Positions 1 through 64,000 of a stretch of DNA of 64,000 bases are shown here, piece by piece. Numbering within the stretch: position 1 is the stretch's first letter; the number at the start of each line of letters is the position of its first letter. The position numbers and the translations under genes were made by a program. A model generated the notes under the pieces. The model did not search any database. It was given only the letters and a program-made list of their open reading frames with translations, and was not told where the DNA came from. This DNA is from Vibrio ponticus. GTDB lineage: Bacteria; Pseudomonadota; Gammaproteobacteria; Enterobacterales; Vibrionaceae. The stretch spans positions 1,612,001 to 1,676,000 of the forward strand of contig NZ_AP019657.1 in NCBI RefSeq assembly GCF_009938225.1, written 5' to 3'.

Positions 1-73
1 CAATTAAGAGACAGGGAAAATTCATAATCAGCATCAATAAATGAAAGCTTCGGACAGTAAATTGAGGTATAAA

Positions 74-99
74 AAAAGCAGCCTAACTTGGCTGCTTTT
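74..99 (-). terminator. Rho-independent terminator of rluB
   Basis: Arms AAAAGCAGCC and GGCTGCTTTT enclose a 6-nt loop. Read on the minus strand, the hairpin is followed by a T-run just past the rluB stop. The first 73 bases of the window hold nothing else that I can support. Confidence 0.85.
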
Positions 100-122
100 T
101 AGTTATCTGCATAATCAGATGA

Positions 123-1148
123 TTAACGTTGACCTTTTTGTGGCTTGTTACGTGAGCCTGAAACTCCAGCGCCGTTCTTTGGTTTGTTGCGAGAACCAGG
201 TGTACCCGCACCGCTCTTAGGCTTGCTACGTGGGTTTGTAGCATCTGTCGCTTTTGGTTTACGACGTGAAGCGTTATTACTGCGACCTTTAGGCGCGCTT
301 ACACGCTCTTCATGACGCTTAACCGCACGACGGATTTTTTGGCTGCGAGAACGTTCGCGCTTACGAGAAGTCGCGTCTTTGCTTTCATCTAGCATAGTTT
401 CACGTTCTGGACGTAGCTCAACCAATTCACGTAGGTAGTTCACTTCTTTAAGTGGCAACTCCATCCAACCGCCACGAGGCAGTTTCTTGTCTAGATAAAT
501 GTCACCATAACGAACACGTTTTAGACGGCTTACCGTTGTCTCTTGTGATTCCCACAAACGACGAACTTCACGGTTACGACCTTCGTTGATCGCTACGTAG
601 AAAGTATGGTTCATACCTTCGCCACCAGCGTAAACAACGTCTTCGAAACGCGCCATACCATCTTCTAGTTGCACACCACGTACTAGGTTCTTAACTTTCT
701 GCTCGTTAACTTCACCAAATACACGTACAAGGTATTCACGCTCAACTTGGCGGCTTGGGTGCATTAGACGGTTAGCAAGCTCACCATCTGTTGTGAACAG
801 CAGTAGACCTGAAGTGTTCGCATCTAGACGACCAACAGAGATCCAACGAGAACCACGGATTTTTGGCAGACGATCAAATACCGTACGACGACCTTCTGGG
901 TCATGACGAGTACACAGTTCACCCTCTGGTTTGTAATAAGCCAGAACGCGACACACTACTTCTTCCGAAGCTTTTACCGAAACAACATGTCCATCAATAC
1001 GAACGATAGCGCTTTCATCTTCTAGACGTTCGCCTAGCTTAGCCACCATACCGTTCACACTTACTCGACCAGCTTTAATCAACGCTTCTAGTTCGCGTCG
1101 AGAGCCGTGACCAGCACGTGCCAATATTTTCTGAAGTTTTTCGTTCAT
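123..1148 (-). CDS. rluB: 23S rRNA pseudouridine(2605) synthase RluB
   Basis: This is an RsuA-family pseudouridine synthase that modifies U2605 of 23S rRNA in the large-subunit peptidyl-transferase region. An S4 RNA-binding domain spans about residues 2-60, followed by the catalytic domain at about 65-225. The catalytic Asp lies in GRLDANTSG (D109). After about residue 255 comes a long basic, low-complexity tail rich in Lys, Arg, Ser and Gly, which contains a near-duplicated segment ([10 protein letters not shown] type) and probably adds RNA contacts. It lies upstream of yciO, rnm and trp, as in enteric bacteria. The domain content is typical; only the tail varies. Confidence 0.95.
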
Positions 1149-1272
1149 CTATCTACCTATGTGTCGTCTTCTCAGACGTCGAATGAAATACGCGACCTAA
1201 TTTCGCGGTCGCGTAATATACCAAACACAGTGATTGAAATCACCAAATTTTAACTCATCAGTGGTGAGATTT

Positions 1273-1896
1273 TTACGATTCAAACGGCGTTGGATCACCA
1301 GAGCCAATACGCACCACTTGCGCTTCATCTTCACTAAAGTCGATAACCGTGGTTGGCTGCTCACCTAAGTAACCACCATTTAAAATCACATCAACCGCAT
1401 GTTCAAGCTTGTCACGGATATCTTCTGGATCTGACTCGGTAAAATCGTTGCCAGGTAAAATCAGTGATGTCGACATCATTGGTTCGCCCAAAGCTTCTAA
1501 TAAGTCTAGTGCGATACGGTTGTCAGGAACACGAATACCGATGGTTTTACGCTTTGAGTTCATCAAACGGCGCGGTACTTCTTTCGTGCCTTTAAAAATA
1601 AACGTGTATGGTCCTGGTGTGTTGTTCTTTAGCAAACGAAACGCGGTGTTATCCACGCGAGCGTACATTGATAATTCCGATAAGTCGCGACACAACAGCG
1701 TAAAGTTATGTTTTTCATCCAAACGACGGATCTGACAAATGCGTTCTAGCGCTTGTTTGTTTTCCAACTGACAACCCAGCGCGTAACCAGAGTCAGTTGG
1801 GTAAACAACCACACCCCCGTTACGAATGATTGCTACCGCTTGATTAATCAAGCGAGCCTGTGGGTTTTCGGGATGCACGTAAAAAAACTGGCTCAT
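1273..1896 (-). CDS. yciO: YciO, Sua5/YciO/YrdC-family protein
   Basis: A 207-residue protein of the YrdC/Sua5 fold, whose relatives make threonylcarbamoyl-AMP for tRNA t6A formation. YciO itself is a paralogue with weaker or uncertain activity. The N-terminal GGVVVYPTDSGYALGC segment and the KTIGIRVPDNR motif, which contacts nucleotide or phosphate in this family, are visible. It starts at ATG 1896 and sits between rluB and rnm on the same strand, with about 55 nt to the rnm stop, so cotranscription is likely. The family call is firm; the exact substrate is not shown by the sequence. Confidence 0.9.
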   Translation of the reverse strand: MSQFFYVHPENPQARLINQAVAIIRNGGVVVYPTDSGYALGCQLENKQALERICQIRRLDEKHNFTLLCRDLSELSMYARVDNTAFRLLKNNTPGPYTFIFKGTKEVPRRLMNSKRKTIGIRVPDNRIALDLLEALGEPMMSTSLILPGNDFTESDPEDIRDKLEHAVDVILNGGYLGEQPTTVIDFSEDEAQVVRIGSGDPTPFES

Positions 1897-1950
1897 GGTA
1901 ATTCCTCATAGTGTTTACCCAAGTCGAATCGAGGCACTTGAGTAGCGAGC

Positions 1951-2814
1951 TTAGCTCTCTGAAGTATCGGAATGTGAAGGCTCGATACCCCAATCTTTCC
2001 ACACTGGTTCTACGCCGGATGGCAACCAGAGGTTTCGTCCTAACTCCATCCACGGGGATGGGTAGTGAAAGTCGCTGCCTTGGGAGGCTAATAGTTTGTA
2101 TTGTATAGCATAATCCGCCAAGTTGCGTCTTTCTTGTTGTCCTTGTTGCGGTTGTGCCACTTCCATCGCGTCACCGCCCGCTTCAACAAACGCAGAGATT
2201 AAGCGCTTAATCCACTTTGCGGTCAAGTCATATCGTCCTGGGTGAGCTAAAACAGCCTGTCCCCCAGCGGCATGAATGGCACTGACTGCATCCGCCATCG
2301 AACACCAGTTAGGCGGCACATACCCAGGGTTATTGCGAGTTAGATATTTTTTAAACACCATTTGCATGGTCTTAGCATAACCATTCTCTACCAGCCACGC
2401 GGCAAAGTGAGCGCGCGTAATTGGCGCGTCTCCAGCAATCTGACTCACTTCTTCCAATACCCCTTCACGGGTTGCCTTAGCCAGACGGGTGGCTATCAAC
2501 TCAGCGCGAACAACTCGGCGCTGTTGCTGCTCTTCTATCAGCTTGCGTAGCTGTGGATTTTCCGGATCAATATTTAAACCAACAATGTGGATGTCTTTAT
2601 TTTCCCACACCGTCGATATCTCAATACCGTTGATGATTTTTAGCTCGAGTTCTTGCTCGGTAACATACTGTTTGGCTGTCGCGAGCGCATCCACCGTATC
2701 GTGATCGGTAATCGCTAGCACATCCAAATTAAAGCTTACTGCACGGTCAACCAGCTCTTGTGGACTAAACCTACCATCTGAGGCGGTCGTATGGCTGTGT
2801 AAATCAATTCGCAT
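1951..2814 (-). CDS. rnm: RNase AM (PHP-domain 5'-3' exoribonuclease, YciV/TrpH)
   Basis: A PHP-superfamily phosphoesterase. Its E. coli homologue trims the 5' ends of rRNAs and acts on short oligonucleotides and 3',5'-bisphosphates. Metal-binding motifs appear in order: [11 protein letters not shown] at the N terminus, [10 protein letters not shown], a mid-protein AHPGRYDL and GSDFHYPS near the C terminus. I start at ATG 2814 (MRIDLHSH) because this matches the family N terminus; the frame extends 10 codons upstream without support. It is divergent from the trp operon and shares its intergenic control region, the same arrangement as in E. coli. Confidence 0.93.
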
Positions 2815-2830
2815 AATTTTTTCTTTAGGG

Positions 2831-2863
2831 TTGACAGTGAACAAAAATACTAGTTAACTAGTA
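2831..2863 (+). promoter_or_regulatory. trp promoter with TrpR operator
   Basis: A perfect -35 TTGACA (2831-2836) is followed after 17 bp by -10 TTAACT (2854-2859). The palindrome TACTAGTTAACTAGTA (2848-2863) covers the -10 and equals the core of the TrpR operator consensus, so repression would block RNA polymerase directly. The leader peptide begins 32 bp downstream. Confidence 0.93.
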
Positions 2864-2894
2864 CGCAATTACAAACTACTTCGTAAGACACGCT

Positions 2895-3020
2895 ATGTTA
2901 CAAGAATTTAACCAAAAGCAGAAAACAAAAGTCGCACTGACTTCGCCTGAGCGCGAAATGTCAGAGCTAGCTTGGTGGCGCACTTGGACAAGTTCTTGGT
3001 GGGCTAACGTGTACTTTTAA
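2895..3020 (+). CDS. trpL: trp operon leader peptide TrpL
   Basis: A 41-codon leader peptide starting at ATG 2895. It has five Trp codons in ten positions near its end: two pairs (W27-W28 and W35-W36) around W31. Ribosome stalling here when charged tRNA-Trp is scarce would release the attenuator. It is longer than the 14-residue E. coli leader, as is usual in Vibrio. Its last codons contain GGGCTAAC (3001-3008), which can pair with parts of the downstream hairpin and so acts as the antiterminator partner. Start and stop fit the transcript begun at the TrpR-controlled promoter. Confidence 0.92.
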   Translation: MLQEFNQKQKTKVALTSPEREMSELAWWRTWTSSWWANVYF

Positions 3021-3053
3021 TTTATCGCTAAATCGATAAATACTGAATCGCAA

Positions 3054-3079
3054 AGCCCGCTAAGTTAGCGGGCTTTTTG
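3054..3079 (+). terminator. trp attenuator
   Basis: AGCCCGC and GCGGGCT form a stem around a TAAGTTA loop, followed by a T-rich tract. GGGCT and GCTAAC inside the end of trpL (3001-3008) are complementary to AGCCC (3054-3058) and GTTAGC (3064-3069), which gives the mutually exclusive antiterminator. The 130 nt from here to trpE hold a strong ribosome site (AGGAGG, 3201-3206) and no other gene. Confidence 0.92.
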
Positions 3080-3210
3080 TTTTGTTGCGCATCTCACATC
3101 CAACTGCCTAAGGAATGAACGAATAAACACCTAGGATGTTTGGGGGATTGTTAGCTTTATGCGAGACTGTGTAACAGAAAGGAATATAAATAGTTAATGA
3201 AGGAGGTCTT

Positions 3211-4797
3211 GTGAACAAGACCATGACAATCAACAAGCTAGCAAAAGTGGATCTGTTACAGACTGAAGTGCCTTATTCAGCCGATCCCACTAGCCTGTTT
3301 CATACACTGTGCGAAAACAAAACCGATAGTTTGTTACTCGAGTCCGCAGAAATTGACTCTAAGCAGGATTTAAAAAGCCTACTTATCGTTGACTCCGCTG
3401 TGCGCATCGTTTGCCTTGAGCACACCGTTACCATGACCGCTCTGACTGATAATGGTCAGGCTCTGATTGAACACATCAGCCACAACATCAATGACAACAT
3501 TGAATTTAAGCTGGCTAGTAACACACTAACCATCGAGTTTAGCGAACCTTGCAACACCTTAGATGAGGACTCTCGCCTGCGTGAAGCCTCCTCTTTTGAT
3601 GCGCTGCGTCTCATTCAACACAGCTTTGATCTTAAACATCAAGATAAGCACGCGATCTTTATTGGCGGTCTATTTGCCTATGACCTAGTCGCAAACTTTG
3701 AGCCTCTAGGCACAGCGAAGGCGACCAACAAGTGCCCTGACTATGTGTTTTATGTTGCAGAAACGCTTTTGGTGGTTGATCACCAAACGCAAAGCTGCCA
3801 ACTTCAAGCGACGCGTTTTAATGCTAGCAGCAGCGCAGCGACGATTGAAAAGCGCCTAGTAGAGATTGCCAAAGCATGCGGTGAGCTTAAATCACTGCCT
3901 CAAGCAGAACAATTGTCGAGCGTTGAGCCTGTGCCAAGCGTTTCGGATCGGGACTTTTGCCAAACCGTACGCGACCTTAAACAGTTTGTGATTAAAGGTG
4001 ATGTGTTCCAAGTCGTGCCTTCACGCCGCTTCACTCTGCCTTGCCCATCTCCATTGGCAGCCTATAAAGAGCTAAAACAGAGCAATCCAAGCCCTTACAT
4101 GTTCTACATGCAAGATGAGCTATTTACTCTGTTTGGCGCGTCGCCAGAAAGCGCACTGAAATACGAAACGCACACCAACCAAGTTGAGATTTACCCAATT
4201 GCAGGCACGCGCCGCCGAGGTAAACGTCCTAACGGTGAAATCGATTTTGACCTCGATAGCCGCATTGAGCTTGAACTGCGCGCCGATAGCAAAGAAAACG
4301 CCGAGCACATGATGCTGGTTGACTTAGCTCGCAACGACGTTGCGCGTATTTCTGCGGCTGGCACTCGCCATGTTGCAGACCTTCTAAAAGTCGACCGTTA
4401 CAGCCACGTCATGCACTTAGTTTCTCGTGTGGTCGGTCAACTGCGTGATGACCTTGATGCACTGCACGCCTATCAAGCTTGCATGAACATGGGCACACTG
4501 ACCGGTGCGCCAAAGATCCGTGCTATGCAGCTAATTCGCGACGTCGAACAAGCGCGACGCGGTAGCTACGGCGGTGCGGTCGGTTACCTAACTGGCGAAG
4601 GGACACTGGATACTTGCATCGTGATTCGCTCGGCGTATGTCGAAGATGGCATCGCCCAAGTGCAAGCCGGTGCGGGCGTGGTCTTCGACTCAGACCCGCA
4701 AGCGGAAGCGGATGAAACCCGCGGTAAAGCCCAAGCGGTGATCTCAGCCATCCAAGCGGCACATAAAGCCCATAACCAAAGTACAGACAAGGTATAG
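3211..4797 (+). CDS. trpE: Anthranilate synthase component I
   Basis: Makes anthranilate from chorismate and ammonia delivered by TrpG, the first committed step of tryptophan synthesis. The chorismate-binding domain fills the C-terminal two thirds (IAGTRRRG, LVDLARND, GAPKIRAMQLI). An N-terminal LLLES element (about 41-45) is the site that confers tryptophan feedback inhibition in this family. I use GTG 3211 because the AGGAGG ribosome site is 4 nt away, whereas the in-frame ATG at 3223 is too far. First structural gene of the operon; it abuts trpG. Confidence 0.97.
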   Translation: MNKTMTINKLAKVDLLQTEVPYSADPTSLFHTLCENKTDSLLLESAEIDSKQDLKSLLIVDSAVRIVCLEHTVTMTALTDNGQALIEHISHNINDNIEFKLASNTLTIEFSEPCNTLDEDSRLREASSFDALRLIQHSFDLKHQDKHAIFIGGLFAYDLVANFEPLGTAKATNKCPDYVFYVAETLLVVDHQTQSCQLQATRFNASSSAATIEKRLVEIAKACGELKSLPQAEQLSSVEPVPSVSDRDFCQTVRDLKQFVIKGDVFQVVPSRRFTLPCPSPLAAYKELKQSNPSPYMFYMQDELFTLFGASPESALKYETHTNQVEIYPIAGTRRRGKRPNGEIDFDLDSRIELELRADSKENAEHMMLVDLARNDVARISAAGTRHVADLLKVDRYSHVMHLVSRVVGQLRDDLDALHAYQACMNMGTLTGAPKIRAMQLIRDVEQARRGSYGGAVGYLTGEGTLDTCIVIRSAYVEDGIAQVQAGAGVVFDSDPQAEADETRGKAQAVISAIQAAHKAHNQSTDKV

Positions 4798-4806
4798 GTG
4801 TTAAAC

Positions 4807-5397
4807 ATGGCAAATATTGTATTTATCGACAACTTTGACTCGTTTACTTATAACCTAGTCGACCAATTTCGTTCACTGGGGCATGAAGTCACGATATACC
4901 GCAACCACATTGCGGCAGAGAATATCGAACAAGCGGTACTCGAACTGCCAAACCCAGTGGTGTTGCTCTCTCCTGGTCCTGGTGCTCCCGCAGAGGCAGG
5001 CTGTATGCCCGAGCTGATTCAACGCTTAAAAGGCAAAGTGCCTATGATAGGTATCTGTCTTGGGCACCAAGCCATCGTGGAAGCCTACGGTGGCAAGGTT
5101 GCAGGCGCTGGCGAAATTGTGCATGGTAAGGTCTCGATGATGGAACATCAGAACCACGCCATCTACCAGGGCTTGCCCTCACCGCTTGCAATTGCGCGTT
5201 ACCACTCGTTGGTCGCGACCAAGGTGTCAGATAGCCTAACGGTGACCGCCGAAGTTGACGGTTTGGTGATGTCAGTGGTGCAAGAACAAGACAAAGTGTG
5301 TGGTTTCCAATTTCATCCTGAGTCAATTATGACCACCTATGGAGCGACACTTCTCGCCAATGCGATTGAATGGGCATTAGAGCGAACCAACGGATAA
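4807..5397 (+). CDS. trpG: Anthranilate synthase component II (glutamine amidotransferase)
   Basis: Class I glutamine amidotransferase subunit that supplies ammonia to TrpE. The nucleophile C84 lies in GICLGHQ, and the His-Glu pair of the triad is H170 and E172 in FHPES. The frame opens at GTG 4798 immediately after the trpE stop, but ATG 4807 (MANIVFIDNFDSF) matches the family start and is better spaced from the AGG upstream. It is a stand-alone trpG, not fused to trpD as in E. coli. Tight spacing to trpE and trpD shows one transcript. Confidence 0.96.
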   Translation: MANIVFIDNFDSFTYNLVDQFRSLGHEVTIYRNHIAAENIEQAVLELPNPVVLLSPGPGAPAEAGCMPELIQRLKGKVPMIGICLGHQAIVEAYGGKVAGAGEIVHGKVSMMEHQNHAIYQGLPSPLAIARYHSLVATKVSDSLTVTAEVDGLVMSVVQEQDKVCGFQFHPESIMTTYGATLLANAIEWALERTNG

Positions 5398-5407
5398 GGA
5401 AAAGATC

Positions 5408-6406
5408 ATGGAACAGATTATTAATAAACTATATGAGCAAGAGTCACTGACTGAGCAAGAAAGCCAGCAGCTTTTCGACCTGATTATCCGTGGTGAATTA
5501 GACCCGATTTTGATGGCTTCTGCCCTAACGGCACTGAAGATCAAAGGTGAAACACCTGCTGAAATCGCTGGCGCAGCCAAAGCATTACTCGAAAACGCCA
5601 ACCCGTTCCCACGCCCAGACTATGATTTTGCCGATATCGTTGGCACTGGTGGTGACGGACACGACACTATCAATATCTCGACCACCGCCGCTTTTGTTGC
5701 GGCAGGTTGTGGGCTTAAAGTTGCTAAGCATGGTAACCGTAGCGTTTCGAGCAAATCCGGTTCATCGGATCTGCTTGATTCATTCGGCATCAACCTCGCA
5801 ATGAGTGCAGATGACACGCGTGAAGCCGTAGATGACCTTGGCGTGGCTTTCTTATTTGCACCGCAATATCACGGTGGTGTACGCCACGCGATGCCAGTGC
5901 GTCAAACCATGAAAACTCGCACCATCTTTAATATCTTAGGTCCTTTGATTAACCCAGCTCGTCCTAATATCGAGCTGATGGGCGTCTACAGCGAAGAACT
6001 GGTTCGCCCAATTGCAGAAACCATGCTGAAAATGGGCATGAAACGCGCGGCAGTGGTGCATGGCAGCGGCTTAGATGAAGTGGCGATTCATGGCGAAACC
6101 ACGGTAGCTGAAATCAAAGACGGACAAATTCATGAATACACCCTATCACCGGAAGATTTTGGCGTGGAACGTTTCCCATTAGAAGCAATTAAGGGTGGCG
6201 ATCCAGAAGAAAACAAAGCGATCATTACCAACATTTTGACCGGCAGCGGCACTAAGGCGCAATTAGGTGCAGTCGCGGTCAACGTGGCACTATTGATGCG
6301 TCTATTTGGTCACGAAAACCTTAAAGCCAATACTCAGCAAGCGATTGACGTGATGAATTCAGGCAAGGCATTTAAGTTAGTAGAACAGTTAGCGGCACGC
6401 GGCTAA
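5408..6406 (+). CDS. trpD: Anthranilate phosphoribosyltransferase
   Basis: Transfers phosphoribose from PRPP to anthranilate. The PRPP-binding glycine-rich motif GTGGDGHDTINIS and the KHGNRSVSSKSGSSD segment are both present. At 332 residues it is the normal length of the unfused enzyme. It starts 10 nt after the trpG stop. Confidence 0.97.
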   Translation: MEQIINKLYEQESLTEQESQQLFDLIIRGELDPILMASALTALKIKGETPAEIAGAAKALLENANPFPRPDYDFADIVGTGGDGHDTINISTTAAFVAAGCGLKVAKHGNRSVSSKSGSSDLLDSFGINLAMSADDTREAVDDLGVAFLFAPQYHGGVRHAMPVRQTMKTRTIFNILGPLINPARPNIELMGVYSEELVRPIAETMLKMGMKRAAVVHGSGLDEVAIHGETTVAEIKDGQIHEYTLSPEDFGVERFPLEAIKGGDPEENKAIITNILTGSGTKAQLGAVAVNVALLMRLFGHENLKANTQQAIDVMNSGKAFKLVEQLAARG

Positions 6407-6415
6407 GGATCATGT

Positions 6416-7843
6416 ATGACACAGACATCTGAAAAACTCTCCCAGCACGTATCGAAACAAGAAGCGCAAATGGCAGAAGTATTAGCAAAGATTGTCCGCG
6501 ACAAATATCAATGGGTCGCGGAGCGCAAACAAACGCAACCACTCGCTGAGTTTCAAACCGAGCTTGAGCCCTCTGATCGCGACTTCTACCAAGCGTTGAG
6601 TGGTGATAAAACCGCGTTCATTCTTGAATGTAAAAAAGCCTCACCGTCAAAGGGGCTGATCCGGAACGATTTTAACTTGGACTACATCGCCGCAACCTAT
6701 GATCGCCACGCAAGTGCAATCTCGGTGCTGACCGATGAAAAATACTTCCAAGGTAATTTTGAGTTTCTGCCGCAAGTGCGCAAACAAGCTCGCCAACCTA
6801 TCTTATGTAAAGATTTTATGGTCGACAGCTACCAAGTGTATCTTGCGCGCCACTATAGCGCGGATGCGATTCTGTTGATGCTGTCAGTATTGGATGATGC
6901 TCAGTATCAAGAACTTGCTGACGTTGCCCATTCTCTGAATATGGGTGTTTTAACTGAAGTGAGCAACGAAGACGAATTGCACCGAGCGGTTAAACTGGGC
7001 GCTAAAGTCATTGGTATTAACAACCGCAACCTGCGCGATCTCAGCACCGATTTAAACCGTACCAAAGAGTTAGCTCCAACCATCCGTGAATTGGCACCCA
7101 ACGCCACGATTATCTCTGAATCGGGGATTTACACCCACCAGCAGGTACGCGAACTGGCTGAGTTTGCCGATGGTTTCTTAATTGGCAGTTCGCTGATGGC
7201 GGAAGATAACCTCGAACAAGCAGTGCGCAAAGTAACCCTCGGACAAAACAAAGTGTGTGGTTTGACCCATTCAGACGATGCTGCTAAAGCGTATCAATCG
7301 GGAGCCATCTATGGCGGTTTGATCTTTGTTGAAGCCTCAAAGCGTTATGTGAGCCCAGAAAATGCTCGTCTCGTGATGAGTGGTGCGCCGCTTAACTATG
7401 TTGGCGTCTTCCAAAACCACCCTGTTGAAATTGTGGCTGAAATTGCTACCCAATTGAACCTTGCTGCGGTGCAGTTACATGGTAGCGAGTCTCAGGAGTA
7501 TGTGGATGTTCTGCGCATTCAACTACCGCAAGAGATCCAGATTTGGAAAGCCTATGGCGTGAGTGATAAACAGGTGCAACGTCTTAGCCGCCATATCGAC
7601 CGCCATCTACTCGATGCTCAAGTCGGCAAACAAAGTGGCGGGACAGGCAAAGTATTTGATTGGTCGTTAATCGGCTGCACCAAAGAAGTGATGCTGGCTG
7701 GCGGATTATCGGCAGATAACGCCCAGCAAGCAGGCACATTAGGCTGCCTCGGTTTAGACCTCAATTCCGGTGTGGAAAGCGCACCAGGTAAAAAAGATTT
7801 AGTTAAGTTGCAACAAGCGTTTGCTGCAATTAGAGAATATTAA
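6416..7843 (+). CDS. trpCF: Bifunctional indole-3-glycerol-phosphate synthase / phosphoribosylanthranilate isomerase
   Basis: Two consecutive (beta/alpha)8 barrels for two successive steps. The N-terminal TrpC barrel (to about residue 275) shows ILECKKASPSKG, and the C-terminal TrpF barrel begins near KVCGLTHSDDA and ends with VMLAGGLSADNA. The fusion is typical of Gammaproteobacteria. ATG 6416 has a well-placed AAGGA. The first 18 residues before MAEVLAKIV extend beyond the E. coli start, so a later start is possible but less likely. Confidence 0.96.
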   Translation: MTQTSEKLSQHVSKQEAQMAEVLAKIVRDKYQWVAERKQTQPLAEFQTELEPSDRDFYQALSGDKTAFILECKKASPSKGLIRNDFNLDYIAATYDRHASAISVLTDEKYFQGNFEFLPQVRKQARQPILCKDFMVDSYQVYLARHYSADAILLMLSVLDDAQYQELADVAHSLNMGVLTEVSNEDELHRAVKLGAKVIGINNRNLRDLSTDLNRTKELAPTIRELAPNATIISESGIYTHQQVRELAEFADGFLIGSSLMAEDNLEQAVRKVTLGQNKVCGLTHSDDAAKAYQSGAIYGGLIFVEASKRYVSPENARLVMSGAPLNYVGVFQNHPVEIVAEIATQLNLAAVQLHGSESQEYVDVLRIQLPQEIQIWKAYGVSDKQVQRLSRHIDRHLLDAQVGKQSGGTGKVFDWSLIGCTKEVMLAGGLSADNAQQAGTLGCLGLDLNSGVESAPGKKDLVKLQQAFAAIREY

Positions 7844-7855
7844 GGAAGACAAGCA

Positions 7856-9046
7856 ATGGCGAAGTTAAATGCCTATTTTGGCGAATACGGCGGTCAATAC
7901 GTCCCGCAAATTCTAGTGCCTGCGCTAGAGCAACTAGAGCAAGCGTTTATTGATGCACAAGAAGATCCTGCATTTCGCAGCGAGTTTATGTCACTGCTGC
8001 AAGAGTATGCGGGTCGCCCAACAGCGTTAACGCTGACTCGTAACCTGACCAAAGGCACCAAAACCAAACTGTATCTAAAGCGTGAAGATTTGCTGCACGG
8101 CGGCGCACACAAGACCAACCAAGTACTTGGTCAAGCATTGCTGGCAAAACGCATGGGTAAAAATGAAATCATCGCTGAAACAGGTGCGGGTCAACACGGT
8201 GTAGCGACTGCCCTAGCCTGTGCACTACTAGGACTAAAATGCCGCGTTTACATGGGCGCGAAAGACGTTGAGCGTCAAAGCCCGAACGTATTTCGCATGA
8301 AACTAATGGGCGCAGAAGTGATCCCGGTGCATTCAGGTTCAGCCACACTAAAAGATGCCTGTAACGAAGCGCTACGCGACTGGTCTGGCAGCTACGAAAC
8401 CGCTCACTACTTGCTAGGTACAGCTGCGGGTCCTCACCCATTCCCGACGATTGTGCGTGACTTCCAGCGCATGATTGGTGAAGAGACCAAAAACCAGATT
8501 TTAGCCCGTGAAGGTCGCCTGCCTGATGCAGTCATTGCCTGTGTGGGTGGTGGCTCTAACGCCATTGGTATGTTTGCCGACTTTATTGAAGAAGAAAGTG
8601 TGCGTCTAATTGGCGTCGAACCAGCAGGTAAAGGCATTGATACAGACCAACATGGTGCACCGCTAAAACATGGCAAAACTGGTATTTTCTTTGGCATGAA
8701 AGCACCACTGATGCAAGATGCCAACGGTCAAGTTGAAGAGTCTTACTCAGTGTCAGCTGGTCTAGATTTCCCATCAGTAGGACCACAACACGCTCACTTA
8801 AATGCGATTGGACGAGCTGAGTATGACAACGTCACCGATGATGAAGCGCTAGAAGCCTTCCAAGAACTTGCGCGTAGCGAAGGGATCATTCCAGCGCTAG
8901 AATCCTCTCACGCACTGGCTCATGCATTGCGCATGGCACGTGAAAACCCAGAACAAGAACAACTACTGGTGGTAAACCTATCGGGTCGTGGTGACAAAGA
9001 CATCTTTACTGTCCACGCCCTCCTAGAAGAAAAAGGAGTGATGTAA
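7856..9046 (+). CDS. trpB: Tryptophan synthase beta chain
   Basis: PLP enzyme that condenses indole with serine. The PLP lysine is K86 in [12 protein letters not shown], the phosphate-binding loop is [10 protein letters not shown], and the C terminus keeps NLSGRGDKD. Its length (396) is standard. Its stop overlaps the trpA start by one base (TAATG), which suggests translational coupling and the 1:1 alpha:beta stoichiometry of the complex. Confidence 0.98.
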
Positions 9047-9852
9047 TGGACCGTTATCAATCAATGTTTGCTCGCCTTGCAGAGAAAAACCAAGGCGCAT
9101 TTGTCCCGTTCGTTACCATCTGCGATCCTAGCCCTGAACACTCACTAGAAATCATGCGCACGTTAGCAAAATCTGGTGCTGACGCGCTTGAGTTAGGTAT
9201 GCCATTCTCCGACCCGCTGGCAGATGGTCCAACAATTCAAGGCGCTAACATTCGCGCTTTGGATGCAGGCGCAACACCGGCAATTTGCTTTGAACTGATC
9301 AGTAAAATTCGTGCTGAGTTTCCAGAGTTACCGATTGGTCTGTTGATGTATGCCAACTTGGTGTTTTCACGCGGTATCGAAGACTTTTATCAACGCTGTG
9401 CAGAAGCTGGTGTTGATTCGGTGCTGATTGCCGATGTTCCGACCAATGAAAGCGCTGAGTTTGTGGCTGCCGCTAACAAGTTTGGTATTCACCCAATCTT
9501 TATTGCGCCACCAACCGCCAGCGACGAAACGCTTCAATCTGTAGCGGAGTTGGGCAGTGGCTACACTTACCTGCTGTCGCGTGCGGGGGTAACTGGCGCT
9601 GAAACTAAAGCCAATATGCCAGTAAGTGATATGCTAGAGCGCCTGAATAAATTTGATGCGCCGCCTGCTCTACTTGGCTTTGGTATTTCAGAACCCGAGC
9701 AAGTGAAACAAGCGCTTGAAGCTGGCGCGGCAGGCGCAATTTCAGGTTCTGCTGTGGTTAAAATCATTGAGAATAACCACCCTCAACCAGAGCTTATGCT
9801 CGAAGCGCTAGGTAACTTTGTTACCGCGATGAAAACAGCAACACAAAAGTAA
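9046..9852 (+). CDS. trpA: Tryptophan synthase alpha chain
   Basis: Cleaves indole-3-glycerol phosphate to indole, which is channelled to TrpB. The catalytic residues E49 ([10 protein letters not shown]) and D60 (PLADGPTIQ) align with the E. coli residues of the same number. At 268 residues it is full length. It is the last gene of the operon and is followed by a terminator. Confidence 0.98.
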
Positions 9853-9871
9853 CATTCAGATAAGCTTATTT

Positions 9872-9906
9872 ACGGCTCAGGAGTTAACGCTCTCGAGCCG
9901 TTTTAG
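9872..9906 (+). terminator. Terminator of the trp operon
   Basis: ACGGCTC (9872-9878) pairs with GAGCCGT (9895-9901), followed by TTTTAGTTT. The 270 bases from here to the next gene are AT-rich and should hold the symporter promoter. I see no further gene or clear operator there. Confidence 0.85.
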
Positions 9907-10177
9907 TTTAACACTTGCAACATTGTTACATTGATCACGTTTATATAAATCCATCCATTTGCGAAATATCCAATAAAACACCACCAGAGCAAACGTTACC
10001 CCTCAATTTAACCAACAAATTTGTCATTAAACTGTCACTAGTAATGATGAATTTATAATTTTCTTTGTTGCCAAATGTAAACAATAAGTGTACAAACTTA
10101 GCCGACATTATTAGCTACCTACCACAATATGTGCAGTGGTTAATATTGGGGATTTATCATTTATTAGCACAGAGGTT

Positions 10178-11437
10178 ATGGAAGTGTTAGAGAAAAAAGG
10201 TTTGCTAAGCAACATAGGTGTTCAAGTTGTCATTGCAATGATCGTCGGTACTGCCGTTGGTGCCATGATGGGTCAAGATGCTGCAATGTTTGCTCCACTT
10301 GGCGCAATTTTTATTAATCTAATCAAAATGCTAGTGATTCCACTAGTCGCAGTAGCACTCATTTCTGGTGCCGCAGGCTTAGGCAATAGCCATGCAGCAG
10401 GTAAAGTTGGCGCAGTAACGCTAGGTTACTTTGGTCTAACTTCAGCACTGGCGGTGGCACTGGCTATCGTGATGGGCGTGGTTTTCCAACCAGGTATCGG
10501 CATTGACCTGTCGAGCGTGGAAGGCATGTTCTCATCTGAATACGCTGCTAAAGGGGAACTTCCTACTTTCTGGGCGACCGTTACCGGTATGATCCCAACC
10601 AACGTTTTCCAATCCCTAAACGAAGCGAATATTCTACAAATCTTGGTGTTCTGTCTATTTTTCGGTATCGCACTTTCTCGCCAAGACAAAGAGCGCCGTA
10701 CACCGATTATCAATGGCGTAAATACCATTGTTGATAGCATGGTTTGGATGATCAACAAGGTTATGGTTATCGCACCTATCGGTGTCTTCGGTCTCATGGC
10801 AGAAGCAGTAGGTACCTTTGGTTTTGGCGCACTAATGGTGGTATTTAAACTCTTTGTTGTTTACGTCGCAGCCATCCTGATCTTTGGCTTTGTGGTCTAC
10901 CCTGCCATGATCCATCTGTTTACTAAGACATCAGCCAAACAGTTTATCAGTGCAATGAAAAAGCCTCAGGCAGTTGCTCTCTCTACCGCCTCATCCATGG
11001 CAACACTGCCTGTAACTATGGACACTGTTGAGCACGAGCTAAAAGTGCGCAACTCAACCGCATCATTTGTTCTGCCACTTGGCGCAACAATCAACATGTC
11101 TGGTAACGCGATCTACTATGGTTTGGTAGCAATCTTCTTCGCCCAGCTGTTTAACATTGAACTCGGTATGGGTGCATACATCGCGATTATTGTTACTTCA
11201 ACCTTAGGTGCGGTTGGTCAAGCGGGTGTTCCGGGACCATCATTCCTTGTGGTTGCAGTACTGCTTGCCGCAGGCATTCCAATCGAAGGTCTACCACTGC
11301 TATTCGCATTGGACCGTATCTTTGACATGATCCGCACAGCCCTTAACATCACAGGTGATGCAGCCTGCGCCGTGATTGTTGATGCGCTGATTGAAGAAGA
11401 AGCCGCACAAGCGGAATTAGAAAAGCAACAAGCATAA
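10178..11437 (+). CDS. Dicarboxylate/amino acid:cation symporter (DAACS family)
   Basis: Inner-membrane carrier of the glutamate/aspartate/C4-dicarboxylate symporter family. It has about eight membrane helices plus two re-entrant loops. Family signatures seen are STASSMATLPVT (hairpin 1), GATINMSGNAIYYG (helix 7) and GQAGVPGPSF (hairpin 2). I start at ATG 10178 (MEVLEKKGLL). The frame can be extended to GTG 10136, but those residues lack family support. The substrate cannot be set from sequence; glutamate, aspartate or another small amino acid is likely. It stands alone after trpA with its own terminator. Confidence 0.88.
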   Translation: MEVLEKKGLLSNIGVQVVIAMIVGTAVGAMMGQDAAMFAPLGAIFINLIKMLVIPLVAVALISGAAGLGNSHAAGKVGAVTLGYFGLTSALAVALAIVMGVVFQPGIGIDLSSVEGMFSSEYAAKGELPTFWATVTGMIPTNVFQSLNEANILQILVFCLFFGIALSRQDKERRTPIINGVNTIVDSMVWMINKVMVIAPIGVFGLMAEAVGTFGFGALMVVFKLFVVYVAAILIFGFVVYPAMIHLFTKTSAKQFISAMKKPQAVALSTASSMATLPVTMDTVEHELKVRNSTASFVLPLGATINMSGNAIYYGLVAIFFAQLFNIELGMGAYIAIIVTSTLGAVGQAGVPGPSFLVVAVLLAAGIPIEGLPLLFALDRIFDMIRTALNITGDAACAVIVDALIEEEAAQAELEKQQA

Positions 11438-11466
11438 GCACTCGACCCAAAATCGTAAAATATCTT

Positions 11467-11492
11467 GAGCCACTCATTGAGTGGCTCTTTTT
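11467..11492 (+). terminator. Terminator of the symporter gene
   Basis: GAGCCACTCA and TGAGTGGCTC with a one-base loop, followed by TTTTT. Confidence 0.9.
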
Positions 11493-11666
11493 CAACTTCT
11501 GTCGTCAAGTGTTTAAATTGCTCGATTCAAACCGCTCGATAAACCAACAGCTATAAAGCCATTTACTTACTGGATTAGAAAAACCCACAAATTGCTGATA
11601 ACTCGCTGCTTTTATAGAGTGATAAAATTATCAATTAACGGATAATCTTCTCAGTGATGGAGTCAA

Positions 11667-13685
11667 ATGATGGCGAGTTTGTTAGAGCACTACTTTGTTA
11701 AACATAAGTACCGAACAACTTTCTTAGAAAAAAATAACTGCGCACTGCTACTTTGTAAGAACGATCAATACTCGACCATTATCGAAGCAAATAGCGCCTT
11801 CTATCGATTGGTTGGCTACACTCCAGAAGAGATGGTTTCTCTGTTTAATAATCGGTTTGCCAGCTTGGTTATTGACGACGTTAGCCAAATCTTGCAGAAA
11901 GTTTCCCGCTCACTACAAGACAATTCAACGCTCGATTACGAATTCCGCATCCAGAATAAACAAGGGCAAACCTTATGGATTCATGACATCGCCACGTATG
12001 ACAAAAAGCTTGATTGCTTCTTTGTTGTCATTATGGACATTACATATCGACAAAATGCGCTCGACTCGATTGTTAAAACAACCAGCATCGATAACCTCAC
12101 GTTTTGGCTATCTTCACTGGTGGATAATCTTCCCAATCCGATTGCAATTTTCAAACAACAAGAGTTGGTTTTATCCAATAAAAACTTTCAGACGCTCACC
12201 TCTCGAGTCACGGCTTATGACGATATTTGCCCCAGCAATTTTACCGAATTGGTTTACTCTCTGAGCCAAGAGTGTTGCCACGTTAATCCGGAGCGAGAAA
12301 TTGTCAGAACATTGGGCAATCGCATCTACCGTATTAAACAACAGAATATTTATCATCCTGTCGAAAAAACGCGTTTTTCAATGCTAACCTTTGATGACAT
12401 CAGCAGCTTAAAAGAAAAAGAAACCGCGTTAACTAAAGCCGTGGATGCGCGAAACCAGTTTCTTGCTATTGTTAGTCATGAGTTAAGAACACCTTTATCT
12501 GCCATGATAGGGTTACTTAAGCTTCTCGATAATCACATCGATTCTCAAGAAGGTAAAGAACTACTCGCCTCGTCAATACAATCGGCACAGCGACTTGATC
12601 TGCACGTAAACGACATCTTGGATTTCTCAAAAATCGAAGCCGATCAACTCCAACTTAATATCCAACCGGTAAACATACTCAAAGAGCTCAGCATTACCTT
12701 ACGAAGCTTTGAGACAGAGTGCTACGAGAAAAGTATCGAGTTCATACTCGATTGGCAGCCAACCCCGTTCGAATTGACCTATCTCGACTGGATGAGAACG
12801 CATCAAATTTGTAGCAACATACTCAACAATGCGTTGAAGTTTACCTCTCAGGGTCGGATATCTGTGCGTATCCAGCTAGAAGAGAGTCGACTTGATATCC
12901 AAGTTAGTGATTCTGGTCGCGGCATGTCACCTGAACAACTGGAGTCTCTTTATACTCCTTTTGTTCAAGGCGAGCACAGCATCAACCGTTGTTATGGGGG
13001 GACAGGCTTAGGGCTCTCGATCAGTAAAAGCTTAGTTGAACTCATGGGGGGACACATTCATGTTTCAAGTCAACTTAACTTCGGGACAAGTGTCAGCCTA
13101 TCCATCCCATGTAAATGTCAGGAACTCAGTGATAATCAATACCCGGCTTGGTATGACCGTTGGTTAAGTGAAAAATGGCGTAGCGAATCTTGTCGCGATA
13201 GTGACGTTGCAAACGTCTACCCAGACCAACTGATTCAACATAAGGGGTTAAGCACCAACGACTCGGGAAAATTGCTCGAATCTGAACCTATGCATGTGAA
13301 AAAGCTCAACATCCTTGCTATAGATGATGACCCAATTAACCGTTTATTGCTCAGTAAGCAGCTCAATTCATTGGGGGTAAGCTATAAGACTTTTAGTTCT
13401 GCTAATGAGTTATTTAACTATCTCAATAGCGATCGATTCAAAGATCAGCCTTCACAAATAGATATGATCATTACCGATATTCACATGCCGCACACCAATG
13501 GCTATCAACTAGCGGAGCAGTTACGCCAAATTCCCATTTACCAGCAACTGCCCATTATTGGCTTTACTGCCGATAACTCGAAAGAAGTCGCGAGTAAAGC
13601 AAAGCTCTCTGGTATGGATGAACTGATTTTCAAACCATGCTCAATGGAGATGTTCCAAACGCTTTTCGCCCGTCATTGTTTGTGA
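11667..13685 (+). CDS. PAS-containing hybrid sensor histidine kinase
   Basis: A 672-residue two-component kinase with an attached receiver. Order: PAS domain at about 25-135, a second less clear sensory stretch to about 235, a dimerisation/phosphoacceptor helix with H271 in IVSHELRTPL, an ATPase domain with N, G1 and G2 boxes (NNALKF, DSGRGMS, GGTGLGLSIS), and a C-terminal receiver (about 550-672) with phosphorylatable D604 in IITDIHMP. I see no membrane helix or signal peptide, so it should be cytoplasmic. ATG 11670, one codon later, is better spaced from GGAG. No response-regulator gene is adjacent, so it is an orphan hybrid kinase; signal and target are unknown. Confidence 0.9.
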   Translation: MMASLLEHYFVKHKYRTTFLEKNNCALLLCKNDQYSTIIEANSAFYRLVGYTPEEMVSLFNNRFASLVIDDVSQILQKVSRSLQDNSTLDYEFRIQNKQGQTLWIHDIATYDKKLDCFFVVIMDITYRQNALDSIVKTTSIDNLTFWLSSLVDNLPNPIAIFKQQELVLSNKNFQTLTSRVTAYDDICPSNFTELVYSLSQECCHVNPEREIVRTLGNRIYRIKQQNIYHPVEKTRFSMLTFDDISSLKEKETALTKAVDARNQFLAIVSHELRTPLSAMIGLLKLLDNHIDSQEGKELLASSIQSAQRLDLHVNDILDFSKIEADQLQLNIQPVNILKELSITLRSFETECYEKSIEFILDWQPTPFELTYLDWMRTHQICSNILNNALKFTSQGRISVRIQLEESRLDIQVSDSGRGMSPEQLESLYTPFVQGEHSINRCYGGTGLGLSISKSLVELMGGHIHVSSQLNFGTSVSLSIPCKCQELSDNQYPAWYDRWLSEKWRSESCRDSDVANVYPDQLIQHKGLSTNDSGKLLESEPMHVKKLNILAIDDDPINRLLLSKQLNSLGVSYKTFSSANELFNYLNSDRFKDQPSQIDMIITDIHMPHTNGYQLAEQLRQIPIYQQLPIIGFTADNSKEVASKAKLSGMDELIFKPCSMEMFQTLFARHCL

Positions 13686-13735
13686 GCAACTTTCTCGGTC
13701 CCTCAGGCAAAGTAAGCTAATGGTTAGAATCAAAA

Positions 13736-13760
13736 AAGCCCAGCGAGAAAAGCTGGGCTT
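13736..13760 (-). terminator. Terminator of the small outer-membrane barrel gene
   Basis: AAGCCCAGC and GCTGGGCTT with a 7-nt loop. On the minus strand it is followed by a T-run (an A-run on the plus strand). It separates convergent genes and may also stop the kinase transcript. Confidence 0.85.
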
Positions 13761-13780
13761 GAGAGAAATTTGGTTACTTC

Positions 13781-14260
13781 TTATAGGAAGTGGAATGTCG
13801 CGTTAAGTGACAAGGTTTTAACGTCTTCATCATCCATTGTGAATACGCTGTAGCTTGCGCCTACAGAAACTGGACCAAACAGGAAGTATTCAGCGCCTAC
13901 ACCGTACATGATATCAACGTCATCTTTATTAAAGTCGCCTGACATATCCCACTTATGCAGACCACCTTTTGCGTAAACATGCAGAGGACCAAGATCAATA
14001 CTTGGTTTTGCAGCAAAATACACAGATTCAGCTTCTACTTTAAAGTTAGTGCCAGAAACATCAAATTCACCATGGTTTTGGTAACCCGCTTCAAGACCAA
14101 TAAACGGTAGGATGCCAGTACCAACATGCACACCGTAAGATGTTGCGTCTTCACCACCAAGCTCTGATTGACCGACGTTTGCGCCACCGTAGATCCAAGA
14201 ATCAGCTGAAGCTGTCGCAGATGCACCAATCAGTGCTAAAGCGAGTAGTGTCTTTTTCAT
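13781..14260 (-). CDS. Small outer-membrane beta-barrel protein (OmpA-like/opacity type)
   Basis: A 159-residue protein with a clear signal peptide (MKKTLLALALIGASATASA, cleaved before DSWIYGG). Short alternating strands follow, with GTGILPFIGLEAGYQ, YGVGAEYFLFG and a terminal Phe-containing strand ending HFL, typical of an eight-stranded barrel. I start at ATG 14260, which has GAAGG upstream; the frame extends 22 codons further without support. Its role is unknown; a structural or adhesion-type porin-family protein is the likeliest description. Confidence 0.8.
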   Translation of the reverse strand: MKKTLLALALIGASATASADSWIYGGANVGQSELGGEDATSYGVHVGTGILPFIGLEAGYQNHGEFDVSGTNFKVEAESVYFAAKPSIDLGPLHVYAKGGLHKWDMSGDFNKDDVDIMYGVGAEYFLFGPVSVGASYSVFTMDDEDVKTLSLNATFHFL

Positions 14261-14374
14261 AATTAACCTTCTCTTATAATTTTGTAAGTACGGCAATCTA
14301 TTGCCAATACTCTGACAGTTCTGCATTTTGGCTAAATTAATGCAATTTACATACCGCTGTGTAAGTTCTATGTA

Positions 14375-14412
14375 AAAAAAGACCCCACAAAGCGAATAAC
14401 ATTCGTGGGGTT
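14375..14412 (-). terminator. Terminator of hrpA
   Basis: ACCCCAC and GTGGGGT form the stem. Read on the minus strand, it is followed by seven T just after the hrpA stop. Confidence 0.85.
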
Positions 14413-14427
14413 AATAGGTTAGCTTAT

Positions 14428-17400
14428 TTAACAAGCATCGATCGCGTTTTTCACTCGCTTGTCAGACACTGGATAAGGGGTACCTAATTGCTGAGCAAAG
14501 AAGCTGACGCGCAGTTCTTCCAACATCCAGCGTATTTCTTTGACGTTATCCGGCACTGCCATGCCTTTCGGGATCTTATTCAATAGCTCTTTATAATCAC
14601 TCGCTACTGACTCAATCTTGAGCATATGCAGACGATCTTTATTCGGATCGATTGGTAACTTCTCCATTCGACGCTCAATAGCGCGCATGTAACGCAGAAT
14701 GTCTGGTAGGCGCTTCCAACCGCACTCAGTAGCAAAGCCTTTAAAGATCAAACCTTCGATTTGCGCTTTGATATCAGATAGCGCAAACGCCATCGTGAAA
14801 TCAATCTTGCCTTTCAACTTCTTATTGATGTTGAACGCAGTGGTTAGAATGGTTTCTACCTGTTGTGCAATATCCACCACAGTATCGCCAAGTTCAGCGC
14901 GAACATGCTCTTTTAACGCTTCAAACTTATCCGCTTCCCAAACCAAGCCGCCCTGCTCTTCGATTAGCTTATCAACACCACAAGCAATACAGTCATCAAT
15001 CAAGTCCATCACTTTACCGTAAGGGTTGAAGTAAAGACCTAACTTGGACTTGTTCGGCAAGTTGGCGTGCAAGTATTTAATTGGCGACGGTACGTTTAGC
15101 AGCACTAGGCGGCGCTGACCGGCGCGCATCGCAGAAATCTGCTCTTGCTCGGTTTCGTAAAGCTTAATCTCAACGCTGTCTTTGGCATCAACAATCGCAG
15201 GATACGCTTTGACATCATAACCGCCGCGTTTTTGTTGATACACTTTTGGCAACTCACCGAAACTCCAAGTGTGCAGACCTTGCTGTTCGATATCATCATC
15301 CGCCACTTTTGAAAGCGTTTCTTGCACTTTATCTTTCAAGCTCTCTTTCAGCTCATGCAGATCTTTGTGCTCTTTCAGCTTACGGTTACGATGATCGACG
15401 GCGCGGAATGTCACTTTCAAGTGCTCAGGAACCTGATCGAGTTTCCAATCTTCACGCAGTAGTTCTACGCCCGTCATGCGACGCAACTCTTTTTCTAACG
15501 CATCAAGCAATGGCATTTCCATTGGCGTCACGCGAGCTAAGAATGCATCGGCATAGTTTGGCGCTGGCACAAAGTTTTTACGCAAGGTTTTTGGCAGCGA
15601 TTTAATTAGGCTCACCACTAACTCGTGGCGTAGACCTGGGATCTGCCAGTCAAAACCAGCAGTTTCCACTTGGTTAAGGATCGGTAACGGTAAATGTACG
15701 GTAACACCATCACTGTCATCACCCGGTTCAAACTGATAGCTTAATTTGAGCTTGATACCATTTTGGAACCAGAAGTTCGGGTAATCCAAATCGGTAACAT
15801 GGCTAGCATCGCCTCTAAACAGCATCTCTTTTTCAAAGTTGAGCAGTTCAGGCTTCTCTTTCGAGGCTTTCTTCCACCATGTATCAAAGTGCTTACCCGA
15901 TACCACTTCAGTACCGACGCGCTGATCGTAAAAATCAAACAGCTCATCATCATCAACCAAGATATCGCGGCGACGAGATTTGTGCTCAAGCTCTTCGACC
16001 TCTTGCAACAGCTTACGATTTTGCTTGAAGAATGCGTGTTTGGTTTCCCACTCACCTTCCACCAGCGCACTGCGGATAAATATCTCGCGGCTAATGTTTG
16101 CATCGATGTTGCTGTAGTTGACCAAGCGTTTAGGAACAATAGGGATTCCGTATAGCATCACTTTCTCGTACGCCATAACTGCCGCACGCTTCTTCGACCA
16201 ATGTGGCTCACTGTAGCTACGTTTGATCAAGTGCTTCGCTAAAGGCTCAATCCATTCCGGTTGAATCTTAGCGATAATGCGACCCCAAAGTTTTGAAGTT
16301 TCCACCAGCTCAGCTGACATCACCCATTTAGGCTGCTTCTTAAACAAGCCCGATGCAGGGAAGATATGGAAACGAGCGTTACGCGCACCTTGATACTCGT
16401 TCTTCTCTTGATCTTTACTACCAATATGCGACAGCAGACCAACCAAAATTGCACTGTGTACACTTTGGTAGTTTGCTGGCTCACTATTGAGTTTGAACTC
16501 CATTTCACGCATCGACTGGTGAATCTGGAAGTAAACATCTTGCCATTCACGCACGCGCAAATAGTTTAAATAGTCTTCTTTACACTGTTTACGGAATTGA
16601 TTACTAGATAGCTGTTTTTGCTGCTTCTGAATGTAATCCCACAAATTAACAAAGGTCAGAAAATCCGAGTCTTCATGGAAAAAACGTCGATGTTTATCAT
16701 CTGACGATTGCTTTTTCTCACTTGGGCGTTCACGCGGATCCTGAATTGACAGTGCAGAAGCGATAATCATTAGTTCTTTCAACGCACCATGCTTAGGTGC
16801 TTCTAACACCATGCGCGCTAAGCGAGGATCGATAGGCAAACGCGCTAATTGGCGACCAATTGCGGTCAAACGTTTCTTGCTGTCTTTGACTTCAGAATTG
16901 ATTGCGCCAAGTTCTTCAAGCAGACGCACACCATCTTGAATGTTGCGTTTATCTGGCGCTTCTACAAATGGGAAGGCTTCAATATCCCCTAAACCAAGCG
17001 CAGTCATCTGGAGGATAACCGATGCTAGGTTAGTACGCAGGATCTCTGGGTCGGTAAACTCAGGACGTGAGTTGAAGTCCTCCTCAGAGTAAAGGCGAAT
17101 ACAGATACCTTCTTCAACACGACCACAACGACCTTTACGCTGATTGGCGCTCGCTTGAGACACTGGCTCAATCGGTAAGCGCTGCACTTTAGTGCGGTAG
17201 CTGTAACGGCTGATACGAGCCGTACCTGGGTCAATAACGTATTTGATACCCGGAACAGTCAGTGATGTTTCTGCCACGTTGGTTGCCAAAACGATGCGAC
17301 GACCAGCATGTGGTTGGAAAATCTTGTTCTGCTCACCTGCCGATAGGCGGGCGTAAAGCGGCACAATCTCTGTGCTCTTAAGCTTACGTTTGGCTAGCGC

Positions 17401-18357
17401 ATCTGCCGTGTCACGAATTTCACGCTCACCGTTCATGAAGATCAGGATATCGCCTAGCCCTTCATCGCACAGCTCATCAACCGCTTCGAAGATACCTTCA
17501 AGCTGATCGCGATCGTCGTCGCCTTCACCACTGAGTGGGCGATAACGCGTCTCTACTGGGTAGGTGCGACCAGATACTTCAATAATTGGCGCATTATTAA
17601 AGTGATTTGAAAAACGCTCTGGGTCAATGGTTGCCGAGGTAATGATCACTTTTAGATCAGGACGACGTGGCAGTAACTCTTTTAAGTAACCCAAGATAAA
17701 ATCGATGTTAAGGCTACGTTCGTGCGCCTCATCGATAATGATGGTGTCATACTGGTTTAAGTAACGGTCGTGTTGAATCTCAGCCAGTAGAATACCGTCT
17801 GTCATCAACTTGATTTGGGTATTGTCTGAGATTTGGTCGTTAAAGCGAACTTTGTAACCAACAAACTCACCAAGTTGAGTTTGCATCTCTTCCGCAATAC
17901 GACTGGCTACCGAACGTGCCGCAAGGCGACGTGGCTGCGTATGACCAATTAAACCAAACTTACCACGACCAAGCTCAGCACAGATTTTCGGTAGCTGAGT
18001 GGTTTTACCCGAGCCCGTTTCACCCGCTACGATCACCACTTGGTTCTCTTCAATGGCTTTAGCGATATCGTCGCGTTTTTGGCTAACTGGTAAGATTTCA
18101 GGGTATTCGATGGTAATGTGCTGTGCGCAGCGCTGCTCCACTTCCATCATCGATTTGGCGATATCCAGTGCGATCTCATCAAACACCGCATTACGCGATG
18201 CTTCTTTTTTAATTTTACTCGCACCAGCAATACGCTTACTTAAACGAAAGCGATCGCGCAACATACATTGTTGCAATGCCTTGCGCAAAGCGGCTGGGCT
18301 ATTTGCCTGCGCTTGCTGCTCTTTCGGCGAATTATTTTTCGGCTGTGACGAAGTCAA
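14428..18357 (-). CDS. hrpA: ATP-dependent RNA helicase HrpA
   Basis: A large DEAH-box helicase (1309 residues, the usual size). Walker A GETGSGKTTQLP lies near residue 115, the DEAH motif is in IIIDEAHERSLN, motif III is TSATID and motif VI is QRKGRCGRVEEG. The helicase-associated and OB-fold domains follow, then the long HrpA-specific C-terminal region. HrpA homologues rescue colliding or stalled ribosomes and process some mRNAs. It is transcribed alone between two terminators. Confidence 0.97.
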   Translation of the reverse strand: MTSSQPKNNSPKEQQAQANSPAALRKALQQCMLRDRFRLSKRIAGASKIKKEASRNAVFDEIALDIAKSMMEVEQRCAQHITIEYPEILPVSQKRDDIAKAIEENQVVIVAGETGSGKTTQLPKICAELGRGKFGLIGHTQPRRLAARSVASRIAEEMQTQLGEFVGYKVRFNDQISDNTQIKLMTDGILLAEIQHDRYLNQYDTIIIDEAHERSLNIDFILGYLKELLPRRPDLKVIITSATIDPERFSNHFNNAPIIEVSGRTYPVETRYRPLSGEGDDDRDQLEGIFEAVDELCDEGLGDILIFMNGEREIRDTADALAKRKLKSTEIVPLYARLSAGEQNKIFQPHAGRRIVLATNVAETSLTVPGIKYVIDPGTARISRYSYRTKVQRLPIEPVSQASANQRKGRCGRVEEGICIRLYSEEDFNSRPEFTDPEILRTNLASVILQMTALGLGDIEAFPFVEAPDKRNIQDGVRLLEELGAINSEVKDSKKRLTAIGRQLARLPIDPRLARMVLEAPKHGALKELMIIASALSIQDPRERPSEKKQSSDDKHRRFFHEDSDFLTFVNLWDYIQKQQKQLSSNQFRKQCKEDYLNYLRVREWQDVYFQIHQSMREMEFKLNSEPANYQSVHSAILVGLLSHIGSKDQEKNEYQGARNARFHIFPASGLFKKQPKWVMSAELVETSKLWGRIIAKIQPEWIEPLAKHLIKRSYSEPHWSKKRAAVMAYEKVMLYGIPIVPKRLVNYSNIDANISREIFIRSALVEGEWETKHAFFKQNRKLLQEVEELEHKSRRRDILVDDDELFDFYDQRVGTEVVSGKHFDTWWKKASKEKPELLNFEKEMLFRGDASHVTDLDYPNFWFQNGIKLKLSYQFEPGDDSDGVTVHLPLPILNQVETAGFDWQIPGLRHELVVSLIKSLPKTLRKNFVPAPNYADAFLARVTPMEMPLLDALEKELRRMTGVELLREDWKLDQVPEHLKVTFRAVDHRNRKLKEHKDLHELKESLKDKVQETLSKVADDDIEQQGLHTWSFGELPKVYQQKRGGYDVKAYPAIVDAKDSVEIKLYETEQEQISAMRAGQRRLVLLNVPSPIKYLHANLPNKSKLGLYFNPYGKVMDLIDDCIACGVDKLIEEQGGLVWEADKFEALKEHVRAELGDTVVDIAQQVETILTTAFNINKKLKGKIDFTMAFALSDIKAQIEGLIFKGFATECGWKRLPDILRYMRAIERRMEKLPIDPNKDRLHMLKIESVASDYKELLNKIPKGMAVPDNVKEIRWMLEELRVSFFAQQLGTPYPVSDKRVKNAIDAC

Positions 18358-18410
18358 AGCGTGTCCTATTCTTTTTATCTATCAAAACTGCGCGGATTGT
18401 ATCACAAAAA

Positions 18411-18439
18411 AGCCTATCTACATGCGCAGTAGATAGGCT
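18411..18439 (-). terminator. Terminator of the OmpV-like gene
   Basis: An 11-bp stem, AGCCTATCTAC with GTAGATAGGCT, followed on the minus strand by a T-run. It lies between the OmpV-like gene and the hrpA start, so hrpA has its own promoter in the remaining 50 nt. Confidence 0.9.
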
Positions 18440-18464
18440 GATAAAGCGATAAATTTAGCCGCGA

Positions 18465-19784
18465 TTAAAAGTTGAACTGCACATAGACAGTATTGTAGTT
18501 ACTGCCGCCTTTGATGCGACCAAACTGCGACGCTTTTTCAAAGATTGCGCTGCGGTGATGAAGTGAATAACCCACCCAAACGTTTTTCCAGTCTGAATCG
18601 TTAACCAAGTCGCCGACATTGACATCCAGTGAGAAATCTAGGTAGTTAAGCAGATGGCTTGGGGTATAGCCTTTCTCTGCCATTTCGCTCGCTTCAACGT
18701 AAGTAATGTTATCGATGTACGACAGACCTTCTGCAAAACCAAAACGCCAACGCGTTGGCCAATCAAAATTCACGTATGCTTTGATTGCAGCAATGTACTC
18801 GGTACTCGCACCTTGAACTTTCGAATCCCAGTGGTGAGCGATACCCGGCGTGAAATAAAGATCCACCGGTAAACCAAACAATTCATCAGTCAGCGGGTGA
18901 CCATAAAACACCGAAGTCATCTGATTGTTGTACGGGTCTTTTTCACGATTAAGCGCAAAAATGTCACCGATATTGGAAGGCGTCGCCCAGCCATGTGCAA
19001 TGCGTAAATAACGCTTATTCGTCAGCTCTGTTTTGCGCGCTTTGGTTTTATCTGGGAAAAAACCAAACCCGACAAACACTTCGCCTTCAAAACGATCGGT
19101 TACCGCAGCGGCACTATAAGCATTATTATCCAAACTCGTCACACTGGTTGAGCCGAGCAGATATAAATTCGACGTGACATGATAACGTGCGTCAATACCA
19201 ACATTGACATCCATACCTGCGCCAATTTTATCCCCAGTGTACTTATCGAACGCGTAATAACGGCTGTTAAAATCCGCATCTTTATAACGTAACGTCGCGT
19301 GCGGCTTCAGCTCCCAATCACCAAAGTCATATTCTGCTGTGGCTCTTAAGTTGGTATGTAAACGAGTATCCTCATCCGACATTAACTCCCAATCGAAATG
19401 CCAAGTGTCGTTAAGTTGATAACGCAGTTGAAAACCAACGTCGGCGGTATCTCCTTGATTGGCATTTTGAATCGATGCAGGCAAATCAACAAACCGAATA
19501 CGAGTTAAAGCATTCAGTTCAAATTTCTCGTCTTGCCAGTTCGCAAGATGCAGCCCCCCTTCTACACCATCAACAAACACATAGTCGTTATTGAAGTACA
19601 TCATCGGCACAAACGTTGAAACCGTCTGATCGCCAACGGGTGTCGAGTATGGCACGGTAGCGATACGATACATTGCAGCAATCCCCCAATCTTGTTCAGA
19701 TTGAGAAGCCATTACACTGGTCGACAAAGTGCAAGAAGAAGCCAAAGCAAGCGCAAAAAGTGAGCGCGTATTAAAAATTGTCAT
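18465..19784 (-). CDS. MipA/OmpV-type outer-membrane protein with a C-terminal second barrel-like region
   Basis: A secreted protein of about 439 residues with a signal peptide ending near VMAS. The first half (to about 245) has the MipA/OmpV pattern of paired strands (VPMMYFNNDYVFVDGVEGGLH) and closes with an FVGFGFF strand. OmpV proteins are normally about 250 residues. The second half is separate: GLPVDLYFTPGIAHHW, FGFAEGLSYI, VGYSLHHRS and GGSNYNTVYVQFNF, ending in Phe. It resembles PagL-type barrels, including an H-x-S pair (H410, S412), but the expected catalytic Glu is not evident. I start at ATG 19784; TTG 19796 is the only earlier in-frame start. The role is inferred only. Confidence 0.7.
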   Translation of the reverse strand: MTIFNTRSLFALALASSCTLSTSVMASQSEQDWGIAAMYRIATVPYSTPVGDQTVSTFVPMMYFNNDYVFVDGVEGGLHLANWQDEKFELNALTRIRFVDLPASIQNANQGDTADVGFQLRYQLNDTWHFDWELMSDEDTRLHTNLRATAEYDFGDWELKPHATLRYKDADFNSRYYAFDKYTGDKIGAGMDVNVGIDARYHVTSNLYLLGSTSVTSLDNNAYSAAAVTDRFEGEVFVGFGFFPDKTKARKTELTNKRYLRIAHGWATPSNIGDIFALNREKDPYNNQMTSVFYGHPLTDELFGLPVDLYFTPGIAHHWDSKVQGASTEYIAAIKAYVNFDWPTRWRFGFAEGLSYIDNITYVEASEMAEKGYTPSHLLNYLDFSLDVNVGDLVNDSDWKNVWVGYSLHHRSAIFEKASQFGRIKGGSNYNTVYVQFNF

Positions 19785-19882
19785 TTTTATAATCAATTGA
19801 GTAGCTATTTTGTAAGGATCAGCGACTTTGTTGTTATGTTTCGCTGAGATTCGACGTTAATATAAGAACATACACCCTATGA

Positions 19883-20266
19883 ATGCAAAAAATTGTGAAA
19901 GTTTCTGAGCTAAAAAATTTACTCGCCACCCTACCAGACGACCTCGATGTGGTGACTGGTGATGAATGGTTACCTGAACAACTGGTCGCGGTATCTCAAG
20001 TTGATGAGATGTTGTTTATGGAGTTTGATAACGCTCCTGAAGATGTTCAAGGGGAAGAGGCACGGGGTTTTGTTGAACACGAAATCGAGATGATTCGCGA
20101 TAAATTTGAGCGGATCCTCGGTGAGAATTCAGATAGTACAAGTAAAGCTGACGCGATATTAGCCTTATTTCTCTTAGGACATGAACTAAGCAGTTGTGAA
20201 GTGATTGAAATCTTAGAAGAGAGCGAACAAGCAACACCAGAATCCCTTGTCGCCAGTGCGATATAA
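19883..20266 (+). CDS. Hypothetical acidic protein
   Basis: A 127-residue soluble, acidic protein that I do not recognise. The N terminus (VKVSELKNLLATLPDDLDVV) looks like a short helix-turn segment, and the rest is helical and Glu/Asp-rich. It has no signal peptide or membrane helix. It lies 25 nt upstream of the PhoD-like gene on the same strand, so the two are probably cotranscribed. It is divergent from the OmpV-like gene across about 100 nt. Confidence 0.65.
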   Translation: MQKIVKVSELKNLLATLPDDLDVVTGDEWLPEQLVAVSQVDEMLFMEFDNAPEDVQGEEARGFVEHEIEMIRDKFERILGENSDSTSKADAILALFLLGHELSSCEVIEILEESEQATPESLVASAI

Positions 20267-20291
20267 ATATTGAAGGCAATGTCGATTGAAA

Positions 20292-22217
20292 ATGAGTGAC
20301 AAACCAACGTTACCGCTAGTGCTAGCCGGTCCCATCCTACGTAAAACAACCCAAAATGAACTGGTCTTTTGGCTGGTCACCAGTGAACCGCTGCGAGGGT
20401 CATTTCAACTGTTTGCCGATGCAGACGACAGTTGTATTTTCGAAGGCGCGTTGGATCAGTGTAGGCAAATTGCGGTAGGACAACGTGCTTATGTCGTGCT
20501 TGCCCAATTCAAAGGTGAGTTTCCTGCCAATGTTGCGCTAAGTTACGAATTTATCACTCAACAGGGTCCACTCTCTCAGTTACAACCTGAGTTTTGTTAT
20601 GCTGATGAGGCGCGCCCGACCTTTCGTATTTCAACTCAAGCAGACTACCTACTGCATGGTTCATGTCGTAATCCGCATCATCCAGCTAAAGATGCGCTCG
20701 TTCAGGCAGACCATAAGGTTAGCCAGCAAGCGCTGCAAGACAGACCGGATATGCTACTGATGAGTGGCGACCAGATTTATGCCGATCACGTTGCCGGTCC
20801 CATGCTGGACGCGATACATCAGGTATGTGAGCTGCTCGGCTTAACAGATGAAGCCTTTGAGCAAGCCCCATTTGCCAATAGCCAAACTCTGTATCAACAC
20901 CCATTTTGTTACTATCAACGCGACAAACTGTTACCAAGCTACAGTGACCAAAGCCACTGGCTAAATCGTTTATTACTGCCTAAACACACCCCCATATTTA
21001 GTTCTCGTGAGTGTGAGAACCACTTGATCACACTTAGTGAGTTTATTGCCATGTATCTATTGGTATGGTCGCCATCATTGTGGCGTTGTATCAACATTGA
21101 CCGGCTTGAACACAACGGATTTACTCATGGTGGACAACCATTTGCCGCCACGAACATCAAACATTGGCAACAGGAAAAGCAACACATCGAGCGATTTGTC
21201 GCTGGCTTACCCTCTGCTGCACGCCTGATGGCGCACATTCCAACCTATATGATTTTCGATGATCACGATGTTACTGATGATTGGAATCTTACCGTAGGTT
21301 GGGAAAAAGCCGCCTACGAGAACTCGTTTTCTAAACGCATTATTGGTAATGGCTTAATCGCCTATTGGCTCTGCCAAGGTTGGGGCAATGAACCAGACAA
21401 CTTCCCTGAGGAATTGTGGCACTTATCTGAGCAATTCTTTGCTGAGCCGTACACCTCTTCAGAGCAGGCGAAACACCAAGACAACCTGATCCAGTACTTA
21501 TATAGCTTTGAAAAATGGCACTACACCGTTCATAGCTCACCTAAAGTGGTGGTTTTAGATACCCGCACAAGGCGCTGGCGCTCTGAATCTCGCATGAATA
21601 AACCGTCTGGCTTAATGGACTGGGAAGCGCTGATTGAATTCCAGCAAGAGTTGCTGAATCAAGACAAAGTGATCGTGGTGTCTGCCGCGCCGATGTTTGG
21701 GGTCAAGTTTATCGAGGCGCTACAAAAGAGTATGACGCTGCTTGGGCAACCGCTACTGATTGATGCCGAGAATTGGATGGCTCATCCAGGGAGTGCTAAT
21801 ACGTTATTAAGTATTTTTACCCACACCAAAACACCCAGCAACTTCGTCATTTTGTCTGGTGATGTACATTACTCTTTCGCCTACGACATCAAACTTAGAT
21901 TTAGAAAATCGAGCCCGAATATCTACCAAATCACGTGCAGTGGCTTTAAGAATCAATTTCCCGAGCCATTATTAGGCATCTGCGATCGCATTGACCGCGC
22001 GATATATTCGCCCCGTTCACCGCTTAACTATCTGACCAAACGTAAGCGTTTAAAGGTGTTCAAGCGCGATCCTGACATCCCCGGTTCACGACGCTTGGTC
22101 AACAGCAGCGCAATTGGTGAACTCAAATTGGATAGTCACGGTAAACCCTGTCAAATATCTATTTTAACTGGCGAAGGCGAATCGGTTCACTTCCCACCTA
22201 TTGAACAGGACTTGTGA
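20292..22217 (+). CDS. PhoD-like phosphatase family protein
   Basis: A metallophosphoesterase of the PhoD-like superfamily, about 641 residues. Metal-ligand motifs in order are LHGSCRNPHH, LLMSGDQIYAD, MIFDDHDVTDDW and ILSGDVHYSFAYD. Unlike secreted PhoD there is no Tat or Sec signal peptide, so it is probably cytoplasmic. ATG 20292 is chosen over TTG 20286. It lies between an unknown acidic protein and a TerB-like protein, which suggests a small operon. The substrate (phosphodiester or monoester) is unknown. Confidence 0.85.
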   Translation: MSDKPTLPLVLAGPILRKTTQNELVFWLVTSEPLRGSFQLFADADDSCIFEGALDQCRQIAVGQRAYVVLAQFKGEFPANVALSYEFITQQGPLSQLQPEFCYADEARPTFRISTQADYLLHGSCRNPHHPAKDALVQADHKVSQQALQDRPDMLLMSGDQIYADHVAGPMLDAIHQVCELLGLTDEAFEQAPFANSQTLYQHPFCYYQRDKLLPSYSDQSHWLNRLLLPKHTPIFSSRECENHLITLSEFIAMYLLVWSPSLWRCINIDRLEHNGFTHGGQPFAATNIKHWQQEKQHIERFVAGLPSAARLMAHIPTYMIFDDHDVTDDWNLTVGWEKAAYENSFSKRIIGNGLIAYWLCQGWGNEPDNFPEELWHLSEQFFAEPYTSSEQAKHQDNLIQYLYSFEKWHYTVHSSPKVVVLDTRTRRWRSESRMNKPSGLMDWEALIEFQQELLNQDKVIVVSAAPMFGVKFIEALQKSMTLLGQPLLIDAENWMAHPGSANTLLSIFTHTKTPSNFVILSGDVHYSFAYDIKLRFRKSSPNIYQITCSGFKNQFPEPLLGICDRIDRAIYSPRSPLNYLTKRKRLKVFKRDPDIPGSRRLVNSSAIGELKLDSHGKPCQISILTGEGESVHFPPIEQDL

Positions 22218-22227
22218 TCCAACTCAA

Positions 22228-22734
22228 ATGCCACTATGTATAGAAGTAAAGATAAATTACATAGTGGCAATGCCAATGCTCAACTCAATAACTAAATTGT
22301 TTAAACAGCTACTCGATGGCAGTGACTTAGGTGAACAACACAAGGCGGATCCTAACCTTGCGATTGCTTGCTTATTATGTGAAGTCGCCGACGCAGATCA
22401 TCAACAGGATCAACAAGAAGAGATCGCTAAGCAGCAGTTAATTGGTCGACTGCTCAATCTAGATGCGGCGCAAACTGAGACACTGCTCAATCGCGCGCAG
22501 AACAAAGCCAAAGAAGCGGCTTCGCTGTACGAGTTCACCTCTCAACTGCGTGAACTCAGCCAAGAAACCCGCTATGAGCTGATTAAAGCAATGTGGGAAA
22601 TTGCCCATGCAGACGGTGAGATCGACCCGTTAGAAGACGCGGTCATCCGTAAAACCGCAGAGCTTCTTTACGTTGATCACAGCGAATTTATTCGTGCCAA
22701 ACTCTCGGTAACGGAGAGTTCTAACAAATTGTAA
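22228..22734 (+). CDS. TerB-family protein
   Basis: A helical protein with two TerB-like acidic repeats: ACLLCEVADADHQQD and MWEIAHADGEIDPLED, the latter a typical metal-binding DxD/E pattern. TerB domains occur in tellurite/phage-resistance clusters, but also in isolated proteins of unknown role, which fits here since no other ter gene is nearby. The start is uncertain: ATG 22228, 22270 and 22276 are in frame. A perfect 12-bp inverted repeat ends exactly at ATG 22270. Without the N-terminal extension the protein is about 154 residues. Confidence 0.75.
   Translation: MPLCIEVKINYIVAMPMLNSITKLFKQLLDGSDLGEQHKADPNLAIACLLCEVADADHQQDQQEEIAKQQLIGRLLNLDAAQTETLLNRAQNKAKEAASLYEFTSQLRELSQETRYELIKAMWEIAHADGEIDPLEDAVIRKTAELLYVDHSEFIRAKLSVTESSNKL
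22229..22269 (+). repeat. Perfect inverted repeat at the TerB-like start
   Basis: TGCCACTATGTA (22229-22240) and TACATAGTGGCA (22258-22269), 12 bp each with a 17-nt loop, end at the base before ATG 22270. There is no T-run, so it is not a classical terminator. It could govern translation of the TerB-like gene or 3'-end stability of the PhoD-like transcript. Confidence 0.8.
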
Positions 22735-22762
22735 GCTGGCTCTCGAACCATAGTTAAAGAAA

Positions 22763-22782
22763 AAGCGAGCAGTTGCTCGCTT
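22763..22782. terminator. Bidirectional terminator between convergent genes
   Basis: AAGCGAGCA and TGCTCGCTT around GT, with an A-run on the left and a weaker T-rich stretch on the right. It is best suited to the minus-strand exonuclease gene and may serve both. Confidence 0.7.
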
Positions 22783-22806
22783 GTTCGATGAGGCTCAGTG
22801 CACCAC

Positions 22807-23337
22807 TCAAAACATGGTTAATGCCAGTTTTGCCAGGTTGTAGGCATCGACATAACCTGAATGTTGGCGCCCTTCCCACTCTATATTCTTTGCTTCTTGC
22901 GCCGCTTTATGACCAATACGCTTATCTTTGAGGCGGTTTTGGATACGATACAAAGTCGCTAAGTTAATGTACTCATTAAATGGCATCTCTAACCCTTTAT
23001 CTGCGCACTCTTTGGCTAGCACCAAATCATCACGCCCCCAAGCGGCGTAAATCTTATTGGTGCCACCGAAGTTCTTGATCATCGATTTAAGCACTTCCGC
23101 CAATGGGCGACCTTGCTTCTCAATCTTACGCGGAGTAATGCCTGTCAGTTCCGCGCAAAACAGCGAAACTTCATCATGCTCTGGTCTAACATAATATTGG
23201 GCGCGTTTAACTATTTCACCTTTAACCAGATCGATCTCTGCTAAACCAATTTCTATGATTTCGCCTGTGGTGCCAACACCATTTTCGTTCCAGCAACACA
23301 TTTCTAGATCGAAACAAACTATACGGTTGTGATTCAT
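22807..23337 (-). CDS. DEDDh 3'-5' exonuclease family protein
   Basis: A 176-residue exonuclease of the RNase T/ERI-1-like group. The first acidic pair is in CFDLEMCCW, a second Asp lies in AAWGRDD, and the terminal HSGYVDA supplies the catalytic His and Asp. The domain occupies the whole protein, with no extra helicase or polymerase part. The likely substrate is RNA or short single-stranded nucleic acid; a precise role cannot be assigned. It lies upstream of the convergent TerB-like gene and 79 nt from the stop of the diguanylate cyclase on the same strand. Confidence 0.85.
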   Translation of the reverse strand: MNHNRIVCFDLEMCCWNENGVGTTGEIIEIGLAEIDLVKGEIVKRAQYYVRPEHDEVSLFCAELTGITPRKIEKQGRPLAEVLKSMIKNFGGTNKIYAAWGRDDLVLAKECADKGLEMPFNEYINLATLYRIQNRLKDKRIGHKAAQEAKNIEWEGRQHSGYVDAYNLAKLALTMF

Positions 23338-23416
23338 AACTCGCCCGGTAGGTTGTAACTAAGGGGCAAAATTTTACCGCAAAGCGTTAGCCAACCCAAG
23401 TCTAACCACAATAGAA

Positions 23417-24964
23417 TCATGACTGTTCGTCGACTTCTTGGGCAATTGTGACGCAATTTCGCCCCGCTTCCTTGCTTAAATAGAGCTGCGCATCAGCAAG
23501 TTGCATGATTTGCTCAGCATCTTCATCTTTACGAATTACTGCACCAATGCTCAAAGTGCACGTCACGGCATGTGTACCAATCTGCGTGGTATGGTCACAC
23601 ATCGCTTGGCGAATACCCTCCAAATAGCGACGTAATTCTTCAACATCAACCAGGCTGCTAATAATACAAAACTCATCACCACCAAGACGAACCAAATGAT
23701 CATCAGGGTGCAAATAACGTTTTACGGTATTTGCCACATGCGCAAGCACTTGATCGCCACCAGGGTGACCGTAACTATCGTTAATACTCTTAAACTTATC
23801 AATGTCGAAGCCAGCAAGAGCAAACGGGCGATCCTCTTCAATCGCATTAGCAATTAAGTCATTAAACGCACGTCGGTTATAAATGCCGGTCAGCGCATCG
23901 TGATTAACCATAAATCGTAGTTCTTCTGTACGATCCTCTAATAATGATTCAAGGTGCGACTGCGCTCTAACTTGCAAAAACATGATGTAACTAAGCAATA
24001 GAGCAATAACAAAACCACCGATGGTAATGGCTGAGAGAACAAGTTGATCGTTCACGGTAATGTCTTCAGTCAAACGAAAGCAAATACGCCACTCACGATT
24101 AGGTAATTCAATCTTGGTCGAAATTTCATAGCCCGAGGATTGCTGCCAGTTTTTACTTTCAAACAATACTGGGTCATCTTCCGCATCAAAGCCGAGATCA
24201 ACCACACGCACTTCCAGCTGCGTTTTCGCTGCAGTGCGCGTCATTAAACCATCGAAATAACTTGAAGTGCGAATAACACCAATCACCACCCCAATTAAAT
24301 TTTGATCATTGTTACGGTCAAACACTGGATGGTAAACCAAGATGCCATCTTTTTTAGTGGCTTTGTCATGACCATCTTGTAGCAGGCGGACTTTATCGGA
24401 AACACTGACTTTTTGGTGTGCGCGTATATTATCGAGAATCAATTGAAAACGCATACGGGCATCATAAAAGCCCAGTACCTTTTGGTTTACTGGATTGACA
24501 GGGTAAATATCGCGGGCAACATAAATCGGTTCACCTGCGGGCATGATATAGCCGTAAGTTAACGATTTATCTTTGGGAACCGTATAAAGCTCAAACTCTG
24601 GGTTTTCCTGACGAGCTTGCGCTAAAAATTGTGGAATATCTTTCTTTTCGACTTTTTGCATCCATTGCAAAGTAATCAGGGTATTCGAGTCAGCGATTAC
24701 CTCATTAGCAAAGGTTTGAAACTGCCCCCATTGAGATGGGTCAACAGAATAAAAAAAGTTCGCTCCAGCGCCAATTTGATCTAAATCGTTATCAATAAAT
24801 TCTTTGAGTATTTCGGTTTGTCGTTCCGCTAAACTCTCAAATATGCGTTTGCCGTAGCTGAGCTGCATCTGGTATGAGTAAACCGCAACGAGAAAAGTAA
24901 CGAGCATCGCGACTAAAAATACCAGAGAACTGTACAGCCATTTTTTATCCATTTTCATCTTCAT
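23417..24964 (-). CDS. CHASE-domain diguanylate cyclase
   Basis: An inner-membrane sensor of 515 residues. Membrane helix 1 is at about 9-30, a periplasmic CHASE-type ligand domain follows to about 295 (IGAGANFFYSVD, LQWMQKVEK), membrane helix 2 is at about 302-328, and the GGDEF domain is C-terminal. The active-site GGDEF is intact at 428-432, so c-di-GMP synthesis is expected. The usual RxxD inhibitory site is HPDD here, so product inhibition may be lost. No EAL domain is attached. It starts at ATG 24964 with a weak ribosome site. The signal is unknown. Confidence 0.9.
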   Translation of the reverse strand: MKMKMDKKWLYSSLVFLVAMLVTFLVAVYSYQMQLSYGKRIFESLAERQTEILKEFIDNDLDQIGAGANFFYSVDPSQWGQFQTFANEVIADSNTLITLQWMQKVEKKDIPQFLAQARQENPEFELYTVPKDKSLTYGYIMPAGEPIYVARDIYPVNPVNQKVLGFYDARMRFQLILDNIRAHQKVSVSDKVRLLQDGHDKATKKDGILVYHPVFDRNNDQNLIGVVIGVIRTSSYFDGLMTRTAAKTQLEVRVVDLGFDAEDDPVLFESKNWQQSSGYEISTKIELPNREWRICFRLTEDITVNDQLVLSAITIGGFVIALLLSYIMFLQVRAQSHLESLLEDRTEELRFMVNHDALTGIYNRRAFNDLIANAIEEDRPFALAGFDIDKFKSINDSYGHPGGDQVLAHVANTVKRYLHPDDHLVRLGGDEFCIISSLVDVEELRRYLEGIRQAMCDHTTQIGTHAVTCTLSIGAVIRKDEDAEQIMQLADAQLYLSKEAGRNCVTIAQEVDEQS

Positions 24965-25270
24965 TATATTTATATTTATCGTTTTAACTTCCTATCGTTA
25001 TAGTAACTCCTACCACTTTAGTACTAAAACACCTCGTAGCCATATTTCAGCCAATTTTGCTAATTAACCAAGGTTTTATCGCAGAGTGAGAATTTACTTT
25101 GCCTAAAAAAAAATCAACCAGTGCTGTCTATACTGTTTCTTATACGTTTTGTGCGAGATTCTGCGCTTGAATGTGTTACCATCCACCCCAATTTACTTAT
25201 GATTACTGGCTATTAGCCCAAGTGACGCTTTTAGCAGAACTTGAACTCTAACCTATTAAAGAGAATTGTC
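24965..25270. other. Divergent intergenic region
   Basis: A 306-bp spacer between the diguanylate cyclase and the DUF2760-Hsp70 operon. Besides the sigma-32-like promoter at 25166-25193, I see AT-rich sequence and no gene. Confidence 0.6.
25166..25193 (+). promoter_or_regulatory. Candidate sigma-32 (heat-shock) promoter
   Basis: CTTGAAT, a 13-bp spacer, then CCCCAATT. The E. coli RpoH consensus is CTTGAAA, 13-17 bp, CCCCATnT, so only one base in each element differs. It lies about 75 bp upstream of the DUF2760 start and precedes two Hsp70-type genes. Confidence 0.6.
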
Positions 25271-25903
25271 ATGACGTTCGATTTACAAATGATTCCTCAA
25301 ACGTTCGATATGCTGCACGCAGGTCTTGCTGCATCAAGTGTTCTATTACTTCTTGTCGCGGTGTCGCGCAAATCCAAAGTGATTGAGAAAGTGGTCGAAA
25401 AACCGGTTGAGAAAATCGTTGAGGTTGAAAAACCAGTCGAAAAGATCGTTGAAGTAGAAAAGATTGTTGAAGTTGAAAAAGTGATTGAAAAAGTTGTTGA
25501 AGTTGAATCAAAACTTGCAACAGCAAACACAGATTCAGCGATGCAGCTACTTTCTATCATGCAACAAGAAGCGCGCTTAATTGACTTCCTAAAAGAAGAC
25601 CTGACGTCATTCTCTGATGAAGAAGTTGGCGCTGCGGCTCGCGTTATCCACACTGGCGGTCAAAAAGTACTGGCTGACTACGTAACGCTTGAGCACATTC
25701 GTAACGAAGAAGAAGAAACTCGCATTACAGTTGAAGAAGGTTTCAACCCACAGCAAGTACGCCTAACAGGCAATGTGACTGGTCAAGCTCCGTTTAGCGG
25801 CACGCTAGTACACAAAGGCTGGAAAGCGACTGATATGAAGCTGCCAAAATTGGCTGAAAACTATGACGCTTCTGTAATTGCACCAGCTGAGGTAGAGCTG
25901 TAA
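25271..25903 (+). CDS. DUF2760 protein with membrane anchor and coiled coil
   Basis: A 210-residue protein. One hydrophobic helix (about 14-34) is followed by a highly regular Glu/Lys/Val repeat (about 36-80; units such as VEKIVEVEK) predicted to form a long coiled coil, then the conserved DUF2760 domain (SIMQQEARLIDFLKEDL, FNPQQVRLTGNV). ATG 25271 is used; the frame extends 10 codons upstream. Its stop overlaps the start of the first Hsp70 gene by one base, so the two are translationally coupled. I infer a membrane-tethered partner or adaptor of the two Hsp70 proteins; no function is established. Confidence 0.85.
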   Translation: MTFDLQMIPQTFDMLHAGLAASSVLLLLVAVSRKSKVIEKVVEKPVEKIVEVEKPVEKIVEVEKIVEVEKVIEKVVEVESKLATANTDSAMQLLSIMQQEARLIDFLKEDLTSFSDEEVGAAARVIHTGGQKVLADYVTLEHIRNEEEETRITVEEGFNPQQVRLTGNVTGQAPFSGTLVHKGWKATDMKLPKLAENYDASVIAPAEVEL

Positions 25904-27849
25904 TGGAACACCAACAAACAACTGAATCTGTAGCAACTGAACAGACTCATCCAGCATTTAGCGTTGGTATTGACTTAGGTACCACGCACTGTGTGATGTC
26001 TTTCCTAGACACTCGCAACGAAGACGCGCAAGTTGAAGTGATGGCAATCCCTCAACTCACCGCGCCAGGTACTGTGGAAACTCGCAGCCAACTTGGCTCG
26101 TTCCTATACCAACCACACGAACATGAGATGGACGCATCATCTCGAGTACTGCCTTGGTCAACCGAGCCAAAAGCACTGGTTGGTGCTATTGCTCGTAACC
26201 TCGGTTCTAAAACGCCAATTCGTTTAATCGCGAGTGCGAAATCATGGCTTTGCCATGGTGGTGTCAACCGCCGTGATGCTTTCCTTCCTGCGGGCAGCCC
26301 AGAAGAAGTAGAAAAAGTATCGCCACTACGTGCAACTGAGCTGTACCTAGAGCATCTAACTGCTGCATGGAATCACGCCCACCCAAATGATCCGCTGCAA
26401 GAGCAAGATGTAACTATCACTGTTCCTGCATCATTTGACCCAGCAGCACGCGATTTAACCGCAGAAGCGGCGCGTAATGTTGGTCTTGCGCACCTTACTT
26501 TACTAGAAGAGCCACAAGCGGCACTTTACAACTGGATCGACAACAGCGGCGACAAATGGCGCGAACAAGTTGTCGTCGGTGATATCGTACTTGTAGTCGA
26601 TATCGGTGGTGGTACCACTGACCTTTCTTTGGTTGAAGTAACTGAAGAAGATGGCAATCTAACGCTTAACCGTATTGCAGTAGGTGAACATATCCTACTG
26701 GGCGGTGACAACATGGATCTCGCGCTGGCTTACCGCCTAAAAATGAAACTGGCGCAAGAAGGCAAAGAGCTGCAACCATGGCAAGTTCAAGCGATGACTC
26801 ACGCGTGTCGCGATGCAAAAGAAGCACTGCTTAACGATGCAGAGTTGCAATCAGTGCCAATCGTAGTACCAAGCCGTGGTTCAAAACTGCTTGGCGCAAC
26901 GCTGAAAACTGAGCTAACCCAGCAAGAAGTACAACAAACTCTGGTTGATGGCTTCTTCCCGAAAGTGGCGATCACGGAGCACCCGGTACAACGTAACCGC
27001 GGCGCATTGACGCAAATGGGTCTGCCTTATGCACAAGACGCTGGCATTACTCGTCATATTGCAGCTTTCCTATCTAAGCAAGCTAATGCATTGTCTGTTT
27101 CAGGAAATGGCGACGCTGCACCAGCGCAAGAGTACAACCCATTTGCTGGCATGCCAGGTATGGGTGGTGAAGCGCCATCAGCGGACTTTATCAAACCAAC
27201 AGCGATTCTATTCAACGGTGGTGTGCTTAAGTCAACGTTGCTATCAAACCGCTTAGAAGAAACGATTGGTGAGTGGCTGATTGACGCGGAAGCTGAGCTA
27301 CCAAAACGCCTAACCGGCACTGATTTAGATCTTGCTGTGGCAAGCGGTGCTTCATACTACGGCTCTGTACGTCGTGGACAAGGTGTTCGTATTCGCGGTG
27401 GTATCGCATCAAGCTACTACGTGGGTATTGAAAGCGCGATGCCAGCGATTCCAGGCATGGCACCACCAATGGAAGCGCTTTGTGTGGCACCATTTGGCAT
27501 GGAAGAAGGCTCAAGTGTTGATGTACCAAGCCAAGAGTTTGGTCTTATTATCGGTCAACCGGTTAACTTCCAATTCTTCGGTTCAACAGTACGTCGTGAT
27601 GATCTAGCAGGTACTCACCTTGATTACTGGGCGCCAGAAGAGCTTGAAGAGCTACCTGAGATTCAAGTAACGCTGCCAGTATCCGAAGGTCGCCGTGAAG
27701 GTGAAGTGGTTCCAGTAACCCTAGCCTCTCGTGTAACCGAGCTTGGCACGCTATACCTTGAAGCGATTGCCGCAGACAACGGTCAAAAATGGCACGTTGA
27801 GTTTGACGTCCGCGAAGACGCGAAAAACGACGCAAACGAAGAACAATAA
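25903..27849 (+). CDS. Hsp70-family protein (first)
   Basis: An Hsp70-superfamily ATPase of 648 residues. ATP motifs are intact: phosphate 1 GIDLGTTHC (about 22-30), phosphate 2 DIGGGTTDLS (from D233) and adenosine motif LFNGGVLKSTLL. The C-terminal third is divergent from DnaK's substrate-binding domain and lacks the DnaK-like GGMP tail. It overlaps the DUF2760 gene by one base and is followed 57 nt later by a second Hsp70 gene. An intact ATPase suggests real cycling; substrates and J-protein partners are unknown, and no dnaJ or grpE lies nearby. Confidence 0.88.
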   Translation: MEHQQTTESVATEQTHPAFSVGIDLGTTHCVMSFLDTRNEDAQVEVMAIPQLTAPGTVETRSQLGSFLYQPHEHEMDASSRVLPWSTEPKALVGAIARNLGSKTPIRLIASAKSWLCHGGVNRRDAFLPAGSPEEVEKVSPLRATELYLEHLTAAWNHAHPNDPLQEQDVTITVPASFDPAARDLTAEAARNVGLAHLTLLEEPQAALYNWIDNSGDKWREQVVVGDIVLVVDIGGGTTDLSLVEVTEEDGNLTLNRIAVGEHILLGGDNMDLALAYRLKMKLAQEGKELQPWQVQAMTHACRDAKEALLNDAELQSVPIVVPSRGSKLLGATLKTELTQQEVQQTLVDGFFPKVAITEHPVQRNRGALTQMGLPYAQDAGITRHIAAFLSKQANALSVSGNGDAAPAQEYNPFAGMPGMGGEAPSADFIKPTAILFNGGVLKSTLLSNRLEETIGEWLIDAEAELPKRLTGTDLDLAVASGASYYGSVRRGQGVRIRGGIASSYYVGIESAMPAIPGMAPPMEALCVAPFGMEEGSSVDVPSQEFGLIIGQPVNFQFFGSTVRRDDLAGTHLDYWAPEELEELPEIQVTLPVSEGRREGEVVPVTLASRVTELGTLYLEAIAADNGQKWHVEFDVREDAKNDANEEQ

Positions 27850-27906
27850 AAGACAATCTAACGGCATCCAATCGGGTGCCGTTTTTTGAATACACGAAGG
27901 TTTGTA

Positions 27907-30720
27907 ATGGCATCTCCTCGTTTTCTCGTTGGTATTGACCTTGGTACCACCAATACTGTGGTGGCTTACTGTGAAATTACTGACGACCTACAACAATCCG
28001 AAGTCTCCCTATTTGCTATCGACCAGCTGATTGGCGCTGGTGAAGTGGTGCGTAAGCCGCTCCTGCCCTCTTTTCGTTACCATCCGGCTGTTGGGCAAAT
28101 CTCACCAAGCGATCTCACCCTGCCTTGGCAAAACCAGCCAGTTGCCGGTGATATTGAACATGTGATCATTGGTGAATGGGCACGAGAGTTGGGCGCCAAA
28201 GTCGAAGGTCGCCAAGTTTCCAGTGCAAAAAGCTGGCTATCACACCAAGCGGTTGACCGCAGCTCAGATATTCTGCCTTGGGCAGGCGCTAGCGATGTTG
28301 AGAAAGTCTCACCGGTAGTCGCCAGTGCCAGCTACTTAAATCACATCCGCCAAGCGTGGAACTACCGTAACCCAAGCAACAAACTCGAAGACCAAGATGT
28401 GGTTGTGACAGTGCCAGCCTCATTTGATGAGACGGCGCGAAAACTCACCTTGGAAGCAGCAGCACTGGCAGGCTTAAATAAAATCGTCTTGCTTGAAGAA
28501 CCGCAGGCTGTTTGTTACGACTGGTACGCTCGCCACCAGCAAACCGCTGCCGATGAACTGAAACAACTACCGCTGATTTTGGTGTGTGACGTGGGCGGTG
28601 GTACCACCGACTTAAGTTTGATTGAAGCCAGTTTTGCTGCCGACAATGGCGATGAGCTCGCACTGAACCGTATTGGCGTGGGCGAGCACCTTATGCTTGG
28701 TGGTGATAACCTCGACCTAGCCCTGGCTCACCTTGCGGAAAGTCGCTTCAATCAAAATAAGAAGCTTAATGCAGCCAGCCTTACCAAGCTGATTCAGCAA
28801 ACGCGCAAAGCAAAAGAAAACCTGCTGTCAGCTAACGCACCTGAGCAAGTGAAAATCACTATGCTTGGTAGCGGTTCGAAGCTGCTTGGCGGCACTAAAA
28901 GTATCGATTTGAACAAAGCCGAAGTGCACCAAATCGCACTGGATGGCTTCTTCCCTATCAGCGATTTTGCTGAACTGCCAGATAAACGCCGCAGCGCGGT
29001 GGTTGAGTTCGGTCTGCCTTACGTGGCAGATCCGGCGGTCAGTAAGCATGTGGCGGAGTTCTTAACTCAGCATCAGCAAGTGTCTCGCGCAGCGCTGGGC
29101 ATTGAAGATGACAAACAAACCGCGATTCCAGTCGGCTTGTTGCTTAACGGTGGTGTATTCAACAGTGAACTCATTACCGATCGCGTCACTACCTTACTAG
29201 AAAACTGGCGCGGCGGTGACATCACTGTACTCGATAACCCACACCCAGATTGGTCAGTAGCACTCGGTGCGGTCGCCTTTGGTAAAGCTCGCCGTGGTGC
29301 GCAGCTTAAAATCGGTGGCGGCGCGGCGCGCTCTTACTTCTTGCATCTACAAGAGAAAAACAAGCTTGGTAAAGCGCTCTGTTTACTGGCTAAAGGCACT
29401 GAAGAAGGTCAAGAGATCCGCTTAAGTGGTCGCCGTTTCTCGCTAACACTTGGCGAGCCAGTACGCTTTAATTTGCTGACATCGACTCACGATACGCTTA
29501 GCAATCAGACCGCAATCCAAAACGGTGTGATGGTTAACGTCGATCCAGACCTATTCCAGCCACTGCCACCTTATATTTCGACCTTGGACAGCGAAGGGGT
29601 GGAACTGCACGCCAACCAAAAAGAGCGCGTTGAAGTCCTACTTGCTTGTCAACTTACCGAAGTGGGCACCTTGAAGATGGAGTGCGTTTCAACTCAGGAC
29701 GAGAGCAAACGCTGGGCGCTGGAATTTGAAGTGCGTAACCAACAAGCTGCCGAAGAAGAGCAGGATCTGCACCCGCGTTTAAGCGAGTGTAAAGAGCTGA
29801 TTAGCCGTATCTACAGCGCCAATAAAAAGAGTGCTGAAAACAACGAAATCAAGACGCTGGCTAAAGATCTGGAAAAACGCCTTGGTCAGCGTGATGAATG
29901 GGACTTCACTACATTACGCCAACTGTTTGATGCTTTTGCCACCGGTCGTAAACGTCGTCGTCGCTCTGAGCAACATGAGAAAAACTGGCTACGACTGGCT
30001 GGCTTCTCACTTCGCCCGGGCTTTGGTGATGCCACCGATGGCTGGCGCATCGAACAGGTGTGGAGCCTATACCAACAGGGTATCCAGTTTAAAAACCATC
30101 AAGGTTGGACAGACTGGTGGGTGTTCTGGCGCCGCATTGCCGGCGGCTTAAATCAAGAGCAGCAAGAAACCATCCTGGCAGATATCGCCAAATATCTGCA
30201 CCCTGGTGCGATGAAAAACCCACAATCTGCCAAAGCGGCGCAAGATATGGGTTATGAATCGATGGTACGTCTATCAGCCTCCTTAGAGCAATTGGATGTG
30301 GAAGATAAAGTGCTGCTGAGCAGTTGGTTCTTAAGTAAAGCCATCAACCACAATCAGTTCCAACAAGCGCACTGGTGGGCGTTAGGTCGCCTTGCGTCGC
30401 GTACGCCACTTTATGGCAGCCAACACAATGTGGTGAGCCGTGAGCAAGCGGAACAATGGCTACCTAAGATACTCGAGCAAAACTGGCAGAAAGAGCCGAT
30501 GATTGCCTTCGCGGCGGTCATGATTTGTCGTAAAACGGGCGATCGCCTGTTCGATATTTCTGATGACTACCGCCAGCAAGTATTGGCAAAGCTTAAACAG
30601 AGCAAAGTGCCGGAATCATGGCTAGAGTTGGTTGCTGAAGTCAAAGAGCTGTCTGCAACTGAGTCAAAACGTGTCTTTGGTGATGCCCTGCCAAGCGGCT
30701 TAACCTTAGTCAATCATTAA
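27907..30720 (+). CDS. Hsp70-family protein with long C-terminal extension (second)
   Basis: A 937-residue Hsp70-superfamily ATPase. Phosphate 1 GIDLGTTNTVV starts at residue 9, phosphate 2 DVGGGTTDLS at D228, and the adenosine motif is LLNGGVFNSELI. After about residue 600 comes a helical, Trp-rich region (GWRIEQVWSLYQQG, WTDWWVFWRRIAGG) that I take to be the DUF3731-type extension of this subfamily in place of a DnaK substrate domain. I start at ATG 27907 with GAAGG 7 nt upstream. It is paralogous to the preceding gene, implying an ancient duplication kept as a pair. Confidence 0.88.
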   Translation: MASPRFLVGIDLGTTNTVVAYCEITDDLQQSEVSLFAIDQLIGAGEVVRKPLLPSFRYHPAVGQISPSDLTLPWQNQPVAGDIEHVIIGEWARELGAKVEGRQVSSAKSWLSHQAVDRSSDILPWAGASDVEKVSPVVASASYLNHIRQAWNYRNPSNKLEDQDVVVTVPASFDETARKLTLEAAALAGLNKIVLLEEPQAVCYDWYARHQQTAADELKQLPLILVCDVGGGTTDLSLIEASFAADNGDELALNRIGVGEHLMLGGDNLDLALAHLAESRFNQNKKLNAASLTKLIQQTRKAKENLLSANAPEQVKITMLGSGSKLLGGTKSIDLNKAEVHQIALDGFFPISDFAELPDKRRSAVVEFGLPYVADPAVSKHVAEFLTQHQQVSRAALGIEDDKQTAIPVGLLLNGGVFNSELITDRVTTLLENWRGGDITVLDNPHPDWSVALGAVAFGKARRGAQLKIGGGAARSYFLHLQEKNKLGKALCLLAKGTEEGQEIRLSGRRFSLTLGEPVRFNLLTSTHDTLSNQTAIQNGVMVNVDPDLFQPLPPYISTLDSEGVELHANQKERVEVLLACQLTEVGTLKMECVSTQDESKRWALEFEVRNQQAAEEEQDLHPRLSECKELISRIYSANKKSAENNEIKTLAKDLEKRLGQRDEWDFTTLRQLFDAFATGRKRRRRSEQHEKNWLRLAGFSLRPGFGDATDGWRIEQVWSLYQQGIQFKNHQGWTDWWVFWRRIAGGLNQEQQETILADIAKYLHPGAMKNPQSAKAAQDMGYESMVRLSASLEQLDVEDKVLLSSWFLSKAINHNQFQQAHWWALGRLASRTPLYGSQHNVVSREQAEQWLPKILEQNWQKEPMIAFAAVMICRKTGDRLFDISDDYRQQVLAKLKQSKVPESWLELVAEVKELSATESKRVFGDALPSGLTLVNH

Positions 30721-30729
30721 TCAAAACCT

Positions 30730-30770
30730 AAGCCACCTGTTTGACATATTTGTAAACTAGGTGGCTTTTG
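30730..30770 (+). terminator. Terminator of the DUF2760-Hsp70 operon
   Basis: AAGCCACCT (30730-30738) and AGGTGGCTT (30759-30767), with a further GTTT/AAAC pairing inside, followed by TTGTTTAT. Confidence 0.85.
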
Positions 30771-30819
30771 TTTATCCATCAGTTAGAATAAACCCGGATT
30801 GGATAAAGGTAGTGCATTG

Positions 30820-31215
30820 ATGCAGAAAACAAATCGACAGTTACTGATCGCTCTGTTTAGCGCGTTTTGCTTGTTATGGCTAAGCGCAATCAATGCCGTA
30901 CAAGCGAGCACGACACTACCCAACCACCAGCCGATGAGCGAGCCAAACCCCACCGTTACCGAAGTCACGCAAGTTTGCCCTGAGCAAGAAAGTTCATCAC
31001 CGCACACCTCTCATCATGCCAAAGTAGAGCATCAAAGCTGCTCCTCATTTTGCGTGATGAAAATACCCTTTGAGCCGAGCCATCATGCGCTGCAAATCGC
31101 GCCTAGTGCCATCGCGCTCATTGGACAAGAGCAAATAGCCAAAGCGATCAGCCGTGTTCAAACCCTATTTCGTCCTCCGATTCACTTAGCCCTAATCGAC
31201 TCCTTTCATGCTTAA
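30820..31215 (+). CDS. Small secreted Cys/His-rich protein
   Basis: A 131-residue protein I do not recognise. The signal peptide is residues 1-29 (ending VQA). The mature part has a cluster of possible metal ligands: C53, H62, H65, H66, H71, C74 and C78 (QSCSSFCVM). ATG 30820 is preferred over the TTG seven codons earlier. It ends 41 nt before dsbA on the same strand. The three mature cysteines and the neighbouring oxidase suggest either that DsbA forms its disulfide or that it binds a metal such as copper. Both are inference. Confidence 0.65.
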   Translation: MQKTNRQLLIALFSAFCLLWLSAINAVQASTTLPNHQPMSEPNPTVTEVTQVCPEQESSSPHTSHHAKVEHQSCSSFCVMKIPFEPSHHALQIAPSAIALIGQEQIAKAISRVQTLFRPPIHLALIDSFHA

Positions 31216-31256
31216 CGCATGCGCATTAAATCAAGTTAACTATTAGGAACTAAATC

Positions 31257-31856
31257 ATGAAGAAAATTTTTGCCCTATTCGCCTCGCTCGCGGTTGCTTT
31301 TTCAGTACAAGCAACAACTTTCACTGAAGGTGATTACTATACGGTTATCGATCAACCAAAAGCAGACCAGCCGACCGTTACTGAGTACTTCTCTTTCTAC
31401 TGCCCGCACTGCTACCAGTTCGAATCAATCGTTAAAAACCTCAAGCCAGCACTGGCTGACGATGTCACGTTTGAAAAAGTGCATGTTGGTTTTATGGGCG
31501 GTCCGATGGCTGAGCCTATGGTCAAGGCTTACGCGACTATGGTGCAGCTACAAGTCGAAGACAGCATGGTTCCAAAGATGTTTGAGCAAATCCACATCCT
31601 ACGCAAAGCACCACAAAACGAAGAGCAACTGCGTGAAGTGTTCACGAAAAACGGTGTCAGTGCTAGCGCGTTTGACCTGGCTTACAACAGCAATGCCGTT
31701 GAAGAAAAACTGGAAGAATACAACGAACGCTTTAAAGACAGCACGCTACGCGGTGTGCCTGCGGTGGTGGTTAACAACAAATACATTGTGGTGGCGAACA
31801 AAGTTAAAAGCTTTGACGAGTACAACCAGTTAGTCAATTACCTACTGACTCTGTAA
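31257..31856 (+). CDS. dsbA: Thiol:disulfide oxidoreductase DsbA
   Basis: Periplasmic protein that introduces disulfides into secreted proteins. The signal peptide is cleaved near VQA/T20. The thioredoxin-fold active site is C49-P-H-C52 in FYCPHCYQFE, and the cis-proline loop is RGVPAVVVNN. At 199 residues it is normal length. It differs from the Vibrio TcpG-type DsbA I know in several conserved positions (Tyr follows CPHC) and is not beside the yihE-type kinase gene usual for the main dsbA. It may therefore be a second DsbA paralogue. Confidence 0.9.
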   Translation: MKKIFALFASLAVAFSVQATTFTEGDYYTVIDQPKADQPTVTEYFSFYCPHCYQFESIVKNLKPALADDVTFEKVHVGFMGGPMAEPMVKAYATMVQLQVEDSMVPKMFEQIHILRKAPQNEEQLREVFTKNGVSASAFDLAYNSNAVEEKLEEYNERFKDSTLRGVPAVVVNNKYIVVANKVKSFDEYNQLVNYLLTL

Positions 31857-31873
31857 CAACCACTCAACTATCT

Positions 31874-31898
31874 AAGCCAGAGCATCGCTCTGGCTTTT
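31874..31898 (+). terminator. Terminator of dsbA
   Basis: AAGCCAGAG and CTCTGGCTT with a 5-nt loop, followed by TTTTAC. Confidence 0.85.
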
Positions 31899-31917
31899 AC
31901 TTTGACGGAAACGATTT

Positions 31918-32604
31918 ATGAATTTAGAGCACTTTGACGCCATCTATCAACGAGCAGCAGAGCGTAAAGGTGGCGAAGCGCAACTCGAAGCGATGCTCAG
32001 CACCCCACTGAGCAAAGAAGCACTGGCGGCTATTCCAGATGATCGTTGGTTGTCTGCATTCTCAATGAAAGTGTTCCAAAGTGGCATGAGTTGGAAAGTA
32101 GTTCGCAATAAATGGTCAAACTTTGAAGAGCTATTTTTCGGCTTTAAAATCGGACCACTGTTGATGTTATCCGATGAACAGTGGGAAGCGAAATCGACCG
32201 ATAAACGCATTATTCGCCACCACAGTAAAGTGATGTCTATCGCCGCTAATGCGCAGATGATTTATGAAGCGGGTATCGCTCATGGCTCATTCGCAACCAC
32301 GGTAGCAAACTGGTCTAGTGACGATATCACTGGACTGTGGCTCTATCTGAAAAAGCATGGTCAACGTTTGGGGGGTAATACAGGTCCTTATTCGCTGCGC
32401 CAAATGGGTGTGGATACCTTTATTCTCTCTGGTGATGTAGAAGCCTACTTACGCAGCTACAAAATTATCGAAGGCGGTAAAGACACCAAACGCTCACTTG
32501 CTCAGTGCAATCAAGCCTTTGCTCATTGGCAGCAACAAAGCGGTCGAAGTCTCACCCACATCAGCCAAATCATTGCATTTAGCTGCGGTGATAATCGCCT
32601 GTAA
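31918..32604 (+). CDS. DNA-3-methyladenine glycosylase I-like protein
   Basis: A 228-residue protein of the helix-hairpin-helix Tag superfamily. The segment FQSGMSWKVVRNKW aligns with the Tag motif QAGLSWITVLKKR, and RIIRHHSKVMSIAANA with the Tag stretch IIRHRGKIQAIIGNA. However, the N-terminal Cys and C-terminal His/Cys zinc ligands of classical Tag are not apparent, and the catalytic Glu position appears as Lys. Base-excision activity is therefore uncertain. It is transcribed after the dsbA terminator, probably on its own. Confidence 0.75.
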   Translation: MNLEHFDAIYQRAAERKGGEAQLEAMLSTPLSKEALAAIPDDRWLSAFSMKVFQSGMSWKVVRNKWSNFEELFFGFKIGPLLMLSDEQWEAKSTDKRIIRHHSKVMSIAANAQMIYEAGIAHGSFATTVANWSSDDITGLWLYLKKHGQRLGGNTGPYSLRQMGVDTFILSGDVEAYLRSYKIIEGGKDTKRSLAQCNQAFAHWQQQSGRSLTHISQIIAFSCGDNRL

Positions 32605-32625
32605 TTCGGATCTCTATCGCGCCTC

Positions 32626-32654
32626 TTTGCACTTCTTTACACTAGAAGTGCAAA
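32626..32654. repeat. Intergenic inverted repeat
   Basis: TTTGCACTTCT (32626-32636) and AGAAGTGCAAA (32644-32654), 11 bp each around a 7-nt loop, between the Tag-like gene and the lipoprotein gene. There is no T-run on either side, so it is a weak terminator at best. It could be an operator for the gene starting at 32730. Confidence 0.7.
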
Positions 32655-32729
32655 AGGCATGATGAATGTTCAGATTCCATTCATTATTCCCAGTTAAAAT
32701 CGCCTTATCAAAACCTGTTAATCTCTATT

Positions 32730-33920
32730 ATGCGTAAATTACTGGCTTTACTTCTTCCACTGGTCACTGTGGCATGTTCTTCCAATCAAACTCACCCGCT
32801 CTATACCCCATCAAACATAGAGCCGGTCACTAGTTATGATTCCTTTGACTCTTACGTTGAGCAAACTAAACAACAGCTACTCGCTAATCGCTACTTTCTG
32901 ACTCAAGACAAGCAGGCAGAATTACAAGCGAATCTGCCCGCGGAATTAAAACCAAGTGATGCGAACAAAAACAACAAAGGTATCTTGCTGATACACGGGT
33001 TGGGAGACTCACCCTACTCGTTTGTCGATATCGCTGAGTCATTACGTGAGCAAGGCTTTCTAGTTCGTACGGTTATACTTCCGGGGCATGGCTCACGACC
33101 TGCTGATATGCTGGATGTCGATTATGAGCAATGGAATCAATTAGTTGAAAAGCAGGTTGCACTGCTCAAGCAAGACGTTGATGAGGTTTATTTGGGTGGT
33201 TTTTCTACTGGCGGGAACTTAGCTTATTCGTATGCCGCGCAAGATAACGATATCGCTGGTCTGATGCTATTCTCACCGGGCTTTGTCTCCAACGAACCTT
33301 TGGCGTTTGCAACTCCGTGGATCTCTTGGATCAAACCATGGCTAATTGAAGTCGAACCGGGCAACGTGACGAACTACACCCGTTACTTTATGGTGCCAAC
33401 CAATGGTTTCGCTCAATATTACAACACCAGTAAACAGGTTACGGATAAACTGGAAGAGCAACCGTATGACAAGCCTGTCTTTATGGTGCTGACTCAACAC
33501 GATAGCGTGCTCGATACCCGTGCAATCAAGCAGCTATTCGATTCTCAGTTCACTAACCCGAATAACAAACTAATTTGGTTTGGTGACCAAATCTCGGCGG
33601 TTGAAGGCAAAACTCGTTACATCAACAGTTACAACAGAAAGCTGCGCATCAGTAATATGTCGCACATGGGGATCCTCTACTCACCTGTTAATCCTTACTA
33701 CGGTATCAATGGCAGTGAGCGAATTTGCCGCAATGGTTCGGATATGACGGCTGACGATATCAAGCGTTGTAATGCCGGAGAAGAAGTGTGGTATAGCGCG
33801 TGGGATGGGAAAGCGAACAAACATATTCACGCAAGGCTCACCTTTAACCCATGGTATGGCGTAATGATGGATGACTTAAAAGCGACCTTTAAGCTCGGCG
33901 AATCAGCTCAAGCTCGGTAA
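32730..33920 (+). CDS. Putative lipoprotein alpha/beta hydrolase
   Basis: A 396-residue serine hydrolase of the lysophospholipase/carboxylesterase type. The N terminus MRKLLALLLPLVTVAC is a lipoprotein-like signal with Cys16, although Thr at -3 is not ideal. The oxyanion/nucleophile pattern is LLIHGLGDSPYSF and G-F-S159-T-G; a likely Asp lies in TQHDSVLD and the His in SNMSHMGIL. It should be anchored in the inner or outer membrane facing the periplasm. The substrate is unknown (lipid ester or exogenous ester). Confidence 0.82.
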   Translation: MRKLLALLLPLVTVACSSNQTHPLYTPSNIEPVTSYDSFDSYVEQTKQQLLANRYFLTQDKQAELQANLPAELKPSDANKNNKGILLIHGLGDSPYSFVDIAESLREQGFLVRTVILPGHGSRPADMLDVDYEQWNQLVEKQVALLKQDVDEVYLGGFSTGGNLAYSYAAQDNDIAGLMLFSPGFVSNEPLAFATPWISWIKPWLIEVEPGNVTNYTRYFMVPTNGFAQYYNTSKQVTDKLEEQPYDKPVFMVLTQHDSVLDTRAIKQLFDSQFTNPNNKLIWFGDQISAVEGKTRYINSYNRKLRISNMSHMGILYSPVNPYYGINGSERICRNGSDMTADDIKRCNAGEEVWYSAWDGKANKHIHARLTFNPWYGVMMDDLKATFKLGESAQAR

Positions 33921-33937
33921 CTTCGCATAAATAGCAA

Positions 33938-33960
33938 AAAGACGGGCACTGCCCGTCTTT
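33938..33960. terminator. Bidirectional terminator
   Basis: AAAGACGGGC and GCCCGTCTTT around a 3-nt loop, flanked by A- and T-rich ends, between convergent genes. Confidence 0.9.
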
Positions 33961-33969
33961 CTCGGTTTA

Positions 33970-34455
33970 TTACTCGTAATCAGAAGCGTAAGTCTCTTCA
34001 TAAGTGTGGGAGTAAAGCTCAAATAGGTTACCAAACGGGTCTTCCATGTAGATCATTTGCGCTGGTTTACTGTCATCTTCTGGATGGTAACGCATGATAT
34101 CCATGCGCGCTTTACCGCCAAACTCTTCAACACGTTTGATCACGCCTTCAAAATCATCTGTTTGCAGACAGAAGTGGAAAATACCTAAGCGAGAGAAGTC
34201 GACTTCATGGCGTTCTTGACGCTCTTTCATTTCAAACAGCTCAACACCGATACCGTCTGTCGTTACAAGGTGAGCAATGTTAAATCCTTTAAAGCCTTCA
34301 CCAAATACCGCGATACACATGCGACCAATCGCACTTTCACGCTCTTCGATAACTTTGGTGTTACCCATTACGATGCGCAAGCCGAGAGCTTTAGTGTAAA
34401 ACTCAACCGCTTTGTCCATCTCGCCGACCATAATACCTACGTGATTCATTTTCAT
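33970..34455 (-). CDS. VOC (glyoxalase/dioxygenase superfamily) protein
   Basis: A 161-residue vicinal-oxygen-chelate protein made of two beta-alpha-beta-beta-beta modules. Likely metal ligands are H4 in MNHVGIMV, the His in GIFHFCLQ, and the C-terminal Glu in GNLFELYSH, together with DPFGN. It starts at ATG 34455 with GGAG 7 nt upstream; the frame extends to TTG 34467 without support. It is monocistronic. It could be a lactoylglutathione lyase relative, an epimerase or a dioxygenase; sequence alone does not decide. Confidence 0.85.
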   Translation of the reverse strand: MKMNHVGIMVGEMDKAVEFYTKALGLRIVMGNTKVIEERESAIGRMCIAVFGEGFKGFNIAHLVTTDGIGVELFEMKERQERHEVDFSRLGIFHFCLQTDDFEGVIKRVEEFGGKARMDIMRYHPEDDSKPAQMIYMEDPFGNLFELYSHTYEETYASDYE

Positions 34456-35103
34456 AATGTGCTCCAATCTGTCTAATTTGTTGCCGATGTTGTTTCGATG
34501 AGGAGAGTATAGGGAGATAGATCGATTACGTGAAATTATGGTTTATTATGAAAATAATAATTTGATGTTATCAAAATTAAAGATTGAGAAGGAGTCTCGA
34601 TGTATGACTCACTCTTCTCCTTGTAAGACACACACTACTATGCTGCGATCTTCTCCTTATAAGGACATACACTACAACAAAACCTAAACGCGCCTTGCCG
34701 GGACGCCTTGCCGAGACACACGCCAATAGCTTAGTTTGCTTTGAAGTCGATAAGAAAGGTCGAGGTGTATGTCCCTATAAACTGCAGTTTAAAAACTCAG
34801 AGTTGAGAGCCGAAAATCTTTACAAGAAATCTTTACAAGGACAGACACCTTAACAGAGCATCTTGTCAGAACACTCGCCATCATAGTAAGGACATACACC
34901 TTAAAGAAAGCCAACATATCGAAAGCTTGTGCTAATCAAAATTAGTCGTAGTTTGGCAAAGTCTGCAGCTCAGAGGAAAATTATCGTAGCAATTTGTATT
35001 TGCTCTCGAGAATTCGTTGGTAAGGGGATAAGAAAAGACCAACGAATGTCGATTTTCGTTGTTCAAAGTCCTTTGATGATTGGTGGAAAATAAGTGTTAC
35101 TTC
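34456..35103. repeat. Non-coding region with degenerate GTGTNTGTCC-type repeats
   Basis: The 650 bp between the VOC gene and the transposase remnant hold no gene. A short motif recurs in both orientations: 34661-34674 (GGACATACACTA), 34762-34777 (GAGGTGTATGTCCC), 34836-34853 (GGACAGACACCTT) and 34888-34903 (GGACATACACCTT), with another copy beyond the transposase at 36265-36279 (GAGGTGTGTGTCCCC). A tandem 13-bp repeat GCCTTGCCG(G/A)GAC lies at 34692-34717. These look like decayed ends or REP-type repeats mobilised by the neighbouring transposase family. Confidence 0.65.
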
Positions 35104-36072
35104 TTATCCATCTAAGCGAAATAAATGTATTCGCTTCTTATTGAGCATGTACCTAGCTCTCTCGATATGGTTTGCACACCCAACGGCTGAACTATGATAC
35201 TTTTCGAGTTTAGAACAGGCTTTTAGCCAAGTTATTTGGCTAACATTCAGTCGCTCTAGAATTGGTGGCATCGTCGAACTCAAAGAAGCTCTGTCATCTC
35301 GGTATTGGCGCGCAGTCCAATCGACCAGTTCAATATAATCTATCAATCGAAATGGTATACCGTCTAACATTTCGTTGGTTGGATTACCGATAAACGGATA
35401 TAAGCATGGCGCAGTTTCTTGTCGGTTGTTGAGCGCCTCTAATCTAGCTTGAATCGAAGTAAATTCCGATGTTTCTGGAGTATCTGCAATACCCGCTCTC
35501 AAAGGATTCAAATCTACATATGCCATTGCCGCAGCCAATGCTTGCTCATCCAACAATGCTTGGCTTTTAAAGCGACTCTCCCAAAAGTGCCCTCGACATT
35601 CATCTTCACGATTTGCTTTACAAGCGATGTCGAAGTTCAATTCCTTCATAAACCAACTGAGATTCCATAGCCGCTCTCGCCAAGATTCTATAAGCGTTGC
35701 ACACACTTCGTTTTCAGTATTACAAGTTAACTCTCCGGCTAGTCAACGTACTATTAAGCTAGGAAGTTTATGATTTTGCTGCCAGCGCTCAACCACCTCT
35801 CGGTCAGATAAATTTAGTGCTTTATCTCGGTTAATATGCAAGACGAGATGGTAGTGATTACTCATGATCGCGTAGGCACAGATATCGATGCAATACACCT
35901 GAGCTAGAGCATACATTTTCTGCTCAATCCACTCACGTCTATGCTCGTAGTTTTGCTCAGTGACAGGATCTATCCCACAAAGGAAGCTGCGCCTGACGCA
36001 ACGGGAAACACAATGATAATAAGGCGTTGCTTCCACAGAAACCTGATGTTTTCTCGCCGTAGTCATACTCAT
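35104..36072 (-). pseudogene. REP-associated (IS200-like) tyrosine transposase, interrupted by an in-frame stop
   Basis: Two blocks in the same frame make one transposase of about 322 codons. The N-terminal block holds TPYYHCVSRCVRR and the HUH motif AIMSNHYHLVLH. The C-terminal block holds HFWESRFKSQALLDE and AYVDLNPLRAGI. A single TGA at 35743-35745 (minus strand) interrupts them; translation resumes without a frame change (LAGELTCNTEN) and matches the family immediately after the stop. No frameshift or deletion is seen, so this is a recent nonsense mutation, sequencing error or readthrough case. Its usual role is mobilising short palindromic repeats. The degenerate repeats around it support this. 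Confidence 0.85.
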
Positions 36073-36378
36073 TTCCAAATTGAGGTAGGTAGACCTAGGC
36101 TAAAACACTCAAAAATCGCATCAACTCTAAATATCACAAACTATCGAACTGTTAACAGCAATTCATACTTTGCTTACTTTGCGATGACTGTCCTTATTGC
36201 TTGTCCTTATTGCTTTCTGTGTTATTGATCTTACTGCTTACTTGTTTATTAAAGCGTGGGTATTGAGGTGTGTGTCCCCGTAAAAGAATACCCGCAAAAG
36301 AACAACTGTTCTTGAAAGCAAAAAAAGACCCAGCGCAGTGCACGCTGGGTCTCTCATTCAATTTACTGCAAGAGCTAA
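36073..36378. other. Intergenic region after the transposase remnant
   Basis: About 300 bp without a gene. It contains a tandem 13-bp repeat TGTCCTTATTGCT (36189-36201 and 36202-36214), one GAGGTGTGTGTCCCC copy (36265-36279) and the yajD terminator. Confidence 0.6.
36327..36351 (-). terminator. Terminator of yajD
   Basis: GACCCAGCG and CGCTGGGTC. On the minus strand the stem is followed by a T-run (plus-strand A-run at 36321-36326). Confidence 0.85.
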
Positions 36379-36729
36379 TTACTTGCCCTTTTTCATCATC
36401 GCCGCTAAATCTGCAAACGGGTTATGAGTCGCCGCTTTATGCTCATCTTGACCTGGTTGGATTTCGCTACCGTAGCGATCATGCTCTAAATATTTGCTGT
36501 GCTCATGGTCGTGACAGTACAAGCAAAGTAGCTCCCAGTTGCTGCCGTCGGCTGGGTTGTTGGTGTGGTCGTGGTCCTTGTGATGCACGGTCAGCTCGCG
36601 CAAGTTAGAGTAAACAAACTCACGTGCGCAGCTACCACATACCCAAGGGTATAATTTAAGAGCACGTTCACGATAATCGCTTTCTTTGCGTTTGTAGGCA
36701 GCACTGCTTCCGTAAAAATCTGACGACAT
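36379..36729 (-). CDS. yajD: HNH nuclease family protein YajD
   Basis: A 116-residue HNH protein. CGSCAREF supplies one zinc pair and CLYCHDHEH the second; LTVHHKDHDHTNNP is the HNH core and WELLCLYC completes it. It matches the enterobacterial YajD layout. Its cellular target is not known, although an intact HNH core suggests DNA binding or nicking. It stands alone between the transposase remnant and psuG. Confidence 0.9.
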   Translation of the reverse strand: MSSDFYGSSAAYKRKESDYRERALKLYPWVCGSCAREFVYSNLRELTVHHKDHDHTNNPADGSNWELLCLYCHDHEHSKYLEHDRYGSEIQPGQDEHKAATHNPFADLAAMMKKGK

Positions 36730-36828
36730 TGTTTATAAACCTCGGTATTAATTTATGGCGATGCTACCACAGCTTAATTAGCAGTTATGTGCGAAATCAC
36801 CGCTTATTTGATCTGATCGGGTACAAAA

Positions 36829-36854
36829 AAACCGAGATCAAATGATCTCGGTTT
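36829..36854 (-). terminator. Terminator of the psuKG operon
   Basis: AAACCGAGATCA and TGATCTCGGTTT, 12-bp perfect arms around AA, with further A on the left giving a T-run on the minus strand. Confidence 0.9.
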
Positions 36855-36888
36855 AGCATGATTGATAGCACACTATTGGCTAGGCAAA

Positions 36889-37803
36889 TTATGCGTAGTA
36901 TTGCTTCGCAATGTTTGCGCCAAGGCGTGCGTTGTTTAGCACTAGCTGGATGTTTGAATCTAGGCTGTTACCGCCCGTTAGTTCACATACGCGAGCCAAT
37001 AGGAATGGCGTTGATTCTTTACCGAAGATGCCTTGCTCTTCTGCTTCTTTAAGTGCTGTTTCAATCGCTTCAGTGATTACTTGCGGTGACATTGCAAACT
37101 CGTGTGGAATTGGGTTAGCAATAACAACACCACCTTTTAGACCCATTTCCCACTTTGCTTTTAGCGCAATAGCAATTTCATCAGCGCTGTCTAGGCGGTA
37201 ATCAATACCGTGCTCACTTTCACGGGTGTAGAACGCTGGTAGGCTGTCAGTTTGGTAACCAATCACTGGTACGCCTTGAGTCTCTAGGTACTCACGAGTT
37301 AGCGCAAGGTCAAGGATCGATTTAGCACCCGCGCACACAACAGCAACGTTAGTGTTAGCCAGTTCTTGCAAGTCAGCAGAGATATCAAATGTCTCTTGCG
37401 CACCACGGTGAACGCCGCCGATACCGCCCGTTGCAAATACTTTGATGCCTGCCATTTCAGCAATGATCATCGTAGCGGCTACCGTTGTTGCACCATCTTT
37501 CTTGCCTGCAACCATAAATGGAATATCGCGACGACTTACTTTCGTTACTGCTGTGCCAGCTTGTCCTAGGTGACGAATTTGCTCTTCATCTAGACCCACT
37601 TTTAGGCGACCGCCAATGATAGCGATAGTCGCAGGCACTGCGCCTTGGTCACGGATAGTTTGCTCAACCAACAGTGCAGTTTCAACGTTACGTGGGTAAG
37701 GCATACCGTGAGAAATGATCGTCGACTCTAAAGCCACAACTGGGCGATTATTTACAAGTGCCTCTGCAACTTCTGGTTGAATATCTACATAATTCTCTAA
37801 CAT
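36889..37803 (-). CDS. psuG: Pseudouridine-5'-phosphate glycosidase
   Basis: Cleaves the C-C glycosidic bond of pseudouridine 5'-phosphate to uracil and ribose 5-phosphate, a step in recycling modified nucleosides from RNA. Conserved stretches are ALESTIISHGMPYP, the lysine-containing KVSRRDIPF and the GGIGGVHRGA loop. Length (304) is normal. Its start overlaps the end of psuK by 7 bp, showing coupled expression. No dedicated pseudouridine transporter gene follows, unlike E. coli psuKGT. Confidence 0.95.
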   Translation of the reverse strand: MLENYVDIQPEVAEALVNNRPVVALESTIISHGMPYPRNVETALLVEQTIRDQGAVPATIAIIGGRLKVGLDEEQIRHLGQAGTAVTKVSRRDIPFMVAGKKDGATTVAATMIIAEMAGIKVFATGGIGGVHRGAQETFDISADLQELANTNVAVVCAGAKSILDLALTREYLETQGVPVIGYQTDSLPAFYTRESEHGIDYRLDSADEIAIALKAKWEMGLKGGVVIANPIPHEFAMSPQVITEAIETALKEAEEQGIFGKESTPFLLARVCELTGGNSLDSNIQLVLNNARLGANIAKQYYA

Positions 37804-38891
37804 TGTGAGCTTTCCTCTAATTGACGTTGTACTGCGTGTTCAGACATAGTGGTGTTAATGGTTTTGTCACTCTTGAGTGCCAAGCAAGCTGCCGCTAGGG
37901 CAAAATCGACACTTTGTGACCAAGACCAGTCGCTCATAAACCCATGAGCCAGACCAGCCATTAATGCATCCCCTGCCCCAGTGACGTTATTTACTTGGGT
38001 GGCAGAAGGTGAAATAAATCTTTGCTCTGTTTCGGTGCTTGAGAATGCCCCTTGGCTACCCAAGCTAATCAGCAGTCGCTTAACACCTTTTTGGTGTAGA
38101 GCTTGCGCGACATCTGGAAGCTGATCTAATGACTCAATTTGAATTCCAGAAAGCAGTTCAGCTTCAATTTTGTTTGGTTTTAGGGTGTGAATGCGGTCAA
38201 GATAAGGTTCCAGCTTGCGTGCTTTTACCGAAGAAACCGGGTCAACAAATATCGGTTTGTCACTATGAACGCTAAACAGATAATCGAGTGCACTCTCTGA
38301 TAAGTTGGCATCGAGAATCAATGCACCACAGCGGCTTAGCACACCATCACGGGCAGCTAAGGTTTCACTATTCAGCTGTTCAATCAGCCCCATATCATTA
38401 AGGGCAATATGCATTTCACCATCTGGTCCATGAATGGATAAGTAGCTGCTGGTCGTTGCACCAGTAACCGTCAAGCAATGGTCAACACCGACATTGGCAA
38501 GATGACAAGCTTGCTTAAGTTGCTCCCCCCACTTGTCATCGCCAAGCGCACCAACAAACTGTACTTTGCTGCCGAGGCGACCAAGGTTATCGGCGATATT
38601 ACGTCCCACACCACCAGCGCTGCTAGTTAGCACGCCTGGGTTGGAATCACCAAACACCAGCTCATTGCGAGCTAAACCACATAGATCCATGTTGGCGCCA
38701 CCGATGACTACTGCGTAACGTTCAGGCGCAATCACATAGCCTTTTCCTTGAATAAAACCTTTGCGAGTCAGATTCATAATATGACCCGCAACGGCACTGC
38801 GGCTTAACCCTAATTTATCAGCGAGCGTTTGCTGCGCAATCATCGGATCTTGCTTAATCAGCGCCAGAATTTCATTTTCTCGCTCTGTCAT
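37797..38891 (-). CDS. psuK: Pseudouridine kinase with N-terminal winged-helix domain
   Basis: A PfkB-family kinase that phosphorylates pseudouridine, fused to an N-terminal DNA-binding domain. Residues 1-55 form a winged-helix domain (TERENEILALIKQDP, LADKLGLSRSAVAGHI, GFIQGKGYVI). The kinase follows with VVIGGANMDLCG, GGVGRNIADNLGRLG and the catalytic VTGAGDALMAG. ATG 38891 has GAGG upstream and starts directly at the HTH; the frame extends 21 codons further without homology. E. coli PsuK lacks the HTH, so this is the YeiI-like form. The domain suggests autoregulation through the palindromes just upstream. Confidence 0.9.
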   Translation of the reverse strand: MTERENEILALIKQDPMIAQQTLADKLGLSRSAVAGHIMNLTRKGFIQGKGYVIAPERYAVVIGGANMDLCGLARNELVFGDSNPGVLTSSAGGVGRNIADNLGRLGSKVQFVGALGDDKWGEQLKQACHLANVGVDHCLTVTGATTSSYLSIHGPDGEMHIALNDMGLIEQLNSETLAARDGVLSRCGALILDANLSESALDYLFSVHSDKPIFVDPVSSVKARKLEPYLDRIHTLKPNKIEAELLSGIQIESLDQLPDVAQALHQKGVKRLLISLGSQGAFSSTETEQRFISPSATQVNNVTGAGDALMAGLAHGFMSDWSWSQSVDFALAAACLALKSDKTINTTMSEHAVQRQLEESSQC

Positions 38892-38928
38892 TGTGACCTC
38901 ATTCCACTGGGTGCAACCGCTGCACAAC

Positions 38929-39042
38929 CAAACAATTGTTTGCAATATAAACATTTGTTTTTACACGGCAAACGTTTGCTTATAAATATGTGAGAATATC
39001 CACAAAAAATCAGCGTGTTAATTTCAAACAACCAAACGTTTG
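38929..39042 (-). promoter_or_regulatory. Array of CAAAC/GTTTG palindromes upstream of psuK
   Basis: Four palindromes: CAAACAATTGTTTG (38929-38942), the imperfect AAACATTTGTTT (38949-38960), GCAAACGTTTGC (38968-38979) and CAAACGTTTG (39033-39042). The first lies 38 bp from the psuK start. The kinase's own winged-helix domain is the likeliest binder. GCAAACGTTTGC is also the core of the PurR consensus, an alternative reading for that site. Confidence 0.65.
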
Positions 39043-39116
39043 CAATAACAAAAAATGGGCTTTTTCTCACCTGAATGGGGAAATATCAGGCGCTATCACA
39101 ATCATATCCTTCAAAA

Positions 39117-39186
39117 AACATTAATCGTCAATCGCCAACCATTTATCTCATGCTTTGACCATTTATCACGTCGATTAACCGTTCGT
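39117..39186 (+). promoter_or_regulatory. Array of four LytTR-type binding elements
   Basis: Direct repeats AACATTAAT (39117), ACCATTTAT (39138), ACCATTTAT (39158) and ACCGTTCGT (39178), spaced 21, 20 and 20 bp. Against the published LytTR-family consensus [TA][AC][CA]GTTN[AG][TG] they match at 8, 8, 8 and 9 of 9 positions. Two-turn phasing is what LytTR dimers need. They end 71 bp before the first gene of an operon whose last gene is a LytTR regulator. Confidence 0.65.
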
Positions 39187-39257
39187 CGCATCGTCATGCA
39201 GCGCGCCCGCCATGCTCGTATTCTGAAAGCATTCAGCAAGGAAAAGGAATTTGAACA

Positions 39258-39905
39258 ATGAAATCAGTTAAAACTCTACTCGCCGCCGCTATCGTGACGG
39301 CACTGACTAGCTTCAACTTGTACGCCAACCCAACACCAGAAATTTTGTCCGCTTACAACCAAGCCGCAGATGGCGATAAAGCATTAGTGGACACTGTCTA
39401 TGGTCAATTGAATGCGTTAATTGAAGAGCAAGGCGCTAAACCGCTAAGCCTTGTGTACTTAGGCAGCACAGAAACGCTACAAGGGCGTGATGCATTTATG
39501 CCTTGGAACAAGATGAAATATACCGAGCAAGGTCTCGCCACCATTGCCAAAGGTATGGCTTTGATTGATTCGCTGCCACAAGACATCAACCAACAAGAGC
39601 GTATACAAGGTCTACCTGAAGCCTATCTAGCACAAGCAATGGCAGCGGTCACGTATACCTCTCTGCCTGATCTGTTTAACCATTTTGAGCGCGGTTACGA
39701 CCTATATATCAACCTACTTAATCAACCGGACTTCGCCCATCAACCTTTCGCAGCCAGCGCTTGGGTTTACCGTACTGGAATTGAAGCGGCGCTACGTGCA
39801 GAAGATCTAGCGCAGGCAAAATCATGGTTAGAAGTGATGACTGAACTCGATGCGAACCACGATCAAACCCAAGCAGCACAAACCATGCTTGCTCAACAAA
39901 GCTAA
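39258..39905 (+). CDS. Secreted helical protein, first gene of the ABC/LolA-like operon
   Basis: A 215-residue protein of unknown function. The signal peptide is residues 1-23 (cleaved after LYA). The mature part is almost wholly helical, acidic and without Cys, with a repeat-like arrangement in its C-terminal half (TYTSLPDLFNHFERGYDLY, WVYRTGIEAALRAEDLAQA) reminiscent of TPR-type helices. It lies 9 nt before the ABC ATPase gene. Its place at the head of the operon, nearest the LytTR-type sites, suggests a periplasmic partner or cargo-handling component. Confidence 0.75.
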   Translation: MKSVKTLLAAAIVTALTSFNLYANPTPEILSAYNQAADGDKALVDTVYGQLNALIEEQGAKPLSLVYLGSTETLQGRDAFMPWNKMKYTEQGLATIAKGMALIDSLPQDINQQERIQGLPEAYLAQAMAAVTYTSLPDLFNHFERGYDLYINLLNQPDFAHQPFAASAWVYRTGIEAALRAEDLAQAKSWLEVMTELDANHDQTQAAQTMLAQQS

Positions 39906-39914
39906 GGTGGCGAA

Positions 39915-40613
39915 ATGATCAATTTCAAGCATATCCAGCGTCACTACCAGCTCGGCGGGCAAACCGTACCCGCGCTGAGTGATGTATCAGGCGAAATCGC
40001 AGCTGGGGAAATGGTGGCACTGTGTGGACCGTCTGGCAGTGGGAAAAGCACCCTTCTTAACATTCTTGGTCTGTTAGACATGGACAATCAAGGCAGCATT
40101 GAGCTTAACGGCGCCCCGCTACCGAAAAGCGCAAAGTTAGCGGCACAAGTTCGTCGCTCACAATTTGGCTTTATCTTCCAACGTTTTAACTTGGTGCCTG
40201 TGATGAGCGCGCTAGAAAATGTCGCTTATCCTCTGATGCTAAACGGAGTAAGCAAGACTCAGCAGCAAGTGTTGGCAAGCCAAATGCTAGAAATGGTTGG
40301 TCTTGGCGGTTATCTACACCATTTACCCGACAATCTGTCCGGTGGTCAGCAGCAGCGCGTTGCCATCGCTCGCGCACTCGTGCACAAACCTGCCCTAGTG
40401 ATCGCCGATGAGCCTACCGCGAGCTTAGATAGCAAAACCGCCAATCTGGTCATCGATATCATGCACCGCCTAGGCGCGGAGACCAATACCACCTTTATCG
40501 TTGCCACTCATGATGCGCGCATGGCAAGTCGTTGCGATCGCACCATTGAGTTGCTTGACGGCAAACTCAATCACTATCAACCAAACAACGAGGTGATTTC
40601 ATGGGCAAGTTAA
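39915..40613 (+). CDS. ABC transporter ATP-binding protein (MacB/LolD type)
   Basis: A 232-residue ATPase. Walker A GPSGSGKS is at 38-45, the signature is LSGGQQQRVAIARAL, Walker B is LVIADEPTASLD, and the H-loop is ATHDARMA. The sequence groups with MacB, LolD and FtsE, which work by mechanotransmission rather than by moving cargo through the membrane. It overlaps the permease gene by 13 bp, so the two are coupled and form one complex. Confidence 0.92.
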   Translation: MINFKHIQRHYQLGGQTVPALSDVSGEIAAGEMVALCGPSGSGKSTLLNILGLLDMDNQGSIELNGAPLPKSAKLAAQVRRSQFGFIFQRFNLVPVMSALENVAYPLMLNGVSKTQQQVLASQMLEMVGLGGYLHHLPDNLSGGQQQRVAIARALVHKPALVIADEPTASLDSKTANLVIDIMHRLGAETNTTFIVATHDARMASRCDRTIELLDGKLNHYQPNNEVISWAS

Positions 40614-41866
40614 CCCACGCCATCCTACCAAACTCGCTGCGTTTGGCATGGCTTAACCTAAGACGTAATCAACGTCGTACCTCGTTATCGGTTTTGATTG
40701 TGGCAATCACAGTATTTGCATTAACCAGCACTGGCGGATTTGGGCTGTATACCTATGACAGCTTAAAACAAGCCACTGCGCGCGATATTGGTCATTTGGT
40801 TATTTCAACACCGGGGTACTTTAGCAAAGATGAAGAGATGCCTCTTGCCAATGGCTTAGACAATCCACAGCCACTGATTAATCAATTGATGGCAAACGAG
40901 ATGGTGCGCGGCGCGCAGCCAAGCATTGATTTTACTGGTTTGATTTCGAATGGAAATAAGTCGGCAATTTTCATCGGTCGCGGTGTCAATGACCGAGAAT
41001 TCGATATGAAAGGACCGTTTCTCAATATGGAACAAGGTAAAACCCTTTCCAATATTCGCTCGCCACGTTACGACGCCGCAGAGCCAGAAGTGATGCTGGG
41101 TAGAGACTTAGCGCGTAACTTAAATGTCGCCATTGGCGATTGGGTCACATTGCTAGCAACCACCAGCGAAGGCGCGCTAAACGCTTACGATTTCAAAGTG
41201 CGCGGCACCTATTCAACGGGTGTACCTGAGATGGATAAACGCCAACTCTACATTCACATCAATAGCGCCCAAGAGCTACTGGTGAGCGACAAGATCAGCA
41301 CCATTTCAGTGTTTCTTTTCCAGCTAGAGCAAACTGAACAAGCACAAAGCCAAATCGCAACACTGCTTGAGAGCCAAACGCAAAGCATGCAACTGACACC
41401 TTGGTACGAGCGGGCATTCTACTACCAAAACGTAAAAAGCCTTTATGACCGTATCTTTGGCATCATTGGCGCAATTATGGCGATGGTGGTGTTTGTTTCT
41501 CTGTTTAACACCATGACGATGTCTGTCACAGAAAGAACGCGTGAGATAGGCACTTTGTCAGCGCTAGGCAGCTACCCTGCTGAAATCATCGCAGGTTTCT
41601 CACGTGAAGCTGGGCTCATGGCTCTTATTGGTAGCCTAATTGGCTCCGCCACCGCCGCACTGCTCACGCTGTTTTTGATGCTCGCGGATATCCAAATGCC
41701 ACCCCCTCCGGGGATGAGCCAAGGCTACCCATTGACGATCTATTTTTCAGCTGAACTCGCCATTGCCGCATCGGCAGGCGTGATAACCATCTGCTTAATT
41801 GCTGCGTTTATCTCAGCGCGCAAAGGCGTAAACAAACCCATCACTGAGGCATTGATTCATGTTTAA
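40601..41866 (+). CDS. ABC transporter permease (FtsX/MacB/LolC type)
   Basis: A 421-residue permease with the four-helix FtsX layout: helix 1 at about 28-50, a large periplasmic domain at about 55-270 of the MacB-PCD type, then helices near 285-315, 335-360 and 385-405. The coupling segment is TERTREIGTLSALG. One permease gene suggests a homodimer, as in MacB, rather than LolC/LolE heterodimers. It overlaps the LolA-like gene by 8 bp. The likely role is to extract or push a membrane-derived substrate into the periplasm. Confidence 0.9.
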   Translation: MGKLTHAILPNSLRLAWLNLRRNQRRTSLSVLIVAITVFALTSTGGFGLYTYDSLKQATARDIGHLVISTPGYFSKDEEMPLANGLDNPQPLINQLMANEMVRGAQPSIDFTGLISNGNKSAIFIGRGVNDREFDMKGPFLNMEQGKTLSNIRSPRYDAAEPEVMLGRDLARNLNVAIGDWVTLLATTSEGALNAYDFKVRGTYSTGVPEMDKRQLYIHINSAQELLVSDKISTISVFLFQLEQTEQAQSQIATLLESQTQSMQLTPWYERAFYYQNVKSLYDRIFGIIGAIMAMVVFVSLFNTMTMSVTERTREIGTLSALGSYPAEIIAGFSREAGLMALIGSLIGSATAALLTLFLMLADIQMPPPPGMSQGYPLTIYFSAELAIAASAGVITICLIAAFISARKGVNKPITEALIHV

Positions 41867-42650
41867 ACATTACCTAACTAAACTGTTCACTCGCGCTATC
41901 AAGCTCAGCTGCTTGCTTACCCTTGTTGCCACGCCAGCTATTGCCGCGCTCACGCATACGGATGTCAGTCAACTGCTGGAAAAAGCGGACGACTATCGTC
42001 TCGGCGAAGATTCCGCCAAGGTAGTTTCAGTTGTATCTCTGTTTGAGACTGGCGAGCTCACCAAAACCCGCCACTACCATGTGTACTCGCGCCCTGATCG
42101 CGAGTCATTAGTGGTGTTTAAATCCGCAGTCGAAGCTGGGCAAAAAATGTTGATGCTGCAAGATAACTTTTGGCTACAAATGCCGAAGAGCCGTCGCCCT
42201 ATTCGCATCACGCCAATGCAAAAGCTACTTGGTGAAGCGTCTGTAGGTGACATTAGCTCACTGACTTGGAGCCAAGATTACGTCGGCACTTGGGTCAAAG
42301 ATACCCAAGTAACCGATGAAAATGGTCTGTCATACCCTACTCATCAACTTAAGTTAGAGGCGAAAACCGGCAGTGCGAGCTATCAAAAAATTGTACTTTG
42401 GCTAGAACAAGACACCGGCTTTCCAATAAAAGCAGATTTGTATCTCCGCTCAGGCAAACTGGCTAAACGAGCTTTTTTCATTCGCGGCGTTCGTAATAAC
42501 CAACTCGCCGTGACTGCTATGAGCTTGCTTGATGCTATTCATAACAGCAAAAAAACCGTGATTGAATACCAATCGGTCGAGCCTTGGCAATTAGCTGATA
42601 AGTATTACAACCCAAGCTTTTTAGCACGCAATAACACCACGGAGCTGTAG
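41859..42650 (+). CDS. LolA-like periplasmic carrier (outer-membrane lipoprotein-sorting family)
   Basis: A 263-residue secreted protein with a signal peptide ending near AIAA. The mature part fits the half-open barrel LolA-like family: SRPDRESLVVFKSAVEAG, LMLQDNFWLQMPKSRRPIRI, then TWSQDYVG and LWLEQDTGFPIKADLYL. Such proteins bind acyl chains in a hydrophobic cavity, and their genes often sit beside RND or ABC permeases. It is not the housekeeping LolA, which lies elsewhere in Vibrio and lacks this neighbourhood. It should shuttle a lipid or lipoprotein between the permease and the barrel protein encoded next. Confidence 0.87.
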   Translation: MFKHYLTKLFTRAIKLSCLLTLVATPAIAALTHTDVSQLLEKADDYRLGEDSAKVVSVVSLFETGELTKTRHYHVYSRPDRESLVVFKSAVEAGQKMLMLQDNFWLQMPKSRRPIRITPMQKLLGEASVGDISSLTWSQDYVGTWVKDTQVTDENGLSYPTHQLKLEAKTGSASYQKIVLWLEQDTGFPIKADLYLRSGKLAKRAFFIRGVRNNQLAVTAMSLLDAIHNSKKTVIEYQSVEPWQLADKYYNPSFLARNNTTEL

Positions 42651-42652
42651 CC

Positions 42653-43930
42653 ATGCAACGCCTGTTTTTGACCGTCTTACTCGCCGCCAGCCCGGCACTA
42701 ACGCAAGCACAAAATCTTTATTTAAATTGGGATTGGGCGGTATCGGAAAGTCAGAAACAGTTCACCAGCAGTGCGTTTATTGAACCAAACACTGAGCAGC
42801 GCTTCCAGTTAGATGCTTTGCTTGACGTTGAATTTGCTTACCAAAACTGGAGCGGGATCGGCACCCTCTATAGCCAAGATATTTACCAATCCGATAACCA
42901 CACTTGGTTTGAAGAGAGCGAGTCACAACTGATTGTGCGCGAACTGGCTTGGCAAGGTAGCGTTGAACTCGGCACGCAGAGCTACGATCTCTCGTTAGGA
43001 AAAATTCGCCTCGACTATGGCGTCAGCTATGCTTACCGCCCACTGGATATGTTTAAGCCGTATCGGCAAAACCCCATTGGGCTTAGTGTAGAGGAAGGTG
43101 CGATGGTCGCCGCACTTTCTTCCTTTGATGCCTCCGGCGAATGGTCACTGCTTTATACCAATTCCCACTGGACTGACAATAAGGTTGAGCAATTTGACCA
43201 AGCCAATCAACAGCAAGGTGTTGGTATGCGCCGCTACCAATTACACGGTGCTCATGAATATCAGTTTATCGGCTACTACGACGATGTTAGACGCGGCGCG
43301 ATTGGCGCAAGTTGGGTGACAGTGCCATTACCAGCTTGGGAGTTTCACACTGAAGCGCTGTGGCAAAAACAGAGCATGCAATTTACTCAGCCCATCCAAC
43401 TATTCGCACCAGTCGAGCTCGCCCAAGCTGGCGAGGCGTGGCAAGCATTGGCAGGTTTTACCTATACCGCAATAAGTGGGCATAGTTTTATTGGCGAATA
43501 TTGGTATGACAGCCGCGCATGGAGCGACAGTGAATGGCAAAATGCCATTGAACAAGGACAAGGGTTAAAAAACTCAGCGCAAACATACGCAATCGCCACC
43601 TCTTATGCGCAAGGGCTAAGCCATTACAACTTGACCCAACACAACGTGATGCTGCACTGGCGCTGGGATAGCCAGACATGGCTACAGTGGCAAACCGACG
43701 GCGCTTGGTCTTGGCTTGGCGATGTCACGCCGAAGCTGGATCTGCTTATCTCACCACAAGATGGTGGCGTCGTTGCGACACAATGGATTACATATCAATG
43801 GATTGATAACGGTGATCTATCAATAGATTTGGAATTCACTGCACGATTTTTGAGCGGAAAAAATGAATCTGCTTACGCCCAGGTTAACCAAAGCCATACA
43901 CTAACTTTTACGATTAAAGGAAAATTCTAG
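42653..43930 (+). CDS. Outer-membrane beta-barrel protein of the operon
   Basis: A 425-residue protein. The signal peptide is residues 1-19 (LTQA). Many amphipathic strands rich in Trp, Tyr and Gln follow, and the C-terminal strand ends in Phe (HTLTFTIKGKF), the classical barrel-assembly signal. A conserved-looking block (GKIRLDYGVSYAYRPLDM) recalls the large DUF1302-type barrels that accompany LolA-like proteins in other clusters; that assignment is inference. It starts 2 nt after the LolA-like stop, and its stop overlaps the kinase start by one base. It is the presumed exit or acceptor in the outer membrane. Confidence 0.8.
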   Translation: MQRLFLTVLLAASPALTQAQNLYLNWDWAVSESQKQFTSSAFIEPNTEQRFQLDALLDVEFAYQNWSGIGTLYSQDIYQSDNHTWFEESESQLIVRELAWQGSVELGTQSYDLSLGKIRLDYGVSYAYRPLDMFKPYRQNPIGLSVEEGAMVAALSSFDASGEWSLLYTNSHWTDNKVEQFDQANQQQGVGMRRYQLHGAHEYQFIGYYDDVRRGAIGASWVTVPLPAWEFHTEALWQKQSMQFTQPIQLFAPVELAQAGEAWQALAGFTYTAISGHSFIGEYWYDSRAWSDSEWQNAIEQGQGLKNSAQTYAIATSYAQGLSHYNLTQHNVMLHWRWDSQTWLQWQTDGAWSWLGDVTPKLDLLISPQDGGVVATQWITYQWIDNGDLSIDLEFTARFLSGKNESAYAQVNQSHTLTFTIKGKF

Positions 43931-44976
43931 TGGACGTGTCGAATTTAGTCATTTGCCCCCGTTGGCGCAATTTCATTATTACCAGCTTGTTTTGTCTATT
44001 CGTCGCCGTCACCACATATACGGTTTGGGGTGGCGAGGCTTATGTACATGTCATGACCAGCTTCGGCTATGGTTACTCGGCTCTGCTATCCTCACTTTTT
44101 CTTAATAACGTGTTCCCCAGCCTGCACTCTATGATCGAAACAGCCTTGTCGCTGACGATGTCGATTATTTTAGGCTCACTCAACGCTTGGTTCTGGCTCA
44201 ATACCTATTTCGGCTCCAATCTGTCTGAGCTGCTGCCTGTGGTGATGCTTGGTATCGTATTCTCTGGGATGTGTTTTTACTATTTCTACAACCGAGAACA
44301 AATGGCAATTGCCGATAAGCTTTTAGAAGAGACCAAACGCAAACAGGCGGAACAAGAGAAAGCGCTCATCTTAAGCCAGCTCATGCAGATGCAGAGCCAA
44401 ATTGAACCGCACTTTTTGTTTAATACCTTGGCGAACATTAGCGCGCTAATGACACAAGATATCGACAAGGCGCGCATGATGCTCGATAAGCTCACTGAGC
44501 TTTTGCGCACCACCCTGGCGAATTCGCGTTTATCTCAAACCACCGTCGCTGATGAAGTGCATCAATTGGAAGCTTACTTGGCGATTCAAAAAGTGCGTCT
44601 CGACCAGAGACTGCAATTTAACATCGAAGTCGATGCAGAGTTAGAACACTCTATTTTGCCGCCAATGCTGATCCAGCCCTTAGTGGAAAACTCAATCCAG
44701 CATGGCATTGAGCCCAAAACGGCAGGCGGCGCGATTACGGTGCAAATTTTCGCAGAAAACGACAATATGATTGTAAGAGTCCGTGACACTGGTATTGGGC
44801 TCAGCAACACGCCAAGTACCAAGGGGCAAGGCGTGGGTTTAAGTAACATCAAGCGGCGAGTCAAAGGTCTTTATGACCAACGAGGTAGCGTTGCCGTAAC
44901 CCAGCCTGAACAAGGCGGATTCTGCGTTTCACTCTCAATACCTCTCGATATCACACCAAAATTGTTTACCAGCTAG
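43930..44976 (+). CDS. LytS/YehU-type sensor histidine kinase
   Basis: A 348-residue membrane kinase. Three to four N-terminal helices (about 15-120) are followed by a coiled linker ([14 protein letters not shown]) and the HisKA_5-type phosphoacceptor H161 in [14 protein letters not shown]. The ATPase has [18 protein letters not shown] and [12 protein letters not shown]. It begins at GTG 43930, overlapping the barrel gene stop by one base. It has no PAS or large periplasmic loop, so it probably senses the membrane or a membrane partner. It is paired with the LytTR regulator that follows. Confidence 0.9.
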
Positions 44977-44995
44977 TAAAAGGAACGCCACAACG

Positions 44996-45763
44996 ATGAA
45001 GACGATCACCGCAATTATCGCCGACGACGAACCCCTACTGCGCCATCATTTAGATCGTAGCCTCGCCGACCTTTGGTCTGAGTTGGAAGTTGTCGCTATG
45101 TGCGGGGATGGCGCGCAAGCATTGGAAAAAATTGCCCAGCACCAACCCGATGTGGTGTTTCTCGATATTCGCATGCCAGAGTTAGATGGTTTAGCCGTTG
45201 CTAAAGAGCTAAATCGCTTGGCGCAGCAACCTTTGATGGTGTTTGTTACCGCTTACGATGAGTATGCGATTCAAGCCTTTGAGCAAAACGCAGTCGACTA
45301 TCTTCTCAAACCGATTAATGAAGAGCGCCTAGAGCGCTGCTGCCAAAAGTTGCAACAGCGTTTAAGTACCAATAGTAATCAACAAGCACCTGATATTAAT
45401 CAGCTACTGGCGCAAATCAGCCAATTGACACCAAAACGCGAGCAATACCTAAGCTGGCTTAAAGCAAGCCAAGGTGACGATATTCATCTTATCGCGGTCA
45501 ATGATGTGCTCTATTTTAAAGCTGAAGAGAAGTATGTATCGATTTATACCGATGAGAGTGAGTATTTGATCCGCACCCCTCTTAAAGAGCTGCTTAGCCA
45601 ACTCGATCCCGAGCAGTTCTGGAAGATCCATCGCTCAACGGTAGTCAGAGTCGCCGCGATTGATAAAGTGAGTAAGGATTTTACTGGCAGGATGTTTGTC
45701 AAAATGCTCAATCACAAACTACCCGTTAGCCGCGCACAGCAAAGCCTATTTAGAAGTATGTAG
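44996..45763 (+). CDS. LytTR-family response regulator
   Basis: A 255-residue regulator. The receiver domain (1-120) has D57 as phosphoacceptor in [13 protein letters not shown]. The LytTR DNA-binding domain (about 150-255) has [13 protein letters not shown] and [16 protein letters not shown]. LytTR proteins bind paired 9-bp direct repeats two helical turns apart. Such repeats lie in the promoter of this same operon (39117-39186), so autoregulated control of the ABC/LolA-like system is likely. It is the last gene before a strong palindromic terminator. Confidence 0.92.
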
Positions 45764-45766
45764 TAA

Positions 45767-45788
45767 AAGCCCCTCAATTGAGGGGCTT
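45767..45788. terminator. Bidirectional terminator
   Basis: AAGCCCCTCAA directly followed by TTGAGGGGCTT, with T-rich sequence to the right and an AAAA to the left, so it can stop both the LytTR operon and the convergent importer operon. Confidence 0.92.
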
Positions 45789-45798
45789 CGTTTTTATG

Positions 45799-46476
45799 TT
45801 AGGACAGCGGTCGGAGATAAGCTAAGAAACGCTTCTCTGCGTTTTTGAATATCCACAGAATGATGAACGTCAACGCCATATAGAACAGACCAGCAGTGAG
45901 GAATGACTCAAATGGCGCATAGTAACGAGAGTTCACCAAACGCGCTGCACCGGTAAGGTCAAGAATGGTCACAATACCTGCCACCGCACTACCATGCAGC
46001 ATGAAAATCACTTCATTACTGTAAGCTGGCAGTGCACGACGCAAAGCGCTCGGTAAGATGATACGGCGATAAGTCATAAACGTGCTCATGCCATACGCCT
46101 TGGCTGCTTCGACTTCGCCTTTTGGCAAACCGTTAATTGCACCGCGAATAATTTCGGCAGTGTAAGCAGAAGTATTAAGCACAAAGGCGACCAGCGCGCA
46201 GAACCAAGCGTTTTCCCATAAGGTGTCTTTCACTGGAAAGAATTGATCCATACCGTAGTAAATTAGGTAAAGCTGGACCAAAAGCGGTGTACCTCGGAAA
46301 AAGTAGATGTATCCCCAGCTTGGTAGCATCAAAAGATAGTTACGGCTATTTCGCGTAATTGCCAAAGGTATCGCAACCATTAAGCCTAAGATCAGCGCTA
46401 AACCAACCAGCCAGAAAGTGGTCCAAAGCCCCTCTAAATAGACAGGGAAGCTCTCAATAATCAATGAAAAGTCCAT
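45799..46476 (-). CDS. Basic amino-acid ABC transporter permease (HisM-like)
   Basis: A 225-residue inner-membrane permease with about five helices. The EAA-loop coupling motif is GEVEAAKAYGMSTFMTYRRIILPSALRRALPAYSNE in essence (positions about 133-168), and FRGTPLLVQLYLIYYG is the family signature. It resembles HisM more than ArtM. It is the last gene of a four-gene operon and lies 3 nt after the HisQ-like stop; the two permeases would form a heterodimer. Confidence 0.9.
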   Translation of the reverse strand: MDFSLIIESFPVYLEGLWTTFWLVGLALILGLMVAIPLAITRNSRNYLLMLPSWGYIYFFRGTPLLVQLYLIYYGMDQFFPVKDTLWENAWFCALVAFVLNTSAYTAEIIRGAINGLPKGEVEAAKAYGMSTFMTYRRIILPSALRRALPAYSNEVIFMLHGSAVAGIVTILDLTGAARLVNSRYYAPFESFLTAGLFYMALTFIILWIFKNAEKRFLAYLRPLS

Positions 46477-46479
46477 TTT

Positions 46480-47220
46480 CTACCTCGCATGTATACTGAA
46501 TTTACGCTCAACCAGTTTAAGCAAGCCGGTCGAAACGCTGGTAAAAAATAGGAAGATGATTGCGACTGCCATATAGAAGGTAAATGGCATTTTAGTTGAG
46601 CCAGCCGCCAACGCGCTCACGCGTACCATATCTTCTAAGCCAATAATCGAAACCAATGCGGTGGTTTTCAACAATACCAGCCAGTTATTACCAAAACCTG
46701 GTAACGCATGGCGAACCATTTGCGGAAACAAAATACGGCGAAATGCCAAAGTCGAGCTCATGCCATAGGCTTTCGCCGCTTCTAATTCGCCTTTGTCGAC
46801 CGCCATAATGGCACCACGGAAAGTCTCCGCCATGTAAGCACCGAAGATAAAGCCAATGGTTAAAACACCCGCAATAAATGGGCTAACGTCAATATAATCA
46901 GGAAGATAAGAAACCCACTCGTGATCTGGGTTGCTCGAGGCAAACCATTCGTTCAGCCATTCATTAATCGAATAAAGGCTGTTATTCAATAGGATCTGTC
47001 CGCCAAAAAAGATCAGCATCATTAAGACTAAATCGGGAATACCACGAATGATTGTGGTGTAAAGGGTGGCAATAGCACGAGCCCATCGATAAGGGGCTAG
47101 CTTAGCCAATGCACCAAGCATTCCCAGTATAACGGCGAGCAAAAGGGACAAGAGTGCCACTTCTATTGTGACCAGTGCCCCTTTTAAAATGGAGGCTTCA
47201 TATCCTTGAAGATCCAGCAT
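46480..47220 (-). CDS. Basic amino-acid ABC transporter permease (HisQ-like)
   Basis: A 246-residue permease with five predicted helices. LKGALVTIEVALLSLLLA and IIRGIPDLVLMMLIFFGGQ match HisQ, and GELEAAKAYGMSS is the EAA motif that contacts the ATPase. It pairs with the HisM-like protein. A 116-nt gap separates it from the binding-protein gene, which may allow differential stability, with more binding protein than permease. Confidence 0.9.
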   Translation of the reverse strand: MLDLQGYEASILKGALVTIEVALLSLLLAVILGMLGALAKLAPYRWARAIATLYTTIIRGIPDLVLMMLIFFGGQILLNNSLYSINEWLNEWFASSNPDHEWVSYLPDYIDVSPFIAGVLTIGFIFGAYMAETFRGAIMAVDKGELEAAKAYGMSSTLAFRRILFPQMVRHALPGFGNNWLVLLKTTALVSIIGLEDMVRVSALAAGSTKMPFTFYMAVAIIFLFFTSVSTGLLKLVERKFSIHAR

Positions 47221-47336
47221 AGGTGAGTTCCTTTCCCTAAACTTAAGTTCGACCGCTGGCTACATCTAGGAACAAGCCAACGGTCGCAGAGTGCCAATTG
47301 CTCGTTATCTACTGAGCTTGATTGGCTGGTTGGCGT

Positions 47337-48104
47337 TTACTGACCGTAAACGTCGTAGTTGAAGTATTTAGCCGCGATCTCTTGGTAAATACCTTTTTCA
47401 CGTAGCGACAAGATTGCTTCATCCAGTTTCTTAGTCAGGTCTTTATCTTGCTTACGAACCGCAATACCAAAGCCTTCGCCGAACCATTGTGGGTCAGTGA
47501 GTGAAGGACCAACAAACTCATAGCCATCACCACCTTTAGCATTTAAAACACCTTCTTCAAGCGCTGAAGCATCACCGAGTACCGCAGCGATACGACCGTT
47601 AGCAAGATCTAGGTACGCTTCATCAAATGAACCGTAGCGAACAATCTCAACTTTGTCGTAGTTATCGGTTAGATACTTATCGTGAGTCGTCGCACGTTGC
47701 ACGCCGATCTTCACGCCATCAAGGTTGGCAAAATCTAAACCTGCGTCTTTCTTAGCAATAAATTTGTTTGGAATCAGCGCATATTTACCCGTGAAATCCA
47801 CTTTTTTCTTACGTTCTTCAGTAATCGACATCGCAGCAATAATGGCGTCGTACTTACGTGCAAGTAGTGAAGGAATGATGCCATCCCAATCTTGAGGGAC
47901 TATCTTACATTTCACGTCCATCTCTTTACAAAGTGCGTTTGCCATATCGACATCAAAGCCTTTAAGTGAACCGTCAGCTTCTGTCCAGCTAAATGGAGGA
48001 TAAGCACCTTCAATACCAAAACGAACTGTCTTCCAATCTTTCGCTTGTGCCATACCAGTCACTGTTGTAGCTGCCAGTGCCGCTACTACTAACCACTTTT
48101 TCAT
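47337..48104 (-). CDS. Periplasmic basic amino-acid-binding protein (HisJ/ArgT-like)
   Basis: A 255-residue secreted solute-binding protein with a signal peptide ending near AQA. Binding-site elements recall HisJ and the lysine/arginine/ornithine protein: IEGAYPPFSW, GFDVDMANALC, AAMSITEERKK, VQRATTHDKYL and a C terminus KYFNYDVYGQ like the KYFDFDVYGG of HisJ. Two Cys (C37 and C44 region, LCKEMDVKC) probably form the HisJ disulfide. I choose ATG 48104 because GGAG is 7 nt away; ATG 48110 would be only 1 nt away. Arginine, lysine or histidine is the likely ligand. Confidence 0.9.
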   Translation of the reverse strand: MKKWLVVAALAATTVTGMAQAKDWKTVRFGIEGAYPPFSWTEADGSLKGFDVDMANALCKEMDVKCKIVPQDWDGIIPSLLARKYDAIIAAMSITEERKKKVDFTGKYALIPNKFIAKKDAGLDFANLDGVKIGVQRATTHDKYLTDNYDKVEIVRYGSFDEAYLDLANGRIAAVLGDASALEEGVLNAKGGDGYEFVGPSLTDPQWFGEGFGIAVRKQDKDLTKKLDEAILSLREKGIYQEIAAKYFNYDVYGQ

Positions 48105-48196
48105 TTCCATACTCCTGTGATTTTTAGTGTTTATTAAATTAATGTATTGCTAGATGTTGTGTTGCTCTGCCTTGCTTTGTCGCTAAAGCAAGGCAG

Positions 48197-48967
48197 TTAA
48201 TAAATAGATGAGATAAATTGTTGTAATCGTTCAGATTCAGGATTAGTAAACAATTTGGCAGGATCGCCCTGCTCCTCAACCAAACCTTGATGAAGAAACA
48301 TGACATGATTTGAAACGTCACGAGCGAATGCCATCTCATGGGTGACCACTAGCATGGTGCGTCCTTCTTCAGCAAGATCGCGCATTACGCCAAGTACTTC
48401 ACCAACCAACTCAGGATCGAGTGCCGAAGTAGGCTCATCGAAAAGCATTACCTCAGGATCGACTGCCAACGCTCGCGCGATCGCAGCGCGCTGCTGTTGC
48501 CCGCCAGATAGGTGACCTGGATAATAATCCTTGCGCTCGTATAAACCCACTTTCTTGAGTAGCAATTCTGCATTTTCAATCGCTTGAGCCTTAGGCACAC
48601 CTAAGACGTGAACTGGTGCCTCGATCACATTTTCAAGAACAGTTAAATGTGACCACAGGTTAAAGCCTTGGAAAACCATAGCTAAACGAGAACGGATTCG
48701 TTGAACTTGTTTTTCATTCGCGGGAACAGCTTCACCTTGGCGGTTGTTCTTCATCTCAATCAATTCACCATTGACCCATATTTCACCGTCTGTAGGGGTT
48801 TCAAGAAGGTTGATACAACGTAAGAAGGTACTTTTACCTGAACCGGAAGAACCGATTATCGAGATAACATCACCTTTGTGGGCTTCTAAAGAAATGCCTT
48901 TAAGGACTTCGTTTTGACCGAAGGTTTTGTGCAAGTTATTGATATTTAGCGCTGGTACATCTTTCAT
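48197..48967 (-). CDS. Basic amino-acid ABC transporter ATPase (HisP-like)
   Basis: A 256-residue ATPase of the polar amino-acid family. Walker A is GSSGSGKS, the signature is LSGGQQQRAAIARALA, Walker B is VMLFDEPTSALD, and the H-loop is VVTHEMAFARDV. The C terminus FLHQGLVEEQGDP is HisP-like. It is the first gene of the operon. ARG-box-like sequences lie 130-170 bp upstream, which suggests ArgR control. Confidence 0.92.
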   Translation of the reverse strand: MKDVPALNINNLHKTFGQNEVLKGISLEAHKGDVISIIGSSGSGKSTFLRCINLLETPTDGEIWVNGELIEMKNNRQGEAVPANEKQVQRIRSRLAMVFQGFNLWSHLTVLENVIEAPVHVLGVPKAQAIENAELLLKKVGLYERKDYYPGHLSGGQQQRAAIARALAVDPEVMLFDEPTSALDPELVGEVLGVMRDLAEEGRTMLVVTHEMAFARDVSNHVMFLHQGLVEEQGDPAKLFTNPESERLQQFISSIY

Positions 48968-49098
48968 GCGCTGCTACTCCCTGTAATATTATCTTCGTCA
49001 AGCTTATTTTTGTAACTGCCTGATTGCATGGATCCTTCCATTTGCCATCAAACTAGCACTAACCATTTAAACATGCAACAAATTATTAACCTGCACAT

Positions 49099-49137
49099 CT
49101 TGGTTATATAGACACTTTATATGAATAAATAAGCACA
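49099..49137 (-). promoter_or_regulatory. Tandem ARG-box-like sites
   Basis: TATGAATAAATAAGCACA (49120-49137) matches the ARG box TNTGAATWWWWATTCANW at 16/18. A weaker partner (49099-49116) matches at 13/18, with the 3-bp spacing usual for ArgR hexamer sites. They lie upstream of the HisP-like gene. Confidence 0.6.
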
Positions 49138-49388
49138 AAATAGTTATTAGTACTTTATTGCATGCATAAGACAAAGTTAGCCTCGAAACTAACAATTGAC
49201 TCACTTAACATTTATTACACACAAATCTTCTTCACTTACCCACCTCTAAAAATGTTGCAACTATACAGCAAAACGTAAAGCGCAAGTTTATCAAAGGTTA
49301 CATTTTGAAAGTGATTTTCATGATTCGGGGGCAAAGTGAGTCAATCCTTAACCATGTTGCGTAGTTTTCTTTCACATTCTTTCATAAA

Positions 49389-49402
49389 GTGATCTAAATC
49401 AA
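49389..49402 (+). promoter_or_regulatory. Candidate FNR site
   Basis: GTGATCTAAATCAA matches TTGATNNNNATCAA except at the first base. It lies 344 bp upstream of the DUF3360 gene, whose neighbours are the oxygen-sensitive pfl genes. Confidence 0.5.
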
Positions 49403-49484
49403 TCACTCTTAAGGGTTAGCACGTTAAACTCCCGACGGACAAAAGCCTCAATAGATGCTTTTTTGTCCGCTTCTTCGTCTATTC

Positions 49485-49711
49485 TTAAGCACATGCAGTA
49501 CGTGCCGCTTAAAGGGCAAAAAGGATTTCTTGTAAGAAGCTATACCTAGACAGCTTGGCGCTGCGGACCGGTACCAAAGAAAATCGCATAGTTTGATTTT
49601 ACAAGCTGATGATTTGATTAACTTTGATTACCCCTACCCCAGTGAAAAATGTAAATGGTATATGAACAGACGTTTTACGCAGTCGCTTAAAAAATAATTA
49701 GACGAGCGACT
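49485..49711 (+). promoter_or_regulatory. Possible structured 5' leader of the DUF3360 gene
   Basis: Complementary segments: TTAAGC/GCTTAA (49485-49490, 49507-49512); AAGCTAT/ATAGTTT (49537-49543, 49589-49595, one G-U) enclosing TACC/GGTA and CAGC/GCTG (49551-49554, 49560-49563); and AGTCGCT/AGCGACT (49681-49687, 49705-49711). CAGCTTG (49551-49557) can instead pair with CAAGCTG (49602-49608), a mutually exclusive fold. I could not match it to a known riboswitch. Confidence 0.4.
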
Positions 49712-49745
49712 TAAAATAAATCACTAACTTTAATATGAGGAATCT

Positions 49746-51293
49746 ATGTCAGACGCAGTCAATAAGCCGCACTCTGATTCGGATATCGAAAACAAGAGCT
49801 ATCGCGAGCTGCATCGTCCGTCATCGGAATTTGCTTCACGTTCCGATTACCTAGATCACGAACTTCAAATCATGAAGCCACGCCGCTTTGGTCTAAACCT
49901 ACCTGGTCGTGACTTCCGTTTCGAGCTTGAGGACTTAGTTCCAGCTCTTGCGGGTACTATCGGCATCATCGCGATGTACTCAGCAGTAATGATGTCTTGG
50001 GCAGAAGGTCTGACAGCTGCTTGGGATCACGTAAACCTTGGTAAAGAGTTTGCGATTGAAGTTGCGCGTGTAGAGATGCTTATCCCTGCATTCCTATTCT
50101 GTGTTCTAGCATCTGGCTTTATTAACCCGAAAGCAAACCTTGCGGGTAACCACGGTCCGATGATCCCACTTATCGCGACTATCGCGCTAGCGGGTGCACA
50201 CCCTCTTGCTCTTGCAATCTTGATCGGTGTCTTCGGTCTGATCTTGAGTTTCCTAAAAGGTGGTTCCAAACTGGTTAACCTTACCTCCGAAGGTACAGCA
50301 GGTGGCTTGCTGATCTTCCTAGGTCTAACCGGTACGATGAGCCAAATCACCTCGATTCAAGAGTGGGCAGTAGGTCTTCAATCAGACACAGTTGCAGCGG
50401 GCAGCATGGGTTACGTTGGTCTAGTTGTACTAGCAGTAACTATCGTTCTTTACGCATACCTTGCGAAAGTGAACAAGCGCTGGCTAGCTATCCCTGTGTG
50501 TGCTTTCACAGGTCTTGCTATCGCATTGGCATTTGGCGCAGGTTTCGATATCAAATTCGTTACTGAAACAGGTCTACCTAACCTAAACCCAGTTTACTGG
50601 TGGGGCAGCACTGAAGAAGGCTGGATGCTAGGTCTACCTAACATGCAACACTTTATCGCGTCTCTACCATTTGCAATTCTTGCAGTAGCGATGTGGTCAC
50701 CAGACTTCCTAGGTCACCGTATCTTCCAAGAACTGAACTACCCTAAAAAGACTGAAAAAGTTCTTATGGACGTAGATGACACTATGACTATGTGTTCTAT
50801 CCGTCAAATGGTTGGTACAGCAGTGGGTGGTGGTAACATCACTTCATCTTGGGGTACTTACATGATCCCAGCAGCGATCGCTAAGCGTCCTATCCCAGGT
50901 GGCGCGATCCTTCTTGGTCTAATCGTAATGGCAGTGGCTATCCTTGGTTTCCCAATGGACGTAGCAGTATGGCCACCAGTAATGCGTGTAGCACTACTAG
51001 TAGGTGTATCTCTACCTCTACTAGAAGCGGGTATGCAAATGGTTAAAGACTCTAAAGACTCACAAGCTGCAGGTATCTGTATCTTTGGTTCTGCGGTAGT
51101 TAACCCAGTACTAGCTTGGGCACTAACTATGCTACTAGACAACAACGGTCTAATTGGTGACAAAGAGCGTGCTGCACGCCTAGGCTTTGTTGACAAGATC
51201 GTAATTCCAGTAGGCGTACTAGTAATCTGTCTAGTTGCAATGCTTGCTGTTGGTATGCTTGAAGACCAATTCGGTATCCCAGCACTACTGTAA
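49746..51293 (+). CDS. DUF3360 membrane protein (putative permease)
   Basis: A 515-residue polytopic membrane protein with about 12 helices after a hydrophilic N terminus of about 60 residues. It is the DUF3360 family, distantly like nucleobase/anion permeases; a central GNHGPMIPLIATIALAG segment and a later MVGTAVGGGNITSSWGTY segment look like half-helix transport motifs. GAGG precedes ATG 49746. It lies directly upstream of pflB, where enteric bacteria have focA, so formate or a related metabolite is a candidate substrate; this is inference. Codon use in the second half and in pflB is strongly biased, pointing to high expression. Confidence 0.85.
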   Translation: MSDAVNKPHSDSDIENKSYRELHRPSSEFASRSDYLDHELQIMKPRRFGLNLPGRDFRFELEDLVPALAGTIGIIAMYSAVMMSWAEGLTAAWDHVNLGKEFAIEVARVEMLIPAFLFCVLASGFINPKANLAGNHGPMIPLIATIALAGAHPLALAILIGVFGLILSFLKGGSKLVNLTSEGTAGGLLIFLGLTGTMSQITSIQEWAVGLQSDTVAAGSMGYVGLVVLAVTIVLYAYLAKVNKRWLAIPVCAFTGLAIALAFGAGFDIKFVTETGLPNLNPVYWWGSTEEGWMLGLPNMQHFIASLPFAILAVAMWSPDFLGHRIFQELNYPKKTEKVLMDVDDTMTMCSIRQMVGTAVGGGNITSSWGTYMIPAAIAKRPIPGGAILLGLIVMAVAILGFPMDVAVWPPVMRVALLVGVSLPLLEAGMQMVKDSKDSQAAGICIFGSAVVNPVLAWALTMLLDNNGLIGDKERAARLGFVDKIVIPVGVLVICLVAMLAVGMLEDQFGIPALL

Positions 51294-51312
51294 TTTTTGA
51301 GCTATAAATGAA

Positions 51313-51339
51313 GGGGACGCGATTATCGCGCCCCTTTTT
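51313..51339 (+). terminator. Terminator of the DUF3360 gene
   Basis: GGGG plus CGCGAT/ATCGCG plus CCCC form a long GC stem followed by TTTTT. It means that pflB needs its own promoter or readthrough. Confidence 0.9.
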
Positions 51340-51597
51340 ATCAAATATTTTTAGTATTTGTTGATTTAGTTTAAGGTTTCAAAAAAATTTTAGTGTAACC
51401 TTGAATTTGAACTGGTAAGATTCCATATAAAGAGTAATGACAATTTTTATAGGTTTTTGATCGAATACCAATAGCGATCAGTAAAGGCTATACATATTGT
51501 TATTTTAAATAAGAGTGTACTGTTCCTCTTAACCGAGGATAGCTGGCTCAGCGGCGAAACCAGTACGTGTTTTTTCTACTAAAAAGGTAGGTATGTC
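51340..51597 (+). other. Leader region of pflB
   Basis: About 260 bp, AT-rich, with no gene. A small CTGG/CCAG stem (51543-51574) lies in the likely 5' UTR, and GGTAGGT precedes ATG 51598. I found no clear FNR palindrome here. Confidence 0.5.
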
Positions 51598-53874
<2,277 letters not shown>

Positions 53875-53895
53875 TTCTCAGTTGAATGATTGATG

Positions 53896-53923
53896 AAAGC
53901 CTCGCGTAAGCGGGGCTTTTTTT
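53896..53923 (+). terminator. Terminator of pflB
   Basis: AAAGCCTCGC and GCGGGGCTTT (one G-U pair), a 4-nt loop and a run of T. Confidence 0.9.
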
Positions 53924-54050
53924 GTCTCAAGTTTTTCCTAAATTAGTTAGCTGGATCTCCCCTGCTTTCTCGAATTGACCTAAAACTCACTAAAACATCT
54001 GCTTCTCATCGCTATAATCATAGTGACAATACTCATTTTGAGGAGCATGA

Positions 54051-55022
54051 ATGAAAAAAATCATCGTTACGTGTTCAAGCATTATTTTCGCTTTTAGTTG
54101 CCATGCCTCTCTCGAGCCCACTTGGGTGTTTACCGCGGATAACGATGGGCCTTTTGGTTTAGATAAGGAATATACCAACGCGCTCTACGCCTCTTATACT
54201 TCCAGCCCGGTCAGCGATGATTCACGCCTAAATTGGCTTTCTTTATCTCACGATTCTATCGACAAATACGAATTCGCCATTGGGCAAAAAATGTATACCC
54301 CAAACGATTTGTTAGCTGACGTTCCCATTGCTAATCAGCGCCCTTATGCTGGCGTACTATTTGGTGAGCTAAACTATATCTCGATCATGGATGAACGGGT
54401 GAGTCGCTATAACTTTACACTTGGTACAGTGGGTGAAAATTCATTGGCTGATAAAGCGCAGCGTCTGGTGCATGAGATTACTGGCTCCGATTACCCTAAT
54501 GGTTGGGACTATCAAGTCGATGAAGGGCTGATCGTTAATCTTGGCTATCTAAATCATCTCGCCTTATATCGTTCTGCCAACGCCTCCCCTACCCAGTTTG
54601 AAATCACCAACATTTCTGAACTCAATGCTGGTAATTTCCGCAGCGATATCTCGACAGGATTAATGCTACGTTGGGGAAAAAACCTCTCGGGAAGTTTAGG
54701 CGCGGCAAACATTGATAAAGAACTACCATTTCGAGCCGGAGCATTAGGGAAAGAACCCAGTGGATGGTTTGCTTTTTCAGGCATCAAAGCCCGCTATCGC
54801 TTTAATGACGTGACCCTCGAAGGTGACAGACCGGGAATACCCGATCCGGAAAACTACCCAGTAACACTGGATAAAAAGCAAGCCACAGCGGTGGCAGGAT
54901 TTGCATGGTACAACGCCCAATTTGGCGCCAGTTTCACAGCTGCAATTGGAAGCAGTGAGTACCAAGAAGCAAAAGACAATTATCACTCTAACGCCTCGTT
55001 TTCATTATTCTTTTTCTTGTAA
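54051..55022 (+). CDS. lpxR: Lipid A 3'-O-deacylase, LpxR family
   Basis: Outer-membrane enzyme that removes the 3' acyloxyacyl group of lipid A, altering endotoxin recognition. The signal peptide ends near CHA. Family features: FTADNDGPFGLDKEYTN (catalytic Asn-Asp pair and Ca2+ region), RPYAGVLFGELNY, the catalytic-type His in QRLVHEITG, and a terminal barrel strand ending FFFL. Length (323) is normal. GAGGAG precedes ATG 54051. It sits between pflB and pflA without functional link. Confidence 0.9.
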   Translation: MKKIIVTCSSIIFAFSCHASLEPTWVFTADNDGPFGLDKEYTNALYASYTSSPVSDDSRLNWLSLSHDSIDKYEFAIGQKMYTPNDLLADVPIANQRPYAGVLFGELNYISIMDERVSRYNFTLGTVGENSLADKAQRLVHEITGSDYPNGWDYQVDEGLIVNLGYLNHLALYRSANASPTQFEITNISELNAGNFRSDISTGLMLRWGKNLSGSLGAANIDKELPFRAGALGKEPSGWFAFSGIKARYRFNDVTLEGDRPGIPDPENYPVTLDKKQATAVAGFAWYNAQFGASFTAAIGSSEYQEAKDNYHSNASFSLFFFL

Positions 55023-55170
55023 ATAATTCTCTTTTACACCACAACTTAATTAACCTGCTCTAGCACAGTTTTTCTTTGCTATTTATTGGTCTAGAAACGG
55101 CTATAACCCTATTTAATCGGGGTGATTTGTAATAAAATAACGTTCAAATAATTGCTAAAGAGATGAGCTC

Positions 55171-55911
55171 ATGTCAACAATTGGTCGTATTCATTCTTTT
55201 GAATCATGTGGCACTGTCGATGGTCCTGGAATTCGTTTTATTGTCTTCCTTCAAGGCTGCTTAATGCGTTGTAAATATTGTCATAACCGCGATACGTGGG
55301 ACACGCATGATGGTAAAGATGTGACTGTTGAAGAGATCATCACCGAAGCGAAAAGCTACCGTCACTTTATGAAAGCGTCTGGCGGCGGTATCACTTGTTC
55401 TGGTGGTGAAGCGATGCTTCAACCTGAGTTTGTGCGTGATTTTTTCCGCGCCGCTCAAGCAGAAGGTATCCATACTTGTCTCGATACCAATGGCTACATT
55501 CGTAAGCATACCGATGTGGTTGACGAAGTATTAGAAGTAACTGACCTAGTTATGCTTGACCTTAAGCACATGAAAGACGAAATTCACCAAGATTTTATCG
55601 GTGTATCTAACCGTCGCGTGCTTGATTTTGCTCGTTACCTACACCAAAAAGGTCAAAAGACTTGGATTCGTTACGTTGTGGTGCCAGGTTACACGGATGA
55701 AGATGAAGCCGCGCACATGCTTGGTGAGTTCATTAAAGATATGGACAACATCGAGAAAGTTGAGCTGCTGCCTTACCACAAACTCGGTGCCCATAAATGG
55801 GAAGCGCTGGGCTTTGAATACCCGCTTGAAGGTGTCAACCCACCGCCAAAAGAGACGATGGAAAACATCAAGTCGATTCTTGAGCAATACCATCCAAACG
55901 TTAAGTACTAA
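55171..55911 (+). CDS. pflA: Pyruvate formate-lyase-activating enzyme
   Basis: Radical SAM enzyme that generates the glycyl radical on PflB. The [4Fe-4S] cysteines are C30, C34 and C37 ([15 protein letters not shown]). SAM-binding [14 protein letters not shown] and [10 protein letters not shown] follow. Full length at 246 residues. It is transcribed separately from pflB in this window. Confidence 0.97.
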
Positions 55912-55937
55912 TCAAATATTTAGTACTGATCAGATCA

Positions 55938-55970
55938 AACAGGGCACTTACTTAAGTGCCCTGTTACTTT
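55938..55970. terminator. Bidirectional terminator after pflA
   Basis: AACAGGGCACTTA and TAAGTGCCCTGTT, 13-bp arms, followed by ACTTTT on the plus strand. It lies between convergent genes. Confidence 0.88.
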
Positions 55971-55984
55971 TCCAACTATCGCGT

Positions 55985-57070
55985 TTATTTTACGGCGACA
56001 TCTTCAAAGTGAAACTTACCACTATCCAGTGGCTGTGTACGTTCAACCTTGCTATCAAAGTCTAATTGCTTCAAATCGACACGGCGAATGGTACTGTCAT
56101 GCATGGTTTTATAGAACAATAAGCCATTTCCCTGATCGATTACCGAAGTCCACTGCGTCGCGCTTGGCAAATCGGGAATGTGGCTCTTATCATTAAACTC
56201 AGTGCCAATTGGAATATCAAAATTATTCAAGATATGAAACGCTTGCGACACCGCTTGCTGACCTGTTTTCAACTCAGGGGCAGTGTTGACGTAAAACGCC
56301 GCGCGTACGAAGCGCGATGGTGGCGAGATATCACCAGGTAGACCAACAAAGGCAGAACCTACGCCAAACGACTGCGCCGTGACGCCGTTAATTTGTTGGT
56401 CACTACTGCTGCCCGGACGTAAATTAATGTAGTTATTTAAGTTTGTTACCTGCCAAGCGTAATCGGGTGAATTGGTCAGCACCTTAGCGGTGTTTTTATG
56501 AATATGGATTTCACCATGGTTCATAATCTCAATTACGATGCTGTTGCCATCTTTATCCGATACACGCCAGTGTGCGGTTGGTGATGGGTTGCCCTGCTGG
56601 TCAAAATAGACCGTGACAATTTTGATTTTATCGAGCGCCGCTTCAACCTGAGCAACGGTTTCAAACTGACTCAACATCCAACGAACAAAGTCCATATCGG
56701 TAATGTTATTCGCCGTGTCACTTGGGTCATATTTGGCTAGTGAACCGTAGTTGCGGAAATAGAATAAGCCAGCACTCAGCCCCTTCTCATTCACCCCCTC
56801 GGCAATAAATTTGTCGTCACTCACTGAAATACCCGCAAAACCGTATTTGCTCTGCCACTTTAAACCCTGCTTTTGATCTGGCATGGTAGCGGTATAGGTG
56901 TAGTTGCGTGGAGAGATGACCAATTTACTATTGAGATCATTGTGTCCCCACTCTATCGTGCGCGCTTGGATAAAGTCGTTATTCGTCGTAGAGAGTGAAA
57001 TGCCCGTACAGGCATTCGCCGAATAGTGAAAGCAAGAAGCGAAAAGCAGTGCCAATATCGATTTTTTCAT
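55985..57070 (-). CDS. Secreted linear-amide hydrolase (choloylglycine hydrolase / penicillin V acylase family)
   Basis: An Ntn-hydrolase of 361 residues. The signal peptide ends ANA, so cleavage exposes C21 (CTGISLSTTN) as the N-terminal nucleophile, the self-activation mode of periplasmic family members. Other family residues are visible: ARTIEWG with the conserved Arg, and a GVNEKGLSAGLFYF segment. Relatives cleave bile-salt conjugates, penicillin V or N-acyl homoserine lactones, and sequence does not decide which. It is monocistronic and convergent with pflA. Confidence 0.88.
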   Translation of the reverse strand: MKKSILALLFASCFHYSANACTGISLSTTNNDFIQARTIEWGHNDLNSKLVISPRNYTYTATMPDQKQGLKWQSKYGFAGISVSDDKFIAEGVNEKGLSAGLFYFRNYGSLAKYDPSDTANNITDMDFVRWMLSQFETVAQVEAALDKIKIVTVYFDQQGNPSPTAHWRVSDKDGNSIVIEIMNHGEIHIHKNTAKVLTNSPDYAWQVTNLNNYINLRPGSSSDQQINGVTAQSFGVGSAFVGLPGDISPPSRFVRAAFYVNTAPELKTGQQAVSQAFHILNNFDIPIGTEFNDKSHIPDLPSATQWTSVIDQGNGLLFYKTMHDSTIRRVDLKQLDFDSKVERTQPLDSGKFHFEDVAVK

Positions 57071-57217
57071 AACTAAACCATACTTGTTGTTATCGGTTTA
57101 AAGCCCGCATCAGAATTTGCAGGCAACTGACTAAACGTTACGCCTCTACGCGCGTATTAACAATCTCAAACGATGAAAAAATGTCTATTTAAGGGAAAAA
57201 CACAATAAGGAAATGGA

Positions 57218-57883
57218 GTGGAGCTGAATAATTTGTGGATGTGGCTAGTCGCAGTGGTGGCTATCGGTCCATGCCTAAAAGATACACGTGATAACTTTCT
57301 GCCCAAGCTCAAGCAAGAAAGCCATTTTCAACATCTGACTTTTGCGGTTTGTTTTGCTCTTTTCTTACTGTGGTTGGCAGAAGCCGGGATTAAACAAGGG
57401 CTCGATATTCATTTTCTCGCGCTGACCAGTTTAACGCTGATGTACGGATGGCGTGTCGCCTATCTACTCTGCTTTCCCGTGATATTGAGCCTCGCCCTTT
57501 TTGGTACGCTAAGCATCACAGATATGGGGCACTATCTCGTCTTGTCTTGTCTGATCCCCATTCTTACCAGTTATGGTGTTTTTTTACTAAGTTATCGCTA
57601 TTTGCCACGCAATATCTTTGTGTTTATTTTTGTCGCTGGATTTTTCAATGGTGCCATTACTGGCTCAGTACATATTTTATCTACTAGCCTATTCCATTTA
57701 CTCACAGATCAGCATGACTGGACGACAATTGTTGATAATTATCTGGTATTTATTGCGCTATTAGCTTTTCCTGAAGGACTGCTTAACGGCATGGCGATCG
57801 CGGTATTCAGTGTCTTCAAACCCGAGTGGTTACGTACATTCTCTGACCGAGATTACATCTACAATCATTATCACAAAAAATAA
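57218..57883 (+). CDS. CbiM-like integral membrane protein (ECF-type transporter component)
   Basis: A 221-residue protein with six or seven membrane helices and short loops. A segment LTLMYGWRVAYLLCFPVI and the end FPEGLLNGMAIAVFSVF recall the CbiM-like S-component/permease family for cobalt or nickel. The His-rich N terminus that binds the metal in true CbiM is absent, and no ATPase or CbiQ gene is adjacent, so the role is doubtful. I use GTG 57218, which has AAGGA 6 nt upstream. Confidence 0.65.
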   Translation: MELNNLWMWLVAVVAIGPCLKDTRDNFLPKLKQESHFQHLTFAVCFALFLLWLAEAGIKQGLDIHFLALTSLTLMYGWRVAYLLCFPVILSLALFGTLSITDMGHYLVLSCLIPILTSYGVFLLSYRYLPRNIFVFIFVAGFFNGAITGSVHILSTSLFHLLTDQHDWTTIVDNYLVFIALLAFPEGLLNGMAIAVFSVFKPEWLRTFSDRDYIYNHYHKK

Positions 57884-57996
57884 GTAAAAAGTTTTCATTT
57901 TTAGTCATAAACATGTGTTGAGATCATGTTTCAAGCGTCAACAACAAGCTAACCTAAGCACATTAAAGATGTACTAGATTTATGAGGTCGCCCCTA

Positions 57997-58497
57997 ATGG
58001 AAATGACAAACGCTCAACGTTTAATCCTATCTAACCAGTACTACCTGATGTCACAGATGGATCCTGAAAACGCAAAAAAATACAAACGCTTACAGACTAT
58101 TGTCGAGCGTGGCTACGTATTACAAATGCGTGAACTAAACAAAGATTTTGGCTGCATTGAAGATAACGAATGTCGTGAAATCATCGACATTATGGAGATG
58201 TATCATGCAATGCAAGAATCTAACAATATGTTAGAAGAGCATGAGCGCAAAGAAGTAGACCAACGCCGTCTACAGTTCCTTGGTTTTGATTGCGGAACTG
58301 AATGTAAGCTGGTGCATTACGTTCGCTTCTTAGTGGATTCGGAAGGTCTTTACCCGCAATTCGACAAAGGCGACCACAACTTTAACGCACAAATGCCAAT
58401 GCTAGAAAAATACCGTCGTATGCTAGCAACATGGCGTAAGTGCCCGCGCCAATACCACCTATGCGCAAACGAGTTGAAGCAGATTTTCAACGCGTAA
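57997..58497 (+). CDS. yfbU: YfbU family protein
   Basis: A 166-residue soluble protein that follows E. coli YfbU almost throughout: [56 protein letters not shown] and [15 protein letters not shown] 57997 is chosen because it matches that start, with GAGG 9 nt upstream; ATG 57982 adds five residues. Its molecular role is not established; it is a conserved single-copy gene of Gammaproteobacteria. Confidence 0.93.
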
Positions 58498-58522
58498 AAG
58501 CAACCAAGGCTAAATAAATAGG

Positions 58523-58549
58523 GGGCAGCATTAACGCTGCCCTGTTTCG
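58523..58549 (+). terminator. Terminator of yfbU
   Basis: GGGCAGC and GCTGCCC with a 6-nt loop, followed by TGTTTCGTTT. Confidence 0.8.
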
Positions 58550-58560
58550 TTTGTACTGCA

Positions 58561-59325
58561 CTAAAACATATAAACCGCGGTTACCGTTAATGCCGTATTA
58601 ATACCCGATTCAATAATTGGGCTCTTTTCAATCTCACCTTCAAGATTGATGTAGCGCACACCCGCCCCCAACCTTAGGCTAGGCGTAATATGCATATAGC
58701 CAGACAGCCCGATAAAATATTGACCATCCCAGTCAGCATCAAACGCTGCTAATCCAGAGCGACTCGCCTCTGCTTGACTTACACCATAGAGATGGTTGTT
58801 GATCTTATCGCTATTGTAGGAATAACCAATACTCGGCGTAAATCCCCAACCTCTACCACGAAACGGCAAGCGCCAAGCGGCTTCTGCATACAAGCCATTA
58901 TGGGTACCGCCAATATCTGAACCCGCCGTCGCTTCAAACATGCCCACGCGAGTTAGCAATTGATAGCTGACACCGCCAAAGATGGTTGCATCACGTTCAT
59001 CCAGCTTTTTAATCGCGGCGTTATCTGAATCACCGGGTTTCAAAGTACGGGGATCGTATGCAGCACGAAACACAATATTATGTGTTGAACCAATGGGATT
59101 CAAACGATAGCCAGCACTGAAACCGCGCATGAAGAAGTGTTCTCCTTCGTAGCCGATGACCGGAATGATGGTACGATTTGACGGCGTATCTTTATAAACC
59201 GCTGGCGAATAGGATGCACCAACCCCCAAAGACCATTGACTAATACTTGCACTCGCTCCAAACGATAGACTGCTCAAGATCATTGTACCCACTGGCACCC
59301 AACTAATTTTCACACCTTTATCCAT
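58561..59325 (-). CDS. MipA/OmpV family outer-membrane protein
   Basis: A 254-residue barrel protein of normal OmpV length. A hydrophobic N-terminal signal (to about ASA) leads into WSLGVGASYSPAVYKD, IIPVIGYEGEHFFMRGF, and strands closing with ALTVTAVYMF (terminal Phe). It differs from the longer OmpV-like protein at 18.5-19.8 kb, which has an added second half. Family members interact with murein hydrolases (MipA) or act as porin/immunogens (OmpV); the exact role here is not known. Confidence 0.88.
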   Translation of the reverse strand: MDKGVKISWVPVGTMILSSLSFGASASISQWSLGVGASYSPAVYKDTPSNRTIIPVIGYEGEHFFMRGFSAGYRLNPIGSTHNIVFRAAYDPRTLKPGDSDNAAIKKLDERDATIFGGVSYQLLTRVGMFEATAGSDIGGTHNGLYAEAAWRLPFRGRGWGFTPSIGYSYNSDKINNHLYGVSQAEASRSGLAAFDADWDGQYFIGLSGYMHITPSLRLGAGVRYINLEGEIEKSPIIESGINTALTVTAVYMF

Positions 59326-59642
59326 TCACCAAACTAATCACTGATGAAATTATAACGCACATCATTCCCTATATTGAACCGCGAGTCGATCACATTTATT
59401 AACAGCAAACAATGCAAGTTTTTGAAAAGCTGACGACTTCAATCTGTTTCGTCAAGCCTGACGTATAAAAGGTTGTCAGCAGACTCTGGGTGGTTTGTTG
59501 CAAACTCATCTAACGATAATTTTGCAAATAAACACATATTTTTTAAGCAAAAGTAGAAATCCACACTAGTCTTAATTAATGAGGGATACGCTAATTTTTG
59601 CGAGTTATTTGTCAGTTTGACAGGTTCAGAGGGGAAATCATT
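59326..59642 (+). promoter_or_regulatory. Upstream region of yeaG with a possible sigma-54 promoter
   Basis: 317 bp without a gene. TGGGTGGTTTGTTGCA (59487-59502) has the GG and GC of a -24/-12 promoter at the right 10-bp spacing and a full TTGCA, but misses CAC of the TGGCAC block. It lies about 140 bp before the start. In E. coli, yeaGH responds to nitrogen starvation. Confidence 0.35.
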
Positions 59643-61577
59643 ATGAGCATTTTCGACCATTTCCAAGCACGCTATGAAGCGTCCAAGGATGAGGAGTTAT
59701 CTTTACAAGATTTCTTAGCACTGTGTAAGGATGACAAGAGTGCCTATGCCAATGCAGCAGAGCGCTTATTAATGGCTATTGGAGAGCCTGAGGTGATCGA
59801 CACCGCTCAGGACCCTCAACTTAGCCGTATATTTTCCAACCGTGTTATTTCACGTTACGAAACCTTTAAAGACTTTTATGGCATGGAAGAAGCGATCGAA
59901 CAGATTGTTTCTTACCTCAAACATGCCGCACAAGGTCTTGAAGAACGTAAACAAATTCTATATCTACTCGGTCCTGTTGGTGGTGGTAAATCCTCACTCG
60001 CAGAAAAACTCAAAGCCTTAATGCAACAGCAACCTATCTACGTGCTGTCTGCTGATGGGGTGCGCAGTCCGGTAAACGATCACCCATTCTGTCTGTTTGA
60101 CATGAATGAAGATGGCGAACTGCTTAAACAAGAGTATGGTATCGACAAACGCTACCTCAGATCGATCATGTCACCTTGGGCGGCAAAACGCCTGCATGAA
60201 TTTGGCGGTGATATCTCTAGGTTCAAAGTAGTAAAAGTGCGTCCATCAATTCTTGACCAGTTAGCGGTAGCGAAGACCGAGCCTGGCGATGAAAACAACC
60301 AAGATATTTCATCACTGGTAGGTAAAGTGGATATTCGTATGCTTGAGCACTTCTCGCAAGACGATCCAGATGCCTACAGCTACTCTGGTGCGTTATGTAA
60401 AGCGAACCAAGGTTTGATGGAATTCGTTGAGATGTTTAAAGCGCCAATCAAAGTGTTGCACCCGCTACTGACTGCGACACAGGAAGGCAACTATAATGGT
60501 ACCGAAGGTCTGTCTGCCCTACCGTTTGACGGCATGATCCTCGCTCACTCAAACGAGTCAGAGTGGCAAACTTTCCGCAACAATAAAAACAACGAAGCAT
60601 TCCTTGACCGTGTTTATATTGTTAAAGTGCCATACTGTCTGCGCGTTTCTGAAGAAGTCAAAATCTACCAGAAACTGCTTGATCATTCAGAGCTTTCAAA
60701 AGCACCTTGCTCGCCAAGCACACTCGACCTGTTAGCTCAGTTTAGTATTCTTTCTCGTCTTAAAGAGCCAGAAAACTCATCTATCTTCTCTAAGATGCGC
60801 GTTTACGATGGCGAAACATTGAAAGATACCGATCCAAAAGCCAAGAGCTACCAAGAATATCGTGATTACGCAGGCGTTGACGAAGGTATGTCAGGTCTAT
60901 CAACACGTTTCTCATTCAAGATCCTGTCACGCGTATTCAACTTCGATCAAAGTGAAGTTGCCGCTAACCCAGTGCATCTGTTCTATGTGATTGAGCAGCA
61001 AGTTGAGCGTGAGCAGTTCCCGCAAGACATCGCTGACAAGTACCTAGAATTCCTTAAAGGCTACTTGGTACCACGTTACGTCGAGTTCATCGGTAAAGAA
61101 ATTCAGACCGCATACTTGGAGTCTTACTCTGAATACGGGCAGAACATCTTTGACCGTTATGTCACTTACGCCGACTTCTGGATTCAGGACCAAGAGTACC
61201 GTGACCCAGAAACTGGTCAGTTATTCGATCGCTCAGCGCTTAACAATGAGCTCGAGAAGATCGAGAAAACCGCCGGCATCAGCAATCCGAAAGATTTCCG
61301 AAATGAGATCGTTAACTTCGTGCTGCGTGCCCGTGCCAACAACAATGGTCAAAACCCAGTTTGGACCAGCTATGAGAAACTACGCACAGTCATAGAGAAG
61401 AAAATGTTCTCCAACACCGAAGAGCTGCTTCCTGTGATTTCCTTCAATGCGAAGACCTCTTCGGAAGATCAGAAGAAACACGACGACTTTGTTGCTCGCA
61501 TGATGGAGAAAGGCTACACCGAGAAGCAAGTTCGCTTGCTATCTGAATGGTACCTACGCGTACGTAAATCATCTTAA
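59643..61577 (+). CDS. yeaG: PrkA/YeaG serine protein kinase
   Basis: A 644-residue PrkA-family protein: an AAA+-like N-terminal domain with Walker A GPVGGGKSS (from about residue 104) and a C-terminal kinase-like domain. E. coli YeaG acts in sustained nitrogen starvation and stationary-phase adaptation. ATG 59643 is used (SIFDHFQARYE matches the family start, AGGGGAAA upstream); the frame extends 15 codons further. First gene of yeaG-yeaH-ycgB, always linked in this group. Confidence 0.95.
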   Translation: MSIFDHFQARYEASKDEELSLQDFLALCKDDKSAYANAAERLLMAIGEPEVIDTAQDPQLSRIFSNRVISRYETFKDFYGMEEAIEQIVSYLKHAAQGLEERKQILYLLGPVGGGKSSLAEKLKALMQQQPIYVLSADGVRSPVNDHPFCLFDMNEDGELLKQEYGIDKRYLRSIMSPWAAKRLHEFGGDISRFKVVKVRPSILDQLAVAKTEPGDENNQDISSLVGKVDIRMLEHFSQDDPDAYSYSGALCKANQGLMEFVEMFKAPIKVLHPLLTATQEGNYNGTEGLSALPFDGMILAHSNESEWQTFRNNKNNEAFLDRVYIVKVPYCLRVSEEVKIYQKLLDHSELSKAPCSPSTLDLLAQFSILSRLKEPENSSIFSKMRVYDGETLKDTDPKAKSYQEYRDYAGVDEGMSGLSTRFSFKILSRVFNFDQSEVAANPVHLFYVIEQQVEREQFPQDIADKYLEFLKGYLVPRYVEFIGKEIQTAYLESYSEYGQNIFDRYVTYADFWIQDQEYRDPETGQLFDRSALNNELEKIEKTAGISNPKDFRNEIVNFVLRARANNNGQNPVWTSYEKLRTVIEKKMFSNTEELLPVISFNAKTSSEDQKKHDDFVARMMEKGYTEKQVRLLSEWYLRVRKSS

Positions 61578-61623
61578 TAGCAGCAGACAAATCCTCAGGT
61601 AACTGGGGATTGCCCATGGAGTA

Positions 61624-61650
61624 CCTACCAGAGCAACTAGCTCTGGTAGG
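61624..61650 (+). repeat. Intercistronic hairpin between yeaG and yeaH
   Basis: CCTACCAGAGC and GCTCTGGTAGG, perfect 11-bp arms around AACTA, 47 nt after yeaG and 58 nt before yeaH. With no T-run it is unlikely to terminate; it could protect the yeaG 3' end or adjust yeaH output. Confidence 0.75.
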
Positions 61651-61708
61651 AGATTGGATGCGATGAATACAAACACGCACAGTGTATGTAGCGAAAAAGG
61701 GGTGACTC

Positions 61709-62980
61709 ATGGCGCAATTTATCGACAGACGACTGAATGGCAAGAACAAAAGTGCCGTCAATAGACAGCGCTTTATTCGTCGCCACAAAGAAAAGATCAA
61801 AGAATCGGTGGCTGACGCAGTCAATCGCCGCTCAATTACTAATACCGAAACCGGCGAAGATGTGTCAATTCCACACAAGGACATTAGCGAGCCGATTTTC
61901 CACCAAGGTCAAGGGGGCGTGAGAGAGCGCGTACACCCTGGTAATGACCAGTTTATCCAAGGCGACAAAATTGAACGCCCTAAAGGTGGTGGCGGTGGTG
62001 GCGGTACTGGTGAAGGTGACGCGAGTGCTGACGGCGAAGGTCAAGACGAATTTGTTTTCCAAATTTCTAAAGACGAATATCTCGATATTCTGTTTGAAGA
62101 TCTTGCACTGCCTAACCTAGACAAGACTCAAATCAACAAAATCACTGAGTGGAAAACCCATCGCGCAGGCTATCAAACCGCCGGTAATCCAGCCAACATC
62201 GCGATTGTTAAGTCATTGCAGCAATCTCTTGCTCGACGCACAGCAATGACGGCGGGCAAACGCCGCATGATGAATGAGCTCGAAGCAGAGCTTGAACGCA
62301 TTCAAAATCAAGAGCCCGCGCAACTTATCGAAGAACGACGCATTAAAGAAGAGATCGCTTCACTGCGCAAGAAAATTGATAGCGTGCCATTTATCGACAC
62401 CTTCGATCTACGCTTTAAGAACTATGAGCGCCGCCCAATCCCTTCTAGCCAAGCGGTGATGTTCTGCTTAATGGACGTATCAGGCTCGATGGATCAGGCA
62501 ACCAAAGATATCGCCAAACGCTTTTATGTTTTGCTCTACCTGTTCTTAACACGCACTTACGAAAACGTAGAAGTGGTGTTTATTCGCCACCACACTCAAG
62601 CAAAAGAAGTCGACGAGCATGAGTTTTTCTATTCTCAAGAAACTGGTGGCACCATTGTTTCCAGTGCACTCAAACTGATGAATGAGATCGTTGCTGACCG
62701 CTATCCAGTTGGTCAATGGAATATTTACGCGGCACAAGCATCCGATGGCGATAACTGGGCTGACGATTCACCGCGCTGTCGTGAGTTGCTGCAAGAAGGG
62801 CTACTCCCTAAGTGTCAATATTACTCCTACATAGAGATCACACGACGTTCTCACCAAACCTTATGGCATGAGTACGAGAAGCTGGAAAACGCTTTCTCCA
62901 ACTTCGCCATGAAGAATATTCGTAGCGTTGATGACATCTTCCCGGTATTCAGGGAACTGTTCAAAAAAGAAAACGCTTAG
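61709..62980 (+). CDS. yeaH: YeaH/YhbH family protein (DUF444)
   Basis: A 423-residue DUF444 protein with a von Willebrand-type fold: MIDAS-like [12 protein letters not shown] (about 255) in the second half, a basic N terminus, and a Gly-rich linker ([11 protein letters not shown]) at about 93. It is paired with PrkA/YeaG in all known clusters and probably acts with it. ATG 61709 has AGGGGT upstream. The 131-nt gap from yeaG contains a strong hairpin. Confidence 0.93.
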
Positions 62981-62989
62981 GGAGGTACC

Positions 62990-64000
62990 ATGACAACAAA
63001 ATCAACAACGAAAAAAAGCGATAAGCTGTTGCCTGATGGTCCTGACTGGACGTTTGGTTTGCTAGAACGTTATCACGTTGAGATTAAGCGTGTGGCACAG
63101 CATTACAAACTCGATACCTATCCAAATCAAATTGAAGTGATTACTTCTGAACAGATGATGGATGCTTATTCGAGTATTGGTATGCCGATCAACTATAACC
63201 ACTGGTCGTTTGGTAAGAAATTCATCCAGACCGAGCAAGGCTATAAACACGGTCAAATGGGGCTTGCCTACGAGATTGTAATCAACTCCAACCCCTGTAT
63301 TGCGTACTTGATGGAAGAGAATACCGTCACCATGCAGGCATTGGTAATGGCTCACGCCTGCTATGGGCATAACTCGTTCTTCAAAGGCAATTATCTTTTC
63401 CAAGCGTGGACCGATGCTGGTTCGATTATCGACTATCTTCTGTTCGCTAAGAAATACATTGCCGAGTGTGAAGAAAAATACGGTGTCTCTGAAGTCGAAG
63501 AGTTACTCGATTCTTGCCACGCGTTAATGAACTACGGTGTTGATCGCTACAAGCGCCCGGAAAAAATTTCGATTGCGGAAGAAAAAAGCCGTCAAGAAGA
63601 AAGGGAAGCGTATTTACAGTCACAAGTTAACGATTTATGGCGCACTGTGCCAAAAACTGCTGATAAAGAAGAGAGTGAAAAAGTTCGCTTCCCAAGCGAG
63701 CCGCAAGAAAACATTCTCTATTTCATCGAGAAACACGCCCCACTGCTGGAGTCATGGCAACGAGAAATCGTGCGTATTGTGCGTAAAGTGAGCCAGTACT
63801 TCTATCCGCAAAAACAAACCCAGGTGATGAACGAAGGTTGGGCTACATTCTGGCACTACACTATTTTGAACCATCTCTACGATGAAGGCGTGGTTTCTGA
63901 GCGCTTTATTCTTGAGTTCTTGCACAGCCATACCAGTGTGGTGGCACAACCACCCTACAACAGCCCGTATTTTAGCGGTATTAACCCTTATGCGCTTGGC
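62990..64000 (+). CDS. ycgB: SpoVR/YcgB family protein (partial, cut by window end)
   Basis: 337 codons are visible and the frame is open at the window end; family members have about 510 residues. ATG 62990 has GGAGG 5 nt upstream and lies 9 nt after yeaH. Family features: LLPDGPDWTFGLLERYH, YNHWSFGKKF, AYEIVINSNPCIAYLMEEN, AHACYGHNSFF and NEGWATFWHYTILN. Function is unknown; it goes with yeaG and yeaH as the third gene of the stress operon. In E. coli ycgB is elsewhere, here it is linked. Confidence 0.95.
   Translation, partial: MTTKSTTKKSDKLLPDGPDWTFGLLERYHVEIKRVAQHYKLDTYPNQIEVITSEQMMDAYSSIGMPINYNHWSFGKKFIQTEQGYKHGQMGLAYEIVINSNPCIAYLMEENTVTMQALVMAHACYGHNSFFKGNYLFQAWTDAGSIIDYLLFAKKYIAECEEKYGVSEVEELLDSCHALMNYGVDRYKRPEKISIAEEKSRQEEREAYLQSQVNDLWRTVPKTADKEESEKVRFPSEPQENILYFIEKHAPLLESWQREIVRIVRKVSQYFYPQKQTQVMNEGWATFWHYTILNHLYDEGVVSERFILEFLHSHTSVVAQPPYNSPYFSGINPYALG

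Follow-up and report, generated by a model that had tools for sequence, protein, structure and literature searches.

A seven-gene Vibrio operon as a probable trans-envelope exporter of a greasy small molecule, headed by candidate LytTR control sites

Seven open reading frames lie on a single strand at positions 39258-45763 of the window, by which we mean the whole 64-kb stretch of DNA analysed, and neighbouring genes overlap or stand no more than 19 bases apart. The genes and their flanking features are as follows.

39138..39187, + strand: three direct 10-mers, candidate LytTR-regulator sites (motif scan)
39258..39905, + strand: gene 1, secreted TPR-like helical protein, 215 aa (structure model, hhalign)
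39915..40613, + strand: LolD/MacB-type ABC ATPase, 232 aa (Pfam, NCBIfam)
40601..41866, + strand: single FtsX/MacB_PCD permease, 421 aa (Pfam, NCBIfam, profile versus PDB)
41859..42650, + strand: LolA_like (PF17131) periplasmic carrier, 263 aa (Pfam; PDB 3buu)
42653..43930, + strand: porin-fold outer-membrane barrel, 425 aa, C-terminal Phe
43930..44976, + strand: LytS-type (His_kinase PF06580) sensor kinase, 348 aa (Pfam, NCBIfam)
44996..45763, + strand: LytTR response regulator, 255 aa (Pfam, NCBIfam)
45767..45788, + strand: terminator-like hairpin with T-rich tail at the operon end (consensus match only)

A sequence-only reading had described seven tightly packed genes of these kinds, and the description is borne out: every ORF is present at the positions listed, and Pfam and the structure models agree with the assignments. 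The hairpin, with 9 pairs directly 3' of the regulator gene, counts as a consensus match only, terminator-like hairpins numbering 8 in the region versus 8.1 expected. A sigma-70 scan of 38900-45900 returned no site on the + strand. Among the ORFs and their Pfam matches there is neither an RND transporter gene nor a MacA adaptor gene, ATPase and permease being separate genes, and Pfam finds no LolB family match in the seven proteins.

The ATPase matches ABC_tran (E 4e-33) and the permease matches FtsX (E 1e-17) and MacB_PCD (E 6e-16) in Pfam. When the permease profile was compared with the PDB, LolE came out best, with LolF and MacB next, and YtrF was matched as well (E 2.8e-18). Scores against the curated NCBIfam models are 217.6 bits for the ATPase versus LolD and 98.1 bits for the permease versus LolC/E, both under the respective cut-offs of 307.75 and 362.45. 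The carrier falls in LolA_like PF17131 (E 1e-34; 120.2 bits versus a gathering cut-off of 30) and is matched by PDB 3buu (E 6.9e-24); a Pfam search gave it no PF03548 (LolA) match. Elsewhere in the genome stand a canonical LolA match (191 bits), the genome's one match to PF03548, and two LolC/E matches over the cut-off (508 and 443 bits). An MPPxPG motif was considered as a signature and is not diagnostic: among one-permease loci it occurs in 37/38 of the Vibrio set, 24/28 of the order, 40/51 of the named and 0/4 of the plasmid loci.

The model of gene 1 is all helical (pLDDT 91.5) and TPR-like, in keeping with the secreted helical protein first supposed; Foldseek pairs it chiefly with TPR repeats, at no E below 1e-3, and hhalign shows homology (E 6.8e-8, probability 94.6) with the TPR-like protein that biosynthesis-linked relatives encode. 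The large barrel, expected to end in Phe, does so, and its model (mean pLDDT 89.1) shows an Occ/OprD/AlgE porin fold that spans the whole barrel in structure model comparison. Barrels of this fold are mostly import channels for small polar solutes, and direction is not readable from the fold. Even with E allowed up to 1, Pfam offers no family for gene 1 or the barrel, and it finds no Omp85 match in the barrel. By the same resource the kinase carries His_kinase and HATPase_c, its N-terminus showing no sensor domain over the cut-off, while the regulator carries Response_reg and LytTR (PF04397).

Carrier and barrel were found in the identical 138 of 227 genus genomes, one of which (G004) holds a decayed remnant, and this coincidence argues that their grouping is not due to chance; two more genomes gave weak carrier matches alone (E 7.5e-4 and 1.8e-5). 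Gene 1 is present in 125/227. The order ATPase-permease-carrier-barrel-kinase-regulator is kept in 37 of 38 genus regions, chosen partly to include genomes without gene 1, and the exception is the G004 remnant. Some of the 37 ordered copies seem broken or incomplete. In another family (f10), the barrel profile was run on eight genomes, and in every one it finds a single barrel gene, about 5-15 kb away from the permease gene and on its strand. The earlier proposal of inner-membrane, periplasmic and outer-membrane parts in one pathway is supported in so far as parts of these kinds travel together: they do not occur apart as often as together. Across 394 genomes of the order, permease orthologs stand cleanly apart by profile score: 51 places reach at least 323 bits, and the next match has 144.5 bits. 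Homology links the barrels of three branches (hhalign E 6.6e-35, probability 99.9; E 2.2e-8, probability 95.3), and the ATPase-permease-carrier-barrel set therefore looks as if it were inherited as one unit.

What we add here is a set of three candidate LytTR-type direct repeats heading the operon. The copies of the consensus ACCRTTYRTC lie at 39138-39147, 39158-39167 and 39178-39187, a period of 20, and the two overlapping pairs that they form are the sole matches in the window (up to 3 mismatches; 0.18 expected). In 1,180,802 bp of related sequence (70 sequences) there are 66 pairs, 64 of them heading the operon in 42 of the 70 sequences, and the remaining 2 just ahead of a detached barrel-kinase-regulator unit in the split operons L148 and L149; shuffled sequence gave 0 pairs in 574,830 bp. 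Among the 55 sequences with a LytS/LytTR pair, 39 have operon-start pairs and 16 have no pair at this higher threshold. The Vibrio count is partly circular, because the matrix was trained on sites chosen by eye in Vibrio loci. Of 19 held-out loci unused for the matrix, 14 have repeats at a lower threshold and 5 do not, every repeat standing at an operon or barrel-unit start, with 5 pairs in 346,684 bp of shuffled sequence. Seventeen further LytTR loci of other groups were scanned with spacings of 20-22: clear repeats occur at unit starts in the Nitrospirae-group loci L205, L228 and L233 and in Saccharospirillum L220, single weak ones in L182 (distant from the operon) and L198, and none in the other 11, nearly all betaproteobacterial. 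The repeats at 39138-39187 are thus candidate sites for the operon's own regulator, a pairing suggested by their placement, and the notion that the operon carries its own control gains from the candidate repeats that head both the operon and the detached half of split operons.

The neighbours of some relatives point to the kind of cargo. Acyl carrier protein (ACP), ketosynthase (KS), acyltransferase, FabA-like, PPTase and FeeM-like genes adjoin some of them; some named relatives lie in KS/ACP/FabA-like/acyltransferase clusters, some regulator-less ones sit in ACP/ketosynthase clusters, and plasmid relatives adjoin SDR/ACP/KS/FeeM-like genes, KS genes, or large P450 and PPTase genes. The relatives in biosynthetic clusters share the transporter-carrier-barrel set. 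Within the LytTR branch, two lineages have such neighbours: L103 adjoins SDR, ACP and KS, and L150 (with L151) adjoins PPTase, HAD, 3HCDH and a weak ACP under the Pfam cut-off (18.1 versus 20.8). No biosynthetic genes flank the operon within the window, and neither of the two ketosynthase matches in its whole genome is near it. A universal biosynthetic link was rejected: by a phmmer screen with few seeds, confirmed by Pfam for some loci only, KS or ACP genes occur in 12 of the 80 named loci retained (of at least 558 relatives), 2/4 of the plasmid set, 1/38 genus regions (G230) and 11 of the 28 ortholog loci examined outside the genus, the order having 29 such loci. The same 28 include 15 with a LytS/LytTR pair, 2 with both labels and 4 with neither within the stretch, and many betaproteobacterial named loci also lack both. 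The LytTR and KS/ACP labels avoid each other (3 loci with both; Fisher p 2.3e-5, which ignores kinship) and are strongly clustered on a quick permease tree with long branches and joins that drew warnings. One-permease loci have KS/ACP in 11/51 cases versus 1/27 for two-permease loci, a marginal difference (p 0.049). A count of KS near the permease in 8/19 genomes (within 15 kb) is not relied on, being biased because the genomes were picked after their neighbourhoods had been seen.

How does the operon compare with known systems? In MacAB-TolC the ATPase is fused to the permease, MacA is the adaptor and TolC the duct. The operon shares its MacB_PCD/FtsX permease, but has a separate ATPase, no MacA gene, and a carrier and porin-type barrel in place of the TolC duct. 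The Lol pathway (LolCDE-LolA-LolB, LolDF) has a likeness in the LolD-like ATPase, LolE/LolF-like permease and LolA-superfamily carrier; however, the first two score under the curated cut-offs, the carrier is PF17131 rather than PF03548, and a barrel gene is present without LolB. Judged by gene content, the operon is not the housekeeping Lol pathway, because the canonical Lol genes are encoded separately. The aryl polyene cluster (PMC8253772), an ACP/KS cluster, resembles the operon in pairing a LolA-like carrier, ApeL, with an inner-membrane transporter of its own, ApeM; but ApeM is an RND transporter where the operon has ABC, and the LolB-like DUF3261 protein ApeN stands where it has the barrel. 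Membership of this RND type was rejected, the operon having no RND gene. The nearest likeness in kinds of parts is the predicted Borrelia cluster BBJ23-29, published in February 2026 with a possible export role: two TPR proteins, an ATPase, one LolE-like permease whose model is a homodimer and whose closest structural match is LolE, a LolA-like protein and an Omp85 barrel, lipoproteins being named as possible cargo (PMC13078400). Its permease is homologous to that of the operon over nearly the full length (hhalign E 9.8e-26), and the ATPase gene adjoins the permease gene in both. The LolA-like protein, in contrast, matches the carrier weakly (E 0.021, probability 2.3), the Omp85-family barrel BBJ25 has no match to the porin-fold barrel, and the TPR proteins have none to gene 1. 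L220 combines a small Omp85-domain gene with a barrel of the Vibrio type. The sequence-only reading knew of no described system with this set; that must be narrowed, as the Borrelia cluster has the same kinds of parts, though its seven genes as described include neither a kinase-regulator pair nor a porin-type barrel (PMC13078400). A literature search in which subscription journals were thinly covered found the set in Vibrio nowhere described as a transport system in the texts available. The V. parahaemolyticus genes VPA0021 (LytTR) and VPA0018 (LolA domain) are mentioned in one report, VPA0021 among two-component genes differentially expressed in macrophage infection (PMC10469919); both are apparently members of the same operon.

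We propose that the operon is a dedicated trans-envelope exporter of an acyl-chain-bearing, or similarly greasy, small molecule with its own LytTR control, a reading to which we give a probability of about 0.6. Computation shows the parts, their co-inheritance, where the repeats lie and which biosynthetic genes adjoin some relatives, and from these we infer the nature of the cargo and the direction of export. The ATPase and a presumed permease homodimer would lift the cargo from the inner membrane by mechanotransmission of the LolCDE/LolF kind; the LolA_like carrier would shield the acyl chain while crossing the periplasm; and the porin-type barrel would take over the cargo for release into the outer membrane or through it, with the secreted TPR-like protein as a probable periplasmic docking factor. 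The LytS/LytTR pair may sense the cargo or its build-up, and the regulator would switch the operon on, presumably by activation rather than repression, via the repeats.

Bce-type ABC/kinase modules in Gram-positives sense and remove their cargo and are not known to have a carrier or barrel. A comparable role here, detection and removal of an outside cargo such as an antimicrobial lipopeptide or a bile-like or host lipid, is unlikely but deserves a hearing. The kinase might then detect either the cargo or the working transporter. The operon stands alone in the window with its kinase-regulator pair and without adjoining biosynthetic genes, the kinase N-terminus matches no sensor domain over a Pfam cut-off, and the permease profile matches YtrF; the differential expression of VPA0021 in macrophage infection fits too (PMC10469919). 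Against it, the relatives in biosynthetic clusters have the same transporter-carrier-barrel set, and carrier and barrel are not known from Bce-type modules.

The sequence-only reading had envisaged a lipid or lipoprotein cargo, and here its two halves part: the neighbours of some relatives favour a small acyl-chain molecule over lipoproteins. A second lipoprotein route, one that takes certain lipoproteins to the outer membrane or onto the cell surface, would suit an ATPase and permease nearest LolD and LolE/LolF, a carrier family annotated for lipoprotein sorting, and the cargo suggested as possible for Borrelia (PMC13078400). We consider it improbable, since the canonical LolA and LolC/E genes stand separately and small-molecule enzymes adjoin some relatives; nor do the seven proteins include a LolB match. 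Uptake of lipid inward from the outer membrane is very hard to credit: the barrel resembles Occ/OprD uptake channels, but outward extraction is what MacB/LolE-type permeases are known for, and some relatives are linked to biosynthesis.

Export of a greasy small molecule might extend well beyond Vibrio. We put at somewhat short of an even chance the reading that a widespread, unnamed exporter class for ACP-built lipids and polyketides in Gram-negatives is made up of ATPase, single permease, LolA_like carrier, porin-type barrel and TPR protein, working in two regimes, hard-wired in biosynthetic clusters or as a free-standing LytTR-controlled module. The latter arrangement, with an endogenous or environmental lipid as cargo, would be that of Vibrio, some betaproteobacteria and Nitrospirae. 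To our knowledge, the exit of greasy natural products and unusual lipids from Gram-negative cells is a largely unsettled matter, and a part set recurring with ACP/ketosynthase clusters offers a testable candidate export route. The conserved set could serve as a marker for export steps in uncharacterised clusters, and in Vibrio the LytTR-type repeats could be built into a reporter with which to look for the cargo or signal. With 138 of 227 genus genomes carrying it, the one remnant included, this is a common, little-studied envelope function.

The seven open reading frames that the sequence-only reading placed at 39258-45763 are borne out: they lie on one strand, adjacent frames overlapping or standing no more than 19 bases apart, and a terminator-like hairpin follows at 45767-45788. 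Five of the proteins have Pfam families: the ATPase, the permease (MacB_PCD/FtsX), the carrier (LolA_like, PF17131), the kinase (His_kinase/HATPase_c) and the regulator (LytTR); the TPR-like gene 1 product and the barrel matched none. LolD and LolC/E are nearest to the ATPase and permease, yet both proteins score well under the curated cut-offs. Against solved structures the permease profile ranks LolE top, with LolF and MacB next, and the carrier matches the LolA-superfamily protein of PDB 3buu (E 6.9e-24). In the plasmid collection the top hits of the carrier are large Vibrio replicons, which together with the grouping in the genus is the ground for assigning the window to Vibrio. The housekeeping Lol pathway is ruled out as the identity of the operon, because the genome has canonical genes at other places: a single match to LolA (PF03548) and two full ones to LolC/E.

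Do these parts form a unit, as had been proposed? The refuting check named in the sequence-only reading, parts occurring apart as often as together, was run in the genus and outside it and brought no refutation. The carrier is present in 140 of 227 genus genomes (two by weak matches only), the barrel in 138 of 227, which are the same 138 genomes as the carrier when the two lists are compared, and gene 1 in 125 of 227. Forty regions were fetched first, 38 of them from the genus and partly chosen among genomes without gene 1; the order ATPase-permease-carrier-barrel-kinase-regulator is kept in 37 of these 38. The exception, L125 in genome G004, is a decayed remnant in which carrier, barrel and regulator match only in fragments. 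Across 394 genomes of the order, the permease profile scored at least 323 bits at 51 places, the next reaching only 144.5 bits. Twenty-nine lie outside the genus, and the surroundings of 28 were read, G279 being left out. A LytS/LytTR pair stands within the stretch in 15 of the 28, and acyl carrier protein (ACP) or ketosynthase (KS) genes, by phmmer, in 11, two of which also have the pair. The four loci with neither all belong to family f10, where one detached barrel shares the strand of the permease gene at a distance of ~5-15 kb (8/8 genomes tested); loci L152 and L154 are rearranged yet linked. Barrels of three branches are homologous (hhalign E 6.6e-35, 2.2e-8): Vibrio, biosynthetic, and betaproteobacterial with one gammaproteobacterial MAG. 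TPR-like proteins, compared between the first two branches, are homologous too (E 6.8e-8).

A Plesiomonas shigelloides plasmid (L254, 4949-10957) carries an ATPase-to-LytTR operon in which gene 1 is not annotated; its permease is placed among Vibrio permeases in the permease tree. At L150:7729-8529 a MipA-family barrel gene is inserted between the carrier and barrel genes. Poribacteria and Aminicenantes are among the groups with a separate two-permease order (L171-L173, L226-L250), in most cases carrier-permease-permease-ATPase-barrel; KS/ACP genes accompany one of 27 named two-permease loci (L224).

LytTR regulators habitually use direct repeats, and candidate sites precede the operon:

39138-39187, upstream of gene 1: three direct ACCRTTYRTC copies with a period of 20 bases

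With three mismatches or fewer allowed, the window has no matches other than the two overlapping pairs (0.18 expected). A matrix built from Vibrio sites was used to scan 70 sequences (the window, L103-L170 and L254; 1,180,802 bp, two genomes twice). Of the pairs it found, 64 stand at operon starts, spread over 42 of the 70 sequences, and two elsewhere, in L148 and L149, each directly ahead of a detached barrel-kinase-regulator unit; 574,830 bp of shuffled sequence gave none. Pairs occur in 39 of the 55 LytS/LytTR-bearing sequences and are missing from 16; the scan found none in the regulator-less KS/ACP-linked loci among the 70. Among 19 loci outside the matrix training, 14 have pairs once the threshold is lowered, always where an operon or barrel unit begins, some falling inside the longest, probably over-long, gene 1 reading; their shuffles (346,684 bp) gave five pairs at the lower threshold and two at the higher. 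Repeats lie between the regulator and ATPase genes in the Nitrospirae-group loci L205, L228 and L233, and were absent from 11 of 17 further LytTR loci scanned, nearly all betaproteobacterial, as well as from L150, L158, L160, L161 and L164. Elsewhere in the window, at 38970-39043, AAACGTTTGC occurs twice (38970-38979, 39034-39043) between the operon and a divergent gene (37797-38954); we take these copies to resemble LacI/PurR-family operators.

What do the neighbours suggest about the cargo? Named genomes gave at least 558 relatives; of the best 80, permease and carrier occur together in 71, the LytS/LytTR pair in 16 and KS or ACP genes in 12. One cluster form (FabA-like, ACP, GcvT-like, tandem KS, KS, acyltransferase; Pfam-checked in L155 only) recurs in Acinetobacter, Pantoea, Mixta, Silvania, Leclercia, Cedecea, Serratia and Paraburkholderia records, and in Pseudomonas record L181 too, but there carrier and acyltransferase were not detected. 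The ACP/GcvT-like/tandem-KS/acyltransferase cluster stands with the transporter in L174-L181, L207, L153, L155-L157 and L166, a spread across distant genera that looks like horizontal transfer. On an E. coli IncK2/Z plasmid (L255, NZ_CP060058.1, 2512-13708) the cassette sits within a small ACP/KS/SDR/FabA-like cluster that also has a FeeM-like N-acyl amino acid synthase domain. An Aliiroseovarius plasmid relative has two KS genes and an anthrone oxygenase; in a Paraburkholderia one a PPTase gene accompanies two ORFs of very large size, annotated as SDR and P450, and the KS/ACP screen found none there. Within the LytTR branch, SDR, ACP and KS genes adjoin L103, L150 has a weak ACP match with PPTase, HAD and 3-hydroxyacyl-CoA dehydrogenase genes, and L151 has ACP, PPTase and HAD by phmmer; on the L150 and L151 contigs, KS domains occur within very long reading frames at ~12 kb distance from the permease. 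KS or ACP genes occur in one of 38 genus regions, and the genome of the window has only two KS matches, neither close to the operon. On a tree of 98 permeases the KS/ACP label changes at least six times and the LytTR label at least ten.

The predicted Borrelia cluster BBJ23-29, as described in PMC13078400, has the same kinds of parts, but its barrel is an Omp85 protein, unlike that of Vibrio. Its permease aligns with the Vibrio permease over nearly the full length (E 9.8e-26) and its LolA-like protein aligns weakly with the carrier, whereas its barrel and TPR proteins gave no alignment with their Vibrio counterparts. Saccharospirillum locus L220 is a bridge between the two types: at 4488-8504 a small Omp85-domain gene, a porin-type barrel matching the Vibrio-type profile (E 3.8e-9), a LytS kinase and a LytTR regulator form one unit headed by LytTR-type repeats, which precede each of its two units. 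For V. parahaemolyticus, PMC10469919 counts VPA0021 (LytTR) among the two-component genes with differential expression, and gives VPA0018 (LolA domain) and VPA0015 (ATP-binding) as predicted partners; these are apparently that species' version of the operon. In the aryl polyene cluster, a LolA-like protein is accompanied by an RND transporter and by a protein resembling LolB (PMC8253772).

Taken together, our results are compatible with an exporter of an acyl-chain small molecule, whose direction, dimer state, hand-over and cargo we infer. The exporter would extract the molecule and pass it to the LolA-type carrier, which would hand it on to the porin-type barrel. Where the operon stands alone, LytTR control may respond to the cargo.
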